A DNA stretch of 64,000 nt from contig NZ_CP154260.1 in NCBI RefSeq assembly GCF_039545795.1, forward strand, positions 3,849,001 to 3,913,000, read 5' to 3'. Positions 1 through 64,000 of the stretch are shown here, piece after piece; positions within the stretch are counted from its first letter, which is position 1, and every line of letters begins with the position of its first letter. Both the position numbers and the translations under genes were made by a program. The stretch comes from Chitinophaga niabensis. GTDB taxonomy: Bacteria; Bacteroidota; Bacteroidia; Chitinophagales; Chitinophagaceae. A model generated the notes under the pieces. The model was not told the origin of the DNA and did no database searches. It saw only the letters and a list, made by a program, of their open reading frames with translations.

Positions 1-121
1 AGTAGAGGATTTTACCGTTATCTCGCTCAATCCCTTTTATTATTTGATCCTCCGTTATTATGGATATAGGCGTCCATGTTTGTTCTTCCATGAAAGCCAA
101 AAGCTTTTCTATTACATTCAT
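1..121 (-). CDS. Hypothetical phage protein, N-terminal part (cut by window edge)
   Basis: An ATG at 121 opens a frame that stays open to base 1, giving 40 residues that begin MNVIEKLLAFMEEQTW. Its ATG overlaps the stop codon of the upstream gene in an ATGA arrangement (118-121), which supports translation and coupling. No family is recognised. It is the most distal gene seen in the leftward phage operon. Confidence 0.5.
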   Translation of the reverse strand, partial: MNVIEKLLAFMEEQTWTPISIITEDQIIKGIERDNGKILY

Positions 122-315
122 ATTATCCCGGTATCGCTTCCGGATGCGTTTACTTGTTCTAAGAAAGACAATATTTCGTCCTTCAAATAATATTTACCAG
201 CTGCCGTGTTCAAATGCCTTAAGAGCGTCTTTGCTTGACTTGAATAGTCATTATTATTTTCAACAACTTGCACCAAAGCGTTCCACATACCGCGAGATTT
301 AATTTCTATTTCCAT
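118..315 (-). CDS. Small hypothetical phage protein
   Basis: A 65-residue protein, MEIEIKSRGMWNALVQ..., predicted mostly helical, with no signal peptide, membrane segment or cysteine pair. It ends in an ATGA overlap with the next gene to the left and lies 32 bp after the zinc-ribbon gene, so it belongs to the leftward operon. I do not recognise the family. Confidence 0.5.
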   Translation of the reverse strand: MEIEIKSRGMWNALVQVVENNNDYSSQAKTLLRHLNTAAGKYYLKDEILSFLEQVNASGSDTGII

Positions 316-347
316 ACTTTACCCGGTGATCCCGCCGGAAGGGTTTT

Positions 348-542
348 TTAAATGTCTTTGTTCGGTATTAACTTTATCTTATTTTCTAGTTCCGCTATTC
401 TCCTCTCTGCGGCCTCCATCCTTACTGCTTCATTAAAGCATCGTTCACACCTCAACTTGTCTGTTAATGGGCCAGCCACTAGACGTAAATTGGTGTTGCC
501 ACATTTAGGGCATGATCGCTTTTTACTGAATAGTCCAAACAT
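348..542 (-). CDS. Small zinc-ribbon protein
   Basis: A 64-residue protein with two CxxC knuckles, CPKC at about residues 11-14 and CERC at about 32-35, that would bind one zinc ion. A charged helical tail of about 25 residues follows (EAAERRIAELENKIK). Such stand-alone ribbons often bind nucleic acid or protein in phages; the partner is unknown. It sits in the leftward operon, 36 bp after the coiled-coil gene. The role is inferred from the fold only. Confidence 0.6.
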   Translation of the reverse strand: MFGLFSKKRSCPKCGNTNLRLVAGPLTDKLRCERCFNEAVRMEAAERRIAELENKIKLIPNKDI

Positions 543-578
543 AATTTTTACATTTTACCCGGCTTCCCGGTGTGTGGT

Positions 579-1691
579 TTAAAGTCCTTCCATCATGCCC
601 TTTTCAAAGTCTGGATCAATGATATCAGGCTTTTTGTTTTCGCGTGAGGAAAGTATCTCTACATGAAGTTTTAATATTTCGTCATTGTCTACATCTACCT
701 GCTTAGTTTCGCGTGAGGAAAGGAGGGATTCAATAGCAGTTCTGCAAGAAGTGGTAAGACAGTCCTCTTGTAAGCACCTTTCCAGCAGGCCAAAAGCCTG
801 ATCACGTTCAATTCTCATATCTATTGCCGCTTTCTGATTGGTCTTTACAAATTCGGTATCCTTAACAACAACCTCCGCGAGCAAATCCCTCTCTTTAGTT
901 CTTTTTGAAAGTTCCTTTTCCAACTGCTGTACTTTTTCGATTAGTTCGCCAATTTTCATGTTAGCTTCTCCTGTTTCAGTAACAGCATGGTTGTAGCTAT
1001 CCCATCCGGGGGAATCGGTCTTATCTGCTAATTCTTTTTCCAGCTCCGCAATTCGCAAGGCCTGCTCTTTCTGTGATTTCAAGGCCGCCACTGCTGCTGT
1101 AACAATGCTTTCCCCTATTTTTATTCCTGATTCAGGTCTATGACCGTAATTCAGTAATGGGGAAAATGTTTCTATCTGCTCTTTCTTCCAAGCGGATAAT
1201 TCTTTTCTCTCTTTCAAAATGAAGGAAACTGCCACCAGAGCCTCACCTTCTCCGCTTATATGCTGTACGCCACACAGTTCCATAATTCTCAACAATTCTC
1301 CTTCCAGTTCCTTTATCCGTTCGTCCCCTTCAATTTTACGTTGATCCGCCTCCTTTATCCATAACAATGCGGTTTCTTCCCACTTATCCCTACTAATTAT
1401 CAACTCCTTTAGTTCCTCGTCCTTCGCTAATATTTCCCTCTCCCTGTCTTGAATGGATGCAACCATACTGCTGTTATGCTGCCTCAGCTTTGTATTTTCT
1501 TCGTCCTTCGCTGCGGTCTGCTGGGCGGCGTATTGTAAATGTGACCATGTTGCTTTTGCTATCGGCTCTCCATCACAATTTATACACTCCATGTAACCGT
1601 CACCATTGTTTAGCATTCCGCCACCCGATCCATGGCAACTACTACAAATAATGCTTCTTTCCTCCGGTGTAAGTTGTTTATCGTTGTTCAT
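579..1691 (-). CDS. Long coiled-coil phage protein with N-terminal Cys knuckles
   Basis: A 370-residue soluble protein. The first about 45 residues hold two cysteine pairs (CSSC at 16-19, then CINC) separated by a glycine-rich stretch, like half of a DnaJ-type zinc module. Most of the rest, about residues 55-330, is a run of E/K/L/Q-rich heptads typical of long coiled coils. It ends in an acidic tail. No enzymatic motif is seen. It may be a scaffold or adaptor, but that is a guess. Its start overlaps the end of the small membrane-protein gene by 14 bp. The many charged repeats at the DNA level are coding, not a separate repeat element. Confidence 0.6.
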   Translation of the reverse strand: MNNDKQLTPEERSIICSSCHGSGGGMLNNGDGYMECINCDGEPIAKATWSHLQYAAQQTAAKDEENTKLRQHNSSMVASIQDREREILAKDEELKELIISRDKWEETALLWIKEADQRKIEGDERIKELEGELLRIMELCGVQHISGEGEALVAVSFILKERKELSAWKKEQIETFSPLLNYGHRPESGIKIGESIVTAAVAALKSQKEQALRIAELEKELADKTDSPGWDSYNHAVTETGEANMKIGELIEKVQQLEKELSKRTKERDLLAEVVVKDTEFVKTNQKAAIDMRIERDQAFGLLERCLQEDCLTTSCRTAIESLLSSRETKQVDVDNDEILKLHVEILSSRENKKPDIIDPDFEKGMMEGL

Positions 1692-1938
1692 GGCTTTGAT
1701 TTTGTGAATTCTGACTTTTGCTGTGTTCCTCCTTTTGGCCCTCCTTAAAGCCTTCTCTCCATCCGGAGTTAAATTCGCTTGCGAAAACGATAGACAACCC
1801 TATTCCTATCAACAAGATTCCTATCCCCATTCCAGGACGTTCCATTGATATCCGGAAAGGATGGAAAATTATTGTTGTCCTCCCTAACCATAGAATCATC
1901 ACACAACCTACTAATATTGATATTATCATTTCTTTCAT
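1678..1938 (-). CDS. Small membrane protein, two TM segments
   Basis: An 86-residue protein. A hydrophobic segment starts at once (residues 4-20, IISILVGCVMILWL) and a second lies at about 36-53 (GMGIGILLIGIGLSIVFA). A hydrophilic, Q/E/S/N-rich tail follows. The topology resembles small phage inner-membrane proteins such as holin-like or superinfection proteins, but nothing identifies one. It overlaps the following coiled-coil gene by 14 bp, so the two are probably co-translated. Confidence 0.5.
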   Translation of the reverse strand: MKEMIISILVGCVMILWLGRTTIIFHPFRISMERPGMGIGILLIGIGLSIVFASEFNSGWREGFKEGQKEEHSKSQNSQNQSHEQR

Positions 1939-2107
1939 CTGATTTCAACGGGATCGTTGCCCGCGCCGTTTTAAGTTAGTGTGGCATCCCCATCTTCTCC
2001 GCCGTCCAATCATGGAACCTTCCAAAGATTGAGGCTTTCCTGTTAGAAAAACAAAGCAAGGGATGCGCTAATGCATTGTGAACTATGAACCAAAATTTCT
2101 TCATCAT
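1939..2107. other. Intergenic gap, nothing identified
   Basis: About 170 bp between two leftward genes. I see no convincing small ORF, promoter or strong hairpin followed by a T run in it. It is one of the few sizeable gaps in the otherwise tightly packed phage operon. Confidence 0.4.
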
Positions 2108-2530
2108 CTAACATTTATTCTTAATGAAATACTTCAGGAAGCTTGTCCAGGTCAAGTACCCCCATTTATCTTTTACCACGAATCCCCACTCCCTTTTCCT
2201 TTTACCCATCCATACCAAGGAAATTGCTTTCTTTCCAGCGGGGATCTCCACCCTATGAATATGACTTGCAGGTCTTACTAGGACTGAACCCGGGTAATAT
2301 CTACGCTTGCCGGTCAACGTATGTTCAGTATAACCCCTCCACAACAACAGGCTTACAAAGTTCCAAGGGTGATCATGAAGGGCATCCTCCCAGTCGGATC
2401 TGTGAAAGACATGAAGACATAATTGCCAGTTTTTACATTCTATTAGGGTGTACCTGGTGAGGTATGGCGTCATGTGGTCACCGCGCAGTTCACATCCGAA
2501 AATGACCCTCTTAGATTTTAAAAGTTTCAT
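2108..2530 (-). CDS. Cupin-like phage protein
   Basis: A 140-residue protein with the histidine pattern of a small cupin barrel: a first motif HDHPW at about residues 52-56, then a PGS turn, and a second motif with an isolated H (HIHRVEIPAG, about 90-99). This pattern appears in small phage-encoded cupins annotated as hypothetical. A metal-binding barrel is plausible. The substrate is unknown. It lies 9 bp downstream of the adenine/N4 methyltransferase gene in the same operon. The fold call rests on motif spacing only. Confidence 0.5.
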   Translation of the reverse strand: MKLLKSKRVIFGCELRGDHMTPYLTRYTLIECKNWQLCLHVFHRSDWEDALHDHPWNFVSLLLWRGYTEHTLTGKRRYYPGSVLVRPASHIHRVEIPAGKKAISLVWMGKRKREWGFVVKDKWGYLTWTSFLKYFIKNKC

Positions 2531-2539
2531 TGTATCAGG

Positions 2540-3250
2540 TTAAAAAAGCTTAAGTTTAGATTTAAATTGCTCTGCTCGTTTGATAGCCGCTTCATAGTAT
2601 TCAGGATCCAGCTCAAACGCCGCGTATTCAAACCCCAGATCCTCACAGGCTATTACTGAACTGCAGCTTCCTCCGTGGGTGTCGAGAATTTTCATCCCAG
2701 GCTGAGCATACTTGGTAAGTAACCACCGATATAATTCAATGGGCTTCTGTGTAGGGTGAATCTTCTTTTCATGATTGCCCCCCCCTGTATTTGAATACCT
2801 GAACATTGCCGCAGGCCGATCAAATGAAGTCCATGCCATTTCCCACTGAGAAAAGTTATCCCATGGCTGAACCTTATCCCAACATACAATACAGCGCGTA
2901 GGGGGTAGGACAAAATAATTTCCTCCCCATATAATCTGATTTTTAGATATGCGAAATAGCTCTTCAAAGTATTCTACAGATGGAGGAACATCCCAATCCA
3001 TATTAAGCCTGTTAAAAGCGCGGTCTTTTAGTTTCCCCCTACCGTGGTACCTTTCTTTCTTCAATCTAGCTGCAGTTCCTAAACTTGGTCCACTACCATC
3101 AATCTTAGATCGGTTTGGGGCGGAACCTAACTGCATTCCATTTACATTGATCCCATAAGGTGGATCTACAATAGCCAAGTCAAAAAACTTATCAGGAAAC
3201 TGTGCCATCCCCTCCATGCAATCCATGTTGTATATCTTGTTAAGCTCCAT
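2540..3250 (-). CDS. DNA methyltransferase, amino group (N6-A or N4-C), beta class
   Basis: A 236-residue protein with motif IV DPPYG at about residues 29-33 ahead of motif I near the C terminus (ILDTHGGSCSS, about 190-200), the order of beta-class amino-methyltransferases. HPTQKP at about 166-171 is the conserved motif X region before the SAM-binding site. The usual FxGxG core is replaced by THGGS, which is seen in phage enzymes and should still bind SAM. The enzyme methylates adenine N6 or cytosine N4 in a short DNA site that cannot be predicted here. It follows the C5-cytosine methyltransferase gene by 5 bp. The two probably protect phage DNA from host restriction, since no restriction endonuclease is visible beside them. 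Confidence 0.85.
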   Translation of the reverse strand: MELNKIYNMDCMEGMAQFPDKFFDLAIVDPPYGINVNGMQLGSAPNRSKIDGSGPSLGTAARLKKERYHGRGKLKDRAFNRLNMDWDVPPSVEYFEELFRISKNQIIWGGNYFVLPPTRCIVCWDKVQPWDNFSQWEMAWTSFDRPAAMFRYSNTGGGNHEKKIHPTQKPIELYRWLLTKYAQPGMKILDTHGGSCSSVIACEDLGFEYAAFELDPEYYEAAIKRAEQFKSKLKLF

Positions 3251-3255
3251 TTGTG

Positions 3256-4560
3256 CTATTTAAGGGATTCAATAACCTGTCCGACCAACCATTCCATTGC
3301 AGGAGGAGTAACTGCATTTCCCAGCTGCCTTACTTGGTCTTTTCCCGAGCCTAGTACTATATAATCGGGATCGAAGGCCATTCCTAATTTAATTTCGTGA
3401 GGTTTGAGCATACGATAATAGCAATCTTCCAGTATTGGGTATTGATAAGTAACCAAAGCGTGGCTATCTACAGTAGTGACTGATCCCATTTCCTCAGTTA
3501 TATGCTTTACACAGTGGCTGCCATTGTAATAACCAGCAAGAAATCCGTTTACCCCCATCGGAGTTACAAGACCCATTGTTTGCCATGTTGTCTGGGTCTG
3601 CAGGACTTCATTGAACAAGCGAACATTGTCCTCATTTTGGGTGTTTTCTGTTTTTATGATAAAGGGAGGCACACCACTGGTGTATATTTTTTCATATTTG
3701 GTTAACCCATGATTTATACGTTTGATAGTATTCTTACAAAGGGCCTTTTTTCTGTCCCCTATACGAACTCCCAAATCTGACCAGTCAATGATATTGAAAA
3801 CTGCATGATAATATGGCTCAACTATCATTCCGTCTACGGGGCAACAGTAAACGTACTGGTCCCTATACTTGCCAAACCGAACCCCATGTTTCTTCCATGT
3901 TTGAACAGCTTTAACTTCTTTACTGCATTTCGGACAATGCGCTGTTGGTGTGTAGTCCAGAAGGGGGGCCCGATTTCCTTTTTTCCAAAATACAATGTAC
4001 ATCCGGTCACGAGACTGTGGTGTTGGATAACAATGCATGCTATTAAGGTAAATACATCGGTGCTGATAATTAAGAGCATGCATTGTTTTCAACCAAGTAT
4101 CGAACAATATCCATTTCCTTGCATCAACCACATTTTCCACTATGATAGCTTCATAACCATGGTACTCTGCAAACCTAGGTACATCCCACATTGTTGCTCT
4201 TGACCGCTCCGCCGCAGGATCTAATTTTCCAGTGGTAAAAAGATCTAATTGTTTTTTTGCTTTTTTTTTGCCATTAGCGACAGAGTGGTTGGTGCATTCA
4301 GGGGATGTTATCAGAATGGTAGTAGATGGATACCTCCGTGGATCACTAGCGCTAATATCAGTGCAATCGTGCAGAGTGTTTGGGAAGTTAGTATTGTGTG
4401 TCTCGATAGCCAATGCCCAGTGATTGAGGGCCAATTTTACTTCTACTCCACCACCGATCTTTTTTCCTGCGTTGTTTGCGCCTTGTGAGCTTCCACCAGC
4501 TCCGCAGAACTGATCTGTAACTGTGATATGAGAATTTTTCTTAGGCATTAATTCCAGCAT
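3256..4560 (-). CDS. C5-cytosine DNA methyltransferase with inserted zinc ribbon
   Basis: A 434-residue protein. Motif I is DQFCGAGGSS (about 17-26). Motif IV carries the catalytic cysteine as SPECTNHS rather than the common PPCQ. Motif VI is VENV, motif VIII is PQSRDR, and the C-terminal LGNAVTPP is motif X. Between the catalytic and target-recognition parts sits an insert with CPKC and a later CC pair that looks like a zinc ribbon. It transfers a methyl group from SAM to C5 of cytosine. Its 5' end overlaps the upstream gene by 20 bp. A second ATG four codons in (4548) would reduce that overlap. The likely role is modification against host restriction. Confidence 0.85.
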   Translation of the reverse strand: MLELMPKKNSHITVTDQFCGAGGSSQGANNAGKKIGGGVEVKLALNHWALAIETHNTNFPNTLHDCTDISASDPRRYPSTTILITSPECTNHSVANGKKKAKKQLDLFTTGKLDPAAERSRATMWDVPRFAEYHGYEAIIVENVVDARKWILFDTWLKTMHALNYQHRCIYLNSMHCYPTPQSRDRMYIVFWKKGNRAPLLDYTPTAHCPKCSKEVKAVQTWKKHGVRFGKYRDQYVYCCPVDGMIVEPYYHAVFNIIDWSDLGVRIGDRKKALCKNTIKRINHGLTKYEKIYTSGVPPFIIKTENTQNEDNVRLFNEVLQTQTTWQTMGLVTPMGVNGFLAGYYNGSHCVKHITEEMGSVTTVDSHALVTYQYPILEDCYYRMLKPHEIKLGMAFDPDYIVLGSGKDQVRQLGNAVTPPAMEWLVGQVIESLK

Positions 4561-4993
4561 TTAAAAGTTTAAATTCACTCCCTTTCATTCTATCGAAAAG
4601 AGTCTCCGTGGAACTTACCATTGCATATGGTAGAAAAACCTGCAGTAACTCCGCTTGCTCCAGCAGTACCATGGATGCCTGAACATCTACCCAATCTGAA
4701 ACGATCTTCCATGCAGTTCTTTCTGCCTGTTCCTTGGTTCTGGCTTTAGTTCCGGCTACCGGTCGCTTTACCTCTCTCCACATTACCTCGAACACCCTTT
4801 CAACCCTGGCCGGGAGTTGTAATACTATGCTTGTACCATTTTGCAGTATGACAAAGGAGATTGCCACCAGGGTACCATCCTCATACCTTTTGCTGATGTT
4901 GGTTGCTCCAATTTCCACTAGCTTTCTTTCGATCCGGCTTACCGATAGGTCTGGAGGGACTTCGGATGTGTAATTCTTAAGATTCATTTGCAT
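4541..4993 (-). CDS. Hypothetical phage protein
   Basis: A 150-residue soluble protein. The N-terminal half, about 1-75, is predicted alpha/beta (LVAISFVILQNGTSIVLQL) and the C-terminal half is helical. No catalytic motif, signal peptide or cysteine cluster is present. It overlaps the start of the C5-methyltransferase gene by 20 bp. Proteins of this size and look sit beside methyltransferases in many phage early regions, but I cannot name the family. Confidence 0.5.
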   Translation of the reverse strand: MQMNLKNYTSEVPPDLSVSRIERKLVEIGATNISKRYEDGTLVAISFVILQNGTSIVLQLPARVERVFEVMWREVKRPVAGTKARTKEQAERTAWKIVSDWVDVQASMVLLEQAELLQVFLPYAMVSSTETLFDRMKGSEFKLLNAGINA

Positions 4994-5029
4994 TTAGCTT
5001 TATAGGTTTCTATAACATAGATCAATCAC

Positions 5030-5698
5030 TCACAAACAGCATGTAGATTGACGTATAGAGTTTCTCCGGTAATTTCCTTTTCTAATCGGCGTTAGAATCG
5101 CAAGTTCATCATTCCATCCTCTGACAATACGCATCCTTATAGCTGCCTCGTGATCTGTAAGCCCCAGTTCACTCAAGAGCAATTGAAATGATTGAGGTTT
5201 CCCTTCGAATGTTACCATCATAGTACATCTTCTGTTATTACAGTTTACCTTTGGTGTGACAAACCGACAATTCTCTGGACAATAATTTCCGTCCGTATTA
5301 ATCCTATCAAGTTGAAGCCCATGCCTCCACTGATTGCTTATTGCCCAGGCCTTAAACGTGAGATAGTTTTCATCCCATTCTTTGCATACAGTGATTCCTC
5401 GATCCCAATAAAGATGCTTTTCTGGATACTCCCTTGAACACCTATTTTTCATGCCGCGCCATACTGTATATAACATTGATCTTGACTCCCCATGAAATAC
5501 ACCAGACAAACATCCACAGGATCTTATTCTTCCTCTAACCAGGTGTAAAAGCCTTACCGTCTTTATTTTTCCACAATCACACTGGCAAACAAATGCCCGA
5601 TGTTTCTGACCTGACGGCAAAACAATGCGGTCACCTTCTTTTTGCACTACCAGCTTCCAATAACGATCACCGGTAGATACTATTAGCTTTTTTCCCAT
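5030..5698 (-). CDS. Phage HNH/AP2-like DNA-binding protein
   Basis: A 222-residue protein from the ATG at 5698. A longer frame begins with TTG at 5725, but the ATG start gives a smaller overlap with ninG. The N-terminal about 60 residues hold paired cysteines (CQCDCGK and CGCL), a treble-clef-like metal site. The middle (MKNRCSREYPEKHLYWDRGI) and the stretch LQLDRINTDGNYCPENCRF match the short HNH/AP2-type domain common in phage proteins, where DR-N and C-N residues form the metal site. The C-terminal quarter looks like a small helical DNA-binding segment. It probably is, or derives from, a homing-type nuclease. No intron or intein context is visible, so it may be a free-standing mobile gene or a phage regulator. 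Confidence 0.65.
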   Translation of the reverse strand: MGKKLIVSTGDRYWKLVVQKEGDRIVLPSGQKHRAFVCQCDCGKIKTVRLLHLVRGRIRSCGCLSGVFHGESRSMLYTVWRGMKNRCSREYPEKHLYWDRGITVCKEWDENYLTFKAWAISNQWRHGLQLDRINTDGNYCPENCRFVTPKVNCNNRRCTMMVTFEGKPQSFQLLLSELGLTDHEAAIRMRIVRGWNDELAILTPIRKGNYRRNSIRQSTCCL

Positions 5699-6110
5699 TT
5701 TTAAATTTGAGTTTGTAGTTCTCAATAACCCATATCAAGCTTAAACGATCCTGCTTTACGTTCTTTCTGGCAATAGATTCAACAAGCTCAACTCGATCCA
5801 ATCCAATCTTTTGCACTAATCTTTTCCGATATTCAATAAGGTTCCCATGAAGAAACTTATTACACTTTATACAAGCACCATGAACATTATCCTCGTTAAA
5901 CCTGGTGTTTGAGTAGTTACCTGCAGCCATATAATGGGAAGCATTCATCTGATCCAGCGATTTGTGCTCCCCGCAGGAAATGCATTGGAAATACCCACCC
6001 AAGTCATCACGCTGCCGGATGTACCGGTTGAAGTGTACGGTTGCCAGTTTAATCAGCTGGGGGATTGTTTTCTTCTGGTATTTCTGTATTTGAGCTGCTG
6101 TTAGTTCCAT
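5667..6110 (-). CDS. ninG: NinG-like recombination nuclease
   Basis: A 147-residue protein resembling lambda NinG/Rap, a Holliday-junction nuclease. It has a helical N terminus (KYQKKTIPQLIKLA), then CISCG at about 42-46 with NASHYMAAG, and a second metal knuckle with GACIKCNKFLHGN. The treble-clef cysteines and the invariant histidine of the family are all visible. It would resolve or nick branched DNA made by the RecT-driven recombination system encoded about 5 kb upstream in the same operon. It lies 3 bp from the DUF5131 gene. Its 3' end overlaps the HNH-type gene. Confidence 0.75.
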   Translation of the reverse strand: MELTAAQIQKYQKKTIPQLIKLATVHFNRYIRQRDDLGGYFQCISCGEHKSLDQMNASHYMAAGNYSNTRFNEDNVHGACIKCNKFLHGNLIEYRKRLVQKIGLDRVELVESIARKNVKQDRLSLIWVIENYKLKFKNGKKANSIYR

Positions 6111-6113
6111 GTT

Positions 6114-6983
6114 TCAATAGTTTGGAAAATCATTGTATTCTATTCCGTCCAGCTTCCTGCCAGCAACCCTTTTCCCAACTTTTACCATCTGCTGCCCATC
6201 CGTGAAGTCAATACTGGGCTCCCGATATAATCGCCCCCTTTCTACAGGCAACCATTCTCCCCATTGTTTGAAGAAGAATGCTGCCCCAATTCTGTCTGAA
6301 TCTTCTCTTATATTTCTAACCCAATCCGGATGTAGAGGCCTAGCATTATGTCCTGATTCACCCCCAACTATTACCCAATGAATACCAAAGTTTCTATTCG
6401 GGTTTTTGCAACATGTATTCGCCGTAATCACATCAGTTGGCAGAAGAGGAAACCTTAGGTTAACGTTTTCTAATAAAGGTTCTATAGATAAGAACCTAAT
6501 GATCGCATTTACTTTAAGAAGTTCACGAACCCTCTTTTTGGCTGTATCCTGATTCTCTACGCTGGTGCCAATCCAAACATTTTCAGGAAGGCCGTTAGGC
6601 CAATGACCTTTGGAAAGGATATTTATATGCTCAGGGCGCTTGGTGAGTAATTGCCAGATCAGGTTGGGAGTGTTGTCAATCAAGTTAAAAAGTCTCGACA
6701 AATGAGGTAAAGTATCAGGATGTCCTTCAAACACATCTGCCATAGACGCGCAGAACACCTTGGCTTTTACTCCGGCTCTTGCCGCCGCTTTATCCCATTT
6801 CGATGGCTGTTTCCAATACGCCTCACTCATTGGCTTCCGGGAACTGCCTGGACCCCAGTGGCCTCCCTTCCATCTACTATCCAGCGTTTCCGCATAGCAG
6901 TTTTTACACCCTTCGGAGACTTTCATACATCCCCACCAAGGATTGAAAGTGTGATCTGTCCATTCTATTTTAGAATTTTCCAT
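6114..6983 (-). CDS. Phage Gp37/Gp68-type protein (DUF5131)
   Basis: A 289-residue protein. The N terminus WTDHTFNPWWGC, followed by KVSEGCKNCYAE, gives cysteines at 19, 26 and 29. This is the signature of the phage Gp37/Gp68 family (COG4422), which resembles a radical-SAM-type Fe-S site with altered spacing. Downstream motifs LTKRPEHI, NVWIGTSVE, SIEPLL and VIVGGESG are all family hallmarks. The biochemical reaction is not established; the cysteine cluster and the barrel-like repeat pattern suggest Fe-S or SAM chemistry. It is common in early regions of temperate phages. It lies 11 bp after a small XRE regulator. Confidence 0.8.
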   Translation of the reverse strand: MENSKIEWTDHTFNPWWGCMKVSEGCKNCYAETLDSRWKGGHWGPGSSRKPMSEAYWKQPSKWDKAAARAGVKAKVFCASMADVFEGHPDTLPHLSRLFNLIDNTPNLIWQLLTKRPEHINILSKGHWPNGLPENVWIGTSVENQDTAKKRVRELLKVNAIIRFLSIEPLLENVNLRFPLLPTDVITANTCCKNPNRNFGIHWVIVGGESGHNARPLHPDWVRNIREDSDRIGAAFFFKQWGEWLPVERGRLYREPSIDFTDGQQMVKVGKRVAGRKLDGIEYNDFPNY

Positions 6984-6994
6984 GCTTTAACTTT

Positions 6995-7219
6995 TTATGC
7001 TTTTACCATCACGGTTTTCAACAGATCATCAATAGTTACCCCGTACATATCGGAAAGTGTTATAAGGAACTGCGGGCTTTGTGGTAATACACGCCCTCTT
7101 TCCCAATGCTGGTACCGGGATATGTTTATCCCTAGTTTACGGGCGACCTGATCCAGCGTCCATCCTTCCCGCTCACGCAGGAATAGGAGGTTACTGGCGA
7201 ATGTTTTCTTTATGCACAT
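6995..7219 (-). CDS. Small XRE-family HTH regulator
   Basis: A 74-residue protein that is almost entirely one Cro/CI-type helix-turn-helix: LREREGWTLDQVARKLG is helices 1-2, and ISRYQHWERGRVLPQ is the recognition helix and turn. A short tail YGVTIDDLLK ends the domain. It binds DNA as a dimer; its operator is unknown. It sits between the helicase and DUF5131 genes, so it is an operon-internal regulator distinct from the switch repressor at 17.5 kb. Confidence 0.8.
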   Translation of the reverse strand: MCIKKTFASNLLFLREREGWTLDQVARKLGINISRYQHWERGRVLPQSPQFLITLSDMYGVTIDDLLKTVMVKA

Positions 7220-7228
7220 AAATATTTT

Positions 7229-8614
7229 TTAAAAGGGTCCGTCCTCTTCATTAACTGTATTGTGAACAGGATGCCAATTAGCGGGCCGTGGTGAATGTTG
7301 ATTTGATTCTGTCTCGGGTACGGAAAATCTCATGAAGTTCCCTTCGAATTTCATTGGGAAGGACAATTTCGCGCCATCCCTTTGCTTTGCGATTTTGAAT
7401 CGTACCAATATTGGATCACCAAATCGCACTTCTTCTGATTCTTCTTCCGGCGTGAGAAATAATACGCTATCTGCATCTTGCTCTATTGCCCCTGACTCTC
7501 TCAGGTCAGATAGGACAGGCTCCTTCCTTCCTCCTTTTTCGATATCCCTGCTCATCTGGCTTAGTGCAAAGACCGGCATTCGAAGGTCTTTTGCCATTCC
7601 CTTTAATCCCCTAGATATCTCTGCAATCTGCTGTTCCCTGTTTTGGGATTTACTCCCTCTGTTTCCACCGATTAGCTGGAGATAATCCACTACCGCGAAA
7701 TCAAGACCTGTCCTAAACTTCTGCTGGATGCATTTGCTGTGCAGCACCTGTACATTCTGGCTAAAGGAGTCATCCATGTATATGGGAAGCCTGGCCAATC
7801 TGTCAGCAGCTTCACTCATTAGCTGCCGTTCAAAATCTTCCATCTGATTACGCTGTATCTTTGCAAAGTCAACTCCGGACTCTGCCGAGAACATTCTCTG
7901 GTTAATTTTATCCCTGTTCATTTCCAGGGAAAAGAATGCGCCCTTTTTCTTAGCCTTTGCCGCATTACGAAGAATCTGAAGTGCCAGAGCCGTTTTTCCG
8001 CATCCCGGCCGTGCAGCAATGACGTGCAGTTCATCTGCCTTATAACCGAAGAATATCTTATCCAACGGATCTATTCCGGACGGCACCCCGGACATAACAC
8101 CAGGTTTGATGGAATCGATATACTTCAGCGTTCCAACAATGATCCGATCAATTCCCACCAGCCCTCCCTGCATCGTTCCGGCAAGAAGGTCAGATAGTGA
8201 TTTTTGAAGATCAGACACCAGGTCAAAAACATCATGTCCCCACTCACTTGATTGGTAATGGATGCTTCCCGTGATCTTCTGTAACTCCCTGGACATATAA
8301 AGCTCGGCTAGCTTCATTGTGTGATCTTCCAGGTGAGCAGAAGAAACCACAGAATTTGTCATTGAAGCAAGCTCAGGCATTGTTATTTTTGACTCATTAC
8401 CGGCTTTCTTGATTTCTCCCCACACGGTGATGATGTCAATCGGTGATGCCTTCTTGAATAACACAAATACAGCTTTCGCTACTTCCTCATGCGCCCGAAC
8501 GTAAAACATTTCTGGCCTGAGTAGAACACTCACCCTTGCGATTGCAGTTTTTTCCAGGAGGATGGCCCCCAAAACAGCGCGTTCAATGTCCTTATCAAAC
8601 AAAAATCCTTTCAT
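7229..8614 (-). CDS. dnaB: Replicative DNA helicase, DnaB-like
   Basis: A 461-residue protein of usual DnaB length. The N-terminal DnaB_N domain (DIERAVLGAILLEK, about 8-120) binds primase or loader. The C-terminal RecA-type motor has Walker A ARPGCGKTA (about 205-213), Walker B FAVVDYLQLI, the helicase motif LSQMSRDIE, and an ESGAIEQDAD motif. It unwinds DNA at the phage fork. The start overlaps the stop of the initiator-like gene (ATGA, 8611-8614), so the two are probably made together. No separate helicase loader is seen, which suggests the upstream protein fills that role or the host loader is used. Confidence 0.9.
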   Translation of the reverse strand: MKGFLFDKDIERAVLGAILLEKTAIARVSVLLRPEMFYVRAHEEVAKAVFVLFKKASPIDIITVWGEIKKAGNESKITMPELASMTNSVVSSAHLEDHTMKLAELYMSRELQKITGSIHYQSSEWGHDVFDLVSDLQKSLSDLLAGTMQGGLVGIDRIIVGTLKYIDSIKPGVMSGVPSGIDPLDKIFFGYKADELHVIAARPGCGKTALALQILRNAAKAKKKGAFFSLEMNRDKINQRMFSAESGVDFAKIQRNQMEDFERQLMSEAADRLARLPIYMDDSFSQNVQVLHSKCIQQKFRTGLDFAVVDYLQLIGGNRGSKSQNREQQIAEISRGLKGMAKDLRMPVFALSQMSRDIEKGGRKEPVLSDLRESGAIEQDADSVLFLTPEEESEEVRFGDPILVRFKIAKQRDGAKLSFPMKFEGNFMRFSVPETESNQHSPRPANWHPVHNTVNEEDGPF

Positions 8615-9411
8615 ATGCCTAAGCCTTTTAACGCTTCTTCAACTGATCCTCCCCCTGGCTTTATCCGGAAAGATTTCAAATCCTGCTTAGCAAGCCAGTT
8701 CTGGAAATGTGATCTATAATCCTTTACGCCCTTGACCCCTTCTCCCACTGACTTTAAATGGGAATTAAACGCCTGAAGAGCTTTAACAATCTGAATCTCC
8801 GAAATGGTGAACTTCTTTCGCACATGGTCAACGAAGTAGATCTTGTCTGCCAAACAATCGGTCATTAGCACATCCACAGATTTGGAAATTGAAGAACCAA
8901 AAAGTATTGGTGATGGCATCACGCCTCCGCTTTCCCCTCCATCTCCTTTTCCCCTTCCTATATCCCCTTCCTTCGTAGAGTATTCGTCTAACACTCGTGG
9001 AGTGTTAGTGGAGTGCTGTGTAAACTCAATGCCTTCACTGATTGTATAGCCTTTCAGGTTCATTAACCTTAATAATTCCTCCTCCGGGCAGTTCCTCGCC
9101 TTGGAGGGTTTATCTACCTTCTGGTGCCTCCGGAAAGTTCTGATACAGTAGAAGCCTTCCCCACGGTAGGAGAACGGGATCACTGCCTCTAACTCCGCCA
9201 GGCGTTCCAGCCAGCTAGAAAAAACCTCAATTCTGAGAGCCGATTTATAGGGGAATATTTGGTTCTTTAACCATAGGGGATTAGACCTTACAACCCCATA
9301 ATCATCCGAGAAATTCCATAAGCCAATAAACGTTAACATGATAGCCTCGGGCTCCTGCCCCAACTTCTCATCATTCCAAAAATCCGGCTTTATTGATCTT
9401 ATCCTTGGCAT
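8611..9411 (-). CDS. Phage replication initiator / helicase-recruiting protein
   Basis: A 266-residue protein from the ATG at 9411 (MPRIRSIKPDFW), chosen because this is the conserved N terminus of the family and because the longer frame to 9516 would overlap the next gene. The N-terminal about 110 residues resemble the winged-helix domain of phage replication O/DnaD-type proteins (FWNDEKL, LTFIGLW, DDYGVV). A low-complexity serine/glycine linker follows at about 150-175. The C-terminal helical part may contact DnaB. It is stop-start coupled to the dnaB gene. The name rests on similarity of the N-terminal motif and position. Confidence 0.7.
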   Translation of the reverse strand: MPRIRSIKPDFWNDEKLGQEPEAIMLTFIGLWNFSDDYGVVRSNPLWLKNQIFPYKSALRIEVFSSWLERLAELEAVIPFSYRGEGFYCIRTFRRHQKVDKPSKARNCPEEELLRLMNLKGYTISEGIEFTQHSTNTPRVLDEYSTKEGDIGRGKGDGGESGGVMPSPILFGSSISKSVDVLMTDCLADKIYFVDHVRKKFTISEIQIVKALQAFNSHLKSVGEGVKGVKDYRSHFQNWLAKQDLKSFRIKPGGGSVEEALKGLGI

Positions 9412-9422
9412 TATCACTTTTG

Positions 9423-9620
9423 TTAGAAAAGTTCCTTTTGTTTCGAATCCCTGACTTTCAATTCTGTTTTTATAAAAGCATCCAGTTTCCTTTCCCAGTA
9501 CCTGGTCTTTTCCCAATCAACAGAAGCGTGATACTTCTCATATTCCTTACGGTACCCTCGGACCCGGCGGGAAAGTTCCAGCAACCGGTCGAACTTCTTT
9601 TGGAGCGTTTCGTTATCCAT
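9423..9620 (-). CDS. Small charged helical phage protein
   Basis: A 65-residue protein rich in K, R and E (KKFDRLLELSRRVRGYRKEYEKYH), predicted to be one or two long helices. No motif is recognised. It is 2 bp from the gene upstream and 11 bp from the initiator gene, so it sits inside the replication module. Confidence 0.5.
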   Translation of the reverse strand: MDNETLQKKFDRLLELSRRVRGYRKEYEKYHASVDWEKTRYWERKLDAFIKTELKVRDSKQKELF

Positions 9621-9622
9621 TG

Positions 9623-9952
9623 CTACCGAAGTTTTATTTTAACAGGCTCAATGCTTGATTCCTCTGACCACTTACCACTATTGTACAGCTGACCAAACTC
9701 ATCCACATCGAAGAACCCATTGCGGTCGAACGGCTCCCGCTCCTTTGTTGGATCTTCCGGTTCGAAAGGGAGACCGGCATGCTCATCAAAGGAAAACTTA
9801 TGTCCGTTAATGAGCAGATCGTGCTCCATTGCATTGTAAAGCTTATACTGCGTGGTGTTTTCACTTTTGCAGGCTTGCTTTACTGTTGGATACTCCTGAA
9901 CCATTCTGCCCTGGCTGTCAAATTTGTACACTGCATTTGGATTTCGTGGCAT
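9623..9952 (-). CDS. NUMOD1-like small phage protein
   Basis: A 109-residue protein. The first about 45 residues, NAVYKFDSQGRMVQEYPTVK followed by QACKSENTT, match the NUMOD1-type module found at the ends of homing endonucleases: an aromatic residue, D-x-x-G turn, then a small helix-turn-helix with a T/S-x-x-x-A-x-K start. The acidic C-terminal part (about 60-105) is unrelated. It may be a free DNA-binding module without a nuclease. It lies 18 bp downstream of a short gene in the operon. Confidence 0.5.
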   Translation of the reverse strand: MPRNPNAVYKFDSQGRMVQEYPTVKQACKSENTTQYKLYNAMEHDLLINGHKFSFDEHAGLPFEPEDPTKEREPFDRNGFFDVDEFGQLYNSGKWSEESSIEPVKIKLR

Positions 9953-9970
9953 AAGAACTTATTTGCTTGA

Positions 9971-10204
9971 TTATCGACCTCTTTTTCTCTTCAAACCGAT
10001 GAAGCCTTTTTTGTTCCTCGGGAGCACAGCACCGCGCTTTGGAAAGAAAGTTTTATCGATTTCGTCCGCAATTCCTGTGTGTGGCATCTTAGTTTTAGGA
10101 TCAACCATATCATAGATTCTGCGGCCATACTGATAAAACTCACCTACGATTTCCCTTTCGTGTTTTACCTTCTGCTTATCTGTGTATGAAAACCTTGTAT
10201 TCAT
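9971..10204 (-). CDS. Small basic hypothetical phage protein
   Basis: A 77-residue protein with a very basic C terminus (RNKKGFIGLKRKRGR) suited to nucleic-acid contact. The middle (RRIYDMVDPKTKMPHTGI) shows no known motif. It is 2 bp from the NinB-like gene and 18 bp from the next. Its function is unknown. Confidence 0.5.
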   Translation of the reverse strand: MNTRFSYTDKQKVKHEREIVGEFYQYGRRIYDMVDPKTKMPHTGIADEIDKTFFPKRGAVLPRNKKGFIGLKRKRGR

Positions 10205-10206
10205 CG

Positions 10207-10614
10207 TTATTCGTTTGGTGATGGGATGCTGATACCGAGATATTCAGCAGCCCATTGTTGGATCTTTTCTATATATTGATTAAACTCTGTGGTTGTAAGC
10301 TCCGTTGTGCTGACGGCCCCTGTCAAAATCTCCCCGGTATTGTAGTTGATCACATCCCGTTTCAGGAAAAGCCCCTTCATAACCTCGTGTGCATCCTCTC
10401 CACTTTCTATTGATTCAAAGCCGGCGTCTATCAACCCATCCCTGACCATATCACAAACCACACCCCAGTAGTAGGCATTTTGGCTCAGACTCCTAACCTT
10501 CCGGGTTGAGACTTTTACCAGATAAATGCCATCCTTCAATTCAGCGAACTGCTTTCTGATTTCCTCCCGGTTCTTAATCCGGCCGTTTTCGATATGGCAG
10601 ATTCGCTGGGACAT
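10207..10614 (-). CDS. NinB-like recombination mediator
   Basis: A 135-residue protein. KVRSLSQNAYYWGVV at about 40-54 matches the core RSxxQNxxYW signature of the phage NinB/Orf family, single-strand-binding proteins that help load recombinases. The C-terminal helices (TTEFNQYIEKIQQWAAEYLG) match the same family. It lies in a recombination block with RecT and the MBL-fold protein; its start overlaps the MBL stop by one base. It would act with RecT and SSB on single-stranded ends. The assignment rests on one motif and context. Confidence 0.6.
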   Translation of the reverse strand: MSQRICHIENGRIKNREEIRKQFAELKDGIYLVKVSTRKVRSLSQNAYYWGVVCDMVRDGLIDAGFESIESGEDAHEVMKGLFLKRDVINYNTGEILTGAVSTTELTTTEFNQYIEKIQQWAAEYLGISIPSPNE

Positions 10615-11336
10615 TAGATGGCTGTCTTATTAAATGGAATAGAAAGCCCGGCCGAAGCGGCAACCACATTCTTGCCCGTCAAATCCCTGATCTCACGGAC
10701 GAACCTGCGTTCATCACTGTTCGAGTCACTCAGGTGAATAAGCACAATGTTATTCACAGTAGACAGGTCATTTGCAGCCAGCAACCCCTTGCATGTTTCC
10801 AGATTCATGTGTGATTGCACAATCCGGTCCCGTAGAAAGCCAGGGGTTCCATTCCCTTCCATTATTAACTCATCATGGTTACACTCCACAATGATGTTGT
10901 TAATGCCTGGGAAAACGTAATCACAGTAATAAGTATCTGTCAGGAAGAGAGTAAGGCCGCATTCTGGATGGTGGATCAGAAACCCAAAGCAGGGAACATC
11001 ATGGTTTACCGAAAACGGTCTCACCTTGAATTCACCAATCTGGTAGGAAAGACCCGCTCTTATAACCATTGCGTTATGATGCCTATCCACGTCACAGGCC
11101 TTGAAGGTATCCACCCCACCGTACACAGGAACTCCTGCATTCAGCACATCTTTGATTGCCTTTGCATGATCGCCATGGCAATGGGTAACAATGCAGGAAA
11201 CGCCTTGGAGGTTAAATTGTAATGCCTCCTTTATTTTTCTAAATTGAACTCCGCACTCAATAAGAAGTGTTTCCGTCTCCCCTTTAAGGAGATATGCATT
11301 GCCCGCGCTGTTGCTACCTATGACCCGTAGTTCCAT
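10614..11336 (-). CDS. Metallo-beta-lactamase-fold hydrolase, candidate phage nuclease
   Basis: A 240-residue protein with the MBL metal motif HCHGDH (about 53-58), a preceding strand CIVTH, a downstream FLTDTYY that gives the bridging aspartate, and a late histidine (VLIHLSDSNSD). It resembles the YycJ/WalJ branch of MBL proteins, which act on DNA or RNA ends. It is joined base to base with recT (11336) and with the NinB-like gene (10614). Because no lambda-Exo or RecE gene is present, it is a good candidate for the 5'-3' exonuclease that feeds RecT. That role is inference. Confidence 0.7.
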   Translation of the reverse strand: MELRVIGSNSAGNAYLLKGETETLLIECGVQFRKIKEALQFNLQGVSCIVTHCHGDHAKAIKDVLNAGVPVYGGVDTFKACDVDRHHNAMVIRAGLSYQIGEFKVRPFSVNHDVPCFGFLIHHPECGLTLFLTDTYYCDYVFPGINNIIVECNHDELIMEGNGTPGFLRDRIVQSHMNLETCKGLLAANDLSTVNNIVLIHLSDSNSDERRFVREIRDLTGKNVVAASAGLSIPFNKTAI

Positions 11337-12190
11337 CAGATTGGATTTTTTTCTTCACCGGTTAATTCCTCTTCCTTTTCTTCCACAGAAACAGGTGCAG
11401 GATCAGGATCAATTGTGAGCACTTCTCTGTTTGCCCGTTCGCCAATTGTGGTTCTAACAACTTCCGATTGGATATCTTCAGTAGAATCTTCGTACAGGTG
11501 AGCATCATCACTAGTATTTATCAACAACTTGCATGCACGATTAATAACCGTTTTGGCGGCCATCTGGTCAGCAAAGTTTTTATGTGCAGGGCTACCTCCT
11601 TTTGCATGACCTTGTGCCCACGCCTTTTGAATTTGATCCCAGGTCATAACCTCCATGTCCTTAGTCCCATCTTCCAGCTCGGTTATGGCATATGCACCAA
11701 CTATAACTCCGGATCCAATGCTTTCCAACGTTTGTTTATGGTGTATGAGTTTCCTGCGGCCAGTTTCCTCATCCACTTCAAATTCAAATTCATCCCCTTT
11801 AAAAATGGCATTACCTTTTATTTTGTTCAAACCAGCAACCCTACGCGCCATTGCGATGTTGCCGGCGTATTCCCGTTGCCAGGATAATTTTCCTCCGTAT
11901 GCAATGAAGGAACCTTGCCTTTTAGCAACACTTAGGCCTTCCGTCACCATTTTAAACAGGCTGTTTGCGATGCTATCTTTGGAACATGATTCGAGTACAG
12001 GTTTACCGTCTTTATCCTTTAACTCCACTAAAACCAGGTAAGCAGATTTTAAAGCATTTTCCGCACTATAGTTTTTGGGCAACACCAATTCGCCGGCTTC
12101 CTGGAATTGAGATATCCTTGATAGAACACCATCAGTAATGTTCCTGTCTTGTTTTGTGGCCGGTGCTGCCGGAGTTGTTGTATTTGACAT
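11336..12190 (-). CDS. recT: RecT-family single-strand annealing protein
   Basis: A 284-residue protein of usual RecT length. The core has NALKSAYLVL, CSKDSIANSLFKMVTEGLS, the typical FIAYGGKLSWQREYAG, and MTWDQIQKAW, then the conserved MAAKTVINRACKLL helix. An acidic tail (about 255-284, EEKEEELTGEE) may bind SSB, as in other RecT proteins. It anneals complementary single strands and promotes strand invasion during phage replication and recombination. It lies 9 bp after the Rad50-like ATPase gene and shares a base with the MBL gene. Confidence 0.9.
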   Translation of the reverse strand: MSNTTTPAAPATKQDRNITDGVLSRISQFQEAGELVLPKNYSAENALKSAYLVLVELKDKDGKPVLESCSKDSIANSLFKMVTEGLSVAKRQGSFIAYGGKLSWQREYAGNIAMARRVAGLNKIKGNAIFKGDEFEFEVDEETGRRKLIHHKQTLESIGSGVIVGAYAITELEDGTKDMEVMTWDQIQKAWAQGHAKGGSPAHKNFADQMAAKTVINRACKLLINTSDDAHLYEDSTEDIQSEVVRTTIGERANREVLTIDPDPAPVSVEEKEEELTGEEKNPI

Positions 12191-12199
12191 CGATTAATA

Positions 12200-14245
12200 T
12201 TAAGCAGCCTCTACCCTCAAAGTGGTGTCAGCAGGTGAAACAAAAAGAGAAATGATCTGGGAATTGATCTCCGGGATGAACGTAACGGACTCTCGGTTAT
12301 CACAGAATACAGGAGCATAGATCTCGTAATGCTGGGAAAGAGTATTTAGGACATCGAGACCGGCGAGCAGTTTGGCGGCAGTATTGAGGGTCTTGTATGG
12401 AACATCTTTGTACTCACAGACACAGGTATCTGCGATTCCTCCATTAACCTGCTGGTCGAAGAGACGGAATGAAACATACCGGAAGCGATCATTTACCCTT
12501 TTCTCAAGTATGTCCATTTTTGCCCTGTTATAGGCCTCGATCTCAAACTCCTTCTGTTCAATGGTGGCGATTTCCTGAGCAGTTGCGGATTCTTCCTTTT
12601 TAAGTTGGGCAATCCGTAATTCCGTCTTCTCAATGGTTGCCTTCCTGGATAACTTCTCCTTAAGTTCATCCAGTTCTTCATTCAGGGTAGCTTTCTCAGC
12701 CTTCTCCTTTTCAAATGTCACAGGCTCCCCCAGCGCGTCAGTCTGAATTTTAACCAGCTTTCTCAGTTCTTCTATTTCATCCAGAAGGTTCAGAGCATCC
12801 CCGTTTTTATCCATAAGAACGGTAACTGCAGCTTCAATATCTATGGACGATGCGTTCTTCGCAAGCTCCTTAATGTCCGCGAGTTGTTGGGCCAGTGCAG
12901 GAACTTTTTCCTTGGTTACTTTTAATTGGGTGCCCAGGTCTTCAATCGCTTGCTCTAAGGACTGCAGGGTTTTCTCTTCCTGCGCCTTTTGCTCCTTGCT
13001 GCGATCGGACTTACGTACTTCATCCGCTTTGCGGGACGCAACTCCTTCATTGAAGTTCTTTAACAGCCCCGCTTTTGTTTTAACAACATCATCAACTGGC
13101 AGTTGTTGCTTGCATGATGGACAAACGCAACCGTTTTCATCGAAAACAAACTTTTCTGCATTGATCTTCTCCCACTGTTCCCGGTTGCCCTGGATCAGCA
13201 TGTCCAGCCTTTCAATTTCAGTTTTACACCTTTCCACCATTTCATCCTTGGATGTGATCTCCTTTTCTAACCTGGAAACCTCCCGATTATTGGAATCAAT
13301 CTGGTTTTGAACAGAGGCAATCTCAGATGTTTTGCCATTTTGGTTTTCAAGCAAACCGCTTTTGATCTTACTCCGGATTCCATCCAAGAGCGTGTTCTTC
13401 AGGAAAATCTCATTATTCAAAGCCGTGATGCCCTTTTGCTTTTCCTGTAATCCCTTTGAATAGTCAGCCAGCTGCTGGTCTATATCCTCCACACGCGCCT
13501 TCTTAGCTTTTATCTGTTTGGCCAGGTCGTCCCAATCCAAAACATCCGGCAATCCACGTTTTGCCTCGTCAATTCGTGGAAGGTACTGTTCGGAATCTTT
13601 CTTCAAACCAGCTTTCTTAGCACCCAGCTGCTTTTTGTAATCGTCCAGGTCCTTGTATTTACCACTTCCGAGAACTTCCCTTAAATGGGAGAAGTCTGTC
13701 ACCTTGGAGTTCATCGAGGTAAAAATGTCCTCGTTGGTTATCTCCCCAGCAATATCCACCAGGCCTCGGCGCTGGTCCTTCCAGTCAAGAGAATTGAAGT
13801 AGTGGGGGTTGGTGAGAAGTTTGATCAGGCTGGGAGAGATCATTGCATCTACATCTGCCTGATACTCGGTTAAGGACACGGGAACATCATTCACATAGTA
13901 TTCGGTATAATGACCTTTGAATACCTTCTGTGACTGGCCCTTCGGCTTTTGCCAGTCCTCCATGTAAACCCTCTTCAGTTTTAGCTCCCGGTTGTTTACC
14001 AGGAAGACACCCTCCACTTCATGAGACTGTGCGTTCAGTTCTTTACGGAGGGTGTTTTTGATCTCATAGTCCTTACGGTCAAATTCATCCTTGCCGGTAA
14101 GTAACCAGAAAAACGCAGACAGGATCGTAGATTTGCCTGACTCGTTAGCCCCACTGATTTTAGTGGACTGTCCAAACTGAATCAGGAGATCCGTTATACC
14201 CTTGAAATTTCTCAAAGAAAGTGTTTGTAAATAAATTGTTTTCAT
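12200..14245 (-). CDS. Rad50/SbcC-like ATPase with zinc hook
   Basis: A 681-residue protein. The N-terminal lobe has Walker A GANESGKST (about 33-41) inside the Rad50/RecF-type strand LRNFKGITDL. Two long coiled-coil arms meet at a CPSCKQQLP zinc hook near residue 374. The C-terminal lobe has LLAGLDVLNTLSQ, then YAPVFCDNRESV, where a canonical Walker B LDEP is replaced by a CDNRE form. Such degenerate ATPases are common beside phage recT. Rad50-type proteins open DNA ends for a partner nuclease; here the MBL-fold protein two genes on is the natural candidate. The small acidic gene and a hairpin lie just upstream. Confidence 0.85.
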   Translation of the reverse strand: MKTIYLQTLSLRNFKGITDLLIQFGQSTKISGANESGKSTILSAFFWLLTGKDEFDRKDYEIKNTLRKELNAQSHEVEGVFLVNNRELKLKRVYMEDWQKPKGQSQKVFKGHYTEYYVNDVPVSLTEYQADVDAMISPSLIKLLTNPHYFNSLDWKDQRRGLVDIAGEITNEDIFTSMNSKVTDFSHLREVLGSGKYKDLDDYKKQLGAKKAGLKKDSEQYLPRIDEAKRGLPDVLDWDDLAKQIKAKKARVEDIDQQLADYSKGLQEKQKGITALNNEIFLKNTLLDGIRSKIKSGLLENQNGKTSEIASVQNQIDSNNREVSRLEKEITSKDEMVERCKTEIERLDMLIQGNREQWEKINAEKFVFDENGCVCPSCKQQLPVDDVVKTKAGLLKNFNEGVASRKADEVRKSDRSKEQKAQEEKTLQSLEQAIEDLGTQLKVTKEKVPALAQQLADIKELAKNASSIDIEAAVTVLMDKNGDALNLLDEIEELRKLVKIQTDALGEPVTFEKEKAEKATLNEELDELKEKLSRKATIEKTELRIAQLKKEESATAQEIATIEQKEFEIEAYNRAKMDILEKRVNDRFRYVSFRLFDQQVNGGIADTCVCEYKDVPYKTLNTAAKLLAGLDVLNTLSQHYEIYAPVFCDNRESVTFIPEINSQIISLFVSPADTTLRVEAA

Positions 14246-14283
14246 AACTTTATAGTGTATTCAAATTTTAAGTTTTCTTTAAG

Positions 14284-14309
14284 AAGGCCCGGTGATCAGA
14301 CCGGGCCTT
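14284..14309. terminator. Strong hairpin with T runs, bidirectional terminator-like
   Basis: A perfect 9-bp inverted repeat (AAGGCCCGG at 14284-14292 with CCGGGCCTT at 14301-14309) around an 8-nt loop. The + side is followed by TTTCTTTT. On the minus strand the repeat is followed by a weaker CTT-rich tail. It separates the acidic small gene from the Rad50-like gene and may attenuate leftward transcription. Confidence 0.6.
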
Positions 14310-14334
14310 TCTTTTACCCGCTAGTTTCTGTCAA

Positions 14335-14451
14335 CTATTCGCTGGCATCACTGCCAGCTTCACCTTGTTCAGCATTGACTGCTTCAGCAACGTTTTCGGT
14401 TGCGTCTTCGGCGCCCTGGCCGTCTTTTACTTCTGGATCGAAATTGTCCAT
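14335..14451 (-). CDS. Tiny acidic protein, 38 residues
   Basis: A 38-residue frame with an ATG at 14451: MDNFDPEVKDG then a run rich in A, E, D and G, ending GSDASE. It has about twelve acidic residues and one basic one. Very acidic small phage proteins can mimic DNA and block host nucleases or other DNA-binding proteins. That is only a hypothesis, as low-complexity acidic frames also arise by chance. The frame lies between the 69-residue gene and a strong hairpin and is in the operon direction. Confidence 0.45.
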   Translation of the reverse strand: MDNFDPEVKDGQGAEDATENVAEAVNAEQGEAGSDASE

Positions 14452-14487
14452 GTTCGCTTTTGGTTTTATTGTTAAAGAATAGAAAAC

Positions 14488-14697
14488 TTATTTCTTAAAA
14501 TTGTAAGTCTCCGTTGTGTTTAATACCCCGGCTGAATCCAGTTCTTTGCCAGAACGAATGAAGAATCCCTCACTCTGAAGAAGGCGGTAGTCATCTGACC
14601 TCATAATTACGGGCACACACCTGCCGTCAGCATACAAATTGCATTGAACTGTGTTTCCCTCTATTTTTTTAACATCTAATTGCATCCATTTTTCCAT
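14488..14697 (-). CDS. Small hypothetical phage protein after the ncRNA
   Basis: A 69-residue protein (MEKWMQLDVKKIEGN...) predicted to be a small beta-rich domain: LDVKKIEGNTVQCNLYADG then CVPVIMRSDDYRLLQSEG. It has no known motif. It starts 12 bp beyond the T run that ends the candidate structured RNA, so it is either transcribed by read-through or from a promoter inside that region. Confidence 0.55.
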   Translation of the reverse strand: MEKWMQLDVKKIEGNTVQCNLYADGRCVPVIMRSDDYRLLQSEGFFIRSGKELDSAGVLNTTETYNFKK

Positions 14698-14709
14698 AAA
14701 CCAATTTTT

Positions 14710-14735
14710 AAAAAGTGGCCGCTACTTTCCCGGCC
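14710..14735 (-). terminator. Rho-independent terminator of the candidate ncRNA
   Basis: On the minus strand, a GGCCG/CGGCC stem (14735-14731 with 14721-14717) closes a 9-nt loop and is followed two bases later by TTTTT (14714-14710). The + strand has no T run on the other side. It fixes the minus strand as the sense strand of the structured block upstream. Confidence 0.7.
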
Positions 14736-14880
14736 TGGTCAGAAGGATTTCAACGTTTAGTGTTTAATAATCGCGTCCGTGCTGTCGTATCCCTATTCTT
14801 TCCAGCATGTCACCGGTTACACCTGATCACCGGAAGTTTACACGTAATCTACTTTCCTTCGTTCCTCGTGTTGGTTGCGT

Positions 14881-14912
14881 TGTGGAGGCCGGGGAATCGA
14901 ACCCTCAAGACC
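14881..14912 (-). other. tRNA T-arm-like segment inside the candidate ncRNA
   Basis: On the minus strand, GGGTTCGATTCCCC followed by GGCCTCCACA looks like a tRNA T loop and 3' acceptor end. No full cloverleaf can be drawn: the T stem is only 3 bp, and the best 5' partner (TGGAG, about 55 nt upstream) leaves no D or anticodon arm. It is either a tRNA mimic within the RNA or a captured tRNA fragment. Confidence 0.45.
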
Positions 14913-15660
14913 CTGATGGACTAAGAGAAAAACTCCATTGTCTGCCCCCATTTGCCGGTCTTCCCCGGCTGCCACTCTTGGTAAAGCCCAACATTAGATA
15001 AGCTGTGCAATATTCGCTCCCGGCTCCTGTAGTGCGTGAATACTGCGACAGTAACACTACATTATGGGATCCCGTCTTTCCGGCAGTCCGAGGTGGCTCT
15101 CCCTCAGTCACCACTTTACGCCTCAAATGGTTTAACGGGTCGCTTCAGTCCTACCATAACCGTAGCAGTTGACTCTGGCATGCTACTAACCATTGCGCCT
15201 ATTCGCCATCAAAGGCCACGGTAAGACGTCCCTGTAAAGGTTTGTGTCCGATAGGCTCCCGCTTCATTATTTTAGTCTGGTGGATAGCGAACACCAGTAA
15301 CCGCGCCGCACTCGCCGCCCGATGATCAGGTTTCTGGGTACTTGCCCTACAATCCTGCAACTATCTTTAAAACCGCCGTAGTTTTTCCCCGGCTTTAGCT
15401 ACCAGCCGTCACATCACATTCGTTAGAATGGCTGGTTATTTCTGCGGTTCCAATTCATCCGGGCAGCGATATGATATTTCATGCTCGCTTTAGGGGCTGA
15501 CTACCCTCCTTATAAAGTATCCCGGTGCGGGTAAGGCGTTCGACACCGCTCTTCGCTGATCAGGCGCCGCACTCCTTTATATGCGTAACCGGGAATAAGG
15601 TTGGGGCTGTCCAGAGTACTCTCGCCTCCTTTCGGTGACCAGGGATTTGTCCTGCCCCAA

Positions 15661-15829
15661 TATTTTCAAAGAACTTCTATCACTTTCAAAAGGCACCAGC
15701 CATAAACATGGCCGGTACGCCGCTTATAAATTCCACGTTATGAAAAAACTTCAGGGAATCCGGCACCTGGAAAAGTGCCGGAGTTTTATTGTTCTTTTTT
15801 TCAACCCCAAATACTGTAACAATAAATTT
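15661..15829 (-). promoter_or_regulatory. Leader region with two hairpins before the ncRNA
   Basis: A 169-bp non-coding stretch. One hairpin pairs CCGGCAC with GTGCCGG (15754-15782); its T-rich tail lies on the + side. A second, on the minus strand at about 15694-15717, has a 9-bp stem with one G-U pair and a 4-nt loop, then GCCTTTTG, and could be a weak terminator or processing site. Just before the first RNA stem the minus strand has GTTCTTTG, a partial match to the -7 box TAnnTTTG, so a dedicated promoter is possible but not proven. Confidence 0.35.
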
Positions 15830-15937
15830 CTATTTGAATCGGTTCTTATCCCTTTTGTAGTCTCGGACCTGCAAGTATGCTGCATAACCAAGAATACTGA
15901 GTAAGGAACCTATAATAACTAAACCTAAAAGTGACAT
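15830..15937 (-). CDS. Tiny single-span membrane protein, 35 residues
   Basis: An ATG at 15937 opens a 35-residue frame. Residues 2-21 are one hydrophobic helix (SLLGLVIIGSLLSILGYAAY), followed by a positively charged tail (QVRDYKRDKNRFK), the charge pattern of an N-out/C-in small membrane peptide. It is in operon direction between the 139-residue membrane protein and the candidate ncRNA. It may be a lysis, holin-like or superinfection peptide. No family is recognised. Confidence 0.55.
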   Translation of the reverse strand: MSLLGLVIIGSLLSILGYAAYLQVRDYKRDKNRFK

Positions 15938-16023
15938 ACCTTAAATTTTCCCAGGAAAGAGATCTCACCTGGCTGTTTACCTTTCAAACCATATCCTATG
16001 AAAAACCTTACCTTTTGATCAGC

Positions 16024-16443
16024 CTAGCATTGCTCTATTGAGCCGTAGGAATTTATTACCAGATGCTCTGGTCCAATATTGTCGTGCCTCCCAGAAAATG
16101 CTGCGTATAACTCCCAATGCTGCAGTGCATAATCTCTGTACTGGTTGGCTTTGTATATGTAATAGATATTCATCCAGAACCACCGCGTTTCCTTTGCCAT
16201 TAACCGGCAGGTACGGGACTGGCGCATATAATCCTTATAGCACTCCAGTTGGACCTCCGCAACTTCTTCCCGATGGTGAACTTCTTCTTCGTTCGGTTCA
16301 ACGATCGTCACCTCTTTTCCATGGCTATCAAAGTGCTCCAGCAAACCAGGCATTACTTTGTAAAATGCAAAACCAGCGATAGCTGCCAAGGCGATCTGGC
16401 CAAGAACCGGATTTTCTGCTACGAATTGTATAATTGTATTCAT
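16024..16443 (-). CDS. Phage membrane-anchored hypothetical protein
   Basis: A 139-residue protein. A hydrophobic segment at about residues 13-31 (VLGQIALAAIAGFAFYKVM) anchors it near the N terminus. A charged linker follows (PNEEEVHHREEVAEVQ), then a helical domain rich in aromatic residues and R/K (MAKETRWFWMNIYYIYKANQ). It has two or three cysteines but no metal motif. Its start overlaps the stop of a 40-residue membrane peptide gene (ATGA), so the two are probably translated as a pair. The function is unknown. Confidence 0.55.
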   Translation of the reverse strand: MNTIIQFVAENPVLGQIALAAIAGFAFYKVMPGLLEHFDSHGKEVTIVEPNEEEVHHREEVAEVQLECYKDYMRQSRTCRLMAKETRWFWMNIYYIYKANQYRDYALQHWELYAAFSGRHDNIGPEHLVINSYGSIEQC

Positions 16444-16562
16444 TTGATGTGAGTTTTATGTTTGAAGAAAAGTAGTTTGAATAGTAAGGTTCCGAGGATC
16501 AAATCTGCAAGCATCAGTATAACTAATGCACACCAAAGAAGGGTTGTATTATCAATGCTCAT
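16440..16562 (-). CDS. Tiny membrane peptide, 40 residues, coupled to next gene
   Basis: An ATG at 16562 opens a 40-residue frame: MSIDNTTLL, then a hydrophobic helix of about 22 residues (WCALVILMLADLILGTLLFK), then a basic tail FKHKTHIK. Its TGA overlaps the ATG of the following membrane protein gene as ATGA at 16440-16443, strong support for real translation. A holin-antiholin or sensor pair is possible but unproven. Confidence 0.6.
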   Translation of the reverse strand: MSIDNTTLLWCALVILMLADLILGTLLFKLLFFKHKTHIK

Positions 16563-16582
16563 GATCGTGGATTTTTTATAGT

Positions 16583-16888
16583 TTAGGCAAAAACACCTTT
16601 AATACTTTCAATAGCCCTTCTGAATACTCTTTCCCTTTCTTCAAGCGCATTAGCACGAGCATTTTTATGGTGGTATACCTCTGGTTTAAGTCCTTCCTTT
16701 TTTATATGACCTAATTCACCAGCTTTAACTGCCGCATTTAAAGCTTTCCTAACAGAAGATGGAACTTTCCCACAAATAACTCGAACACCCTCTATTTGAA
16801 CTGCCATTACGTTTGCTTGATCTGCAGTTATATTACCTTGTTGCAATTGGTCTGTAGCGTATTCGATCGCGGTTTGTCTTGAAGGCAT
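16583..16888 (-). CDS. Small hypothetical phage protein, winged-helix-like
   Basis: A 101-residue protein. N-terminal helices (SRQTAIEYATDQLQQGNI) precede a segment, GKVPSSVRKALNAAVKAG followed by ELGHIKKEG, that looks like a recognition helix and wing. A basic tail follows (KNARANALEERERVFRRA). It may bind DNA; no family is recognised. It lies 17 bp from the gene upstream in the early operon. Confidence 0.5.
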   Translation of the reverse strand: MPSRQTAIEYATDQLQQGNITADQANVMAVQIEGVRVICGKVPSSVRKALNAAVKAGELGHIKKEGLKPEVYHHKNARANALEERERVFRRAIESIKGVFA

Positions 16889-16905
16889 GATCGTGGATTA
16901 AAAGG

Positions 16906-17103
16906 TTATGGTTTACTATATATTGATAAGCAATTCGCACCTAACTTCTCAATTCGCCCCCTGAACTTCCGCAGTGCCTCTGCTCTATCACGAGCCCTCC
17001 ACTTCCTCTCCAAGACTACAGCCCACCGTGTGATCATTTCCTTTCTGCTGAGAGGTTTCTTCGCCGGTAGCGCGTGATCATCTTTTTTATAGGCAACATG
17101 CAT
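16906..17103 (-). CDS. Small basic hypothetical phage protein
   Basis: A 65-residue, highly basic protein (KKPLSRKEMITRWAVVLERK, then RARDRAEALRKFRGRIEK), mostly helical. It lies 13 bp after the HTH gene that opens the leftward operon. It is probably a nucleic-acid-binding early protein, and no family is recognised. Confidence 0.5.
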   Translation of the reverse strand: MHVAYKKDDHALPAKKPLSRKEMITRWAVVLERKWRARDRAEALRKFRGRIEKLGANCLSIYSKP

Positions 17104-17116
17104 TGTATCAAAGAAG

Positions 17117-17356
17117 TTATAACAGTACAGGTAACGTCTTCAAAGTCTCTTGCTTAAGTTTCACCAGTTCCATTGCCTTTTGTGCAATGGCCTCGTTCCA
17201 ATATGGCAGCTCTGGATTTAAAGCATCCTTCACTGTCTGGGGGTGATAAGTAGTAGCTTCAGCCACATCTTTCACCATCACTCCCCATTTCTTCATTTGA
17301 GAGCGGATCTTGCGTTTTGCAACCCTTACCCTGCTGCGTGGTTCTACGGTTCTCAT
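17117..17356 (-). CDS. Cro-like HTH protein, first gene of the leftward phage operon
   Basis: A 79-residue protein with a basic N terminus (VEPRSRVRVAKRKIR) and a compact helix-turn-helix (WGVMVKDVAEATTYHPQTVK), then a helix. It faces the repressor gene across a 111-bp control region and begins the early operon, the place of a Cro or antirepressor. The leftward promoter 17418-17447 drives it. The Cro role is inferred from position; the HTH is visible but weak. Confidence 0.6.
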   Translation of the reverse strand: MRTVEPRSRVRVAKRKIRSQMKKWGVMVKDVAEATTYHPQTVKDALNPELPYWNEAIAQKAMELVKLKQETLKTLPVLL

Positions 17357-17374
17357 TATTTCGTATTTTCGCTC

Positions 17375-17406
17375 TTGTTTGTCGCCTTCTAGGTAGTGTA
17401 CCTTTG
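17375..17406 (+). promoter_or_regulatory. Rightward promoter of the repressor gene
   Basis: A Bacteroidota-type promoter: TTG at 17375-17377, a 21-bp spacer, and TACCTTTG (TAnnTTTG) at 17399-17406. Transcription would start near 17413 and run into the repressor gene at 17468, leaving a leader of about 55 nt. Confidence 0.6.
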
Positions 17407-17417
17407 CGTTGACAATA

Positions 17418-17447
17418 CAAATGTACAGATTATTCTGAATTATCCAA
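17418..17447 (-). promoter_or_regulatory. Leftward early promoter
   Basis: On the minus strand, TTG (17447-17445), a 19-bp spacer and TACATTTG (17425-17418) match the Bacteroidota consensus. The start would be near 17411, driving the whole leftward early operon. It faces, and would collide with, the repressor promoter. Confidence 0.65.
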
Positions 17448-17462
17448 ACTTTTCTGAACTAT
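17426..17462. promoter_or_regulatory. Candidate repressor operators
   Basis: Inside and beside the leftward promoter are a palindrome CAGATTATTCTG (17426-17437) and an 11-bp direct repeat, TTCTGAATTAT at 17433-17443 and TTCTGAACTAT at 17452-17462, spaced 19 bp (about two helical turns). A dimeric HTH repressor bound here would cover the leftward -33 and -7 boxes. Confidence 0.5.
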
Positions 17463-17467
17463 TTTTT

Positions 17468-17887
17468 ATGGCCAAGGCTGAAAAGATTGAAGAACGGACA
17501 AAAGAGTTTGTAAAGGCACTAGAAATCCTTACAAATCAAAAGGTTATAAAAAATCAAAAGGAGTTGGCTACTATTTTGGGCTATAAAAATGCCACGGCAA
17601 TTTCTGAAATCAAGGCTGGTAGAGTCAATATCCAACCTGACAAATGGCAATTATTTCAGAAAACATTTAAATGGCTCCCAGAGGAGCATACAGAAATATC
17701 TGTAGTAACTGTAGATGAAAATGAGGAAATCATTAGGTTAAGGCAGGATGTTGATAATTTGAAAGCCAGGAATAGCTTACATACAAAACTTATTAAAGAA
17801 TTGCTTTCAGAAGTAAGGAAAAAGAGCAATAGTGCGATAGATGATTACTATTCTAACGAATTATTAAACATATTATCTGAAGAGTAG
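17468..17887 (+). CDS. Phage repressor, XRE-type HTH plus coiled coil
   Basis: A 139-residue protein, starting at the ATG at 17468 (MAKAEKIEERTKEF) rather than the longer frame from 17396, because the earlier start would lie on the promoter. Residues 18-60 form an XRE-like HTH (KNQKELATILGYKNATAISE, then IKAGRVNI). A linker follows, then a coiled coil at about 90-125 (NEEIIRLRQDVDNLKARNSL) for dimerisation. It has no S24 peptidase domain, so SOS-driven self-cleavage is not expected. Induction must use another route. It is the only rightward gene at the switch. Confidence 0.75.
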   Translation: MAKAEKIEERTKEFVKALEILTNQKVIKNQKELATILGYKNATAISEIKAGRVNIQPDKWQLFQKTFKWLPEEHTEISVVTVDENEEIIRLRQDVDNLKARNSLHTKLIKELLSEVRKKSNSAIDDYYSNELLNILSEE

Positions 17888-18184
17888 ATCGGTCTAAGTA
17901 ACGGAGGTAAGTTAATCCCTTTTTGGTGGGTTTTAGAATTGTAGTAGGTGATGTTTCCTTGGCTTTTGCGGACATCTTTTTCTTCCTTTTGGCGTTTCCC
18001 ATTTCAACAGGTTTTGGTGATAAAACAAAATGTAACAGGAATTAAAAGTCTGCAACCATTCCGCAGTAGAAATGCGTAGTACACAATATATCCACTGTGG
18101 ATAATTAAATTTTAGAACGCAGATAAGGTGCGTAGGATACAAAATGATCTACTTAAAATAATTGAAAACGCAAAAATTCCTAAA
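17888..18184. other. Intergenic region with an imperfect repeat
   Basis: About 297 bp. It carries a 14-bp imperfect direct repeat, TGCGTAGTACACAA at 18073-18086 and TGCGTAGGATACAA at 18129-18142, 56 bp apart, upstream of the secreted-protein pair. It could be a regulator-binding site. I see no strong terminator for the repressor gene. Confidence 0.35.
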
Positions 18185-18577
18185 ATGAAATTCCTTTTAC
18201 TCCCGCTATTGTTGATCGCAAAAACTTCCTTCGGGCAAACCTTTTTTGTTGTCGGAAAAGACATTAAAAGCGTTGAGCATGTTACAAATAAGGTTAAGTT
18301 CGAAGGTCACAAAATTGCTTCGGATTCAACATCTGCAGATTATATTATTGAATTGCTAATGGACGGTTCCTATAAATTTGTGAGCCTTAAACAGCCCTAC
18401 CAAGGATATGTTAAAATTACAGATCGCAGAACTGGACAGGAAGTCACGAAATCTAAAATAGTAAAAGGGGGCCCGACCGCATTTAATGGATACAATGCCG
18501 CTTTTGGTATTTACCGAAAAATCGCAGACAAATACCTTCCTGGTGAATTAAAAAAGTGTAAGGAGGTAACGTTATGA
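18185..18577 (+). CDS. Secreted protein of a tandem pair near the repressor, A
   Basis: A 130-residue protein from the ATG at 18185 (MKFLLLPLLLIAKTSFGQ), chosen because this start opens a clean signal peptide with a likely cut after FGQ. The mature part starts FFVVGKD and has beta-strands and a SADYIIEL segment. No domain is recognised. Its pair partner B overlaps its stop and shares the FFV start and a SADY motif, so the two probably arose by duplication. It sits in the lysogeny-side segment and may be a host-altering (moron) gene. That is inference. Confidence 0.6.
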   Translation: MKFLLLPLLLIAKTSFGQTFFVVGKDIKSVEHVTNKVKFEGHKIASDSTSADYIIELLMDGSYKFVSLKQPYQGYVKITDRRTGQEVTKSKIVKGGPTAFNGYNAAFGIYRKIADKYLPGELKKCKEVTL

Positions 18578-18957
18578 GACAAAAATTAATATTGACAGCG
18601 ATTTTTCTGGTATTAACGTTCTCAACCTATGCACAGAAATTCTTTGTTGAGAAGGCCGATGGAGGATCCGAAAAGGTAATTATAGATAAGTTACTCGAAG
18701 AGAACATTCAAGTGACTTTTAAAGAAGATAGCGCCGACTATACCTTGAAATCAAATATTAAAAAAATGTCATTGGGAAGGGCAAAGGGCAATATTCTTAT
18801 AATAGAAAATAAAACTGGAAACCTTTACGGAAAAACAACAGACACTTGGGGTAGCGCAAGGTTAGTAAATGGTTACGACAATCCTGTTGCGGATGTTCTT
18901 AGAAGAATTTGCAAAAAATCCCTTATGGCCTTAATAGCGCCTTTAAAACGTGGTTAA
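18574..18957 (+). CDS. Secreted protein of a tandem pair near the repressor, B
   Basis: A 127-residue protein with a signal peptide (MRQKLILTAIFLVLTFSTYAQ, cleavage after YAQ). The mature part begins KFFVEKADGG and has a SADYTLKS segment that matches SADYIIEL in partner A. It overlaps A by 4 bp (ATGA). An AGGAGG sequence sits about 9 nt before its ATG, a real Shine-Dalgarno site and unusual for this phylum. It ends in a basic KRG. The function is unknown. Confidence 0.6.
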   Translation: MRQKLILTAIFLVLTFSTYAQKFFVEKADGGSEKVIIDKLLEENIQVTFKEDSADYTLKSNIKKMSLGRAKGNILIIENKTGNLYGKTTDTWGSARLVNGYDNPVADVLRRICKKSLMALIAPLKRG

Positions 18958-18989
18958 TACTTTATTTTGTAACCAACCTAACTAAATTC

Positions 18990-19301
18990 ATGGAGATTCA
19001 AGTTATAGAAAAACAATATTCCCACCAAGGGACAATTCAGGATACCATTGATACTCTGGAGTTAAGGGCGACCAATGAAGCCCTCCACCAAATCGCCCAG
19101 AAGATGTCAGCATATTTGGGAGAAATGAACTGCCACAATCATTCGGACGTGGTACCTGTTGGCAAAATAGAAATAATGGGGGATTCCCTGCTCTCGCCGG
19201 GCGCATCCATAACTACCTCCCTGGTAAATACCTGTTGTGCAGACTTCAAAAGAGTATTCGATGCTAAGGTGGGTGAATTCTTTCAGCAATATAAAGACTA
19301 A
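18990..19301 (+). CDS. Hypothetical protein at the prophage right end
   Basis: A 103-residue soluble protein from the ATG at 18990, chosen because an upstream in-frame start at 18909 lies inside the preceding gene. It has a helical N-terminal half (TIDTLELRATNEALHQIAQK) and a mixed C-terminal part with a CHNH pair and a CC pair. No motif is recognised. It is the last gene before the candidate attachment site. Confidence 0.5.
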   Translation: MEIQVIEKQYSHQGTIQDTIDTLELRATNEALHQIAQKMSAYLGEMNCHNHSDVVPVGKIEIMGDSLLSPGASITTSLVNTCCADFKRVFDAKVGEFFQQYKD

Positions 19302-19335
19302 AGGTTTGGAGCTGGCTGGGGGGCATAGTGGGTAA

Positions 19336-19405
19336 TGATTCTAAGGGCAAAACGGGTCCAGAGCGGGGCCGTAAATAACAGGTTTAACTCCTGTGCCGAG
19401 AATCA
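19336..19405 (+). other. tRNA-like hairpin fold (low confidence)
   Basis: A perfect 7-bp end stem (TGATTCT at 19336-19342 with AGAATCA at 19399-19405) encloses a T-arm-like hairpin, ACAGG-TTTAACT-CCTGT at 19378-19394. Four unpaired bases between the T stem and the end stem break the tRNA rule, and no anticodon arm is convincing. It may be a decayed tRNA or a regulatory fold. Confidence 0.25.
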
Positions 19406-19474
19406 GAAAATCGGTAATACATTTTAATAATCAGGGTATTATGAATATTCAAAAAGGCAGTAACGGGTTTGTGC

Positions 19475-19495
19475 CGAATCCAGTTCTGGGCACCA
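19475..19495 (+). repeat. Candidate right attachment site (tRNA-Leu-like 3' end)
   Basis: Twenty-one bases from CGAATCCAG to TTCTGGGCACCA read as the T-loop end, acceptor strand and CCA of a Bacteroidota tRNA-Leu. The 5' part of that tRNA is absent. Integrases that target tRNA 3' ends leave exactly this kind of partial copy. A strong terminator follows at once, as it does after real tRNA genes. The phage genes stop here and host genes begin. Confidence 0.6.
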
Positions 19496-19500
19496 AAATT

Positions 19501-19528
19501 AAAAGCCTGCACTCAGTGCGGGCTTTTT
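19501..19528. terminator. Bidirectional terminator
   Basis: AAAAGCC-TGCAC, a short loop, then GTGC-GGGCTTTTT, with T runs on both strands. It lies between the rightward phage-end gene and the leftward AraC gene and fits the downstream flank of the original tRNA gene. Confidence 0.7.
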
Positions 19529-19550
19529 CATTTCAGAACACAACTATCCC

Positions 19551-20408
19551 CTACCCCTCCCTGAACTGCGTTGGCGTAATCCCCGCCTGGGCTTTAAAGA
19601 AATTCGAAAAATACGCATGATCAATAAAGCCCAGTTCAAATGCAATTTCCTTGATGGAGAGATCCGTTGTCTGAAGCAAACGTTTTGCTTCTAATAGCAC
19701 ACGTTCCTGGATCAATTTCGTGGCCGGCACATGGAGGTGTTTCTTACAAAGGATATTCAGATAGTTGGCAGTGATGTGCAGCTTGGAAGCATAGAAACTA
19801 ACCAGTTTCTCCTGCTTGTAAAATTTATCAATCAGCTGACTGAACTCCGCAAGCCTCGGATGAGACTGGAACACTTTCAGATCAGTAAAGATCTTCTCCG
19901 CCTCCTTACTCACAATCGCAGCGATCACAGCTGCCCTTGCACTGATAACCTCCTGCACTGAGTCCGGCGAATTCAACTCATCTCTGATAGCATCAAATTC
20001 ATACTTCAGCAATTTAAAATTATCACTGGTCAGCGGGATCACCGGATGATTAATATAATTAGAAAACGAGAAACGGAAAAATGATGCAAAGCGCTCGAAA
20101 AACTGCTGTTGTATCATCAGCTGGTAACCTGTTGTACCAGGCCTGATGCTCCAGGTATGCACCTGTCCGGGAAACAGCACATGAATTTGTTTATTCCCGA
20201 TGGGGTAATCGTGGAAGTCGATATTATGCACCCCTTTTGCCGATTCAAACAGGTTGATGATAAAAAAATCATGCTTATGCGGCTTGTCGATATGCCGTTC
20301 ACCATGCAGTTCATTGAAGAGGAATTCCTCCCTGCCAGCCTGCTGGCCTTTCCGGAATTCATGGATACCTAAAACGGGGATGTTACCTGTTTCGTCATAG
20401 ATCTTCAT
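19551..20408 (-). CDS. AraC-family transcription regulator
   Basis: A 285-residue protein. The N-terminal half is a cupin-like ligand-binding domain (ERHIDKPHKHDFFIINLF, then HVLFPGQVHTWSI). The C-terminal half holds two HTH units (VSFYASKLHITANYLNILCK and IKEIAFELGFIDHAYFSNFF), with ITPTQFREG closing the domain. It is transcribed away from the amidohydrolase gene at 20501, from a 92-bp shared region that includes TAATTTTG at 20476-20483, and probably controls that gene in response to its substrate. Confidence 0.8.
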   Translation of the reverse strand: MKIYDETGNIPVLGIHEFRKGQQAGREEFLFNELHGERHIDKPHKHDFFIINLFESAKGVHNIDFHDYPIGNKQIHVLFPGQVHTWSIRPGTTGYQLMIQQQFFERFASFFRFSFSNYINHPVIPLTSDNFKLLKYEFDAIRDELNSPDSVQEVISARAAVIAAIVSKEAEKIFTDLKVFQSHPRLAEFSQLIDKFYKQEKLVSFYASKLHITANYLNILCKKHLHVPATKLIQERVLLEAKRLLQTTDLSIKEIAFELGFIDHAYFSNFFKAQAGITPTQFREG

Positions 20409-20500
20409 ACCCGCAAATTAATAAATCTTTCAAGGCATGGCATGAATCCTTCACAGGATAACCAGCTGTGAGGGTTAATTTTGTAAAAAATGATGGGAAC

Positions 20501-21805
20501 ATGAAGAAAACCGAACTATCCCGCAAAGAATTTCTAAAAATGTCCGGATTGGGACTGGCAGGAGTAACACTTGCTTCAGGCTTTATACCCGCTGCAGGAG
20601 CAGACAACCTCCTGCTAAAGAACGTGCGGCTGGAAACAGGGTTTGAATATGAAGGAGGAGAGGTATCCCACACAAAAACTGAATTATTCTGCGTAGAAAT
20701 AAAAGACGGAAAGATTAAAAGTATTTCCGCTAATAAACCAAACGCCGCCGGGGCTATTGATGCAAAAGGCTGGCTGATGCTTCCTGCATTTAAGGATATG
20801 CACATTCACCTTGATAAAACATTCTACGGTGGCCCCTGGCAGGCAACCAGAAGAGGCCCGGGTGGTGTTAAGGGTATGATTGCCCTGGAACAGAAGATCC
20901 TTCCGGAGATGCTGAAAACTTCTACAAACCGGGCAGAAAAGCTAATTGAGTTGCTGCAATCCAAAGGCACTAATTTCGCCAGGAGCCATGTCAACATTGA
21001 ACCCACTTCAAAACTGCAATCGCTCAGCAATCTTCTCAAAGCACTGGAAAACAGGAAGAGCTCCTTTGGCGCTGAACTGGTAGCCTTCCCGCAGCATGGC
21101 GTATTCTACACTGATTCAGTTCCCTATTTAAAGGAAGCTGCAAAGATGAACATCGATTTCATTGGGGGCCTTGATCCTTATACTATTGACGGTGCCATTG
21201 AAAAAACAATAGATTTCACGGTACAGCTGGCGCTGGATAACAAAAAAGGGATCGATATCCACCTGCATGAATCGGGCGAGTCCGGACTAAAAACAGTAGA
21301 ATACCTGATTAAGAAAGTAAACGAAAACCCCGCACTTCAGCACAAAACATTCTTAAGTCACTGCTTTGTGCTGGGAAGGATCGATAAGATAAAACAGGAA
21401 GAAATTGCTGAACAACTGGGTGCTGCAGGTATAGGTATTGTTTCTACCATTCCATTCGGAGGGCTTATTATGCCTATACCCACACTCTATAAGCACAATG
21501 TAAACGTGATGACTGGAAACGACAGCATCATCGATCACTGGAGCACATTCGGATCTGGAAGCGTATTGGAAAAAGCCCATACAATGGCACAGTTATATGG
21601 CTACTCCACCGAGTTCCTGTTGTCCAGAAGCCTGAAGCTGGCTACCGGGAATGTACTTCCGCTTGATGATAAAGGTGTACAGCAATGGCCTAAAGCAGGG
21701 GATTTTGCAGACCTGGTGCTGATAGATGCCAGCTGTTCTGCAGAAGCAGTTGCAAGAATTTCACCTGTAAGATCGCTGATCAACAAAGGACAAATAGTAT
21801 ATTAA
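20501..21805 (+). CDS. Secreted cytosine-deaminase-like amidohydrolase
   Basis: A 434-residue protein from the ATG at 20501; a longer frame begins at 20468, but this start gives a normal export signal, SRKEFLKMSGLGLAGVTLAS, a Tat-like signal with RK in place of RR. The metal-dependent hydrolase core has HIHLDKTF (HxH), LHESGES, SHCF and GNDSI (final Asp), in the order seen in cytosine deaminase/isopropylammelide hydrolase relatives. It probably deaminates or hydrolyses a small N-heterocycle in the periplasm. The substrate is not predictable. A -7 box (TAATTTTG) sits about 17 nt before the start. Confidence 0.75.
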   Translation: MKKTELSRKEFLKMSGLGLAGVTLASGFIPAAGADNLLLKNVRLETGFEYEGGEVSHTKTELFCVEIKDGKIKSISANKPNAAGAIDAKGWLMLPAFKDMHIHLDKTFYGGPWQATRRGPGGVKGMIALEQKILPEMLKTSTNRAEKLIELLQSKGTNFARSHVNIEPTSKLQSLSNLLKALENRKSSFGAELVAFPQHGVFYTDSVPYLKEAAKMNIDFIGGLDPYTIDGAIEKTIDFTVQLALDNKKGIDIHLHESGESGLKTVEYLIKKVNENPALQHKTFLSHCFVLGRIDKIKQEEIAEQLGAAGIGIVSTIPFGGLIMPIPTLYKHNVNVMTGNDSIIDHWSTFGSGSVLEKAHTMAQLYGYSTEFLLSRSLKLATGNVLPLDDKGVQQWPKAGDFADLVLIDASCSAEAVARISPVRSLINKGQIVY

Positions 21806-21809
21806 AATA

Positions 21810-21833
21810 CCCGCAGCTCCATTGAGCTGCGGG
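21810..21833. terminator. Shared terminator between convergent genes
   Basis: A perfect 10-bp stem, CCCGCAGCTC paired with GAGCTGCGGG, around a CATT loop. The minus strand continues TATTTTAA, giving a T run. It lies between the stop codons of the amidohydrolase (21805) and the GH43 gene (21848). Confidence 0.65.
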
Positions 21834-21847
21834 GGTGCTACTCTTTA

Positions 21848-23290
21848 TTATGGCGCTTCAAACTTCCATAGTTGCGCATCCGTACCATTCCAGTTCCAGG
21901 ACCGGATATCCGCACCCGGCGTTACACTTCCGTCCGCAATATCAAGTACATTATTACTTGATTTGGACATAATACGGTACCAGCCGCCGCCAGCAGGCTC
22001 AATGCGCCATTGCTGACAATCGTTCGGGAAAACATCCCATACCTGGATATTTGCGCCGCGGTCTATTCCACAGGCATCCAGGTCTAAGGCCTTATGAGTA
22101 GGCAGCTCTGACAGAATCTTATAATATCCGTTACCCTGGTAGGTAAGGTTCCACTTCTGCCCGTTACAGGTGGTACGCGTCCAGGTCCTTACATCCGCAT
22201 TCCCGGTAGCACATCCTGCAATGTCAACATACAGGCCTGCGCCTGCAGTAGTGTTCATCTTGGACCTGATGGCATACTGTCCGTTTGCTATGGGATTAGG
22301 GGTATAACAGGGCGTTCCTCCTCCCGATTGTACCACGCCCGAGTTAGTGATACTCACCGGCACAATATTGCCTGCTGCATCAAAGAACATCCTGTCGATC
22401 GCTACCTGGCGTTCATGAATATTGGTGCTTGTACGCCGGTGATACACAAAAAAATACTCATCACTGCAACCGGGTTTCCTGATCACTGCATTATGCCCCG
22501 GCCCTTTTATGGCACCACGCGGAGAGGTGATCCGCCCTTTGTAAGTCCAGGGTCCCATTGGGTTGGAAGAGGTAGCATATTCCACATGGTAATCATCATT
22601 GCCGAAATGATTAATGGAATACATCAGGTAATAGATACTGTTTCGTTTGATCACATAGGGCGCTTCGAAATAGTTAGATGGCTTATTATGCCCCCGCGTA
22701 CCTGTCAGTGAGATCATATCGTTATTCAAGCGCTGAATGTTCATCGTGGTATTGCCCCAATACATGTAAGCCTGTCCATCGCTATCTATGAATACCATCG
22801 GGTCTATGGGGTCGGTACCATCACCCGTTGCCAATGCACTGCCTTTATCCACAAAAGGTCCGGTAGGGGTGGTACTCACAGCCACACCTACTTTTTTGGC
22901 GGCAGTAAAATAAAAGTAATAATTTCCGTTACGTGCTACTATAGCAGGCGCCCATCCATCCGTGTGCGCCCAGCTTACATTCGCGAGGTCCAGCACAATA
23001 CCTTCATCCGTCCAGTTCAGCAGATCTGTGGATGAGTAGGCATGGAACTGGCTGGCGTTCGGCCCGCTGGCAGTGGGGTAAATGTAATACTTACCATTGG
23101 CGTAAATAATATCGGGATCAGCTGTTGCAACCGGCAGGATCGGGTTGCCGCTCATCAGGCCGATGGCGCTTAGCAGGCTGATATTACCTCTTAAAGTACC
23201 AGAAGGTAACGCTTCTGCTGGTGTGGTTTCTTTCTCTGCGCATCCCGCAAAAACTAATGCAATAATAAGTGTGGATAGTTGTTTTTTCAT
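21848..23290 (-). CDS. GH43-family glycosidase with ricin-type lectin domain, lipoprotein
   Basis: A 480-residue outer-membrane or periplasmic lipoprotein with a lipobox (LVFAGC, C16). The five-blade GH43 fold starts with ADPDIIYANGKYYIYPTASG, whose DPD holds the general-base Asp. FIDSDGQAYMYWGN is the second catalytic strand and FEAPYVIKR carries the general acid Glu. The C-terminal 150 residues form a beta-trefoil with QxW-type repeats (GQKWNLTY, CQQWRIEP, AQLWKFEA). Relatives act on arabinan and other arabinose- or xylose-bearing chains. The actual substrate cannot be fixed. The regulatory element at 23393-23437 lies about 100 bp upstream. Confidence 0.85.
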   Translation of the reverse strand: MKKQLSTLIIALVFAGCAEKETTPAEALPSGTLRGNISLLSAIGLMSGNPILPVATADPDIIYANGKYYIYPTASGPNASQFHAYSSTDLLNWTDEGIVLDLANVSWAHTDGWAPAIVARNGNYYFYFTAAKKVGVAVSTTPTGPFVDKGSALATGDGTDPIDPMVFIDSDGQAYMYWGNTTMNIQRLNNDMISLTGTRGHNKPSNYFEAPYVIKRNSIYYLMYSINHFGNDDYHVEYATSSNPMGPWTYKGRITSPRGAIKGPGHNAVIRKPGCSDEYFFVYHRRTSTNIHERQVAIDRMFFDAAGNIVPVSITNSGVVQSGGGTPCYTPNPIANGQYAIRSKMNTTAGAGLYVDIAGCATGNADVRTWTRTTCNGQKWNLTYQGNGYYKILSELPTHKALDLDACGIDRGANIQVWDVFPNDCQQWRIEPAGGGWYRIMSKSSNNVLDIADGSVTPGADIRSWNWNGTDAQLWKFEAP

Positions 23291-23577
23291 TGGGTTTACT
23301 TTTGGGTGAAGGGTTTATGATCGTGGAATAAGAAGTATCAGTGGCGGTAACTAAATATAAAATAGTTTCCCGGCCCCGCGGAAGCAGAGCGGCAAAATGA
23401 ATCATTTCGACAAAGTATTGAGACGTTCTGACTACCTAGCCAGTGGGAAGAAGAGGGTTAACTATAATAAAGTGTTTATCATCATTTTTTTTCCTGTACA
23501 CCATTTGTACATTCCCTAACCGCTTTTTATCAGGCGCAGTAAACATTACCGCCGTCCTTAATTTTATACTACCAATA
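23291..23577. other. AT-rich intergenic region
   Basis: It contains the upstream flank of the GH43 gene, including the candidate regulator-binding element at 23393-23437, then an AT-rich stretch (23460-23570) with no gene that I can support. A TACACCATTTG at about 23500 is a loose -7-like match on the + strand but has no partner -33. Confidence 0.4.
23393..23437 (+). promoter_or_regulatory. Candidate regulator site, copy 1 (21-bp repeat period)
   Basis: A 45-bp element starting CAAAATGA. TTTCGAC at 23405-23411 and TTCTGAC at 23426-23432 are direct repeats exactly 21 bp apart, two helical turns, as AraC-type dimers bind. It matches copy 2 (25670-25714) at 36 of 45 positions. It is about 103 bp upstream of the leftward GH43 gene. 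Confidence 0.5.
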
Positions 23578-23608
23578 AAAAAACCTGCGCCACCAGGGAG
23601 GTGACGCA
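23578..23608 (-). terminator. Terminator of the peptide/VKOR operon
   Basis: On the minus strand, CCTGCGTCACC pairs with GGTGGCGCAGG and a run of seven T follows (23584-23578). It ends the transcript of the peptide-like gene and VKOR fusion gene. Confidence 0.7.
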
Positions 23609-23629
23609 GGCTCTTCCTGTTAAATCAAA

Positions 23630-23810
23630 TCATTCAAAGTTACACCAGGTATCCATCATGCAACTGCAAACAGGTCCTGACAATGCGCATTCCGTAAAGT
23701 CAATGTCGGCGATGCAACGGAAATCGCCGCATGAGGCACTAAGTTGGGTTCTGCCACCATTTACAGCGCGGAGGCTGTTTCTGCTGAGGGTTCTGAAAAG
23801 TGTTTTCATA
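23630..23810 (-). pseudogene. Frameshifted gene for a double-glycine-leader, six-Cys peptide
   Basis: The leader frame starts at ATG 23810 (MKTLFRTLSRNSLRAV, then KWWQNPT) and stops after 23 codons at 23739. The next frame, 23630-23761, begins NGGRTQLS and carries six cysteines in CGDFRC, TEC, VCSC and WC. Removing one base of the AAAA run at 23763-23760 would join the two into one 59-residue precursor with an LSRxSLRAVNGG leader of the Bacteroidota double-glycine type. Either the gene is a recent pseudogene or the base is an assembly or sequencing error. It follows the VKOR fusion gene by 72 bp. Confidence 0.6.
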
Positions 23811-23882
23811 CGTGTAAATTGGCTTGTTTAATAACCAATATCGTTAGCGCACATACTGCGCGTATAAATGCGGAGTTACAGG

Positions 23883-25475
23883 TTACAGATCATCCTGCGG
23901 CTGCAAGGCTATTTCGGAAGCCGCAAGAATAGGCACCAGGTGCATGAGGTCTTTCAGTACATAACTCTTCGGCATTCTGCGGCCGTTGATATAGAAAGTA
24001 GGCGTACCCTTGAGGCCGACCTCATTCATCCATTTACGATGCGCCATCAATTGGTCTTTTACATCCAGCGAAGTATTGTATTGCCAGCGCTTTCGCCATT
24101 TGTCCAGATTCATATACCTGAACCAGTCGGATAACATATGCGCCACCTCTTCCGGCGACTGCAAACCACGTGCACACTGGAAGATGGCCGTAACAGCTTC
24201 GGTAATGTTCTCTGCGCGATCTTCCATGCTCAGGAAGCGCACTTTCACAGATAGCTGGTCTTTATAGGTTTCACAGATCTCATCAAGCACCCCATGTGCG
24301 TACTGGCAGGGTCCGCAGAAAGGGTTGCAGGCTACCACTAATTCCAGTGCTGCATTAGGATTACCAAAATGCAGCTCATGCGGCATTGTAGTGGTATCTA
24401 CTTCTTGCATACGTTCCCACTGGGCAATGAAGAGCAGGGGATCGCGTTTCCATTTGAGCAGGTCCTGAGCATGATTATCTTTCTCTGTACTGTCTTTCAA
24501 ATGCGCTTTGATCGGCTGAATGGCAAGGCAAAGCATGGCTTGTACTACGAAAAAATATCCGATGGTAAGGGGCTCAAGCAGGGGAAAAGCAGCGTTAAAA
24601 AAGGCAAAGGCCAGGGCACTTTGCAGGCTGAGCACACCTACGATAACGAGGCAGAGGGCACACCACCTCTTCAACCTGAATTTCTGTATAACCAAGCTCG
24701 CGCCCGCTACAAGAATGAGCGGCATCGCAATCACCATTAGCATGGCCATGAGAGCAGGGTACCAGGCAGCAGCCACAAAAAACACAAACTGCGTCAGGAA
24801 ATAGGAAAGTGCGAGATCGGCTACGGTAATGCTGCCATATACTTTGGCGAGCTTACTCCTGAGTACCGCTTTACAACCTGCCCTCCCGCCAACGGAGTTA
24901 CAGACTTCGTTCACAATACCTATCTGCATACCCAGTTCCGTAGTAATGGTAAATACGCCGAAGGTAAGTCCGGTCAATGCCAGGATGCCCCATGTGAGCA
25001 ATGCCAAACCCGGGTTGAAGTTAAAAGCCGTACCCACAGCCGCCAGTACCAGCAATCCGGCGATGATACCTATGGCGGTAAAAGCATGCTGCCGCTGCAG
25101 CAGTTTCGTATTTTCAGGTACTTTCCAAGCGGCTTTCCCGTCTGCAAATACAACTATGCCGCTCCAGTTATGGCGGAGCTTTTCATCGGATTCGAAGGTG
25201 GCGGGTTTATCTACCTGCATCAGGTAATCGTTGCCTCCCTGGTTTACATGCGCCAGCAGCGGATAATTGAAATCCATGATACTGGATCTGTCACTTTCGG
25301 TGGCACAATATTGCATACCGCCCATATCTAAAAAGTCAGTGAGCGAAACCAGCGAAGGATAATCAGGATGGGTTTGCAACTCTTTGGCAATGAACTGCCT
25401 GTGTGTTTTAATGCCAAGGCTTCGCAGCCAACGTCGTACAATGTCTTCAAAGACAAGTTGATGCTGTTTATTCAT
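23883..25475 (-). CDS. Fusion: C39-like domain, VKOR and thioredoxin, disulfide-forming
   Basis: A 530-residue membrane protein. Residues 1-120 resemble a C39 peptidase fold (HPDYPSLVSLTDFL, then FNYPLLAHVNQGGNDYL) but the catalytic Cys and His are missing. Residues 130-330 form a VKOR-type four-helix unit with CNSVGGRAGC and the active CALC. The C-terminal thioredoxin domain has FCGPC and GTPTFYING (cis-Pro). VKOR and thioredoxin parts together would insert disulfides. It is cotranscribed with the six-Cys peptide gene, so that peptide is the likely substrate. Related fusions occur beside peptide precursors in Bacteroidota. Confidence 0.85.
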   Translation of the reverse strand: MNKQHQLVFEDIVRRWLRSLGIKTHRQFIAKELQTHPDYPSLVSLTDFLDMGGMQYCATESDRSSIMDFNYPLLAHVNQGGNDYLMQVDKPATFESDEKLRHNWSGIVVFADGKAAWKVPENTKLLQRQHAFTAIGIIAGLLVLAAVGTAFNFNPGLALLTWGILALTGLTFGVFTITTELGMQIGIVNEVCNSVGGRAGCKAVLRSKLAKVYGSITVADLALSYFLTQFVFFVAAAWYPALMAMLMVIAMPLILVAGASLVIQKFRLKRWCALCLVIVGVLSLQSALAFAFFNAAFPLLEPLTIGYFFVVQAMLCLAIQPIKAHLKDSTEKDNHAQDLLKWKRDPLLFIAQWERMQEVDTTTMPHELHFGNPNAALELVVACNPFCGPCQYAHGVLDEICETYKDQLSVKVRFLSMEDRAENITEAVTAIFQCARGLQSPEEVAHMLSDWFRYMNLDKWRKRWQYNTSLDVKDQLMAHRKWMNEVGLKGTPTFYINGRRMPKSYVLKDLMHLVPILAASEIALQPQDDL

Positions 25476-25584
25476 AAAGTGGAATTTGTAAAGGCCCCGC
25501 TCGCCTGCGGCAGCAATTAATATTTGTGAATCCTCTGGGTTTCCTGTATGTGTATATTTTACGTTTGTTCAAATTAAGAAACGC

Positions 25585-25605
25585 CACTGCAATAATATTG
25601 CAGTG
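25585..25605. promoter_or_regulatory. Palindrome upstream of the VKOR/peptide operon
   Basis: A perfect 10-bp inverted repeat, CACTGCAATA and TATTGCAGTG, around a single A. It lies about 110-130 bp upstream of the VKOR fusion start and may be an operator for a dimeric repressor. A short T run on the minus strand is on the wrong side for a terminator of that operon. Confidence 0.4.
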
Positions 25606-25669
25606 AAAAAAGGCCAATTTGTGCTTAACACTCCTGTCGCTCCAAGCCAAATACATGATGAAAAACCCT

Positions 25670-25714
25670 CAAAATGACGCAATTTGACCAGATATTGAAA
25701 CGTTTTGACTACCT
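25670..25714 (+). promoter_or_regulatory. Candidate regulator site, copy 2 (21-bp repeat period)
   Basis: A 45-bp element starting CAAAATGA; TTTGAC at 25683-25688 and 25704-25709 are direct repeats 21 bp apart, and GACTACCT ends it. It matches copy 1 at 36 of 45 positions. It lies 63 bp upstream of the DUF4965 gene, the first gene of the glycan locus. Confidence 0.5.
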
Positions 25715-25776
25715 CCCTAAGCCCTTTTTTTAAGAAATTCGCCCTTCGTCTCGTAATCATTAAAAACTGAACAAAA

Positions 25777-28257
25777 ATGTTGGTCCATCGGCAATTCAGA
25801 ATGGCTGTTATCCTTGTGTGTGGTTTCCTTCAGTCTGTAACCAGCTTCGCGCAGGAACAAAAAGCGCCCAGCTACCCGCTTATAACGCATACTCCCTATT
25901 TTAGTATCTGGAGCAATACAGATCAACTGAACGGATCTGTTACAAAACACTGGACAGGGGCAGATCATTCCCTGCTCGGCATTATTAAAGTAGATGATGC
26001 CTACTACCGTTTCCTCGGAAAAGAAACCGATGAGTTTACCACAGTGCTCCCAACAGCAGATGAAACGCCGTACCAGGTAGCGTATACATTCAGTAAACCG
26101 GAACAAGGCTGGAACGAACCGGCATTCAATGATGCAGCCTGGAAAACCGGCGAAGCACCTTTTTCAGATGACAGAAAAAAAGCAAAAACTTACTGGAACA
26201 CGGATGATCTCTGGGTAAGAAGAACCTTTACGCTGAATAACCAGGTAAATTTTGACAAGCTCTTCCTGAGGATCAATCATGATGACAATATCGATATCTA
26301 CCTGAATGGTAAAGCAATCTATCATAAACAAGGCTGGGTAAATAATTATACTTTCCTGGACCTGCAGGAACAACTGAAAGCTAACCTGAAAGCAGGTAAG
26401 AACGTACTCGCATTTCATGTACGCAATACTGCCGGCGGCCGCTTCCTGGATGCTGGTATTGTAAGAAAGATAGAAACGGCAGACAGCAAATTGATCAGGG
26501 TAGCAGCGCAAAAGGATGTTGACATAAAAGCCATGGCAACAAAATATCTTTTCAGCTGCGGAAAGGCAGACCTTGAACTGACCTTCACATCTCCTTTGCT
26601 GATAAAAGACCTTGACCTGTTAGCCACTCCCATATCTTATGTGAGCTACAAAGTAAAGTCCAACGATGGTAATAAACACCAGGTATCCGTTTTCTTAAGC
26701 GCAAGCACCGATATCGCAACCGATCAGCCTACGCAACAGGTAACTGCAAAAGCCACTGCCACAGGCGGTGTAAAACTGCTGCAGGCAGGAACTGTTGAAC
26801 AGCCTGTATTGATGAAACAGGGTGACGACCGCCGTATAGACTGGGGCTATTTTTATATAGGTGCATCAAAAGACTATTCCCAGCAATATATTTCTGCTGA
26901 TGAGAAAACCGGTATCAGCCAGTTCTTACAGGGCAGGTACCAGGGCACTACGGAGAAAACAGGAAAACGTTTAAACCTCAACACCGTTGTTTCCTTTGGC
27001 CAGGTAGGCGTTCAGCCCATAGAAAAGTTTATGCTGCTGGGATACGATGAAGTGTATGCTATTCAATATTTCGGCACAAACCTGCGCCCCTGGTGGAATA
27101 AAAACGGTAACCGGCAATTCAGCACTTTAATGAATACAGCGGCTGCGAATTATAACGCCGTTATCAAAAAAGTAAAACAATTCGAGGATACGATCTATAC
27201 TGATGCTTTTAAAGCCGGAGGCGAAGCTTATGCAAAACTATGCGAACTGGTTTACCGCCAGAGTATTGCTGCTCATGGATTAGTAGAAAGCCCTCAGAAA
27301 GAACTGTTATTCTTGTCCAAAGAAAACTTCAGTAATGGCTGCATTGCAACGGTAGACCTCACCTACCCTTCCGCTCCTTTATACCTGGCTTACAATCCGG
27401 AACTGGAAAAGGGTATGATGAACGGCATCTTCTATTACAGTGAAAGTGGTAAATGGACCAAACCTTTTGCTGCTCACGACCTGGGTACTTATCCGCTTGC
27501 AAACGGCCAGGTATATGGTGAAGATATGCCGGTGGAAGAAGCTGGCAATATGGTGATCCTCACAGCAGCTATCGCAAAGGTAGAAGGCGGGGCAGATTAT
27601 GCAAAGAAACACTGGCCTGTATTGACAACCTGGGCCAAATACCTGGATAAAGAAGGTTTTGATCCCGCCAACCAGCTTTGCACAGATGATTTTGCCGGCC
27701 ACCTGGCAAGGAACGTAAACCTTTCCGCCAAAGCCATCATGGCATTACGCAGTTATGCTTTTCTGGCCGATAAGCTCGGGCATAAAGCAGATGCGCAATA
27801 CTACCTCGGCCGCAGCCAGGAAATGATGCAGAACTGGATAAAGATGTCTGGCGATGGAGACCACTTCAGCTTAACTTTCGACAAGAAAAATACCTGGAGC
27901 CAGAAATACAACCTGGTATGGGATAAAGTGCTGGATTTCCATCTCTTCCCTGAAAGTGTATTTGAAAAAGAAATAAGCTATTACCTCACTAAACAACTGA
28001 CTTATGGCCTCCCGCTGGATTCACGTAAAACCTATACCAAATCCGACTGGATCATATGGACGGCTGTAATGACAAAAGACAATACGGAGTTTGAAAAATT
28101 CATTCTTCCCTTGCGGAAATATGCAGCAGAAACAAGCAGCAGAGTACCTATCAGCGACTGGCATGAAACAACCAACGGCAAACAGGTGGGCTTCCAGGCA
28201 AGAAGTGTGGTAGGCGGTTATTTCATGAAGGTATTAAGTGATAAACTAAATAAATAA
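25777..28257 (+). CDS. Secreted DUF5127/DUF4965 (glutaminase-like) protein
   Basis: An 826-residue exported protein; the signal is MAVILVCGFLQSVTSFAQ if the ATG at 25801 is the start, or begins at 25777 with MLVHRQFR. The length and features (WNTDDLWVRRTF and INHDDNIDIYLNGKAIYHK in the N-terminal beta part, then GAPLYLAYNPEL-like and SDWHETTNGKQVGFQARSVV segments) match the DUF5127-DUF4965-DUF1793 family, named glutaminase in databases, though bacterial members sit in glycan loci and may act on glycans. It is the first gene after the regulator site and is 19 bp from the GH92 gene. The true activity is uncertain. Confidence 0.75.
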   Translation: MLVHRQFRMAVILVCGFLQSVTSFAQEQKAPSYPLITHTPYFSIWSNTDQLNGSVTKHWTGADHSLLGIIKVDDAYYRFLGKETDEFTTVLPTADETPYQVAYTFSKPEQGWNEPAFNDAAWKTGEAPFSDDRKKAKTYWNTDDLWVRRTFTLNNQVNFDKLFLRINHDDNIDIYLNGKAIYHKQGWVNNYTFLDLQEQLKANLKAGKNVLAFHVRNTAGGRFLDAGIVRKIETADSKLIRVAAQKDVDIKAMATKYLFSCGKADLELTFTSPLLIKDLDLLATPISYVSYKVKSNDGNKHQVSVFLSASTDIATDQPTQQVTAKATATGGVKLLQAGTVEQPVLMKQGDDRRIDWGYFYIGASKDYSQQYISADEKTGISQFLQGRYQGTTEKTGKRLNLNTVVSFGQVGVQPIEKFMLLGYDEVYAIQYFGTNLRPWWNKNGNRQFSTLMNTAAANYNAVIKKVKQFEDTIYTDAFKAGGEAYAKLCELVYRQSIAAHGLVESPQKELLFLSKENFSNGCIATVDLTYPSAPLYLAYNPELEKGMMNGIFYYSESGKWTKPFAAHDLGTYPLANGQVYGEDMPVEEAGNMVILTAAIAKVEGGADYAKKHWPVLTTWAKYLDKEGFDPANQLCTDDFAGHLARNVNLSAKAIMALRSYAFLADKLGHKADAQYYLGRSQEMMQNWIKMSGDGDHFSLTFDKKNTWSQKYNLVWDKVLDFHLFPESVFEKEISYYLTKQLTYGLPLDSRKTYTKSDWIIWTAVMTKDNTEFEKFILPLRKYAAETSSRVPISDWHETTNGKQVGFQARSVVGGYFMKVLSDKLNK

Positions 28258-28276
28258 TGGCTTATATTAGTTTGCC

Positions 28277-30544
28277 ATGCAGAAACTACTTTTAGCTTTA
28301 ACTATCCAGCTTGCCGCTACCGGAAGTGCCCTATGCCAGCAAACTGCACTTGCAGATTATGTAAATACGTTGCAGGGAACAAATTCCAAACATGAATTAA
28401 CCAGGGGCAATACCTATCCAACCACTGCCCTTCCTTTTGGTATGCATACCTGGACGCCGCAGACAGGCAACAACGGAGATGGATGGAAATACCAGTATCA
28501 CAGAAAAAGCATCCGGGGCTTTCAGCAGGCACACCAATGCAGCTCCTGGTCCAATGACTATGCGGTGTTTTCGCTGTTTCCTGTTATGGATAGCCTTATA
28601 GTAAATGAAGATAAAAGAGCCGCTGATTTTGAACATACAAATGAAGTAGCGAAGCCATACTATTACAGTGTAACACTTAACAATAAGATCAACACGGAAA
28701 TGGCGCCCACAGAGCGGGGCGCTCATCTTCGGTTTTCTTTTCCCAAAGGGCATAAAGGAAACATTATCCTCGATGGTTATACCGGCCTGAGTGGCGTTAA
28801 GATCCACCCTGCAGAAAAAATGGTTACCGGCTTTGTAAATAATGGCAGAGGATTTAAGAGAGGATGGAAAAGTTTTTTTGTCATAGTATTTGATACGCCC
28901 TTTGCAGCTTATGGCACCTGGGAAAATACAACAGGCGCCATTCAACAGGGCAATCTGCAGGCTGAAGGCAAAGGAACAGGTGTATACCTGCAGTTCAAAG
29001 AAGGAGCTACCATACAGGTTAAAACCGCTTCCTCTTATATCAGTGAAGAACAGGCAAAACTCAACCTTTCCAGGGAACTGGGCAACCATAAAACACTGGA
29101 GCAAACAAAGGCCGCAGCAAAGAAGATCTGGAACGAACATTTATCACGGATCATAGTAGAAGGTGGTACGGAAGAAGATAAAGCAACTTTCTACTCCTGC
29201 TTTTTCAGAGCCAGCTTATTCTCAAGAAAATTCTATGAGCTGGATAAAAACGGAAAGCCTTATTACTTCAGCCCCTATGACGGCACAGTACATGAAGGTT
29301 ATATGTTCACCGATACCGGCTTCTGGGACACCTTCAGGGCACAGTTCCCATTGAATGCATTGCTCCACCCGCAAATGCACGGGCGGTACATGCAGGCACT
29401 GCTTAAAGCAAATGAGCAATGCGGCTGGCTGCCTTCCTGGTCCTTCCCTAATGAACAGGGCAGTATGATCGGCAACCATGCCATATCACTGCTGGCCGAT
29501 GCATGGGCAAAAGACATACGCACTTTTGATCCGGCTGCCGCCCTGGAAGCTTATTATCATGAAGCCAACAACAAAGGTCCCTGGGGTCCCGCAAACGGCA
29601 GAGATGGTTACAAAGAATATAATCAGTTAGGTTATGTGCCTTACCCTAAATACAGGGAGGCCACTGCCAAAACACTGGAATACGCCTACGATGATTTCTG
29701 CGCCTATGCACTGGCTACAGATGCAAAACAGGAAAAATACAAACAGGGCTTTGCGCAAAAGATGTTTAACTACCGCCATGTTTATGACAGCACTACGGGC
29801 TTTATGCGGGGCAAAGATGAAAATGGGAAATGGCTGAAGGATTTTGACCCTATAGAATGGGGAGGCCCTTATACAGAAGGTAATGCCTGGCATTGGTTAT
29901 GGTCTGTGTTCCATGATATCAGCGGACTGAAAAAAATGCTTGGCGGAGATGAAGCTTTCTGTGCAAAACTGGATGCCGTATTTACAGAACCGAACAAAGT
30001 AAAAGTGGGTACTTACGGTGGTATGATACATGAAATGACGGAGATGGTGATGGCCAATATGGGACAATATGCACATGGCAATCAGCCTATCCAGCATATG
30101 GTATATCTCTACAACTATGGAGGCCAGCCATGGAAAACACAGTTTCATGTACGGGAGGTGATGAAAAGATTATACAATGCATCTGAAGACGGATACCCCG
30201 GTGATGAAGACCAGGGGCAAACCTCCTCCTGGTATGTGCTGAGCGCCCTTGGATTCTATAGCGTATGTCCCGGGACCAACCAGTATGTACTCGGAAGCCC
30301 GGTGTTTAACAAAACAACAATCAAACTGGAAAACGGAAAGAAATTCATCATCACCGCAAATGGCAATTCAGCTGAAAATGTATACACCCATCGTGCCATG
30401 CTGAATGGCAAACCCTATTCCAAAACATTTATCACTTACCAGGACATTAACGCAGGCGGTACCCTTTCTTTTGACATGAAAAGTACAGCTGATCAGCAAA
30501 GAAAGCTGCAACCTGAAGACCTTCCCTATTCGGTATCAAGGTGA
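28277..30544 (+). CDS. GH92 alpha-mannosidase
   Basis: A 755-residue exported protein; signal peptide MQKLLLALTIQLAATGSALCQ. Family motifs run in order: RGNTYPTTALPFGMHTWTP, GFQQAHQCSSWSNDY, GWLPSWSFPNEQGSM with GNHAIS, GGPYTEGNAWHW, and GDEDQGQTSSWYVLSALGFY close to the C terminus, the calcium-binding and catalytic parts of GH92. It removes alpha-linked mannose, mostly alpha-1,2, from glycoprotein or yeast glycans. Cotranscribed with the DUF4965 gene (19 bp gap). With the SusCD set it points to mannose-containing glycans as one substrate of this locus. Confidence 0.9.
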   Translation: MQKLLLALTIQLAATGSALCQQTALADYVNTLQGTNSKHELTRGNTYPTTALPFGMHTWTPQTGNNGDGWKYQYHRKSIRGFQQAHQCSSWSNDYAVFSLFPVMDSLIVNEDKRAADFEHTNEVAKPYYYSVTLNNKINTEMAPTERGAHLRFSFPKGHKGNIILDGYTGLSGVKIHPAEKMVTGFVNNGRGFKRGWKSFFVIVFDTPFAAYGTWENTTGAIQQGNLQAEGKGTGVYLQFKEGATIQVKTASSYISEEQAKLNLSRELGNHKTLEQTKAAAKKIWNEHLSRIIVEGGTEEDKATFYSCFFRASLFSRKFYELDKNGKPYYFSPYDGTVHEGYMFTDTGFWDTFRAQFPLNALLHPQMHGRYMQALLKANEQCGWLPSWSFPNEQGSMIGNHAISLLADAWAKDIRTFDPAAALEAYYHEANNKGPWGPANGRDGYKEYNQLGYVPYPKYREATAKTLEYAYDDFCAYALATDAKQEKYKQGFAQKMFNYRHVYDSTTGFMRGKDENGKWLKDFDPIEWGGPYTEGNAWHWLWSVFHDISGLKKMLGGDEAFCAKLDAVFTEPNKVKVGTYGGMIHEMTEMVMANMGQYAHGNQPIQHMVYLYNYGGQPWKTQFHVREVMKRLYNASEDGYPGDEDQGQTSSWYVLSALGFYSVCPGTNQYVLGSPVFNKTTIKLENGKKFIITANGNSAENVYTHRAMLNGKPYSKTFITYQDINAGGTLSFDMKSTADQQRKLQPEDLPYSVSR

Positions 30545-30591
30545 TAGATGATAGAGTTGCCGGGATGTATTTTATTCTTTAAATTGTATCC

Positions 30592-31395
30592 ATGGAAGGG
30601 ATCAGCCAAATTCTCAAGAATGCCAAACCCGGCATCCTCATCGTTGATGATAACGATGATATTCTCGAATACCTGTCCCACGACATGGAAAAGAGTTATC
30701 AGATCTTTACCGCCAAAGATGGCGATAAGGCTTTTTCTATCCTGCAACATGAGATGATCCAGTTAGTGGTCAGTGATGTGATGATGCCTAAGCTGGACGG
30801 CTTCGGATTATGTGAGAAGATCAAACTTACCTTAGAACTCAGCCATATACCCGTTATTCTGCTAACAGCAAAAAACACCTTGCAGGCCCGGATACAGGGA
30901 TTAAAAGCAGGAGCCGATGCCTATATAGAAAAACCTTTTTCCTTAGATCATTTATATGCCCAGATAGAAAATCTGCTGGCCAGCAGGTTAAAGCTGAAAC
31001 AATGTTATGCCCAACTGCCGCATGTACATATCAACAGTATTGCACACACGCAAATGGATGAAGCATTCCTGGAGCGGCTGGTGAACACCATCCTTACACA
31101 CCTGGATGAAACACAACTGGATGTAGAGCGGCTGAGCGTACTCATGAACATGAGTAAACCCACGCTTTACCGGAAGATAAAATCTATATCCGATCTGTCC
31201 CCCCACGATATCATCAACCTCACCCGTTTAAAGAAGGCAGCTGACCTCATCCATTCCGGCAACCATAGGGTAAATGAACTGGCGGAAGAAGCGGGTTATA
31301 ATTCCGCAGGGCAGTTCAGGAGGAATTTTTACAAGTATTTCAAAATGTCTCCCTCAGAATATATTGATAAAGCTTATCAAAAGTCCTCCCTGTAA
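30592..31395 (+). CDS. Response regulator, receiver plus AraC-type HTH
   Basis: A 267-residue protein. The receiver domain at 12-135 has ILIVDDNDDIL (acidic pocket), SDVMMPKLDG with the phospho-Asp, LLTAKNT (Thr switch) and EKPF (Lys). The C-terminal half has two AraC HTH units (LSVLMNMSKPTLYRKIKSIS; VNELAEEAGYNSAGQFRRNF). It is the receiver-plus-HTH tail of a hybrid two-component system, here a separate gene. Its 3' end overlaps the kinase gene by 19 bp on the other strand. The 21-bp-period elements at 23.4 and 25.7 kb suit this type of regulator. Confidence 0.9.
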   Translation: MEGISQILKNAKPGILIVDDNDDILEYLSHDMEKSYQIFTAKDGDKAFSILQHEMIQLVVSDVMMPKLDGFGLCEKIKLTLELSHIPVILLTAKNTLQARIQGLKAGADAYIEKPFSLDHLYAQIENLLASRLKLKQCYAQLPHVHINSIAHTQMDEAFLERLVNTILTHLDETQLDVERLSVLMNMSKPTLYRKIKSISDLSPHDIINLTRLKKAADLIHSGNHRVNELAEEAGYNSAGQFRRNFYKYFKMSPSEYIDKAYQKSSL

Positions 31396-34300
31396 AGCGG
31401 CATTACCAGCGTAAAAGTATTAAGCCCCCCTTCCACACTATATTCCAGGCTACTGTTATGCAGCAATGCAATGGATTTTGCCAGGGATAATCCAATGCCG
31501 GTTCCTGCAGCCATGGTATTACCAGACCTGTAAAAAGGCTCAAAAATACTTTCCCTTTCCTCTTCCGGGATAATGTCCCCATCGTTCATTACACGCAGTA
31601 CCGCATGCCCCCCTTCTAACAGAATGGTCAATGAAATCCGGGAATTACAATACTTAATGGCATTATCTACCAGGTTACTCACAATTTTCATCACCCCATC
31701 CTCATCAATATTACAAATGAGCACAGGATCTTTGATGATCAATTCCCAGGTATGCTTTTTCTTATTGATAGCTGGCTGAAAACTACTATACACCTCTTCA
31801 ATAACAGGAACAATATTCCTGGCATCCAGGTGTAAAAAGTAATTCCCCGATTCTACCATTCTGAAATCCAGTAATTGATTCGTTAAGGTCAGTAACCGGT
31901 CTGTGTTCTTATTCATCACCATTACCTCATGTTTCATACCGGGGATAGATTCCACGTTTTTAAGGATCTTACTCATCGGCATTTTTATCAGCGTAAGCGG
32001 TGTTTTTATTTCATGTGCTACTTTGGTAAAGAAATCAATTTTCGCCTGGTAGAGTTCCTTCTCTTTATTCAATGTAAAGATCTCCATCAGGCGCAGCTGT
32101 TTTTCTTTATAACGGTTGCTATAATATTTCGTGGCAAAATAGATCATGGCAATAATGACCAAAGTATAAATGAAATAAGCCACACCGGTTTTCCAGAACG
32201 GAGGTGTGATATTTATCTTAAAAGCCGTTTCGTTGGATGCCCATATGCCACTGCTATTAGTGGATTTCACTTTAATAGTATAGTTGCCGGGTGATAGATT
32301 ATTAAAATGAATGGTTTTGTTTTTCTCCGTAAAGTTCCAGTTCTCGTCAATTCCGTCTAACATGTAAGCGTACCTGATGTTATCCGGTGCCGTGAAACTA
32401 AGCGCTACAAAATCAAGACTGAAAGTTGAATTATTATAAGGCAGCCGGATATTCTTTTCATGCAGGAAAGGATAATCGTAGAACAGGTGCCGGGAATTAA
32501 CAGTAGCTTCTTTATTGAACACCTCCAGCTGTGTGAGATAGATAGGCGGTGTATAGTCAGCAGTAGTAAGCTCACGCGGGTTAAATCTCACAAGGCCTTT
32601 GAGGCAGCCAAAATAGATCTTTCCTTCCTTATCCTTAAAGGAGGAGCGGTGATTGAACTGGTCACTTAACAATCCATCGCTTTGTTTGAATGTTTTTATC
32701 TGCCCTGTTTTCAGATCTATATGCGCCAGCCCCATGGATGTGGAAGCCCAGATATTACTGCGATCATCCTGCACTGTACTGTAAACAATATTACTGGGCA
32801 TACCAGACTGTGTATTGTAAACTTTAACAGAATGATTACTGAGGTCCATTCTGAAAAGACCGGATTCTGTACAGATCCAGAGATGATGTGCGGTGTCCTC
32901 CAGGAAGTCCAGGATCTTGTTGTCATCAAACGGATAATACCCGTTTACCTGCACAGATAGTTTTCGCGCCTTTTGACTTGAATCAATATAATAAATACCG
33001 TTGCCATGCGTACCCAGCCAGATGCGCCCTTTGCTATCCTGGGTAATAGCAGAATAAAATTCATCCCTTACCAGCCCCTGCAAATGGTAGAACTGTCCGT
33101 TTGCTTTATCAAAACTGTACACGCCATTGGAGGTACATACAATGATGGCACCCGCTGCGGTTTTATATAAAATATTGATATAGTTGCTGTTTAAGCCGTT
33201 GTTAGTATATGCCGCATAATGCTGTACGATCTTATTTGTCTTCAGATCAAGCACATACAACCCGTCTTTGAAAGTGCCGATATACAGCTGATCATCATCG
33301 GCTAAAAGCCCATGTATATTGCCCGGATGGCTATAATTAACAAAGCTCCTTTTCCCAGGATCAAATGCGGCCACTCCCTTATCTTCAGACCCCACCCAGA
33401 TCTTCCCATATTTATCCTGTACCATTTCCCGTACCACATTCCCTTCTATGGAATTTGAAGCGGATGTAGGAAAGAACTTTTCGAAGGCGATGGTATGATG
33501 AGCATAATAGTTTATACCGCCAAAAAAGGTACCGACCCAGATCCCTCCTTCTTTGTCTTTACAGATCGAATAAATGGCATTGTCCGTCAGGGAATATTGA
33601 TCATGCGGAACTTTGCAGATATGCTGTATACTGTTGGTCCGGCTATTTAGAATGTACAGTCCTGATTCTGTACCAACCCAATAAGCAGTATCATTCACCT
33701 TGAGCAGGCTTCTTACAAACAGGCTTGCATTCTTTGCGGGTGACAGTACTATTGGCTTCCACTGCTGATCCCGGATACTGAATTTGAGCAACCCTGTTTG
33801 TGAAGTGCCGATCAGCAGCGATTCATTCTCTTTGTCTTCAGATATTGTTTCAATTGTATTAGCCGTGCGGACCACTTTATCAGAGGTGTAATAAACGAAG
33901 TTATTGTGTTCTATATCATACCTGGCCAGCACGCCATTAGCACAACCCAGCCACAGGGTACCGTTCGCCGATTTATACAGGGTTGTGATGTTTTGCAGGG
34001 ACGACTGGCCATAAGCCTCAATATGTTCCGTTTTGATATTATACCTGTACAATACCGTGCCTTCAACAAACCAGATATTGTTATGCGCATCCCCGTGAAT
34101 GACCCTTACCAGCTGCCCTTTTGTACGCGCGAGTTTTGTAAACGCCCCGGTTTCCGGATTAAAATAGAACAGGCCTTTAAGTGTGGCTACCCATAATGTT
34201 CCCGCAGCATCCTGGTACAAGTGAAAGATCGGGTTGTTGGACTTGTCCTCCCCTATCCTGAAGATCTTGAAACTATAGCCATTAAACCTGTTTAACCCAT

Positions 34301-34466
34301 CCCCCGTACCAAACCACATAAAGCCATCCTTGTCCTGCAAAGAGGTGATCACTGAATTATTGGACAGCCCGTTCTCCACCTCGTAATGCCTGAAATAAAT
34401 GGGCTGTGCACTGCTTTCAGCTAGCAGAAACAATATGATGAGGGTGCAAATGAAACGTTTTTGCAT
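31377..34466 (-). CDS. Propeller-sensor histidine kinase without receiver or HTH
   Basis: A 1029-residue protein. The signal segment (RFICTLIILFLLAESSAQ) is followed by a periplasmic propeller with repeats such as DKDGFMWFGTGDGLNRF and DKEGGIWVGTFFGG, then a Y_Y_Y domain (LDFVALSFTAPDNIRYAYML). A TM helix (VAYFIYTLVIIAMIYFA) at about 770-787 leads to a kinase core with the H box VAHEIKTPLT, N box NLVDNAIKY and G box GTGIGLSLAKS. The protein ends there, so receiver and HTH are separate. It senses a glycan breakdown product in the periplasm. It overlaps the response-regulator gene tail to tail. Confidence 0.9.
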   Translation of the reverse strand: MQKRFICTLIILFLLAESSAQPIYFRHYEVENGLSNNSVITSLQDKDGFMWFGTGDGLNRFNGYSFKIFRIGEDKSNNPIFHLYQDAAGTLWVATLKGLFYFNPETGAFTKLARTKGQLVRVIHGDAHNNIWFVEGTVLYRYNIKTEHIEAYGQSSLQNITTLYKSANGTLWLGCANGVLARYDIEHNNFVYYTSDKVVRTANTIETISEDKENESLLIGTSQTGLLKFSIRDQQWKPIVLSPAKNASLFVRSLLKVNDTAYWVGTESGLYILNSRTNSIQHICKVPHDQYSLTDNAIYSICKDKEGGIWVGTFFGGINYYAHHTIAFEKFFPTSASNSIEGNVVREMVQDKYGKIWVGSEDKGVAAFDPGKRSFVNYSHPGNIHGLLADDDQLYIGTFKDGLYVLDLKTNKIVQHYAAYTNNGLNSNYINILYKTAAGAIIVCTSNGVYSFDKANGQFYHLQGLVRDEFYSAITQDSKGRIWLGTHGNGIYYIDSSQKARKLSVQVNGYYPFDDNKILDFLEDTAHHLWICTESGLFRMDLSNHSVKVYNTQSGMPSNIVYSTVQDDRSNIWASTSMGLAHIDLKTGQIKTFKQSDGLLSDQFNHRSSFKDKEGKIYFGCLKGLVRFNPRELTTADYTPPIYLTQLEVFNKEATVNSRHLFYDYPFLHEKNIRLPYNNSTFSLDFVALSFTAPDNIRYAYMLDGIDENWNFTEKNKTIHFNNLSPGNYTIKVKSTNSSGIWASNETAFKINITPPFWKTGVAYFIYTLVIIAMIYFATKYYSNRYKEKQLRLMEIFTLNKEKELYQAKIDFFTKVAHEIKTPLTLIKMPMSKILKNVESIPGMKHEVMVMNKNTDRLLTLTNQLLDFRMVESGNYFLHLDARNIVPVIEEVYSSFQPAINKKKHTWELIIKDPVLICNIDEDGVMKIVSNLVDNAIKYCNSRISLTILLEGGHAVLRVMNDGDIIPEEERESIFEPFYRSGNTMAAGTGIGLSLAKSIALLHNSSLEYSVEGGLNTFTLVMPLYREDF

Positions 34467-34747
34467 AAGGTGGAAAAGCAGGTACTGATTATCAATAATT
34501 TAAATTAAGACAGGATTGTCAGTTTTTCATACTGCGGGAAAGAATGATACAATATAAATCTTTTTTGATTCGAAATAGCCGCATGCACATTCCGGCAACC
34601 TGTACATTTACTTTTAAATATCCGGTGCTGGCTGAATACCTGTGAAGATGCCGGATCTCGACCAAAATCCACCTTATCCACGTCCAAAATTGCTGTAACA
34701 TTTCAAAGACCAAAAAATGCTTTGAGTAATTAAAAGCACGATACGTT
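34467..34747. other. Divergent promoter region
   Basis: About 281 bp between the leftward kinase and the rightward IPT/NHL gene. It must hold both promoters, but I can identify neither firmly; CATTTCAAAGACC and ATGCTTTG near the right end (about 34,706-34,735) are only loose matches to the -33/-7 pattern. I find no third copy of the 45-bp element. Confidence 0.4.
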
Positions 34748-36067
34748 ATGATTAAAATCCTGAAGATGCTTCGGAGAAGCATTCCCATTGCCGTCTGCGG
34801 CGCCCTGTTATTATCTGCCTGTTCCAAGAACAAACAGTCTGATACCATTCCCAAATATGATCCTTCCAAACCACTGACACTGCAAAGGTTCACACCTGAC
34901 AGCGGAGGAGTAGGTACGCAGATGATCATTTATGGTGAGAACTTTGGCAGCGATGCCGCTATTGTAAAAGTATTTATCAATGATGTTCCCGCACCGGTTG
35001 TGGGTGTGAAGAACAACACCATTTTTGTACTGATCCCCTCCCAGGCAGGCGAGGGACCCGTAAAGGTAAAAGTTGGTGCAGATGCTGCCATGAAAGAGGT
35101 TACCTCAACCACTAACTTCAATTATCTTTTTAATCCTGTGGTAGGCACACTGGCCGGCTTTACAGACAAAGACGGAAAAACCGCGATAGTGGATGGTGAT
35201 ATTAAGAAAGCACAGTTTGAAGAACCTTACTGGCTTACTTTTGATCAGCATAAGAACCTTTACCTGCTGGAAGAACACAGGGGATTAAGATTCATCGATT
35301 CTGCACGTACCACGGTAAAAACCCTGTTCAGGACCGGGAACGGGCTGGACAGGCCCAGAACACTGGCCTTTAACCCTACTTTTGACACTCTTTATGTGAC
35401 CAACGACCAATGGGATGAACGGGGATTGAGCACAGCCATCCTCACACCTGAAACCGGCTTTACGAGATGGAACTCACTCATCTTTTCACAAACCACAAAC
35501 GGAGGAGATGCCAATCCTAAAACCGGGGATTTCTTTTTCAACTCCTATGCAAAAGGTGAGATGTTTAAATGGGACCGTACCACAAAATCTTCCAGGTTAA
35601 TGTACCGGGTAGATGATGTGAACTGGGAGTTTAATATCCAGTTTGCACCCAGCGGCGATTTTGCCTACATCGTTGTAGTGAACCAAAGTTATGTACTGAG
35701 AACCAAGTACAACAGGGAAACCGGCATGCTGGATGCCCCTGTGCATTTTGCCGGAGGCAGAGGGCAGCATGCTCACCGCGATGGCGTTGGAGCAGATGCC
35801 CGTTTTGATCATCCACAGCAGGGCACCTTTGATAAGAACAATAACTTCTACCTGGCGGATGTGATGAATCACTGCATCCGGAAAATAACACCCGAAGGTG
35901 TGGTGAGCACTTTTGCCGGCAGACCCCGTGAATACGGATATGCAGATGGCCCCTTGCGAAAGGCGCAGTTCGACAGGCCTCAGGGCATCGCCTATGATGA
36001 GGCTGCCGCTACTTTTTATGTGGCAGACCAAAAGAACCGCAGGATCAGAACAATCTCCGTTGAATAA
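34748..36067 (+). CDS. IPT/TIG and NHL-repeat lipoprotein of the glycan locus
   Basis: A 439-residue lipoprotein; signal with lipobox LLLSAC (C about 26). An IPT/TIG domain (LQRFTPDSGGVGTQMIIYGE) at about 45-130 is followed by an NHL-type propeller (DGDIKKAQFEEPYWLTFD, FDKNNNFYLADVMNHCIRKI, then GPLRKAQFDRPQGIAYDEAA). Proteins of this sort sit at the head of SusCD operons and are thought to bind glycan at the outer surface. It is 15 bp from the SusC gene, as the first gene of that operon. Confidence 0.8.
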   Translation: MIKILKMLRRSIPIAVCGALLLSACSKNKQSDTIPKYDPSKPLTLQRFTPDSGGVGTQMIIYGENFGSDAAIVKVFINDVPAPVVGVKNNTIFVLIPSQAGEGPVKVKVGADAAMKEVTSTTNFNYLFNPVVGTLAGFTDKDGKTAIVDGDIKKAQFEEPYWLTFDQHKNLYLLEEHRGLRFIDSARTTVKTLFRTGNGLDRPRTLAFNPTFDTLYVTNDQWDERGLSTAILTPETGFTRWNSLIFSQTTNGGDANPKTGDFFFNSYAKGEMFKWDRTTKSSRLMYRVDDVNWEFNIQFAPSGDFAYIVVVNQSYVLRTKYNRETGMLDAPVHFAGGRGQHAHRDGVGADARFDHPQQGTFDKNNNFYLADVMNHCIRKITPEGVVSTFAGRPREYGYADGPLRKAQFDRPQGIAYDEAAATFYVADQKNRRIRTISVE

Positions 36068-36082
36068 ATTAATTGTCTTCTA

Positions 36083-39000
36083 ATGAGAATTTTTTACTTA
36101 TCCCTGATCTTCATTGCTATTTCAACCAGGGTATTATCACAACAAACAGTAGAAGTCACCGGTATCGTAAGCGATACGAATAATCTTCCTTTGCCCTTCG
36201 CCAATGTTGTGGTGAAAGACAGAGTGGGGTTGGGCACCATGACGGACGAGAAAGGAAGATACAAGATCACTGTAGACCCTTTTCAAACACTGATATTCTC
36301 CTTTGTAGGATATGTTACCACAGAGGTAGCTATACGGGAAAACCGGGTAGTGAATGTAGTCCTGAAATCCGCCAATACCAATGCCCTGGAACAGGTAGTG
36401 ATCACTGCCGCCGGACCTCAGAAAAAGGTGACGGTTACCGGGGCCATCACAACCGTAAACCCAAAGGACCTGCGAACGGCAGGGGCCAATATTACCAATG
36501 CCCTGGCAGGTAATGTGGCAGGTGTAATTGCCATGCAGCGGAACGGCGAGCCGGGCAGTAACCAATCCGAATTCTGGATAAGGGGTATCTCCACCTTCGG
36601 CGCCAACAGTGCGGCCATGGTAATGGTAGATGGCTTCGAACGTCCCTTTAACGAAATAAATATTGAGGACATAGAATCGTTCTCTGTATTAAAAGACGCT
36701 TCCGCCACCGCCATTTATGGTTCCAGAGGTGCAAACGGCGTAATACTGATCACCACAAAAAAAGGGAAAACGGGTAAAATAAATATTGACGGAAAGGTGG
36801 AACATACCTATAGCACCCGTACCCGTACACCCAAATTTGTAGATGGGAATGCTTACGCCGCTTTAGTCAATGAAGCCAAAATAACAAGGAACCAGGAACC
36901 GATGTACACGGCCAATGAACTGGAGATCCTGCGTCTTGGACTTGACCCGGATCTGTATCCCAACGTGAACTGGCAGGATGAAATGCTGAAAAGCGGTGCA
37001 AACATCAACAGAACATCACTGAATATCAATGGTGGTGCTACCATCGCCAGGTTTTATGTTTCCGGTAGTTATATTGACGAAGGAGGTTTGTATAAATCAG
37101 ACGCTTCCTTAAGGGAATATAAGACCAATGCCAATCTTTCCAGGTGGAACTACAGGATCAACCTTGACCTGGATGTTACCAAAACCACTTTGTTCCGGAT
37201 TGGCGTAGCAGGTTTTCTCGAAAAGAAAAACTATCCGGGATTGAAAGACGATATCTGGTATTCCCTCGTGGGCCAGTCTCCCGTATCCATCCCAAAAGCT
37301 TATTCCAACGGCCTTGTGCCGGCTTATGGCACCGGCAATAAAACCAATCCATGGGTATTGGCCACACAGACCGGTTACAGAGAATACTGGCGGAACAAAG
37401 CAGAAACCAACTTTGTGATAGACCAGAACCTGGATTTTATCACCAAAGGATTGAGAGCCACCGCCCGCCTTGCATTTGACGCTAATAATGAAAACAACAT
37501 CAGCAGAAAAAAATGGCCGGAACAATACAATGTAGAAAAAAGAAGGGATAGGAATGGTAACCTCATCATGCACCGCATCTCTCCCGAATCATTGATGTTC
37601 CAGGAAACCAGTGCGGCTGGCGAGCGGGTTTCAGTGTACGAACTGGAACTGAGGTATAGCCGTGCATTTCAAAAGCACCGGGTGGAAGGGCTGGCCAAAT
37701 ACTTCCAGCGGGAACAAAGGCAAACAGTGAACCTGGGAACAGATATCGTAAATGGTATTCCCCGCAGGAACCAGTCCGTATCCGGACGTTTGATGTATGG
37801 TTATGATAACCGTTACCTCGTTGAATTTAACTTCGGTTATACGGGCTCGGAGAATTTTAAACCTGGTCATCAATTCGGTTTCTTCCCCGCTGTTTCTGCT
37901 GCCTGGAATATATCAGAAGAAAAATTCTTTAAAGACAACTACGACTGGCTGGACTTCCTCAAGATTCGTTATTCCTACGGAGAAGTGGGCAACGACAATT
38001 TCGGCGGCCGCTTTTCTTACCTGAGTACCATAGGTACCGGAGATGGTTACAACTTTGGCGAAAGCATCAGTCCTAATCCTTACACCGGGCTGTATTACTC
38101 ACAGGTAGCCTCCGAGCAACTGACCTGGGAGGTAGCCCGCAAACAGGATCTGGGCATTGAAATGAACTTACTGAACAATTTATTCACCATCACTATTGAT
38201 CTGTTTAAAGAAAAGAGAGAGCGGATCTATAAGCAAAGATCACATCTCCCAGCTATGGTAGGTATTGTCAGCCAACCATGGGCTAATGTGGGGGTGATGG
38301 AAAACCAGGGTTTTGATGCGCAGTTCAACGTGAACAAAAAGGTCAGCGCCATTGACATCACCATGAGAGGTAATATCACCTACTTTAAGAACAGGGTGAT
38401 CGCTTTTGATGAAGAAGCTAATAACCTGCCTTACAGAATGACCCAGGGCTTCAGGCTGAACCAGGCAAGAGGTTTGATCGCGCAGGGCTTATTCAGGGAT
38501 TATGAAGATATTAAGAACAGTCCGAAGCAAATGTATGGCGCTTACCAGCCCGGAGATGTGAAGTACAAGGATGTAAACGGAGACGGGCTCATCAACGATG
38601 ATGATATTGTTCCTATCGGTGCAGCCAGGGTCCCCAGCCTGATCTATGGAGTAGGCATGTCGTTGAGGTGGCGTGGTATAGATGTGAATGTTCATTTCCA
38701 GGGAGCGGGAAAATCATCTTACTTCATTGATGGCCCCAGCGTATATCCTTTTGTAGAAGGGGCCTGGGGTAATATCCTCACGGATGTGGCTGTACCAGGT
38801 AACAGGTGGATTGAAAAAGAGATCTCCGGCGATCCTGCCACAGAAAATCCCAATGCAAAATATCCCAGGCTCAGTTATGGTGGTAACGCCAATAACTACC
38901 GTGCATCCACTTACTGGTTACGCAATGGTGCTTATCTGCGCTTAAAAAATATTGAACTGGGTTATACCCTGCCGCAGCGGATCACCAGGTGGGCACATAT

Positions 39001-39145
39001 CAATAGTGCCCGGTTTTATCTCATGGGACAGAATCTCATGGTATGGGATCACCTGAAACTCTGGGACCCTGAACTGGCCAGTGGGAACGGCATGAATTAT
39101 CCTTTAGCCAAAACCGTTACGGGCGGACTTGTTATCAACTTTTAA
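36083..39145 (+). CDS. SusC-like TonB-dependent outer-membrane transporter
   Basis: A 1020-residue protein; signal peptide MRIFYLSLIFIAISTRVLSQ, then a carboxypeptidase-D-like domain (VTGIVSDTNNLPLPFANVVV). The plug with SVLKDASATAIYGSRGANGV is the SusC signature, and the beta-barrel ends VTGGLVINF. Unlike the second SusC in this window, it has no STN domain. It imports oligosaccharide held by its SusD partner, whose ATG overlaps its stop. Being controlled by a two-component system rather than an ECF sigma factor fits the missing STN domain. Confidence 0.95.
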   Translation: MRIFYLSLIFIAISTRVLSQQTVEVTGIVSDTNNLPLPFANVVVKDRVGLGTMTDEKGRYKITVDPFQTLIFSFVGYVTTEVAIRENRVVNVVLKSANTNALEQVVITAAGPQKKVTVTGAITTVNPKDLRTAGANITNALAGNVAGVIAMQRNGEPGSNQSEFWIRGISTFGANSAAMVMVDGFERPFNEINIEDIESFSVLKDASATAIYGSRGANGVILITTKKGKTGKINIDGKVEHTYSTRTRTPKFVDGNAYAALVNEAKITRNQEPMYTANELEILRLGLDPDLYPNVNWQDEMLKSGANINRTSLNINGGATIARFYVSGSYIDEGGLYKSDASLREYKTNANLSRWNYRINLDLDVTKTTLFRIGVAGFLEKKNYPGLKDDIWYSLVGQSPVSIPKAYSNGLVPAYGTGNKTNPWVLATQTGYREYWRNKAETNFVIDQNLDFITKGLRATARLAFDANNENNISRKKWPEQYNVEKRRDRNGNLIMHRISPESLMFQETSAAGERVSVYELELRYSRAFQKHRVEGLAKYFQREQRQTVNLGTDIVNGIPRRNQSVSGRLMYGYDNRYLVEFNFGYTGSENFKPGHQFGFFPAVSAAWNISEEKFFKDNYDWLDFLKIRYSYGEVGNDNFGGRFSYLSTIGTGDGYNFGESISPNPYTGLYYSQVASEQLTWEVARKQDLGIEMNLLNNLFTITIDLFKEKRERIYKQRSHLPAMVGIVSQPWANVGVMENQGFDAQFNVNKKVSAIDITMRGNITYFKNRVIAFDEEANNLPYRMTQGFRLNQARGLIAQGLFRDYEDIKNSPKQMYGAYQPGDVKYKDVNGDGLINDDDIVPIGAARVPSLIYGVGMSLRWRGIDVNVHFQGAGKSSYFIDGPSVYPFVEGAWGNILTDVAVPGNRWIEKEISGDPATENPNAKYPRLSYGGNANNYRASTYWLRNGAYLRLKNIELGYTLPQRITRWAHINSARFYLMGQNLMVWDHLKLWDPELASGNGMNYPLAKTVTGGLVINF

Positions 39146-39153
39146 TGCATGTT

Positions 39154-41142
39154 ATGAACAAAATTATAGTGAATAAACGGACCCTGTTCCTCTGTGCATT
39201 TGCAGGAGTCCTGTTCCTGAGCTCCTGTAAGAAGTACCTGGACATGGACCACTTTTTTAAAGACCGGCTGAACACAGATACGCTGTTTACGAATAAAGAC
39301 TACTCAGACCAATGGCTGGCCAGCACCTACTCCCACCTGCGCAATGAAAATGCGGATGTTGCCAGTAAAGGATTTACACCCTTCAATTTCATATCCGATG
39401 ATATGTTCTTTGGAGACAGGGATGATAAATACCGCAGGTACAAAAACGGGGAGTACGATGAAACATGGGACCAGGCATCCTGGTCATCCTGCTACCAGGG
39501 TATCCGCAAAGCTTCCATCTTCATACATAATATCGATAAGAACCGGGAGATGACACCGGAAGAGATCCTGCAAAAGAAAGCAGAGGCCCGTTTTCTGAGA
39601 GCTTACTATTACTGGCTGCTGTTAAGGAAATATGGTCCTATACCGCTTGTTGCAGATGAAGGGATCGATTACACCACAGAGTATCAGAATTTAGCACAAG
39701 CCAGGAACTCCTATGATGAATGCGTAGATTTCATTACAAAGGAACTGGCAATAGCCGCGAAAGACCTTCCGCTGCAACATACCAATAGAGAGGCTGCGCG
39801 GCCAACAAGAGGCGCAGCACTTGCTGCACGTGCAAAAGTATATCTCTATGGAGCAAGCCCGCTTTTTAATGGCAATACAGAACTGGCAGACCTGGTGGAC
39901 AATACCGGCCGTAAGCTGATCACCCAAACATATGATGAAGTAAAATGGGCAAAAGCTGCTGCCGCCGCAAAAGATGTGATAGATATGAATGTTTACAAAC
40001 TGTTCACTGCCCCTTTTAATGCCCAGGATCAGAGTGCCACACAACCCAGAACAATTATCCCGCCTTTTAATGCCCTTTATTCAGAAAAGGCTTTCCCTCT
40101 GGGATGGAAAGACATTGACCCTTTTCAGTCCTACAGCCAGCTTTTTAACGGTGCTTTAGCCTACACCGCCAATCCCGAGATCATCTTTTCCCGCGTTACG
40201 GAACAAAGCACTGAAGGAGTTGCTCAAATGGTGTTACATCAGATACCTTATTCATTGAAAGGATGGAATACGCATGGCATCACGCAGAAACAGGCAGATA
40301 TCTATTACATGAATGACGGGGCCAATGTACCGCTCACCCCACGGGTAACAGGCTTCACTGTAAATAATACTTCCCATAAACCTTTACCGGCAAAAGTATC
40401 CCTGCAATACGCCAACAGAGAGCCCCGTTTTTATGCTTCTGTAGCCTATAACGGTAGTATGTGGGAAGGTACCAGCGCCAGAAAAGTGGAAGACAGGTAT
40501 AAACAGGTTTTCTATTACAGGGGCTATTCAGATGGCAAACAACCCTCCTCTCCTGCCTTCCACATCAGAACGGGATTAGGGATCAAAAAATATTACAACC
40601 CGTTTGACTCATTTATGGAAGGTGGATTTGTAGTACCAAAAATTGAACCCGCCATCCGGTATGCAGAGGTGCTGTTGATCTATGCAGAAGCATTGAACGA
40701 ATTAAACGGCTCACACAATATTCCTAACTACCAGGGCACAGGAAATATCACCGTTGCAAGAAATGCAGAGGAGATCAGCAAATACCTCAGCCAGATACGC
40801 ATCAGGGCTGGCGTTCCGGATTTTGATGCTGGCACCTATGCTTCCAAAGAAAACCTGAGGAAGGCCCTGAAAAGAGAAAGGCAGATCGAACTATTTGCCG
40901 AAGGCCATCGCTACTATGATCTGAGACGCTGGAAAGATGCACCCGTAGAAGAATCCACACAAGTGATGGGATGTAATATGAATATGACGGAAGATCAGCG
41001 GGACCTGTTCTATATTCCGGTTGCCATCCCTTCCATGCCCACCATCTTTGTGAAAAAGATGTACCTGTGGCCGATCTCACATAGCGAGTTAAGAACGAAT
41101 AGAAAACTGACACAAAACCCTGGATGGACAACATTCAACTAA
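39154..41142 (+). CDS. SusD/RagB-family glycan-binding lipoprotein
   Basis: A 662-residue lipoprotein starting at the ATG at 39154 (an ATG at 39145 would overlap the SusC stop). Lipobox VLFLSSC precedes KKYLDMD. It has the SusD helical core with GIRKASIFIHNIDK, RFLRAYYYWLLLRKYGPIPL, a long divergent middle, and the closing LFAEGHRYYDLRRWKD. It is somewhat long for the family (usually about 500-600). It forms a lid on the SusC barrel and holds the glycan. It is the second member of the SusCD pair. Confidence 0.95.
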   Translation: MNKIIVNKRTLFLCAFAGVLFLSSCKKYLDMDHFFKDRLNTDTLFTNKDYSDQWLASTYSHLRNENADVASKGFTPFNFISDDMFFGDRDDKYRRYKNGEYDETWDQASWSSCYQGIRKASIFIHNIDKNREMTPEEILQKKAEARFLRAYYYWLLLRKYGPIPLVADEGIDYTTEYQNLAQARNSYDECVDFITKELAIAAKDLPLQHTNREAARPTRGAALAARAKVYLYGASPLFNGNTELADLVDNTGRKLITQTYDEVKWAKAAAAAKDVIDMNVYKLFTAPFNAQDQSATQPRTIIPPFNALYSEKAFPLGWKDIDPFQSYSQLFNGALAYTANPEIIFSRVTEQSTEGVAQMVLHQIPYSLKGWNTHGITQKQADIYYMNDGANVPLTPRVTGFTVNNTSHKPLPAKVSLQYANREPRFYASVAYNGSMWEGTSARKVEDRYKQVFYYRGYSDGKQPSSPAFHIRTGLGIKKYYNPFDSFMEGGFVVPKIEPAIRYAEVLLIYAEALNELNGSHNIPNYQGTGNITVARNAEEISKYLSQIRIRAGVPDFDAGTYASKENLRKALKRERQIELFAEGHRYYDLRRWKDAPVEESTQVMGCNMNMTEDQRDLFYIPVAIPSMPTIFVKKMYLWPISHSELRTNRKLTQNPGWTTFN

Positions 41143-41155
41143 AAACAACAATACC

Positions 41156-42112
41156 ATGAAGTATTTATATTTATTCCTGGTGATCGTGCTCTGCGCGTGT
41201 AACAAAGAATGGGAAGAGGAACTTTTTACAAAGTATGTTGCATTTGGCAAAAATGGTGTTGTGCAAGTATATGTGAAATACAAGGAACAGGGAGGTAATA
41301 TTCCGCTTAAGATCCCACTCGTATTAAGCGGCTCCACGGACAATAATATGGATGTAAATGTTACCGTTGCCCTGGATAAGGATACGTTGGAGAACCTGAA
41401 CTTTGACAGGTTCCGCCTGCGGCAGGACCTGTATTTCAAAGAATTCCCCGCTGAGTTCTATAGCTTTAAAACGCTCACGGCTACTATTCCAAAGGGTTCA
41501 AACACCGGGCATCTTACAATCGACCTGAAACTGGATGGAATAGACCTTGTTAATAAATACATCTTACCCTTAGAGATCGTTGCCACTTCCAGGTATTCGC
41601 CTTCTGTACTGAAGCATTATAAAAAGGCACTGATCAGTATCATACCATTCAATAACTTCTCCGGAAGATACTCTGTTGCCGGCGCTGTTTGGGACAGAAC
41701 AAGAAGTGAGAACGGTCAGACGGCGCTGACCACACCTTACAGGAATACATGGGTGGTAAATGAAAACTCCGTATTCTTTTATGCAGGTGTAACAGAAGAA
41801 GAAGCAATAGACAGGGCTGGTTATAAGATCAGTGCAAGATTCAATCAGGATAGCACGGTTACATTAACCTCCGGCAATCCGGCCATCAATTTCGCGCAGC
41901 AAAAAGGTACCTACACCATCAGCAAACGAATGGATGAGGTACAGCCATACCTGGAGAAAACATATACCACTGTATACCTGGAATATCATTATGATGATAT
42001 CACCAATCCGGCATTTCCGTTAAAGTACAGGTTTGCAGGATCCATGGTGCTGGAAAAGATAAAGAATATTCAGATCCCTGAAGAAGAGCAGCAGGTACAG
42101 ATCCCCGACTAG
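41156..42112 (+). CDS. DUF1735-type surface glycan-binding lipoprotein
   Basis: A 318-residue lipoprotein; signal with lipobox IVLCAC (C15). The N-terminal half has DUF1735-type strands (NMDVNVTVALDKDTLENLN), the C-terminal half a lectin-like beta domain (GTYTISKRMDEVQPYLEK). Such proteins follow SusD in many glycan loci and act as extra surface glycan-binding proteins. It is 13 bp after SusD and ends the operon before the terminator at 42121. Confidence 0.75.
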   Translation: MKYLYLFLVIVLCACNKEWEEELFTKYVAFGKNGVVQVYVKYKEQGGNIPLKIPLVLSGSTDNNMDVNVTVALDKDTLENLNFDRFRLRQDLYFKEFPAEFYSFKTLTATIPKGSNTGHLTIDLKLDGIDLVNKYILPLEIVATSRYSPSVLKHYKKALISIIPFNNFSGRYSVAGAVWDRTRSENGQTALTTPYRNTWVVNENSVFFYAGVTEEEAIDRAGYKISARFNQDSTVTLTSGNPAINFAQQKGTYTISKRMDEVQPYLEKTYTTVYLEYHYDDITNPAFPLKYRFAGSMVLEKIKNIQIPEEEQQVQIPD

Positions 42113-42120
42113 TATAAAAT

Positions 42121-42155
42121 AAAAACGCCGGAAATAATGTTCCGGCGTTTTTTTA
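42121..42155. terminator. Bidirectional terminator between convergent operons
   Basis: AACGCCGGAA pairs with TTCCGGCGTT and is followed by a long T run on the + strand; the minus strand also has TTTTTATTTT. It ends both the SusCD operon and the GH78 gene. Confidence 0.8.
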
Positions 42156-42158
42156 TAC

Positions 42159-44807
42159 TTACTGCACATTACATTCAAAATGATGGCTCCCCGAGCCCAC
42201 TTCTGTTTCCTTTCCTCCGAAAGGCAATACTACCTTTGCAGTGGTATTTGCGGGCACCTGTACATCCAGCTTAAACACTTTATCTTCTATCTTCCAGGAA
42301 GAACTCACTATACCATAGGGTGTATTCAGTTCGCCTGAAACATTGGTTATACCACCACCCGGCTTGGGACTGATATAGATCCTTTTATACCCCGGAGCAG
42401 AAGGATCTGAATTGATCCCAGCCATATGACGGTACATCCAGTCGCCGATGGCACCATACGCGTAGTGGTTATATGAGTTCATACCAGGTGTCTGGAAGCT
42501 CCCGTCCGGTTTGATCCCATCCCAACGTTCCCATATAGTGGTAGCACCCATTTTCACAGGATATAACCAGGAAGGATAACTTTCCTGCATCAGCAGATCG
42601 TAGGCTACATTCGTATAACCAAAACGGGTAAGTACATGGCATAAATAAGGCGTTCCAAGGAAACCGGTGGTCAGGTGATTACCGTAACTTTTGATATTAT
42701 TAACCAGCCGCTCTGCGGATGAAGCCCTCAACGCTTCCGGCAACATGTCGAACTGCAGGGCTAATACATACGCCGTTTGTGTACTGGATACCAGGCGGCC
42801 CGTCTCCGTCATATATTCTCTTATAAAGGCCTTTTTGATCTCTTTGAGTAAAGTGGTGTATTTCTCAACATCCTCCTGTTTTCCCAATACCTGTGCGGCA
42901 TTGATCAATAATTGCGTGGAGTGTGCATAAAAAGCCTGCGCGATCAGATACTTGTCCGTCACTGCAGCTCTGCCATCATTATCATCATCAGGGCGGTAGA
43001 ACAACCAGTCGCCAAAATGGAAGCCCGTGTTCCAGAGATTATTCTTTGCAGCAGTACTAATGAAGCCCACCCATTTTTTCATGCTTTCATATTGTACTTC
43101 CAGCAAACGTTTATCACCATAGGCTACATACATGTCCCAGGGAATAATGGTAGCCACGTCTGCCCATCCTGCAGAAGCGCCATCCTTTTGCCCGAGTACA
43201 TTGGGGATCACGTGTGGGACCAGGCCATTGGGCTGCTGGTCTGCCTGTACATCCTTCAACCATTTGGTAAAGAAACCGGCTACATTCATATTATATGCGG
43301 CAGTGTTTGCAAAAGCCTGCGCATCGCCCGTCCAGCCAAGGCGTTCATCACGTTGCGGACAGTCGGTGGGCACGTCCACAAAGTTTCCTTTTTGCCCCCA
43401 TTGTATATTATGCTGCAACTGGTTGAGCAGGGTGTTGGATGTAGTGAACTTTCCGGTAGTGGTCATATCTGAATAAAGGGCTACCGCTGAGAGGTCCTCT
43501 GGTTTCAGTTCACCGGGATAACCTTCTACTTTCACATACCTGAAACCGAAAAATGTAAAATGCGGTTCGAACGTCTGTTCTTCATTTCCTTTGAGGATAT
43601 AATTAGCCTGTGCTTTTGCAGATCTTAAGTTTACTGTATAAAAATTACCTTCTTTATCCAGCACTTCCGCATGGCTCAGACTGATCCGGGTGCCGGCAGG
43701 GCCTTTTGCTTTGAGTACAGCCCATCCTACGAGGTTTTGCCCGAAGTCTGCTACAATTTCACCCTTGGGTGTTTTAAATACTTTTAAGGCTTTAAACGTT
43801 TCGTGTTTTTTAACGGTCGGGCCACTCATGCCAACTAATTGCTCAGTGCCTTTTTCGAGTATGCGCACATTCGCCCATGCAGCATTATATCCTGCTGTGC
43901 TCCAGCCGGCCTTTTCTTCTCTGGCATCGTAGGTTTCCCCATCGTAAATATCTGCTGCCTGGATCGGCCCGTAGGCAGTTTTCCAGCTTTGATCCGTGTT
44001 GATGGATTCTTTTGTTCCATCTGTATATTCGATCTCCAGTTGCATCAGCAAAGCCCTGGTATCTCCGTAAAACCTGCGTTGGTCACCAAAACCGATCCTC
44101 CCTTTGTACCATCCGTCTCCCAACGTTACGCCTATAGCGTTAGTACCATTCTTCAGGGATGCCGTTACATCGTACACCTGGTATTGAAGGTGGTTGCGAT
44201 AACTCGTCCAGCCCGGTGTAAGGTAACTATCGCCCATGCGCTGGCCATTAATACTGGCTTCGTACAAACCTTTGGCGGTAATATATGCGAGGGCTGATCT
44301 TATTTTCTTTGTTACGGGAAACTCTTTTCTGAACAAGGGGCTCTTTGCCAAAGTATCCTTTTCACTGACCGCGATCCACTGAGCCGTCCAATCTCCCGGC
44401 TTCAGACCGGTTTGCCAGAATTGCACACTGCTCCAGGGAGAAGTATTACCCTGGTTATCAGTGACCCTTACCTGCCAGAAATAACGTGTTTTAGATTGCA
44501 ATGCAGGGCCTTCATAGGGAATAAGCACTGATTGGCTTGTTTTGCCGTTACCTTTCCACACAATCCCTTTTCCTGCGGTCAGGCCATTTTTATCTGTGCC
44601 TACCCTGATCTCATAGGCAGTTTGCAGGGTATTCTTAAGCGGTGATGTTATCTTCCAGCTTAACCTGGGCGCAGCTGCATCCACGGACAAGGGGTTTTCA
44701 AGATGTTCCACAGTAAGATCACTGACGCTGATCTTCTGGGCCAGGCCGGAAAGCCCCGGCATAAGGAATAATGCTAAAAGTAGAATTTTCGTGGAAAGGC
44801 TGTTCAT
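42159..44807 (-). CDS. GH78 alpha-L-rhamnosidase
   Basis: An 882-residue exported protein; signal peptide ends LMPGLSGLAQ. An N-terminal fibronectin-like part (LSWKITSPLKNTLQTAYEIR) and a carbohydrate-binding-like domain (YLTPGWTSYRNHLQYQVYDV) precede the alpha/alpha barrel. CPQRDERLGWTGDAQAF carries the catalytic acid and is diagnostic of GH78. TTIWERWDGI and MNSYNHYAYGA are further barrel motifs. It releases terminal alpha-L-rhamnose from plant polysaccharides or glycosides. It is convergent with the SusCD operon, so it may have its own control. Confidence 0.9.
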   Translation of the reverse strand: MNSLSTKILLLALFLMPGLSGLAQKISVSDLTVEHLENPLSVDAAAPRLSWKITSPLKNTLQTAYEIRVGTDKNGLTAGKGIVWKGNGKTSQSVLIPYEGPALQSKTRYFWQVRVTDNQGNTSPWSSVQFWQTGLKPGDWTAQWIAVSEKDTLAKSPLFRKEFPVTKKIRSALAYITAKGLYEASINGQRMGDSYLTPGWTSYRNHLQYQVYDVTASLKNGTNAIGVTLGDGWYKGRIGFGDQRRFYGDTRALLMQLEIEYTDGTKESINTDQSWKTAYGPIQAADIYDGETYDAREEKAGWSTAGYNAAWANVRILEKGTEQLVGMSGPTVKKHETFKALKVFKTPKGEIVADFGQNLVGWAVLKAKGPAGTRISLSHAEVLDKEGNFYTVNLRSAKAQANYILKGNEEQTFEPHFTFFGFRYVKVEGYPGELKPEDLSAVALYSDMTTTGKFTTSNTLLNQLQHNIQWGQKGNFVDVPTDCPQRDERLGWTGDAQAFANTAAYNMNVAGFFTKWLKDVQADQQPNGLVPHVIPNVLGQKDGASAGWADVATIIPWDMYVAYGDKRLLEVQYESMKKWVGFISTAAKNNLWNTGFHFGDWLFYRPDDDNDGRAAVTDKYLIAQAFYAHSTQLLINAAQVLGKQEDVEKYTTLLKEIKKAFIREYMTETGRLVSSTQTAYVLALQFDMLPEALRASSAERLVNNIKSYGNHLTTGFLGTPYLCHVLTRFGYTNVAYDLLMQESYPSWLYPVKMGATTIWERWDGIKPDGSFQTPGMNSYNHYAYGAIGDWMYRHMAGINSDPSAPGYKRIYISPKPGGGITNVSGELNTPYGIVSSSWKIEDKVFKLDVQVPANTTAKVVLPFGGKETEVGSGSHHFECNVQ

Positions 44808-44867
44808 ATAAGCTGTATTAGTATGATATACTAATATCAGCAGTAATTTTCAGATAAGTGTCATGAA

Positions 44868-45866
44868 CTATCCTGCCAGGGTGGAAATCTTTGAAGCGAT
44901 ATGTTCAACTGCCTCAAATGTATCTCCTTTCAGATGTTCCTCAATAATAAAGCGCGGCCGCTGTTTCACCTCGCGGTAGATCTTCCCCACATATTCCCCT
45001 ATCAGTCCAATGCAAAACAATTGAATACCACCCAGAAAATACATTGGCAGCACGGTAGATGCCCATCCATGGATGGTTGCATCAGAGAGATAAGAGATCA
45101 GTGCGTAAATGCTCATGCCGATGCTCAGCAGGAAAACCACCCCTCCGGTCACCGTAACAAACCGTAATGGCCTGCTGCTTAGGCTCGTTAATCCATCCCA
45201 GGCAAAAGAGAGCATTTTGGTAAGGGGATATTTGCTGGTGCCTGCTTTACGTATATCTCTTTTATAATAAACCGCGGTTTGTTTAAACCCGATCATAGGG
45301 ATCATCCCCCGCAGATACAGGTTCACTTCTTTAAAATCCCGGAAGGCCGCAAAGGCTTTTTGGCTCAGCAAGCGGTAATCCGCATGATTGTAAACGGATT
45401 CTGTGCCCATCATAGAGAGCAATTTATAAAACCCCAATGCGGTTGCCCGTTTGAACCAGGAATCCGTGCTACGGTCTTCTCTTACGCCATATACCACTTC
45501 AAATCCCCGCTCATATGCCAGCAGCATCTTTTCTATAGCAGAAAGGTCATCCTGCAGATCTGCGTCCACAGAGATCAGCACATGCGCATCGTCTGCATGT
45601 GATAATCCGGCCAGCAGGGCATTCTGATGCCCGAAATTGCGGGATAACTTTAAACCCCTGAAAGCGGCATTTTCCTGATGAAGTTTTTCAATCATGCTCC
45701 AGGTGCGGTCCTTACTCCCATCGTCAACAAATAACACATAGCTATCCACTGAGATCATCTTCCTGCTGATCAGCTGAACAAGGAGCTGGCCTATACAAAA
45801 AGACGTTTCCGGCAGTACTTCTGCCTCGTTATAACAGGGAATAATAATAGCCAGTTTCGTCATCAT
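44868..45866 (-). CDS. GT2 polyprenyl-phosphate glycosyltransferase, GtrB-like
   Basis: A 332-residue membrane enzyme. The GT-A core has IIIPCYNEAEVLP (nucleotide-sugar binding), SVDADLQDD (DxD-type metal site) and LKLSRNFGHQNA. Two C-terminal TM helices (FVTVTGGVVFLLSIGMSIYA and VLPMYFLGGIQLFCIGLIGE) are typical of DPM1/GtrB enzymes that put a sugar on undecaprenyl phosphate. A 4-bp ATGA overlap (45863-45866) couples it to the GT-C gene, whose product probably uses the lipid-linked sugar on the outer face. Confidence 0.85.
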   Translation of the reverse strand: MMTKLAIIIPCYNEAEVLPETSFCIGQLLVQLISRKMISVDSYVLFVDDGSKDRTWSMIEKLHQENAAFRGLKLSRNFGHQNALLAGLSHADDAHVLISVDADLQDDLSAIEKMLLAYERGFEVVYGVREDRSTDSWFKRATALGFYKLLSMMGTESVYNHADYRLLSQKAFAAFRDFKEVNLYLRGMIPMIGFKQTAVYYKRDIRKAGTSKYPLTKMLSFAWDGLTSLSSRPLRFVTVTGGVVFLLSIGMSIYALISYLSDATIHGWASTVLPMYFLGGIQLFCIGLIGEYVGKIYREVKQRPRFIIEEHLKGDTFEAVEHIASKISTLAG

Positions 45867-47425
45867 TTTATTTTTTCAACCAGTGCAATCGCAATGGAAC
45901 GTTCAACATCCGTCCATGTTTTGATCAGCTTATATTTATCTGTTGTAAACGCTTCTTTTGGCACGTTCCCATATTTGGTGGCATAATGTGTGTCCCAGAA
46001 AACATAGCTCCCTACCGGTGCATTTTTAAGCGTAGTTTCATTCAGGTCTTCCTTCCCTTTGGCGAACTGATCGTTCCGCTTATCATAGAAATAATTATAC
46101 AGTGGCAAGGAACAAAGGATATGCCTGTGCTCATCTATCTTATTATCTTTTGACCACTGATATACTTCCTTCATGGCAACATTTTCGCCCACCAGTTTAA
46201 TAGGCCTGATCATTTTCAGCATAAACCCGCCTGCGATGATCAACAATGCATAATAGGCCGTTTTAGCATGTACGGGCATGACCAGTAAAAGAACTGCCAG
46301 CAGGCTGTAGATCATCACAGCGCGGTTAGGTGCCTGGTGATTGTATACCACCCAGTCGTGATGAAAACTGGCATATTTTAATACTAAAAAGAACCAGGGT
46401 ACCAATAGCACCAGCAGGAACCATTTTTTCTCCAGTGTCACCACCTTATCAAAAGCTACCGCTGCCAGTACTGCAATGATGGGCGACAGGATGATCATGT
46501 ATCGCCAGTTACCACCCGTAGAAGCGCCAATGACCACAGATTGCCAGTTCAATATACAATGGGTCAAAAAATAGATGCCTGCACAGGCCAATAACAGGTA
46601 ATCCGGTTTGATCTTTCTAAAAAGGAACAGTGCGATATAAGCAATAAAACCAGCCAGGGGAATGATGCCGAAGATGGCAGGAGATACTCTGAAGTAATGA
46701 TCAAATCCCTGGCGGGGATAAGCGTCTTTTGTGAAATCTGCCAGTTTCTTTGAATTGTTCCAGAGAAATAAGATATCGTTTGTTGCAAAATAACCGGCCA
46801 GGTTATACAGTACCGGGAATATTGCCAGCAATACGGCCGGAAGGAACTTTCTTTTCCAGAGCAGGAATACACCAAAAATGAACGCCAGCGGATAGAACTC
46901 CTGCCGGATGACCAATATATAAGAGAACAAAAGAGCTGTGATGATGAACTTATCCCTGTAATAAAAATAGACAGATAATATTAACAGGAAAGCGGTGAGT
47001 ATTTCAGAGTAGGTCCTGTGGCTTAGCTGAAACCAGAGTACCTGTGAAAAAAGCATAACGATCCCCACCACAGGCAGTTTCACTTCCTTCAGTACACAAA
47101 CCTTATATACAAAGAAACCGGTGAATGCAGATAAGAGGCAATTCAGTGCAAGCACTGCGGGCTGGCCAAGCAAGGCAGGCACTACATATACCAGCTTCCA
47201 GCCGGTTTTAGCCCAATTCCCCAGGATCACTTTCCAGTTCGTCCAGAAATCGAGCATATTAATGTATTGGGCCCCTTCTTCCCCCTGGTAAAATCCATCA
47301 GATATCCCGGCCCATATGTAAGAGACAGCTGCCAGCACAAAAGTCACTGCGAGCAGTTGGGTATTGGTTAGCTGGCCATAGGTAACCTTTCTGTCTGTTT
47401 TTACAATCGCTGTCTTAAATAGCAT
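45863..47425 (-). CDS. GT-C-type polytopic membrane glycosyltransferase
   Basis: A 520-residue protein with about ten to twelve TM helices (LLAVTFVLAAVSYIWAGI, ILTAFLLILSVYFYYRD, MVIAMPLILVAG-like runs) and a first outer loop ISDGFYQGEEGAQYINMLDF that holds acidic residues typical of GT-C enzymes. A soluble C-terminal part ends in SIAIALVEKIK. It probably moves a sugar from a polyprenyl donor made by the coupled GT2 enzyme to an envelope acceptor. The exact acceptor is unknown. Confidence 0.65.
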   Translation of the reverse strand: MLFKTAIVKTDRKVTYGQLTNTQLLAVTFVLAAVSYIWAGISDGFYQGEEGAQYINMLDFWTNWKVILGNWAKTGWKLVYVVPALLGQPAVLALNCLLSAFTGFFVYKVCVLKEVKLPVVGIVMLFSQVLWFQLSHRTYSEILTAFLLILSVYFYYRDKFIITALLFSYILVIRQEFYPLAFIFGVFLLWKRKFLPAVLLAIFPVLYNLAGYFATNDILFLWNNSKKLADFTKDAYPRQGFDHYFRVSPAIFGIIPLAGFIAYIALFLFRKIKPDYLLLACAGIYFLTHCILNWQSVVIGASTGGNWRYMIILSPIIAVLAAVAFDKVVTLEKKWFLLVLLVPWFFLVLKYASFHHDWVVYNHQAPNRAVMIYSLLAVLLLVMPVHAKTAYYALLIIAGGFMLKMIRPIKLVGENVAMKEVYQWSKDNKIDEHRHILCSLPLYNYFYDKRNDQFAKGKEDLNETTLKNAPVGSYVFWDTHYATKYGNVPKEAFTTDKYKLIKTWTDVERSIAIALVEKIK

Positions 47426-47474
47426 AATTACTCCGTTATGCTAATAACACGCTTCCGGCCTTTTACCCTTATGC

Positions 47475-47520
47475 GGGAATAAAAAAAGGTTGCGATCCAG
47501 CGATCACAACCTTTTACTGT
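47475..47520 (-). terminator. Terminator of the MutS-like operon
   Basis: On the minus strand, AAAAGGTTGTGATC pairs with GATCGCAACCTTTT around a short loop and is followed by T-rich sequence. It separates the MutS-like pair from the GT-C gene. Confidence 0.7.
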
Positions 47521-47535
47521 TTATCTAATGGCGGT

Positions 47536-48849
47536 TTAAAGCATATCCAGGATTCCTTCATTTTCAATAATGATCATCCCCTGCCGGTCTTCCGTAATGC
47601 CCTTCTGCAGGGCATAAGTATACCTGGGCACAGTCCCCTCCATCACGGTAGGCAGGAACACAAACTGGATACTATCCCCTTCTGCCTTCAATTCCTCCCC
47701 TACTTCAAAAATATGCGTGGAAATTATAAAGAAACACTCTCTGAAGGCAGTGAACGCAGCAGTGACGGCAAGCGTTGCATCATAGGCATCTTTTACATTG
47801 GTACCTTTAAAAAGCTCATCGAAGATCACAAACAGGTATTTCTCCGAATCTACTTCCTCCGCTACTTTTTTCACTCTTAATACCTCTGCATAAAAGTGAC
47901 TGTATCCCCTGTTCAGATCATCCGGTACGTTTACGGAAGAATAAATACCATCCAGCACAGAGAACTGCAGATCATCCGCAGCCACCGGGAAGCCCATATG
48001 CGCCAGGTACAGCATGATACCTGTAGCTTTCATCAAAGTGGATTTGCCGGCCATATTAGCCCCTGTAAGGAACAGTATGTTACTATCTCCATTGAAAGCA
48101 ATTGAATTGGGAACCGCTTTTTCAACCTTGGGGTGTCTTACCCCTTCTGCCACCAGGATATTCTTTCCTTTCGGCAAAGCAAGGGCATATGAAAAACCCC
48201 GCTCTCTGGCAATATCGGCTACCGTGATATATACATCTATTTCATAGCTCAGTTCCAGCATCTGTTTTAACCTGCTTTGCAACACATGTGTGAACAGGTG
48301 ATGCAGCCTGGCTGTTTGAAAGACAGACCTTTCTGCTATATCATAGTCGGTAAGCCGTTTATCCTCTATAATACTTCTCGCTGCTGCGACCCATTTCTCC
48401 CAGGGACTGTTACTATCCCGGTCTTCTTTTTCTAATTGTCTGAGAAGCCCGGCACAACATTTCAATACATGGATGCAGGTGTTGATACCTTCCACCAGCA
48501 GGCTGTAAGTATCATCCTTCACTAACAGTTCCATCAGTTTTTTCCTGCTTACCTGCCAGTATACCAATGGTGCATTGCCGCTACCTCCTTCTTCCAGGTA
48601 TGCCTCCATGCTGTTCAGCTGCTGCTCATCAAAAGGAAAGATAGCAGCATGATCGCTGAAATAACGAAAGGCTTCACTCCTGCTGTTGATCTTATCCGGA
48701 TCTGTGAGAGGATGTTGAAACATTATATCCAGCAGCTTTTCCCCTCCCCTGGTATGTACCTGGTTGAAGAGGCTGAAAATGGAACCGGCATTGTATTTCC
48801 CTAACAGAGAAAGGTCATCCAGCGTTTGTTTGTCTGCAATAAAGCTCAT
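47536..48849 (-). CDS. Short MutS-like ATPase, copy B
   Basis: A 437-residue protein. The C-terminal ATPase core has Walker A TGANMAGKSTLMKATG, then Walker B LFVIFDELFKGTNVKDAY, and the late helix of MutS domain V. The N-terminal part, about 1-230, is a short helical clamp-like region; the mismatch-recognition domain of MutS (with its FxE motif) is absent. It is a paralogue of copy A, with a 4-bp overlap (48846-48849). It probably forms a dimer or heterodimer with A. The function is unknown. Confidence 0.85.
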   Translation of the reverse strand: MSFIADKQTLDDLSLLGKYNAGSIFSLFNQVHTRGGEKLLDIMFQHPLTDPDKINSRSEAFRYFSDHAAIFPFDEQQLNSMEAYLEEGGSGNAPLVYWQVSRKKLMELLVKDDTYSLLVEGINTCIHVLKCCAGLLRQLEKEDRDSNSPWEKWVAAARSIIEDKRLTDYDIAERSVFQTARLHHLFTHVLQSRLKQMLELSYEIDVYITVADIARERGFSYALALPKGKNILVAEGVRHPKVEKAVPNSIAFNGDSNILFLTGANMAGKSTLMKATGIMLYLAHMGFPVAADDLQFSVLDGIYSSVNVPDDLNRGYSHFYAEVLRVKKVAEEVDSEKYLFVIFDELFKGTNVKDAYDATLAVTAAFTAFRECFFIISTHIFEVGEELKAEGDSIQFVFLPTVMEGTVPRYTYALQKGITEDRQGMIIIENEGILDML

Positions 48850-50165
48850 GTGGTTTTCTTTATTGATTTTCTCCTGGTTAAGATATCCAGGATGCCTTCA
48901 TTTTTTATAATCACCATACCATGCCTGTCTGAAGTAATACCGGCGGCCAGCTTATGCGTATAAACAGGCTTATTGCCATCCATCAGTGTAGGCAGGTATA
49001 CGAAGTTGATGTTATCACATTTCTCTTTAAGCACATCGCCCGCCTCAATAATGTGTGTGGACACAATGAACATGCAATTCTGCCTCCGCGCTATGGCAGA
49101 AGTAATAGCAATGGTTGCCTCGTATGCATCTTTTACATTGGTACCGCGGAACAGTTCATCAAAGATCACAAACAGGTACTTATCCCGGCTTAATTCACGG
49201 GCTATTGTTTTTATGCGCAGCACCTCCGCATAGAAATGGCTGGCTCCGATGCTCAGGTTATCCGGCAGGTTGATGGTAGTGTAAATACCATCGCGCACAG
49301 AGAATTCCATTTTTGCAGCAGGCACAGGGAATCCCATTTGCGCCAGGTACATGGTAATACCCAGCGCTTTCATGAAAGTGGATTTACCTGCCATATTAGC
49401 CCCGGTCAGAAAAATAATATTGCTTTGGGGACTAACAGACAGAGAATTGACCACTGGTTTAGTTAAAGACGGATGATAAAAATCTTCCAGCACCACAGTT
49501 TGCAGTTCTTTCTTTAATGCCACAGGGAAGGCAAATTTACGCTCCCTGGCGGTGCGTGCAACAGAGAGGTATACATCTGCCAGGTAGATATGCCCCAGCA
49601 GTTTTTTGATGTTCTCCCGCTGCCGGAAGCGAAGTACTTTATCGTACTCCGCTATCCTGGCAAAGGAAAATTTCTGTTTAGTGCTCTCCTGCAAAAGCGG
49701 CTGCAGTTCTTCTATTTGTAATAGCGCATCTATATCCGCCAGTTGCCGGATAGTAGTGGCAAATGCCCTGGTAGCCTGTAGGATACTGATCAGGCTCAGT
49801 ACGCTTTTTTCAATGGCTTTATATTCCGTATCAGCAGCGATCAGGTGATTGAACTTTCTGCTCAGCGTATTATCTGTTTCTGTCAGCCGGGTCCGTTCAT
49901 CTGTGTTTTCCAGGTATTGCTCTGCCGCATCGAACCATTCGCTTTCGTAAGGGAAGTTAACTTCCCGCTCAGAAAAGGAACGGATGATGGCACTGCGTGC
50001 ATTGATCGCATTTTCATCAGACAGCGGGCTGCGGAACATTTCTTCCAGCAGTTCTGATCCGCCACGGGTAAAGGTGCGGTTAAAGATGGCATACACCGTA
50101 TCTCCTCCTCCTTTGCCGAAAATATTCAGATCGTTCAGCGTTTGTTTATCAGTCATCAGGCTCAT
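48846..50165 (-). CDS. Short MutS-like ATPase, copy A
   Basis: A 439-residue protein with the same layout as copy B: MSLMTDKQTLNDLNIFGKG at the N terminus, Walker A TGANMAGKSTFMKALG and Walker B LFVIFDELFRGTNVKDAYEA. It lacks the mismatch-binding domain. The two copies are strongly alike over their whole length, so they arose by tandem duplication. It is the first gene of the pair and lies 4 bp after the GldF-GldG gene. Whether it acts on DNA at all is not known. Confidence 0.85.
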   Translation of the reverse strand: MSLMTDKQTLNDLNIFGKGGGDTVYAIFNRTFTRGGSELLEEMFRSPLSDENAINARSAIIRSFSEREVNFPYESEWFDAAEQYLENTDERTRLTETDNTLSRKFNHLIAADTEYKAIEKSVLSLISILQATRAFATTIRQLADIDALLQIEELQPLLQESTKQKFSFARIAEYDKVLRFRQRENIKKLLGHIYLADVYLSVARTARERKFAFPVALKKELQTVVLEDFYHPSLTKPVVNSLSVSPQSNIIFLTGANMAGKSTFMKALGITMYLAQMGFPVPAAKMEFSVRDGIYTTINLPDNLSIGASHFYAEVLRIKTIARELSRDKYLFVIFDELFRGTNVKDAYEATIAITSAIARRQNCMFIVSTHIIEAGDVLKEKCDNINFVYLPTLMDGNKPVYTHKLAAGITSDRHGMVIIKNEGILDILTRRKSIKKTT

Positions 50166-50169
50166 ATAC

Positions 50170-52473
50170 CTACTTTCTTTTTCTCCTGATCAGTAAAATG
50201 GCACTGCCTAACAGCAACAGGCCGGGAATCACCCACATTAATCCATACTTCACCATTTTCACACTGTCTTTGGTAAGCGATATCTCATTGTCTGAAGAAC
50301 GCGGACGGCTTACATCAACAGGTACTGTACCATAAGACAGCCAATGGAAGATCCCCGGGATCATAGAGAAGTTAGCTGCACCGTAACGTCTGTAAGGAGG
50401 TGTCATGCCACCGTTACTGATACAATCAGCATCTCCCAGGATCATGATACGCTGTTCCTTCTTTCCTATCTTACGGGTTAAGGCCATGGCCGTAGTATAC
50501 ACGCCTGCCTTTTCTCCGGCTGCTTCGTCTATGGTAGCGGAATCGTTCACAAAATCTATGGTCTGCACTTCACTCCATGTTTTCATGGTATCTACTGTTT
50601 GCAGAACAGGTATTGCTTTGTAACCTTTGTTCTCCGCCTGAATAAGGCCTGCAGAGATCACCGTGCCTACCCATTGCCTGCGTTCCAGCATGCTCTCATA
50701 AATGGGTGCCAGTGCTTTGGCTGCTTCCGTAGGCACATTCATTACAACGTTAGCTGCCACATCCTGCTTGGGTTGCACTAACTGACCAGGCACTGTTTTT
50801 ACACCGAACTGTGAAATGAAGGCTTCCATTATTTCTGATTTCGGCTTGAGTGCGATCACCAGGTTACCACCGTTGGCAATGTAAACGTCCAGCTTTTTCT
50901 TTTCAACGGAATCCATTTCTTCCTTCATATCCGCAATCACAATGATATCCACTTCCTTAGGGATCTGTTTATCACCGGAAAGATCCAGTGTTTCCACATC
51001 ACAACCCTGGTTGGTGAGTGCGTAACGGAAAGTTTTAACGGAAGAGAACATGGTGTAATCCTTGATCCTTTCTCCTTCAATCCTCCGCTCGCCGTGCCCT
51101 TCCAGGAAAGCGATCCTGGGCAGCTTCATCACCATCCGTTTGAAAACAGCGGATACTTCTGCTTCAGAAGGGAATTTCATCATATCATCATAGATCCTCA
51201 GCCAGGCCTTTTGCCCGTTCTCTCTTTCCACCAGGCGTACAAAAGTGTTGCCTTCACCTGAGAGATCGATCTTCTTCTTTATTTCCTTGGGCGACATGAA
51301 CAGGTCAAGGTCAAGGTCCCGGATATTTGCTTCTCCTTTGGCCATTTCAAACAGGCTCTTTTTAGGATAAACAAAATTCAGGCGTGGATTATTACTGGGC
51401 TTATCGTAATAATAAACGTATTTCAGTTTGGTTTCCGGTTTAAAGCGGATGTATTGTTTAAGCCGTTCTTTATCCTCATTTACCTGGGCAGGAATGCCAT
51501 GATAGTATTCCCTGTCCAGCAGGTTCACATAAGTGGTAATGGTCATTCCACCATCCAGCTTTGCCATGATCTCCTGGCTGTTAGGGGTAAGTGTATTCCG
51601 CTTGGTTTCAGTAGCATCATAATATGCCATCAGCGTTGGCCTGGAGGTGGCGTATCCCAGCAGCATAGCAGCAACAACTACCAGTGCATATTGCCCCCAG
51701 ACCCTCGAAAAGGAAGCATGTGTACGGTTAGACTGCAGTTTCAGGATACTTAATGCCAGGAACATGCATACCACGATCACAAAATACAGTACATCTTCGC
51801 TGCAGATCAGTCCGCTGATCATTTCATTACAACGGCCGGAGATAGAAAGCCAGTAAGTGATATCACGTACAAAATCAATGTCCTGCCAGATCTTGTTCAT
51901 ATAGCTCAATGCAGCCAGCAACACCAGTGTTCCCAAAGCCGCTACTACCTGGTAAGAGGTGAGGCTGGACATAAATAATCCTATGGCTGCATATCCGCAC
52001 ATCAGCAGGTAAATAGCCAGGAGGCCTGACCATACAGATGGAAGGTCGAAATGATCCACTGTACATAAGCCGATCACCACATACACCAGGAGTACACCGA
52101 TCAGCATCAGGCTATAGGTCATCATAGCAAGGAACTTACCGCGGATGATCTGGGAAGACGTTACCGGGGAAGAGTACAACAGCTTAATAGATCCGCTGCT
52201 TAATTCCCGGCTCATCAGCCCCATTGTCAGCAAAGGCATGTAGAGGTACAGGTAATTCTGTACTGAAGCGAACAAGCCCCTTTGCCCTGAAAAGATACCG
52301 GCGGTAATAAATGAATTTCCCCAACCGGTGGCCTGTGCCCTTACCGCTTCCTGCAGATGTTCAACAAAGGCCATCCCTGTCTGAAAAGCAAATACAACAA
52401 GGATCATCCAGGCTATGGGTGAATAGAACAAGGTGAATAATTCCGCCTTGGCGATCTTATAAATTCGTCTCAT
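50170..52473 (-). CDS. GldF-GldG fused ABC transporter subunit
   Basis: A 767-residue protein. The first about 245 residues are an ABC-2-type permease with six TM helices (PIAWMILVVFAFQTGMAF, LLMCGYAAIGLFMSSLTSY). The large periplasmic part starts TETKRNTLTPNSQEIMAKL and contains the IKDYTMFSSVKTFRYALTNQ and DIIVIADMKEEMD segments of GldG/DUF4350 proteins. A last TM helix (LMWVIPGLLLLGSAILLI) ends it. In gliding Bacteroidota GldA, GldF and GldG form one ABC complex. Here F and G are fused, and the ATPase gene lies 21 bp upstream. Confidence 0.8.
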   Translation of the reverse strand: MRRIYKIAKAELFTLFYSPIAWMILVVFAFQTGMAFVEHLQEAVRAQATGWGNSFITAGIFSGQRGLFASVQNYLYLYMPLLTMGLMSRELSSGSIKLLYSSPVTSSQIIRGKFLAMMTYSLMLIGVLLVYVVIGLCTVDHFDLPSVWSGLLAIYLLMCGYAAIGLFMSSLTSYQVVAALGTLVLLAALSYMNKIWQDIDFVRDITYWLSISGRCNEMISGLICSEDVLYFVIVVCMFLALSILKLQSNRTHASFSRVWGQYALVVVAAMLLGYATSRPTLMAYYDATETKRNTLTPNSQEIMAKLDGGMTITTYVNLLDREYYHGIPAQVNEDKERLKQYIRFKPETKLKYVYYYDKPSNNPRLNFVYPKKSLFEMAKGEANIRDLDLDLFMSPKEIKKKIDLSGEGNTFVRLVERENGQKAWLRIYDDMMKFPSEAEVSAVFKRMVMKLPRIAFLEGHGERRIEGERIKDYTMFSSVKTFRYALTNQGCDVETLDLSGDKQIPKEVDIIVIADMKEEMDSVEKKKLDVYIANGGNLVIALKPKSEIMEAFISQFGVKTVPGQLVQPKQDVAANVVMNVPTEAAKALAPIYESMLERRQWVGTVISAGLIQAENKGYKAIPVLQTVDTMKTWSEVQTIDFVNDSATIDEAAGEKAGVYTTAMALTRKIGKKEQRIMILGDADCISNGGMTPPYRRYGAANFSMIPGIFHWLSYGTVPVDVSRPRSSDNEISLTKDSVKMVKYGLMWVIPGLLLLGSAILLIRRKRK

Positions 52474-52494
52474 TTAATATCTTTTATCAGATTT

Positions 52495-53424
52495 TTATTT
52501 GGTGTTTTTCCTGGACAATCTGGCAAATACAGCATCCAGCGAGCTCTTTTCAATGATAAGTTCCATCAGTCCCCAGCCGCTGTTCACACTTATTTCTGCT
52601 ATCCGTTGTGCAGTTTTCTTGTCCCCGTCATACCCTATTCTGAAACGGGAAGGCGCCAGTTGTTCAATAGACTTCACGCCTTCCAGCTTCAGTAATTCAT
52701 CCTGGGCAGGAGGTGTATCCAGCGAAACAACGAGTGTATTTGGTTCAATGTAATTGTCGAACATCTCTAATGTTCCGGAGAACACCATCTGCCCTTCTTC
52801 AATCATCTTGATCTCATGGCAGGTAGCCTGTACTTCTGTAAGAATGTGGGTAGACAGCAATACGGAACGGTCCTGTGCAATTTCCTTGATCAGGTTCCGT
52901 ACTTCTACGATCTGGTTCGGATCCAGCCCATTGGTAGGTTCATCCAGCACAACAAATCTTGGATTATGCACAATAGCCTGTGCAATACCCACCCTTTGCT
53001 GATAACCACCGGAGAGGTTGCGGAGCAAACGTTCCCGGAAGTGCAGTACACCGCATCTTTCCATCGCATCTTTCGTTGCTTTTTTCACCTCGGTTTTTTC
53101 TACCATTCTCAGGTCTGCACAATAGGTGATGTATTCTTCCACCGTAAAATCCTGGTAAAGCGGTAGCTTCTGCGGCATAAAACCGATATTACGTTTAGCT
53201 GCTACCGGGTTATCCTTCAGGCTGATGCCGTTGATGAATACCTCTCCTTTTGTTTGCTTTAGTACACCACAGATGATATTCATGGTGGTGGATTTACCAG
53301 CTCCGTTAGAACCCAGCAATCCCACAACTCCCTGGCTGCGGATCTCAAAATTTATATCCCTTACCGCCCACTGCGAAGAGTAACGGTGAGATAAGTTTTC
53401 AACTTTTACAATGGCGTTTTCCAT
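52495..53424 (-). CDS. ABC transporter ATP-binding protein, GldA-like
   Basis: A 309-residue protein with Walker A LGSNGAGKSTT (about 36-46), signature LSGGYQQRVGIAQAI, Walker B FVVLDEPTNGLD, and the switch histidine in LLSTHILTEV. A C-terminal domain of about 80 residues follows, as in GldA/CcmA-type proteins. It powers the GldF-GldG permease gene 21 bp downstream. Its distal neighbours are not part of the gliding system. Confidence 0.9.
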   Translation of the reverse strand: MENAIVKVENLSHRYSSQWAVRDINFEIRSQGVVGLLGSNGAGKSTTMNIICGVLKQTKGEVFINGISLKDNPVAAKRNIGFMPQKLPLYQDFTVEEYITYCADLRMVEKTEVKKATKDAMERCGVLHFRERLLRNLSGGYQQRVGIAQAIVHNPRFVVLDEPTNGLDPNQIVEVRNLIKEIAQDRSVLLSTHILTEVQATCHEIKMIEEGQMVFSGTLEMFDNYIEPNTLVVSLDTPPAQDELLKLEGVKSIEQLAPSRFRIGYDGDKKTAQRIAEISVNSGWGLMELIIEKSSLDAVFARLSRKNTK

Positions 53425-53533
53425 TCATTACGGATTGTTTAATCAATAAAATATCTGTATAAGCTGGTGTGCTTATATGATGTGCGTTGGAAATAACAGC
53501 CCCGGAACAGGTCCGGAGCCGTTAGATCAGGGA

Positions 53534-54460
53534 TCAATAGGTGGCATTACCTATAGCGCGTATGTCTATATTGTATTTTGTTTTGTAATGGTTAACCAGT
53601 ATATCATACTTCTGCTTTATCAGCGGATACGTGAGATAAGATTGCAGCTGGGCATCCGTTCTTTGCGTAAGGTTAAATATAAAGGAATTGATATCGTTCG
53701 TTCTGGCAGTGGTCCATGAAAAAGTGCCGTTATGCCATTCAGTGGGTACGCCACTCACCGCATTATAGCCGTTTGGTAAAAACCCCTTCTGGCGGTATGC
53801 CTCTACGTTTGCAGGGTTCGCTGCATTCAGCGGAGTTGCAGGCGCAGCGGCTGCGTAATTGCTCACATTATAAAATGCTGCAGGCACATCCAGTATTTTG
53901 CTGTTGATGTAATAGTTCCAGATAACCCCTGTGAGTATATTTTTCTTCGCCAGTTTCTGGGCTGCTGTGAGAGTACGCAATGAACTGTTCATACCTGCAA
54001 AAGTGATGGACTTACCTACCACTTTATAATCGAAGTACAGGAATTCCATACCCGGAGGCCATCCGGTACCACCTCTGCGTTGTTTGATGGTATCCGCCAT
54101 CATTACCCTGTAAGGGATGCCCTGGCTTTTCTTAAATGATTCCGGCAGGAATTTCAGCCATATATCATCCAGGAAGCTGAGCATATCACCCACATAAGCA
54201 GGATTGCCCAGTACCACAGAATCTATCTTTGAAGCGCCTGTGCTGGTAGCCTGTGTCCATTCAAAATCCTTCTGTGTAAATACATACAGGAAATAGGACC
54301 CGTAGTTATCGTAGAGTTGCTGAATTTTAGCATTTGCTTCTGCGGAGGCATTCCCCTGCGGCAAAACATAATCCACTTCTATGGGTATAGGTGCACCGAT
54401 CTCTGCATCCTTTTTGCAGGAGAACAGGAACAGGCAACCGATGATAAATATCTTTTTCAT
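53534..54460 (-). CDS. Metallopeptidase-like lipoprotein with degenerate HExxH
   Basis: A 308-residue lipoprotein; lipobox CLFLFSC, then KKDAEIGAP. Its length, place after SusD and surrounding sequence match the Bacteroidota family of substrate-import-associated zinc metallohydrolase lipoproteins. The metal-binding helix should read like HHEFGHILHQ, but here it is IWNYYINSKIL, with no HExxH and no third His. The stretch LDVPAAFYNVSNY does align with the usual next part. It is therefore probably a catalytically dead member that keeps a binding role. It is 26 bp after the SusD gene. Confidence 0.65.
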   Translation of the reverse strand: MKKIFIIGCLFLFSCKKDAEIGAPIPIEVDYVLPQGNASAEANAKIQQLYDNYGSYFLYVFTQKDFEWTQATSTGASKIDSVVLGNPAYVGDMLSFLDDIWLKFLPESFKKSQGIPYRVMMADTIKQRRGGTGWPPGMEFLYFDYKVVGKSITFAGMNSSLRTLTAAQKLAKKNILTGVIWNYYINSKILDVPAAFYNVSNYAAAAPATPLNAANPANVEAYRQKGFLPNGYNAVSGVPTEWHNGTFSWTTARTNDINSFIFNLTQRTDAQLQSYLTYPLIKQKYDILVNHYKTKYNIDIRAIGNATY

Positions 54461-54486
54461 GTTAGTGTTGAATTAATAGTTAAACA

Positions 54487-55911
54487 TTACTGCCCTATTC
54501 TGTCTGGCATACTGCCGGATGGGTTCTGCTTCAAAGCAGGGTTCCTCAGCAACAGGCTGGTGGGGAAAGGCAATACATACATCGGATCTTTTGCAGCCAG
54601 TGTGTAATGCACGATAGGTTCTGTCAGCTCATGCTGATAACGGTGCGTGATGGAAGGCATTCCATAACGGCGCAGATCGAACCAGCGGAAACCTTCGTGA
54701 CAGAATTCCTTGCGGCGTTCAGTCCTTACGGCCTGCAGCAGATCAGCTTTGCTGATGATGCTGGTATCTCTGTAACCAACAATACGCGTACGGCGCAGAT
54801 CGTTCAGGTCCTTCATGGCTTCCGGCAGCTTATCCAATTGCACATTGGCTTCTGCCCTGTTTAAAACAGCTTCTCCTGTACGGACCGATTGTACCAGGTC
54901 TATGGAACTCAGGATCATTTTAGTAAGGAGCGGGTTAAAACTCTGCGGTTGAATAAGGAAACCATACTTCCAGCGCACATCTGTTGTATCGAAAGTAGCA
55001 CGAAAATCAGCTGCGGGTGTATAGGTGCTCTGATTAGCCTGTGGGCTGCCGCCAAACATCCATTCCACTTCAGGGTTTGTATAAGAGAGCCAGTAACTGG
55101 CGGGAGCTTTTGTGAGATCGTTCAGCATGCCTCCCTGCTCAAAAACCTTATCCGCTTCTGCTTTACACTCTGCCCATTTCTCCATATGGAGGTATACTCT
55201 TGATAACAGGATATGAATAGCAGGCTGGTTGATATGGAAATCCCTGCGAACGATAGGCAGCGGGTCCATTAAACGGGAAGCTTCTTTCAGATCGTTCACG
55301 ATCGTTTCATATACCTGCGCAACTGTGGCTCTTGGCATATTCTCTGCTACAAGACCGGAAGTTAATTTTAATGGTACACTCAGTCCCGCAGGGTTGCTGT
55401 TATAAGGCTCTCCGTATAGGTTCACCAAACGGAAATAATAAAAAGCCCGTATGGCCAGCGCTTCTGCCCTTACCCTGTCTTTTTCCGGCTGGCTGCCGAT
55501 CGCATTATTGATATTGTCCAATACCGCATTACATCCTTTTATCCATTCATAATGGCGGTAGTATGCTGTGGAAGCAGGATCTTCACTGATAAGGTCTCCC
55601 AGTCCGTTCCTGTCCCCCAGCCTGGGTTGCCAGGTATAAAAGAGGAAATTGGTTTTAGCGGCGGAACTACCTACAGGTGAACCATTGCCATTTCCATATT
55701 CAATGAAAAAATCCACATCATCGTCCATGTAATAGAGAAAATTGATGGGTTCCACAGCAGGCATATAACCGGATCCCATCAGCAATTCCCTGAAGTCCAC
55801 CGTGGTTTTCGGGATCACCTCACTCTGGGATTTTTCTTCCAGGAGTTTGGAGCAGCTGCTTAAAGCAAGCAGGCCGGCGATGAAGGAGAGATAGAATATT
55901 TTATATTTCAT
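54487..55911 (-). CDS. SusD/RagB-family lipoprotein, second locus
   Basis: A 474-residue lipoprotein; lipobox LLALSSC, then SKLLEE. Typical SusD helices: EWIKGCNAVLDNINN, ALAIRAFYYFRLVNLYGEPY, HILLSRVYLHMEKWAECKAE, ending RTERRKEFCHEGFRWFDLRRYG. It partners with the STN-containing SusC gene 9 bp upstream and binds the imported substrate at the cell surface. Confidence 0.95.
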   Translation of the reverse strand: MKYKIFYLSFIAGLLALSSCSKLLEEKSQSEVIPKTTVDFRELLMGSGYMPAVEPINFLYYMDDDVDFFIEYGNGNGSPVGSSAAKTNFLFYTWQPRLGDRNGLGDLISEDPASTAYYRHYEWIKGCNAVLDNINNAIGSQPEKDRVRAEALAIRAFYYFRLVNLYGEPYNSNPAGLSVPLKLTSGLVAENMPRATVAQVYETIVNDLKEASRLMDPLPIVRRDFHINQPAIHILLSRVYLHMEKWAECKAEADKVFEQGGMLNDLTKAPASYWLSYTNPEVEWMFGGSPQANQSTYTPAADFRATFDTTDVRWKYGFLIQPQSFNPLLTKMILSSIDLVQSVRTGEAVLNRAEANVQLDKLPEAMKDLNDLRRTRIVGYRDTSIISKADLLQAVRTERRKEFCHEGFRWFDLRRYGMPSITHRYQHELTEPIVHYTLAAKDPMYVLPFPTSLLLRNPALKQNPSGSMPDRIGQ

Positions 55912-55920
55912 ACGCTATTA

Positions 55921-58900
55921 TTAAAAGGTCATATTAAAAGATAAGTTTGCCATTCTGCGGGCAGGCCATCCGGCTGTTTCCGGATCATATCCTCTCCATG
56001 CATCATCAAACACCACCAGGAATGGATTGGTCATACTGAGCGATGTACTCAAGCGTTTTATACGCATTGGTTTCAGCAGCTTCTGCGTAAACTCATAGTT
56101 CATTCCTATGGAACGGCAGCGGATAAAATCAGCACTGGCTGTCATGATATCAGATTGATTGTACAATTGATAAGGCGTAACAAATACTGAATTCAACAGC
56201 GGCAGGCTGAATTCAAACCTGCGGGGATTGCCGGGAGGGATGGAAGGAATATTGGTATGTTGTTCATCACCGGGTTGCTTCCAGCGATCCTTCAGTGCCC
56301 GGGGAACATTTTGTTCCGGCGTAGGTGCACCATTATTATTGTAGTAAAGCGGCAGACGTTTGGTTGCTCCGAAAGCCATGGCAAACTGCGCGCTCAGTGA
56401 AATGTTCTTATACCTGAGCATGGTATTAAAACCACCTGAGAAATCGGGCTCCAGTTTACCGCTCTTCACCAGGTAATCCAGGTCGTTCTGTGTTGGTTTA
56501 ATGTCCATGTATCTGAAAGTAGGACGTCCGTTCGTGCGGTCAAGACCTGCAAATGCATAGGAGTAGAATGTGGAATAAGATTCTCCGTTCACAATAGCCG
56601 ATCCATTGAGATAGTCTTCTCTCGTATTCACTCTTTCATTTTGCTTCAGTATATTCCTGGCAAGACCTGTATTAACAGAGAACTGCCAGCTGAAATCTTT
56701 TGTGCGTACAGGTATCAGGCTGATGATCAGATCGTACCCGGTATTTTCCATCAGGGAACCGAAAACGATCGCTGAGTTCATACCATTCTCCACAGGCACC
56801 TGCCGGGATGCAAGAATGTTACTGCTCTTTTTGTACCAGTTAGCCGCTGCATTAAAGCGGCCATTCCACAGAGAGAAATCAAGTCCCAGGTTCCAGGTTT
56901 TTGTTTTTTCCCAACCCAGATCAGGATAAGGCAGTGATTTGATGTTCAGGGTATATTGTCTGAATATCTGGCTAAGCCCGCCATCTGTAGCGATCAGGTA
57001 AGGCGACACCGCTTCTACGGCATTTCCCTGGTAACCATAAGTGGCAGACAGGTCGAATGAATTCAGCCATTTCACCCTTTGCATGAATTTCTCGTTCCCA
57101 ACACGCCATCTTCCACCCACAGACCAAGTAGGCTGGAACTTTTTATTCTTATCCTGGCCAAAACGGTTGGAGGCATCCAGCCTTCCATTAAAGTTTATAA
57201 TATAACGCTGATCAAAACCATATACAGCAGAGAAGTATTCACTCAGGTAATTACTTTCCTGGTTAACGATCCTTGAATTCAAACGCATGGATTCATGCAG
57301 GTTCTCCAAACCACTGCCCACAATAAAAGTGGGGGCAAGCGGAACGGGCGCATAACTTTCCCCGCGGTAACGCAGATAACCATAACGCGTGGCCGTGTTG
57401 CCCTCGGCAAGCGAAGACCTTGCTTCTACCCCTCCCTGCAGGATCATGTTATGGAGGTGGCCGAACTGTTTGTTATAGACGAGGCTGTTCCTGAAAGTAT
57501 ATCCTTTATTACTGGCAGCTTCCAGCTGTGCCAAGCCACCAAAAGGCAAGCGGCTGCTCAGCTCTTCCGGGGAATTGGACGGTACACTGCCAAATTCATA
57601 TCCTCTTTTCTGTGTGATGAAATAGGATAATTCCGTAGCAAAGGATTTCACATTGGAAGAAGCAGTGGTATAAGACAGCAGCCCCTGGTATTCCAGGCCT
57701 TTCAGTACCTGCAACCTTACATCAACTGTGGAAGAAAGTGTGGTAGTCGTATTTTTTGTACCTGTATTATTAATTTCATTCTGAATATTATACAGGTAAC
57801 TTGTTTTATTAGGAATGGATGTACTGCCTTCTCCTCTTTTCTCATGATAGAAGAGTGTTCCATCATCATTATACATCGGAATTGTTCTGGAGGTATTATA
57901 GGCATAATCAAACGGGCTCACACCATAGGTAAAACCATCTGTTTCCCTGATACTTCCATTCAGCATCAGGTTAACAGTAAGGCGGCTTCCGAACCGGAGT
58001 GTTGTATTAGAAGATGCCGTGAAAGTTTTCAGGTCATTCCCTTTCGCTTCCCCTTTCTGCTGCTGCATGCTAAAGGAAGTTCTGTTTACGATCCTGTCAG
58101 TACCACCGGCAATACTCACGTTATGGTTCTGGTTAAAGGTATTGCGGAACAATGCACTGAACCAGTCTGTATTCTGGTTTTCCATCTTCCTGTACCTTTC
58201 TGTATAGGTAGCAAAATCTATCGTTTTATCCTGTAACTGCTGGATCAATCCGCCATAACCTATTGGCAATACCTCATAAGTATAACTGTCACGGCCCTGG
58301 TACACCTCTTTGGAAAACTGCATCAGCTCCTGTGAGTTCATCAGGTCGTACGTACCATAGGTGGGTCTTTGGCCAACGGAAAAGCTACCGCTGTAGGAAA
58401 CAGATAACTGCCCCGGCCGTGCTTTTTTGGTAGTGAGTACAATCACACCGTTAGCAGCCTGCGAGCCATAGATGGCAGTAGCAGAAGCATCTTTCAATAC
58501 GGTGATATTATCAATGTCGTTAGGGTTCAGCCAGGAAATAGCATTAGAGGCAATTAATCGTAATTCTCCGGGATCTCCTGCCAGTGCGCCGCTGCCACTG
58601 GGAATAGGCAAAGGATCACGCTGGATCACGCCATCCACTACCCAAAGTGGTTCCTGGTTTCCGAGGATAGTGGAAGTACCACGGATACGGATCTTGGGAG
58701 TAGCACCAACCTGGCCGGATTGCACCATTACAGACATACCTGGTACCACGCCCTGCAACATCTGGTCAATACTGGTTTCACCACCTATCCTTATATCGTC
58801 TGCCTTCACGGAATACACAGCACCCACATACATGCCCTTGTTCACGTTCATATAACCTGTTACCACCACATCCTGCATCTCCAGCTCTTTTTTATTCAGC

Positions 58901-59589
58901 GTTACATTGATATTCACCATGTTCCCCTCTGAAGACTTTACACCGCCGGATTGTGCATTATTAACAGCATAGGCAGTATACCCCTTACCCGTTTTGCGGA
59001 TCCCTATTTCCATGGTTTCATAACCCAGCATGGAAATAATCACAACAGCGTTTTCCGGAACCCGCAGAAAGGAAAATTCCCCGTTGGGGCCTGTACTGGT
59101 TCCACTGCTGGTATTTTTAATGCGTACGGAAACACCCTGCAATACCTCTCCCGTGGCTGAACGGATAACCCCTGAAATTTCGGCTGGCGGCGCCGGAATT
59201 TCCAGGAAGTTAACAGGCGGCACCACCTTACGGGAGAGCACAATCGTTTTATCTTTGATCAGATAACTAACAGGAAAGTCTTTCAGCACTATATCCAGCA
59301 AGTCTCTCAGCGGCATATCACGTACAGAAAGTGATACATGCTGTGCATCGTTGATGGTGTTTGTATTACTGAAAACAACATAACCTGTTTGCTGCTTGAT
59401 AGCAGTGAATATTTTCTTTAAAGGAATCTCTTTACCGGATAGTGTAACGGTTTGTGCAAGGCCCGAAGCATTTGCCTGCAACATAACGGCTGTTAATAAA
59501 ATGACAGTAAGTCGCATAGCCAACAAGATTTTGGTAAGGGGCCCATATTCCCCCGGACGATCGGGTGGGCAATAGCATTTTTTTTGCAT
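55921..59589 (-). CDS. SusC-like TonB-dependent transporter with STN domain
   Basis: A 1222-residue protein from the ATG at 59589 (MQKKCYCPPDRPG); the longer frame begins with TTG. A hydrophobic signal segment (LAMRLTVILLTAVMLQANAS) leads to an STN domain (IFTAIKQQTGYVVFSNTNTI), a carboxypeptidase-D-like domain, and a plug with the SusC box SVLKDASATAIYGS-type motif (VLKDASATAIYGSQAANGV). The STN domain signals to the FecR protein when substrate binds. The upstream sigma/FecR genes complete this transenvelope loop. Confidence 0.95.
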   Translation of the reverse strand: MQKKCYCPPDRPGEYGPLTKILLAMRLTVILLTAVMLQANASGLAQTVTLSGKEIPLKKIFTAIKQQTGYVVFSNTNTINDAQHVSLSVRDMPLRDLLDIVLKDFPVSYLIKDKTIVLSRKVVPPVNFLEIPAPPAEISGVIRSATGEVLQGVSVRIKNTSSGTSTGPNGEFSFLRVPENAVVIISMLGYETMEIGIRKTGKGYTAYAVNNAQSGGVKSSEGNMVNINVTLNKKELEMQDVVVTGYMNVNKGMYVGAVYSVKADDIRIGGETSIDQMLQGVVPGMSVMVQSGQVGATPKIRIRGTSTILGNQEPLWVVDGVIQRDPLPIPSGSGALAGDPGELRLIASNAISWLNPNDIDNITVLKDASATAIYGSQAANGVIVLTTKKARPGQLSVSYSGSFSVGQRPTYGTYDLMNSQELMQFSKEVYQGRDSYTYEVLPIGYGGLIQQLQDKTIDFATYTERYRKMENQNTDWFSALFRNTFNQNHNVSIAGGTDRIVNRTSFSMQQQKGEAKGNDLKTFTASSNTTLRFGSRLTVNLMLNGSIRETDGFTYGVSPFDYAYNTSRTIPMYNDDGTLFYHEKRGEGSTSIPNKTSYLYNIQNEINNTGTKNTTTTLSSTVDVRLQVLKGLEYQGLLSYTTASSNVKSFATELSYFITQKRGYEFGSVPSNSPEELSSRLPFGGLAQLEAASNKGYTFRNSLVYNKQFGHLHNMILQGGVEARSSLAEGNTATRYGYLRYRGESYAPVPLAPTFIVGSGLENLHESMRLNSRIVNQESNYLSEYFSAVYGFDQRYIINFNGRLDASNRFGQDKNKKFQPTWSVGGRWRVGNEKFMQRVKWLNSFDLSATYGYQGNAVEAVSPYLIATDGGLSQIFRQYTLNIKSLPYPDLGWEKTKTWNLGLDFSLWNGRFNAAANWYKKSSNILASRQVPVENGMNSAIVFGSLMENTGYDLIISLIPVRTKDFSWQFSVNTGLARNILKQNERVNTREDYLNGSAIVNGESYSTFYSYAFAGLDRTNGRPTFRYMDIKPTQNDLDYLVKSGKLEPDFSGGFNTMLRYKNISLSAQFAMAFGATKRLPLYYNNNGAPTPEQNVPRALKDRWKQPGDEQHTNIPSIPPGNPRRFEFSLPLLNSVFVTPYQLYNQSDIMTASADFIRCRSIGMNYEFTQKLLKPMRIKRLSTSLSMTNPFLVVFDDAWRGYDPETAGWPARRMANLSFNMTF

Positions 59590-59660
59590 AAATTGCAAGA
59601 GATTTGGTTGTTAATAAATGTGAATAGCAATAAACCGTTTAGAGACCAGCTAAGTCATCC

Positions 59661-59693
59661 ACCGTCATGGCCGCAATCCGTGACGGTTTTTTT
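59661..59693 (+). terminator. Hairpin with + strand T run between FecR and SusC genes
   Basis: ACCGTCA at 59661-59667 pairs with TGACGGT at 59681-59687 and is followed by seven T on the + strand. No rightward transcript is known here, so its polarity is odd. It may act on an antisense transcript or be a processing hairpin in the leftward mRNA. Confidence 0.45.
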
Positions 59694-59766
59694 ATCCAAT
59701 AGCTGGCCTATCTATCTACTTTCAGGGGATAGTCAAATACAGCCTTTTCTGTAATTCTTCAGGTAC

Positions 59767-60975
59767 TTATTTATTCAGCACGATCAGTTTGCGCCCTTCT
59801 ACTCTGAAATCCACTTCTGTTCTTCTTAATATCTCCAGCAGGTCCGCTAATGCAATTTGCCTGCTCATTTCGCCCAGGAACCGGATATCCGGGATCCCAT
59901 TTTCATATACAACATCTATATTATACCAGCGTTCCAGCTGTCTCATGACTTCTTCCAGGTGAGCGCCCTCAAAGTTGAACAACCCGTTCTTCCAGGCCAT
60001 TACTTTTTCCAGGTCCTCATTATTGAGCACCTGTATTTCCTCTGTGGCTTTATGCATACCGATCCTTGCCTGCTGGCCGGGCTTCAGGATCACACCATCT
60101 GCCCGCGCTGAAGAGGGGATCGCTACTTTCACGCTTCCATTCAGCAGGGTTGTATTAATGGCTTCTTCATTTTCGTAGGCATTTACGTTAAACAACGTGC
60201 CTAGTACGCTTATTTCTGCTTTATTATTGACGGTTACGAGGAAAGGTTTGCGGGCATCTTTTGCAACTTCAAAACATGCCTCTCCGAAAACTTCTACTTT
60301 GCGTTCGTTTTCGGCAAATACGGTAGGATAACGAATGGAGCTGGCAGCATTCAGCCAGACTTTTGTACCATCAGGTAAAGTGACCCGGAACTGCCGTCCC
60401 TTAGGCGTGGTCATTTGATTGTACTGCATACCGGATGCATTTTCCCGGGCAGGATCGTAGATCAGTTGCCCGTTGGAGAGCACAACTGAAGTTCCGTTCT
60501 GCTGCGCAATAACACCATTTCCCAGGCTATCCAGTACTACTTCCCGGCCATCTGCCAGTGTAAGGATGGCACCTTCTTTACCGGGAGCGATGGTTACAGG
60601 ATCCGCTGCAACCACTACAGGCGGCTGCTTTTGCTGATCTGTCAGCAACAGGTAGGTGCTTCCTGCCAGGAGCAATACAGCTGCCGCGGCAGCCCATTTC
60701 CATCTGCTGTGTACAATCCTGGCTGGCTTTTGAACAGGTTGACCGAATGCCGGTATCTGCTCGCGGATCTTAGCAGAGATACGGTCTGAATCATATGCAT
60801 AGAAACGATGCAGGTTAGCTGTCAGCTGCTGCTGGTCGTTGATCTCATTAAAGAGTGAACGGTTGTTTTCGGATGAGTTGATCCACTCTTCCAATGCGCT
60901 ATTCTCTTCAGCATTCAGGCTATTCTCGAGATGTTTGCCGATGAGGCCGGCTATGTAATGAATGTTTTCAGTCAT
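59767..60975 (-). CDS. FecR-type anti-sigma factor
   Basis: A 402-residue protein. The cytoplasmic N-terminal sigma-binding part (EENSALEEWINSSENNRSLF) is followed by one TM helix (WAAAAAVLLLAGSTYLLL, about 93-110) and a periplasmic FecR domain (PKGRQFRVTLPDGTKVWLNA, RKVEVFGEACFEVAK) and a C-terminal STN-like region (MRQLERWYNIDVVYENGI). It holds the ECF sigma factor until SusC reports substrate. The ECF gene lies 56 bp upstream. Confidence 0.9.
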   Translation of the reverse strand: MTENIHYIAGLIGKHLENSLNAEENSALEEWINSSENNRSLFNEINDQQQLTANLHRFYAYDSDRISAKIREQIPAFGQPVQKPARIVHSRWKWAAAAAVLLLAGSTYLLLTDQQKQPPVVVAADPVTIAPGKEGAILTLADGREVVLDSLGNGVIAQQNGTSVVLSNGQLIYDPARENASGMQYNQMTTPKGRQFRVTLPDGTKVWLNAASSIRYPTVFAENERKVEVFGEACFEVAKDARKPFLVTVNNKAEISVLGTLFNVNAYENEEAINTTLLNGSVKVAIPSSARADGVILKPGQQARIGMHKATEEIQVLNNEDLEKVMAWKNGLFNFEGAHLEEVMRQLERWYNIDVVYENGIPDIRFLGEMSRQIALADLLEILRRTEVDFRVEGRKLIVLNK

Positions 60976-61031
60976 GCTATACTACTAAAACAACTAACTC
61001 TTCTTTTTATACCGCCCTCTTTCAAAAAAAA

Positions 61032-61634
61032 TTACCGCTGCAGCAGGAATAGTGCAAAAGCAAGCCCTGGCAGGGAAAGGAGCTCATTTTTCAGGAGGGC
61101 GGTACGGAGCAGGCTTATCCCTTTTGCCTTTTGGTTCAGAACCGTCTGGTAGGCCATATTTAACTCCTCCGCTATTTCCTGCGCCCGTTTTCCTTCAACA
61201 ACAGACAGGCGGACCACCTGCCGGCATTGCGGAGGCAGTTTTTCGATCTCTCCGAAAATCACCTGCATCACTTCTGTTTTGATATAAGCGTTTTCCGCAT
61301 CTATAGTAAAACGCTCCGCTCCTCTTTCTATGGAGTGGTGGATGTCGTCATGCCTTTTTTGTGCCTTAAGATAATTGAGTGCGGCATTCTTTGCTGCCGT
61401 GAAAAGGAAGGCCTTCAGCTGGCCAAGTGTGGGGAAGTTTTCTTTTCTTTGGAAAGCATTAATAAAGCATTCGGAAACAATATCTTCCGCAGCCATGGTA
61501 TTGGAAATAAGCTGTTCCGTAAAAAAGCAGAGCGGCCGCATGTATAACTCATAGATCTGGTGCAGTGCTTTGTGTTCGCCCTGCTGAAAAGATGAGATCA
61601 GCGCCCTTTCCTCATATGCCTGGTTGATTGACAA
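61032..61634 (-). CDS. ECF-type RNA polymerase sigma factor
   Basis: A 200-residue protein. The start codon appears to be TTG at 61634 (a stop lies just upstream and no ATG follows soon). Region 2 is SNTMAAEDIVSECFINAFQR; region 4 has EIEKLPPQCRQVVRLSVVEG and the HTH AQEIAEELNMAYQTVLNQ. A short hydrophobic C terminus (LPGLAFALFLL) is common in this phylum. It switches on its own SusCD locus after release from FecR. Confidence 0.9.
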   Translation of the reverse strand: MSINQAYEERALISSFQQGEHKALHQIYELYMRPLCFFTEQLISNTMAAEDIVSECFINAFQRKENFPTLGQLKAFLFTAAKNAALNYLKAQKRHDDIHHSIERGAERFTIDAENAYIKTEVMQVIFGEIEKLPPQCRQVVRLSVVEGKRAQEIAEELNMAYQTVLNQKAKGISLLRTALLKNELLSLPGLAFALFLLQR

Positions 61635-61705
61635 TACTTTATTTTAGATATATTCCGCTAAACTATAAAAACTAATCTAAGAAAAATGAATTATATTAAG
61701 GTGCA

Positions 61706-61972
61706 ATGCAACTGGCCACGGATATATACCAGCGAATTGCCGCAGCCAGGGTTTTTATTGACAAAAACTATTATACGTCAATTGATCCTGAGCAGATTGC
61801 CAGGCAGGCTTTTCTCTCCCGGTTCCATCCGGACTTTCTCCCGCTCCCTGAATCAAAAGAACAGGTTTTGATCGCTCTCTTTTCAAAGATCAATAGGATA
61901 TACAACTCTTCAGTAGTTATAGATATTGACCTTTCTCATTTGCTTATGGAGATTTGTTCTAAAACTCCATGA
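61706..61972 (+). CDS. Truncated AraC-type HTH, possible frameshifted remnant
   Basis: An 88-residue frame. Its first 45 residues (YQRIAAARVFIDKNYYTSID, then PEQIARQAFLSRFH) are the first HTH of a Bacteroidota AraC protein. After SRFH the expected FIRxFxR is missing from this frame but appears in another frame as SIRTFSRSLNQK, consistent with a 5-bp deletion (CATTTCAT to CAT) after the HTH. The remaining residues are unrelated. However, its stop overlaps the next start (ATGA), so it might be expressed. Function is doubtful. Confidence 0.5.
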   Translation: MQLATDIYQRIAAARVFIDKNYYTSIDPEQIARQAFLSRFHPDFLPLPESKEQVLIALFSKINRIYNSSVVIDIDLSHLLMEICSKTP

Positions 61973-62712
61973 GAAAAAAGATCCTATCTGTTTTGCTTTC
62001 TTTAGCAGCCCTCAGTACGTATGCAAGTCCCTTCTGTGATTCATGCATGAAGATCCGGATCGGAAAGATCAATGCAGCCGACTACAATATCACAGGCGCT
62101 ACTGTTACCCATAATAAAAAGTGGGGACAGGTCGAATTTGAGATACGTGTGGCAGGAAGAGCGGGGGCCAGCATATCCATCCCCCGTGGCCAGTTTGATG
62201 AAGCCCCCATTGATGCTTATGTATTTGTAACCACCCTCAATGCAGAAGATATTGGTTTCTCAAAAACAGCAGGCATTGTAGCCCTTGCATTAACGGCTCA
62301 CCCTGATTTTGATGACACCCCTTTATTTGATGAGAATGGAGATGGTGATTATGCAAACGATAAGATCCACTGGCACCCACATTGGGTGGTACTGGTAGAA
62401 GACAAAAGAGTGGCGGGAGGTTTCTCCGTTAAACAGTTCGATAAAAATGATAAAACAGTCAAACTGCCGCCTACCAACCCGGGGTTAGCTGCCTATTTTG
62501 ATTCCCCGGGTTTCCAGGTGATCACAGCAGGTAACGCCATTCGTGTAGTAGTGCCTGATTACAGGATAAGGTTTAAAACATCCTTTAAGTTTGATGCCTT
62601 ATCATCCTATTTACAGGTGAATACCAGTAAAGAGAATATGCCGATGATCGGCGTATATAAAGTATACAATATCCTGTCTAAGAAGTTATCACTGCCTTAT
62701 AGCGTGAAATAA
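61969..62712 (+). CDS. Secreted protein of unknown function
   Basis: A 247-residue protein with signal peptide MRKKILSVLLSLAALSTYAS. The mature part has a CDSC pair at its start, a beta-sandwich-like body (EFEIRVAGRAGASISIPRGQ) and DENGDGDYANDK followed by IHWHPHW, an EF-hand-like calcium loop next to three histidines, so a metal site is likely. It does not match a family I can name. Its start overlaps the stop of the AraC fragment. A terminator follows. Confidence 0.6.
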   Translation: MRKKILSVLLSLAALSTYASPFCDSCMKIRIGKINAADYNITGATVTHNKKWGQVEFEIRVAGRAGASISIPRGQFDEAPIDAYVFVTTLNAEDIGFSKTAGIVALALTAHPDFDDTPLFDENGDGDYANDKIHWHPHWVVLVEDKRVAGGFSVKQFDKNDKTVKLPPTNPGLAAYFDSPGFQVITAGNAIRVVVPDYRIRFKTSFKFDALSSYLQVNTSKENMPMIGVYKVYNILSKKLSLPYSVK

Positions 62713-62745
62713 AAAAGGGAAGCAAATGCTTCCCTTTTTTAAGGC
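62713..62745. terminator. Bidirectional terminator
   Basis: AAGGGAAGCA pairs with TGCTTCCCTT around AA, with A and T runs on both flanks. It sits between the secreted-protein gene (stop 62712) and the TonB-type gene (stop at 62739), and overlaps the end of the latter. Confidence 0.75.
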
Positions 62746-63299
62746 AATTTAAAAATTACAGGCAAAGTATACTGCGCCATAACAAATTTATTATTTTGTT
62801 TACCAGGGTTCCAGTCCGGCATAGCAGCTATAACACGCATGGCTTCTTCTTCCAGTCCGCCTCCTTTTGCGCTGCTGATAGTTTTCACCTGTTCAATCTT
62901 CCCGGTTTTATTTATCACGAACATTACAACCACTATTCCTGAGATCTTCTGTTTAAGAGCTTCCTTTGGGTATTTGATGTTACTGTCCAGGTATCGCATC
63001 AGGGAATCATTACCACCCTTAAAGGTTGGCGGTTGTTCTACCACTGTAAAGATATCATCCTCATCCGTAACAATTCCCTCATCAGCAATTCCAATGATCG
63101 CCCGCTCCTTATCACCTGACTCTGTTCGCTCTTTACTTCTCTCTGCAACCGCATACAAACAATAATCTGTCAGTTCCTTTGCTTTAGCGGGCGAAAACTT
63201 CAGTCCCCTGAAGTAGGCTGCTGTTTGCTCCTCTTCTTCAATCTCAGTCCGGTATACAACTATGATCACGTCATCAAACACTTCTATGTTCTTATTCAT
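62739..63299 (-). CDS. TonB C-terminal-domain protein without membrane anchor
   Basis: A 186-residue protein from the ATG at 63299; the longer frame to 63359 uses TTG and adds nothing hydrophobic enough to anchor it. The last about 90 residues form a TonB C-terminal domain (YLDSNIKYPKEALKQKISGI, then VVVMFVINKTGKIEQVKTIS, EEEAMRVIAAMPDWNPGK). The N-terminal part is charged and helical. Normal TonB has an N-terminal TM helix; here none is seen. It may be exported by another route or be a stand-alone sensor domain. Confidence 0.75.
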   Translation of the reverse strand: MNKNIEVFDDVIIVVYRTEIEEEEQTAAYFRGLKFSPAKAKELTDYCLYAVAERSKERTESGDKERAIIGIADEGIVTDEDDIFTVVEQPPTFKGGNDSLMRYLDSNIKYPKEALKQKISGIVVVMFVINKTGKIEQVKTISSAKGGGLEEEAMRVIAAMPDWNPGKQNNKFVMAQYTLPVIFKLP

Positions 63300-63369
63300 G
63301 GTCTGTAACAGCGGGGCAGCAAGAGCAGTTTTTTCATAGGTAAATAAATTACCCGGCAAATATATGGAA

Positions 63370-64000
63370 TTACTTCAATATCATTTCAGCCTCACTCAGT
63401 TTCCACAGGTTATCATAGAAGCCAGACATCTTTACTTCATCCACACCTGTCATCAGCATTTTGGCATCGTAGATCATGAAATCAGGGAAACCGCTGGCAC
63501 CGGCAAAATACTGGTTAGCATAAGCTGCTTTCATACCTGTTAAACCACTTCCACTTACAACTGCAACAGAGGCTGTATTGGAACCTGTGAGCGGCCAGAC
63601 AAAACAGGCACTGATCTCTTCACCTGTCCATTGTTTACTGCCTGCAGTAACTTTATTACGTTCTACCTGTATGGGGCAATTAGCCAGCAGGGTGTTCCAT
63701 GCTTTGTTGATACTTTTATTCCCATAGATGATCACGCCTCGGTCTTTGTATTTATCCAGTGCATATTCTTTATCTGAAATAATATCTACAGCTCCGTTAC
63801 CGCGGTAATACCAGGTTTCCGCATCATAACGCGCTTTGTTGAAACTCCATTCATTCTCCTCGCGTGATCCGCCTGTGCTATACACAAAAACCATCCTGTT
63901 ATTGAAAGCGTCCTTCAATGTGCCATAACGGTGCGGGCCTTTTTCATCCAGAGAAGGCTGCTGATGCGCTGCCCATTTTCCATTTGTATGCAGCAGATAA
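63370..64000 (-). CDS. C-terminal part of a hydrolase-like protein (cut by window edge)
   Basis: The frame is open from the right edge. It reads YLLHTNGKWAAHQQPSLDEK, then GPHRYGTLKDAFNNRMVFVY with STGGSREENEW, to the stop at 63370, at least 210 residues. No start lies in the window; the ATT-like codon at 63918 is not a start. The GPHRYGTLKDAF and YRGNGAVDIISD stretches match the C-terminal part of secreted alpha/beta-hydrolase (prolyl-oligopeptidase-like) proteins of Bacteroidota, but no catalytic triad is seen here. It lies 70 bp upstream of the TonB-type gene in the same direction. Confidence 0.6.
   Translation of the reverse strand, partial: YLLHTNGKWAAHQQPSLDEKGPHRYGTLKDAFNNRMVFVYSTGGSREENEWSFNKARYDAETWYYRGNGAVDIISDKEYALDKYKDRGVIIYGNKSINKAWNTLLANCPIQVERNKVTAGSKQWTGEEISACFVWPLTGSNTASVAVVSGSGLTGMKAAYANQYFAGASGFPDFMIYDAKMLMTGVDEVKMSGFYDNLWKLSEAEMILK

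Follow-up and report, generated by a model that had tools for sequence, protein, structure and literature searches.

A candidate modular structured RNA with a tRNA/tmRNA-like domain in the early operon of a Chitinophaga prophage

The block and its coding content

The window (64,000 nucleotides of Chitinophaga niabensis, contig NZ_CP154260.1) carries a prophage early operon that runs leftward and comprises genes for a NinB-like protein, an MBL-fold hydrolase, RecT and an SbcC-like ATPase (12200..14245; PHROG 77, Pfam AAA_23), a 69-aa ORF (14488..14697) and then a block at 14710..15660. All features described here lie on the minus strand unless stated otherwise. The block is proposed to be a structured RNA of ~950 nt that would extend from helix P1 to a terminal T-run. 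The SbcC-like gene was used as synteny anchor. For the 69-aa ORF, situated directly downstream of the RNA, a reading frame with 55% identity is present in prophage region L290; Pfam gave no match. As stated in an earlier note on this DNA, the block lies within a leftward operon and ends in a hairpin plus TTTTT. The hairpin was located at 14717-14735, followed by AC and TTTTT (14710-14714).

The claim that the block contains no supported gene was borne out as well. The longest ORF has 73 aa, which was equalled in 230 of 300 shuffled sequences (shuffle mean 92), and none of the seven ORFs of at least 40 aa lying wholly inside the block had a Pfam match at E ≤ 0.1. An 89-aa ORF on the plus strand (15635-15904) spans the block's end; its SPA match was below the cut-off (14.1 bits vs. 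22, E 0.05). It is highly improbable that the block encodes small phage proteins. ORFs of 45 to 73 aa are present and tblastn gave weak matches for some of them to related loci in which the RNA itself is conserved (best E 6.7e-4, L287); however, ORF lengths are at chance level, indels break the frames, and Pfam matches are missing.

The earlier note had argued from an ordered chain of helices beyond chance, and this argument did not hold. The largest set of non-overlapping perfect hairpins in the block (stem ≥ 4, loop ≤ 60, perfect pairing) amounts to 28, compared to 27.5 ± 2.1 in dinucleotide shuffles (n = 60), of which 30 reached 28. At four other settings, the observed number was reached by 14, 16, 36 and 15 of 60 shuffles. 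The folding energy was ordinary on the minus strand (z -1.32; 1 of 20 shuffles equally good) and on the plus strand (z -1.02; 5 of 20). Taken alone, helix count and folding energy are those of ordinary DNA. The reading as a structured RNA is based on comparative evidence, namely homologues and paired changes, and not on the helix chain.

Homologous loci and conserved modules

Partly homologous RNAs were found in two other Chitinophaga prophages (L093 and L254/L287), directly upstream of the same SbcC-like gene, which is 60-61% identical to that of the window. L093, a C. chungangae contig, is homologous to both the 5' and the 3' part of the block in colinear blocks and is the only locus with 5' as well as 3' modules in common with it. 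A genome of the window's genus (G400) has a stretch that is 100% identical to L093 over 1070 bases. L254, equivalent to the L287 region and likewise colinear, is without the middle and has the leader, a 70-nt piece, the tRNA-like domain and the hairpins K and M2. Related modular non-coding stretches precede other genes in Chitinophaga prophage regions, namely L256 (G460), L257 (G418) and L258 (G404). Several common helices differ in sequence with their pairing kept, some of the stems in these compensatory-change tests having been hand-picked. No description of such an RNA in Chitinophaga was recognised in the open-access literature, as covered by titles and abstract openings outside subscription journals and most preprints.

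A leader element, TTTTTCATAACGTGGAA with a hairpin (15688..15747), is common to L093, L254, L173, L256 and L258. The leader helix covaries, with one of eight pairs broken in three of six rows, and the count of pairs changed on both sides was reached by 100 of 500 shuffles. The 17-mer TTTTTCATAACGTGGAA (window 15731-15747; L343-L352) also occurs elsewhere on Chitinophaga chromosomes, with one or two copies in all six Chitinophaga genomes and none in the 288 others of a 294-genome family sample. Outside the prophage, a GC-rich hairpin and a T-run often come next. Among its 49 IMG/VR matches, most are in a seemingly coding-like context and about seven have a hairpin.

The boxA-like motif AGTTCTTTGAAAATATTG (15658..15675), which may be an rRNA-type boxA, is a AGTTCTTTGA..ATTG motif located directly before the first helix P1. 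The pattern GTTCTTTGAN{1,7}ATTG gave three matches in the genome and none with the reversed control; in related loci, tRNA-like units or RNA units are directly preceded by similar motifs, which were chosen by eye. AGTTCTTTGACATNNTG was absent from the genome sequence searched, which also yielded no SSU rRNA. With a boxA-like motif and, at once, a helix, the arrangement presumably resembles boxA and the closing stem of rRNA leaders, but here a phage RNA comes after the motif.

The closing helix P1 (UUGGGGC/GCCCCAA) and its enclosed domain occupy 15601..15660. The helix is present in the sequence, but it is insignificant by itself (equalled by 77 of 200 shuffles). In other loci, helices unrelated in sequence come after the boxA-like motif. 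Across 12 eye-picked sites, P1-type helices were equalled by 71 to 92 of 200 shuffles at four sites, the window included. At both L093 sites, the values were 178 and 193 of 200, and the helix of L070 and of one L071 site is a plain acceptor stem.

Within the block, hairpin Z (CGGCU-GGUAGCUAA-AGCCG, 15390-15408) together with AAAACUACGGCG (15374..15410) has a counterpart in L093 that reads CGUCU..AGACG and thus contains one compensatory pair. Module Y (GCCUAUCG...AAUAGGCGCAAU; 15192..15256) is also common to L093 (24 nt, 83%, E 0.026); since its helix is identical there, Y provides no covariation evidence. Hairpin K (UGCUG-GAAAGAAUAGGGAUACGA-CAGCA, 14780-14807) with CGGACGCGAUU (14769..14813) is present in L254 and L256, where two of five pairs are changed on both sides. 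In L254 alone, the 5' strand of K paired with another strand, and the K folds of L254 and L256 were no better than those of shuffles. Between K and M2, L254 has a tRNA-Tyr-like anticodon hairpin (GCTGGACTGTAAATCCAGC) and a D-arm-like piece with no T-arm (1430-1490).

The terminal hairpin M2 (UGACCAG-GCCG-GGAAAGUAG-CGGC-CA followed by CUUUUU; 14710..14744) was found in 16 distinct copies with compensatory stem changes. Its inner 16-mer occurred in 21 IMG/VR stretches and was preceded by GACCAG in 16 of them. In a degenerate scan, the stem was fully paired in 19 of 35 stretches, including near-identical groups of seven and three, and not in the other 16. The stem variants are CCG/CGG, UCG/CGA, GCCG/CGGC, UCCG/CGGA and CCCG/CGGG. 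For the 16 distinct copies, selected for fully pairing stems, the covariation score and the five doubly changed cells were reached by none of 500 shuffles, but 61 of the 500 had as many doubly changed pairs. A strong M2 was detected in 3 of 79 Chitinophaga genomes, and M2 was not convincingly found in isolate phages or plasmids. Its positions in IMG/VR contigs (L039-L059, L073, L077, L079, L092) varied. In 7 of the 14 loci examined, the start of an ORF on the same strand lies 45 to 66 nt past M2, and in 8 of the 14 a mechanically called ORF of at least 60 aa overlaps the hairpin.

It is unlikely, though worth weighing, that the block is a very long 5' leader controlling the 69-aa ORF and the SbcC-like gene via attenuation or antitermination. 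Such a leader would fit the location of the RNA, which in three prophages is separated by a small ORF from the SbcC-like gene downstream, the T-run after M2 and the same-strand ORF at 45 to 66 nt in half of the 14 loci. However, a leader of 950 nt would be long, tRNA-like domains do not usually belong to leaders, no SbcC-like gene is near the related RNAs L256-L258 in their prophage regions, and M2 is overlapped by a mechanical ORF in eight of the 14 loci.

The tRNA/tmRNA-like domain and hairpin M1

Between the hairpins M1 and K, a tRNA-like domain without D-arm (14882..14950) could form a 7-bp acceptor (UGGGGGC/GCCUCCA), a 5-bp arm (AUGGA/UCCAU) with a 13-nt loop and a T-arm (T-loop UUCGAUU). 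It scored 17 bits with the tmRNA model RF00023 (gathering score 47) at a genome-wide E of 2.2e-4; at E ≤ 0.001, the true tmRNA (126 bits) was the only other match in the genome. The domain scores best with this model. The homologue in L254 reached 31.1 bits with it (E 5e-9). The L254 arm AGCAGAGG/CCUCUGUU, whose position we take to be that of tmRNA P2, matched the host tmRNA weakly (24 nt, 83%, E 0.06; 19 nt, 84%, E 1.2). In contrast to tmRNA and permuted tmRNA (RF04321), the window domain comprises 69 nt with no room for a tag ORF and pseudoknots, encodes no CCA and remains below the gathering score of 47 bits.

The tRNA-like arm is paired in three sequences that have no stem in common. The L254 copy folded into the expected tRNA-like shape (z -3.2) and the L093 copy likewise (z -1.1). 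In the window, the tRNA-like fold has -17.1 kcal/mol vs. -24.4 kcal/mol for the best fold, and its T-stem has three good pairs. Since the window copy prefers another fold, it could be degraded or could depend on its context. L093 carries two tRNA-like elements in place of the single one of the window. ARAGORN and RF00005 detected no tRNA cloverleaf in the window. ARAGORN found no tmRNA in the window either, but it failed to call the true tmRNA of the host as well, so that this negative result carries little weight.

The SbcC-like protein matched 9 of 394 family genomes, the own genome included, and four of the eight others have tRNAs or T-arms upstream of the gene (L065, L067, L070, L071). True tRNAs upstream of it were called by ARAGORN in L065, L071, L173, L192, L194 and L204. 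Relatives of the gene were collected from a genome scan (131, of which 80 were kept) and a viral scan (at least 563, of which 80 were kept). Of the resulting 160 loci, whose collections overlap, 21 had a T-arm with five paired positions on the same strand at most 2.2 kb upstream, compared to 6 on the opposite strand upstream and 5 and 6 on the two strands downstream.

These data bear on the possibility that the block is a decaying tRNA island, in which remnants of phage tRNA/tmRNA genes and processing hairpins are co-transcribed with no joint fold or function. The six loci with true tRNAs upstream of the SbcC-like gene, a tRNA-like fold in the window that is not the energy minimum, and two such elements in L093 vs. 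one in the window agree with this explanation. However, M2, K, Z and the leader have been kept with compensatory changes although none of them is part of a tRNA. Decay is considered rather unlikely.

Hairpin M1 (GUGGCAG-CCGG-GGAAGA-CCGG-CAAAU; 14950..14977) recurs in other phages. When 50,697 phage records were searched with the block by blast, three records matched at E ≤ 1, all on M1. Xanthomonas phage Rb1 has 24 exact nt (E 0.08), inside a 2.6-kb gap without annotated genes, and both matching records of Aeromonas phage pAEv1818 have 23 (E 0.3). Scanning IMG/VR with an exact 22-mer of M1 gave two contigs, L006 and L007, in which a tRNA-like element comes after M1. With a longer query, Pseudomonas phage KLEP17-4 matched too. 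Its hairpin has one compensated pair, which was reached by 99 of 500 shuffles, so that M1 is supported by sequence recurrence more than by covariation.

Another long non-coding stretch was observed in Pseudomonas-type and Leptolyngbya phages (L006:3640-4330 and L007:8500-9600, both on the minus strand, L061:2650-3418 and L062:2880-3560). It has a GACAGCT-containing block in its 5' part, M1 in three of the four loci and an exchangeable module, tRNA-like or tRNA, enclosed by a stem. True tRNAs are present in L006, L007 and L062, which also have the 3' part in common, and tRNA was the sole Rfam match of the stretch. It precedes the gene for the DNA-packaging protein gp3 (Pfam GP3_package) in L006 and L007, while terminase genes lie downstream in L062; L007 has an inserted 132-aa HNH-like ORF (match below cut-off). 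In phage Rb1 (L004, PQ569993.1), a permuted tmRNA (3313-3618; RF04321, 103.4 bits, E 1.5e-19) adjoins tRNA-Phe within the 2.6-kb gap. Pseudomonas phage Orimi01 (L060:3001-3105) contains a tRNA-like element that is 77% identical over ~105 nt to that of L006 and has a longer closing stem. In L259 (G418; ~1500-1670, minus strand), a solitary tRNA-Leu-like element contains a long insertion and escaped ARAGORN; the setting is apparently bacterial chromosome and not prophage.

Interpretation and comparison with known RNAs

Judged from sequence comparison, the block quite probably encodes a genuine structured non-coding RNA. Partial homologues in synteny, compensatory changes in several helices, the lack of a coding signal and the association with tRNA islands support the earlier note in its proposal of a large, structured phage RNA read from the minus strand. 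The confidence was not set higher because of the K fold in L254 and the shuffle count for M1; the small number of homologues was also counted against this explanation. The tRNA/tmRNA-like domain, the boxA-like motif and the hairpins M1 and M2 go beyond what had been described before.

The block would be transcribed leftward with the early recombination operon as one modular structured RNA of ~950 nt, presumably in a single transcript. The boxA-like motif before the first helix would probably recruit Nus-factor antitermination, by which RNA polymerase could pass the long untranslated folded RNA. Along this RNA, helix P1 would be followed by exchangeable hairpin modules, the D-armless tRNA/tmRNA-like domain near the 3' end, and M2 with the T-run. 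The tRNA-like domain may act as mimic or scaffold for proteins handling tRNA or tmRNA in early lytic growth, candidate partners being RNase P, the CCA-adding enzyme, EF-Tu, SmpB and tRNA-cutting defence enzymes. Chances appear evenly balanced that the block is, all in all, a modular structured non-coding RNA and a tRNA/tmRNA mimic engaging the translation or tRNA-processing machinery early in infection. tRNA/tmRNA mimicry as such can be assigned as its function only tentatively. More speculative still is a new class of large modular phage RNAs that would be built around a tmRNA-derived, tag-less tRNA mimic with boxA antitermination, would trade M1, M2 and K between phages of different bacterial phyla and would trap or divert host machinery (for tRNA, trans-translation or tRNA-cleaving defence).

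To our knowledge, no function has been established for GOLLD, ROOL and other giant phage RNAs. If the interpretation is true, a recognisable tRNA/tmRNA mimic with an antitermination-like signal would offer a testable handle on what such RNAs bind, and giant phage RNAs would be extended to Chitinophaga. It would also suggest that functional RNA modules common to distant phages reside in the non-coding gaps within phage tRNA islands.

Membership in GOLLD or ROOL, which had been suggested for the block, found no support in Rfam searches. The window had no match at gathering scores among 4227 families, presumably including a ROOL model, and neither GOLLD nor ROOL appeared in lax scans of 14200-16000 (E ≤ 10) or of eight related loci. 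GOLLD (RF02032) had no genome match at E ≤ 10. All of these searches were without a positive control for GOLLD or ROOL; in the genome-wide one, all 14 control genomes stayed below the cut-off for GOLLD.

In PMC12286853, GOLLD is described from phages and prophages, with many members >800 nt, often near tRNA islands and sometimes with tRNAs in a linker; ROOL is described there as a large phage RNA, function not known, that is often near tRNA islands. The block has 951 nt, presumably transcribed at full length, is phage-borne and belongs to loci with T-arm enrichment upstream of the anchor gene. It thus resembles GOLLD, as characterised in that source, in size, phage origin and tRNA-island association, the window itself being without an ARAGORN tRNA. 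It differs by a tRNA-like domain that lacks a D-arm and scores as tmRNA, by the boxA-like motif before P1, and by the missing covariance match in block and genome. With ROOL, it has in common that it is a large phage RNA associated with tRNA islands, again according to PMC12286853, but no ROOL match was obtained in the Rfam scans of the window, the block or the eight related loci. These agreements would also be expected of a divergent GOLLD- or ROOL-type RNA forming an RNA-only cage, which in GOLLD is a 14-mer. This is very unlikely given the Rfam results above and the conserved loops of M1 and M2, which are not self-complementary by inspection. The block RNA rather appears to be a new variant of large phage RNAs that is not a member of GOLLD or ROOL and resembles both in its setting.
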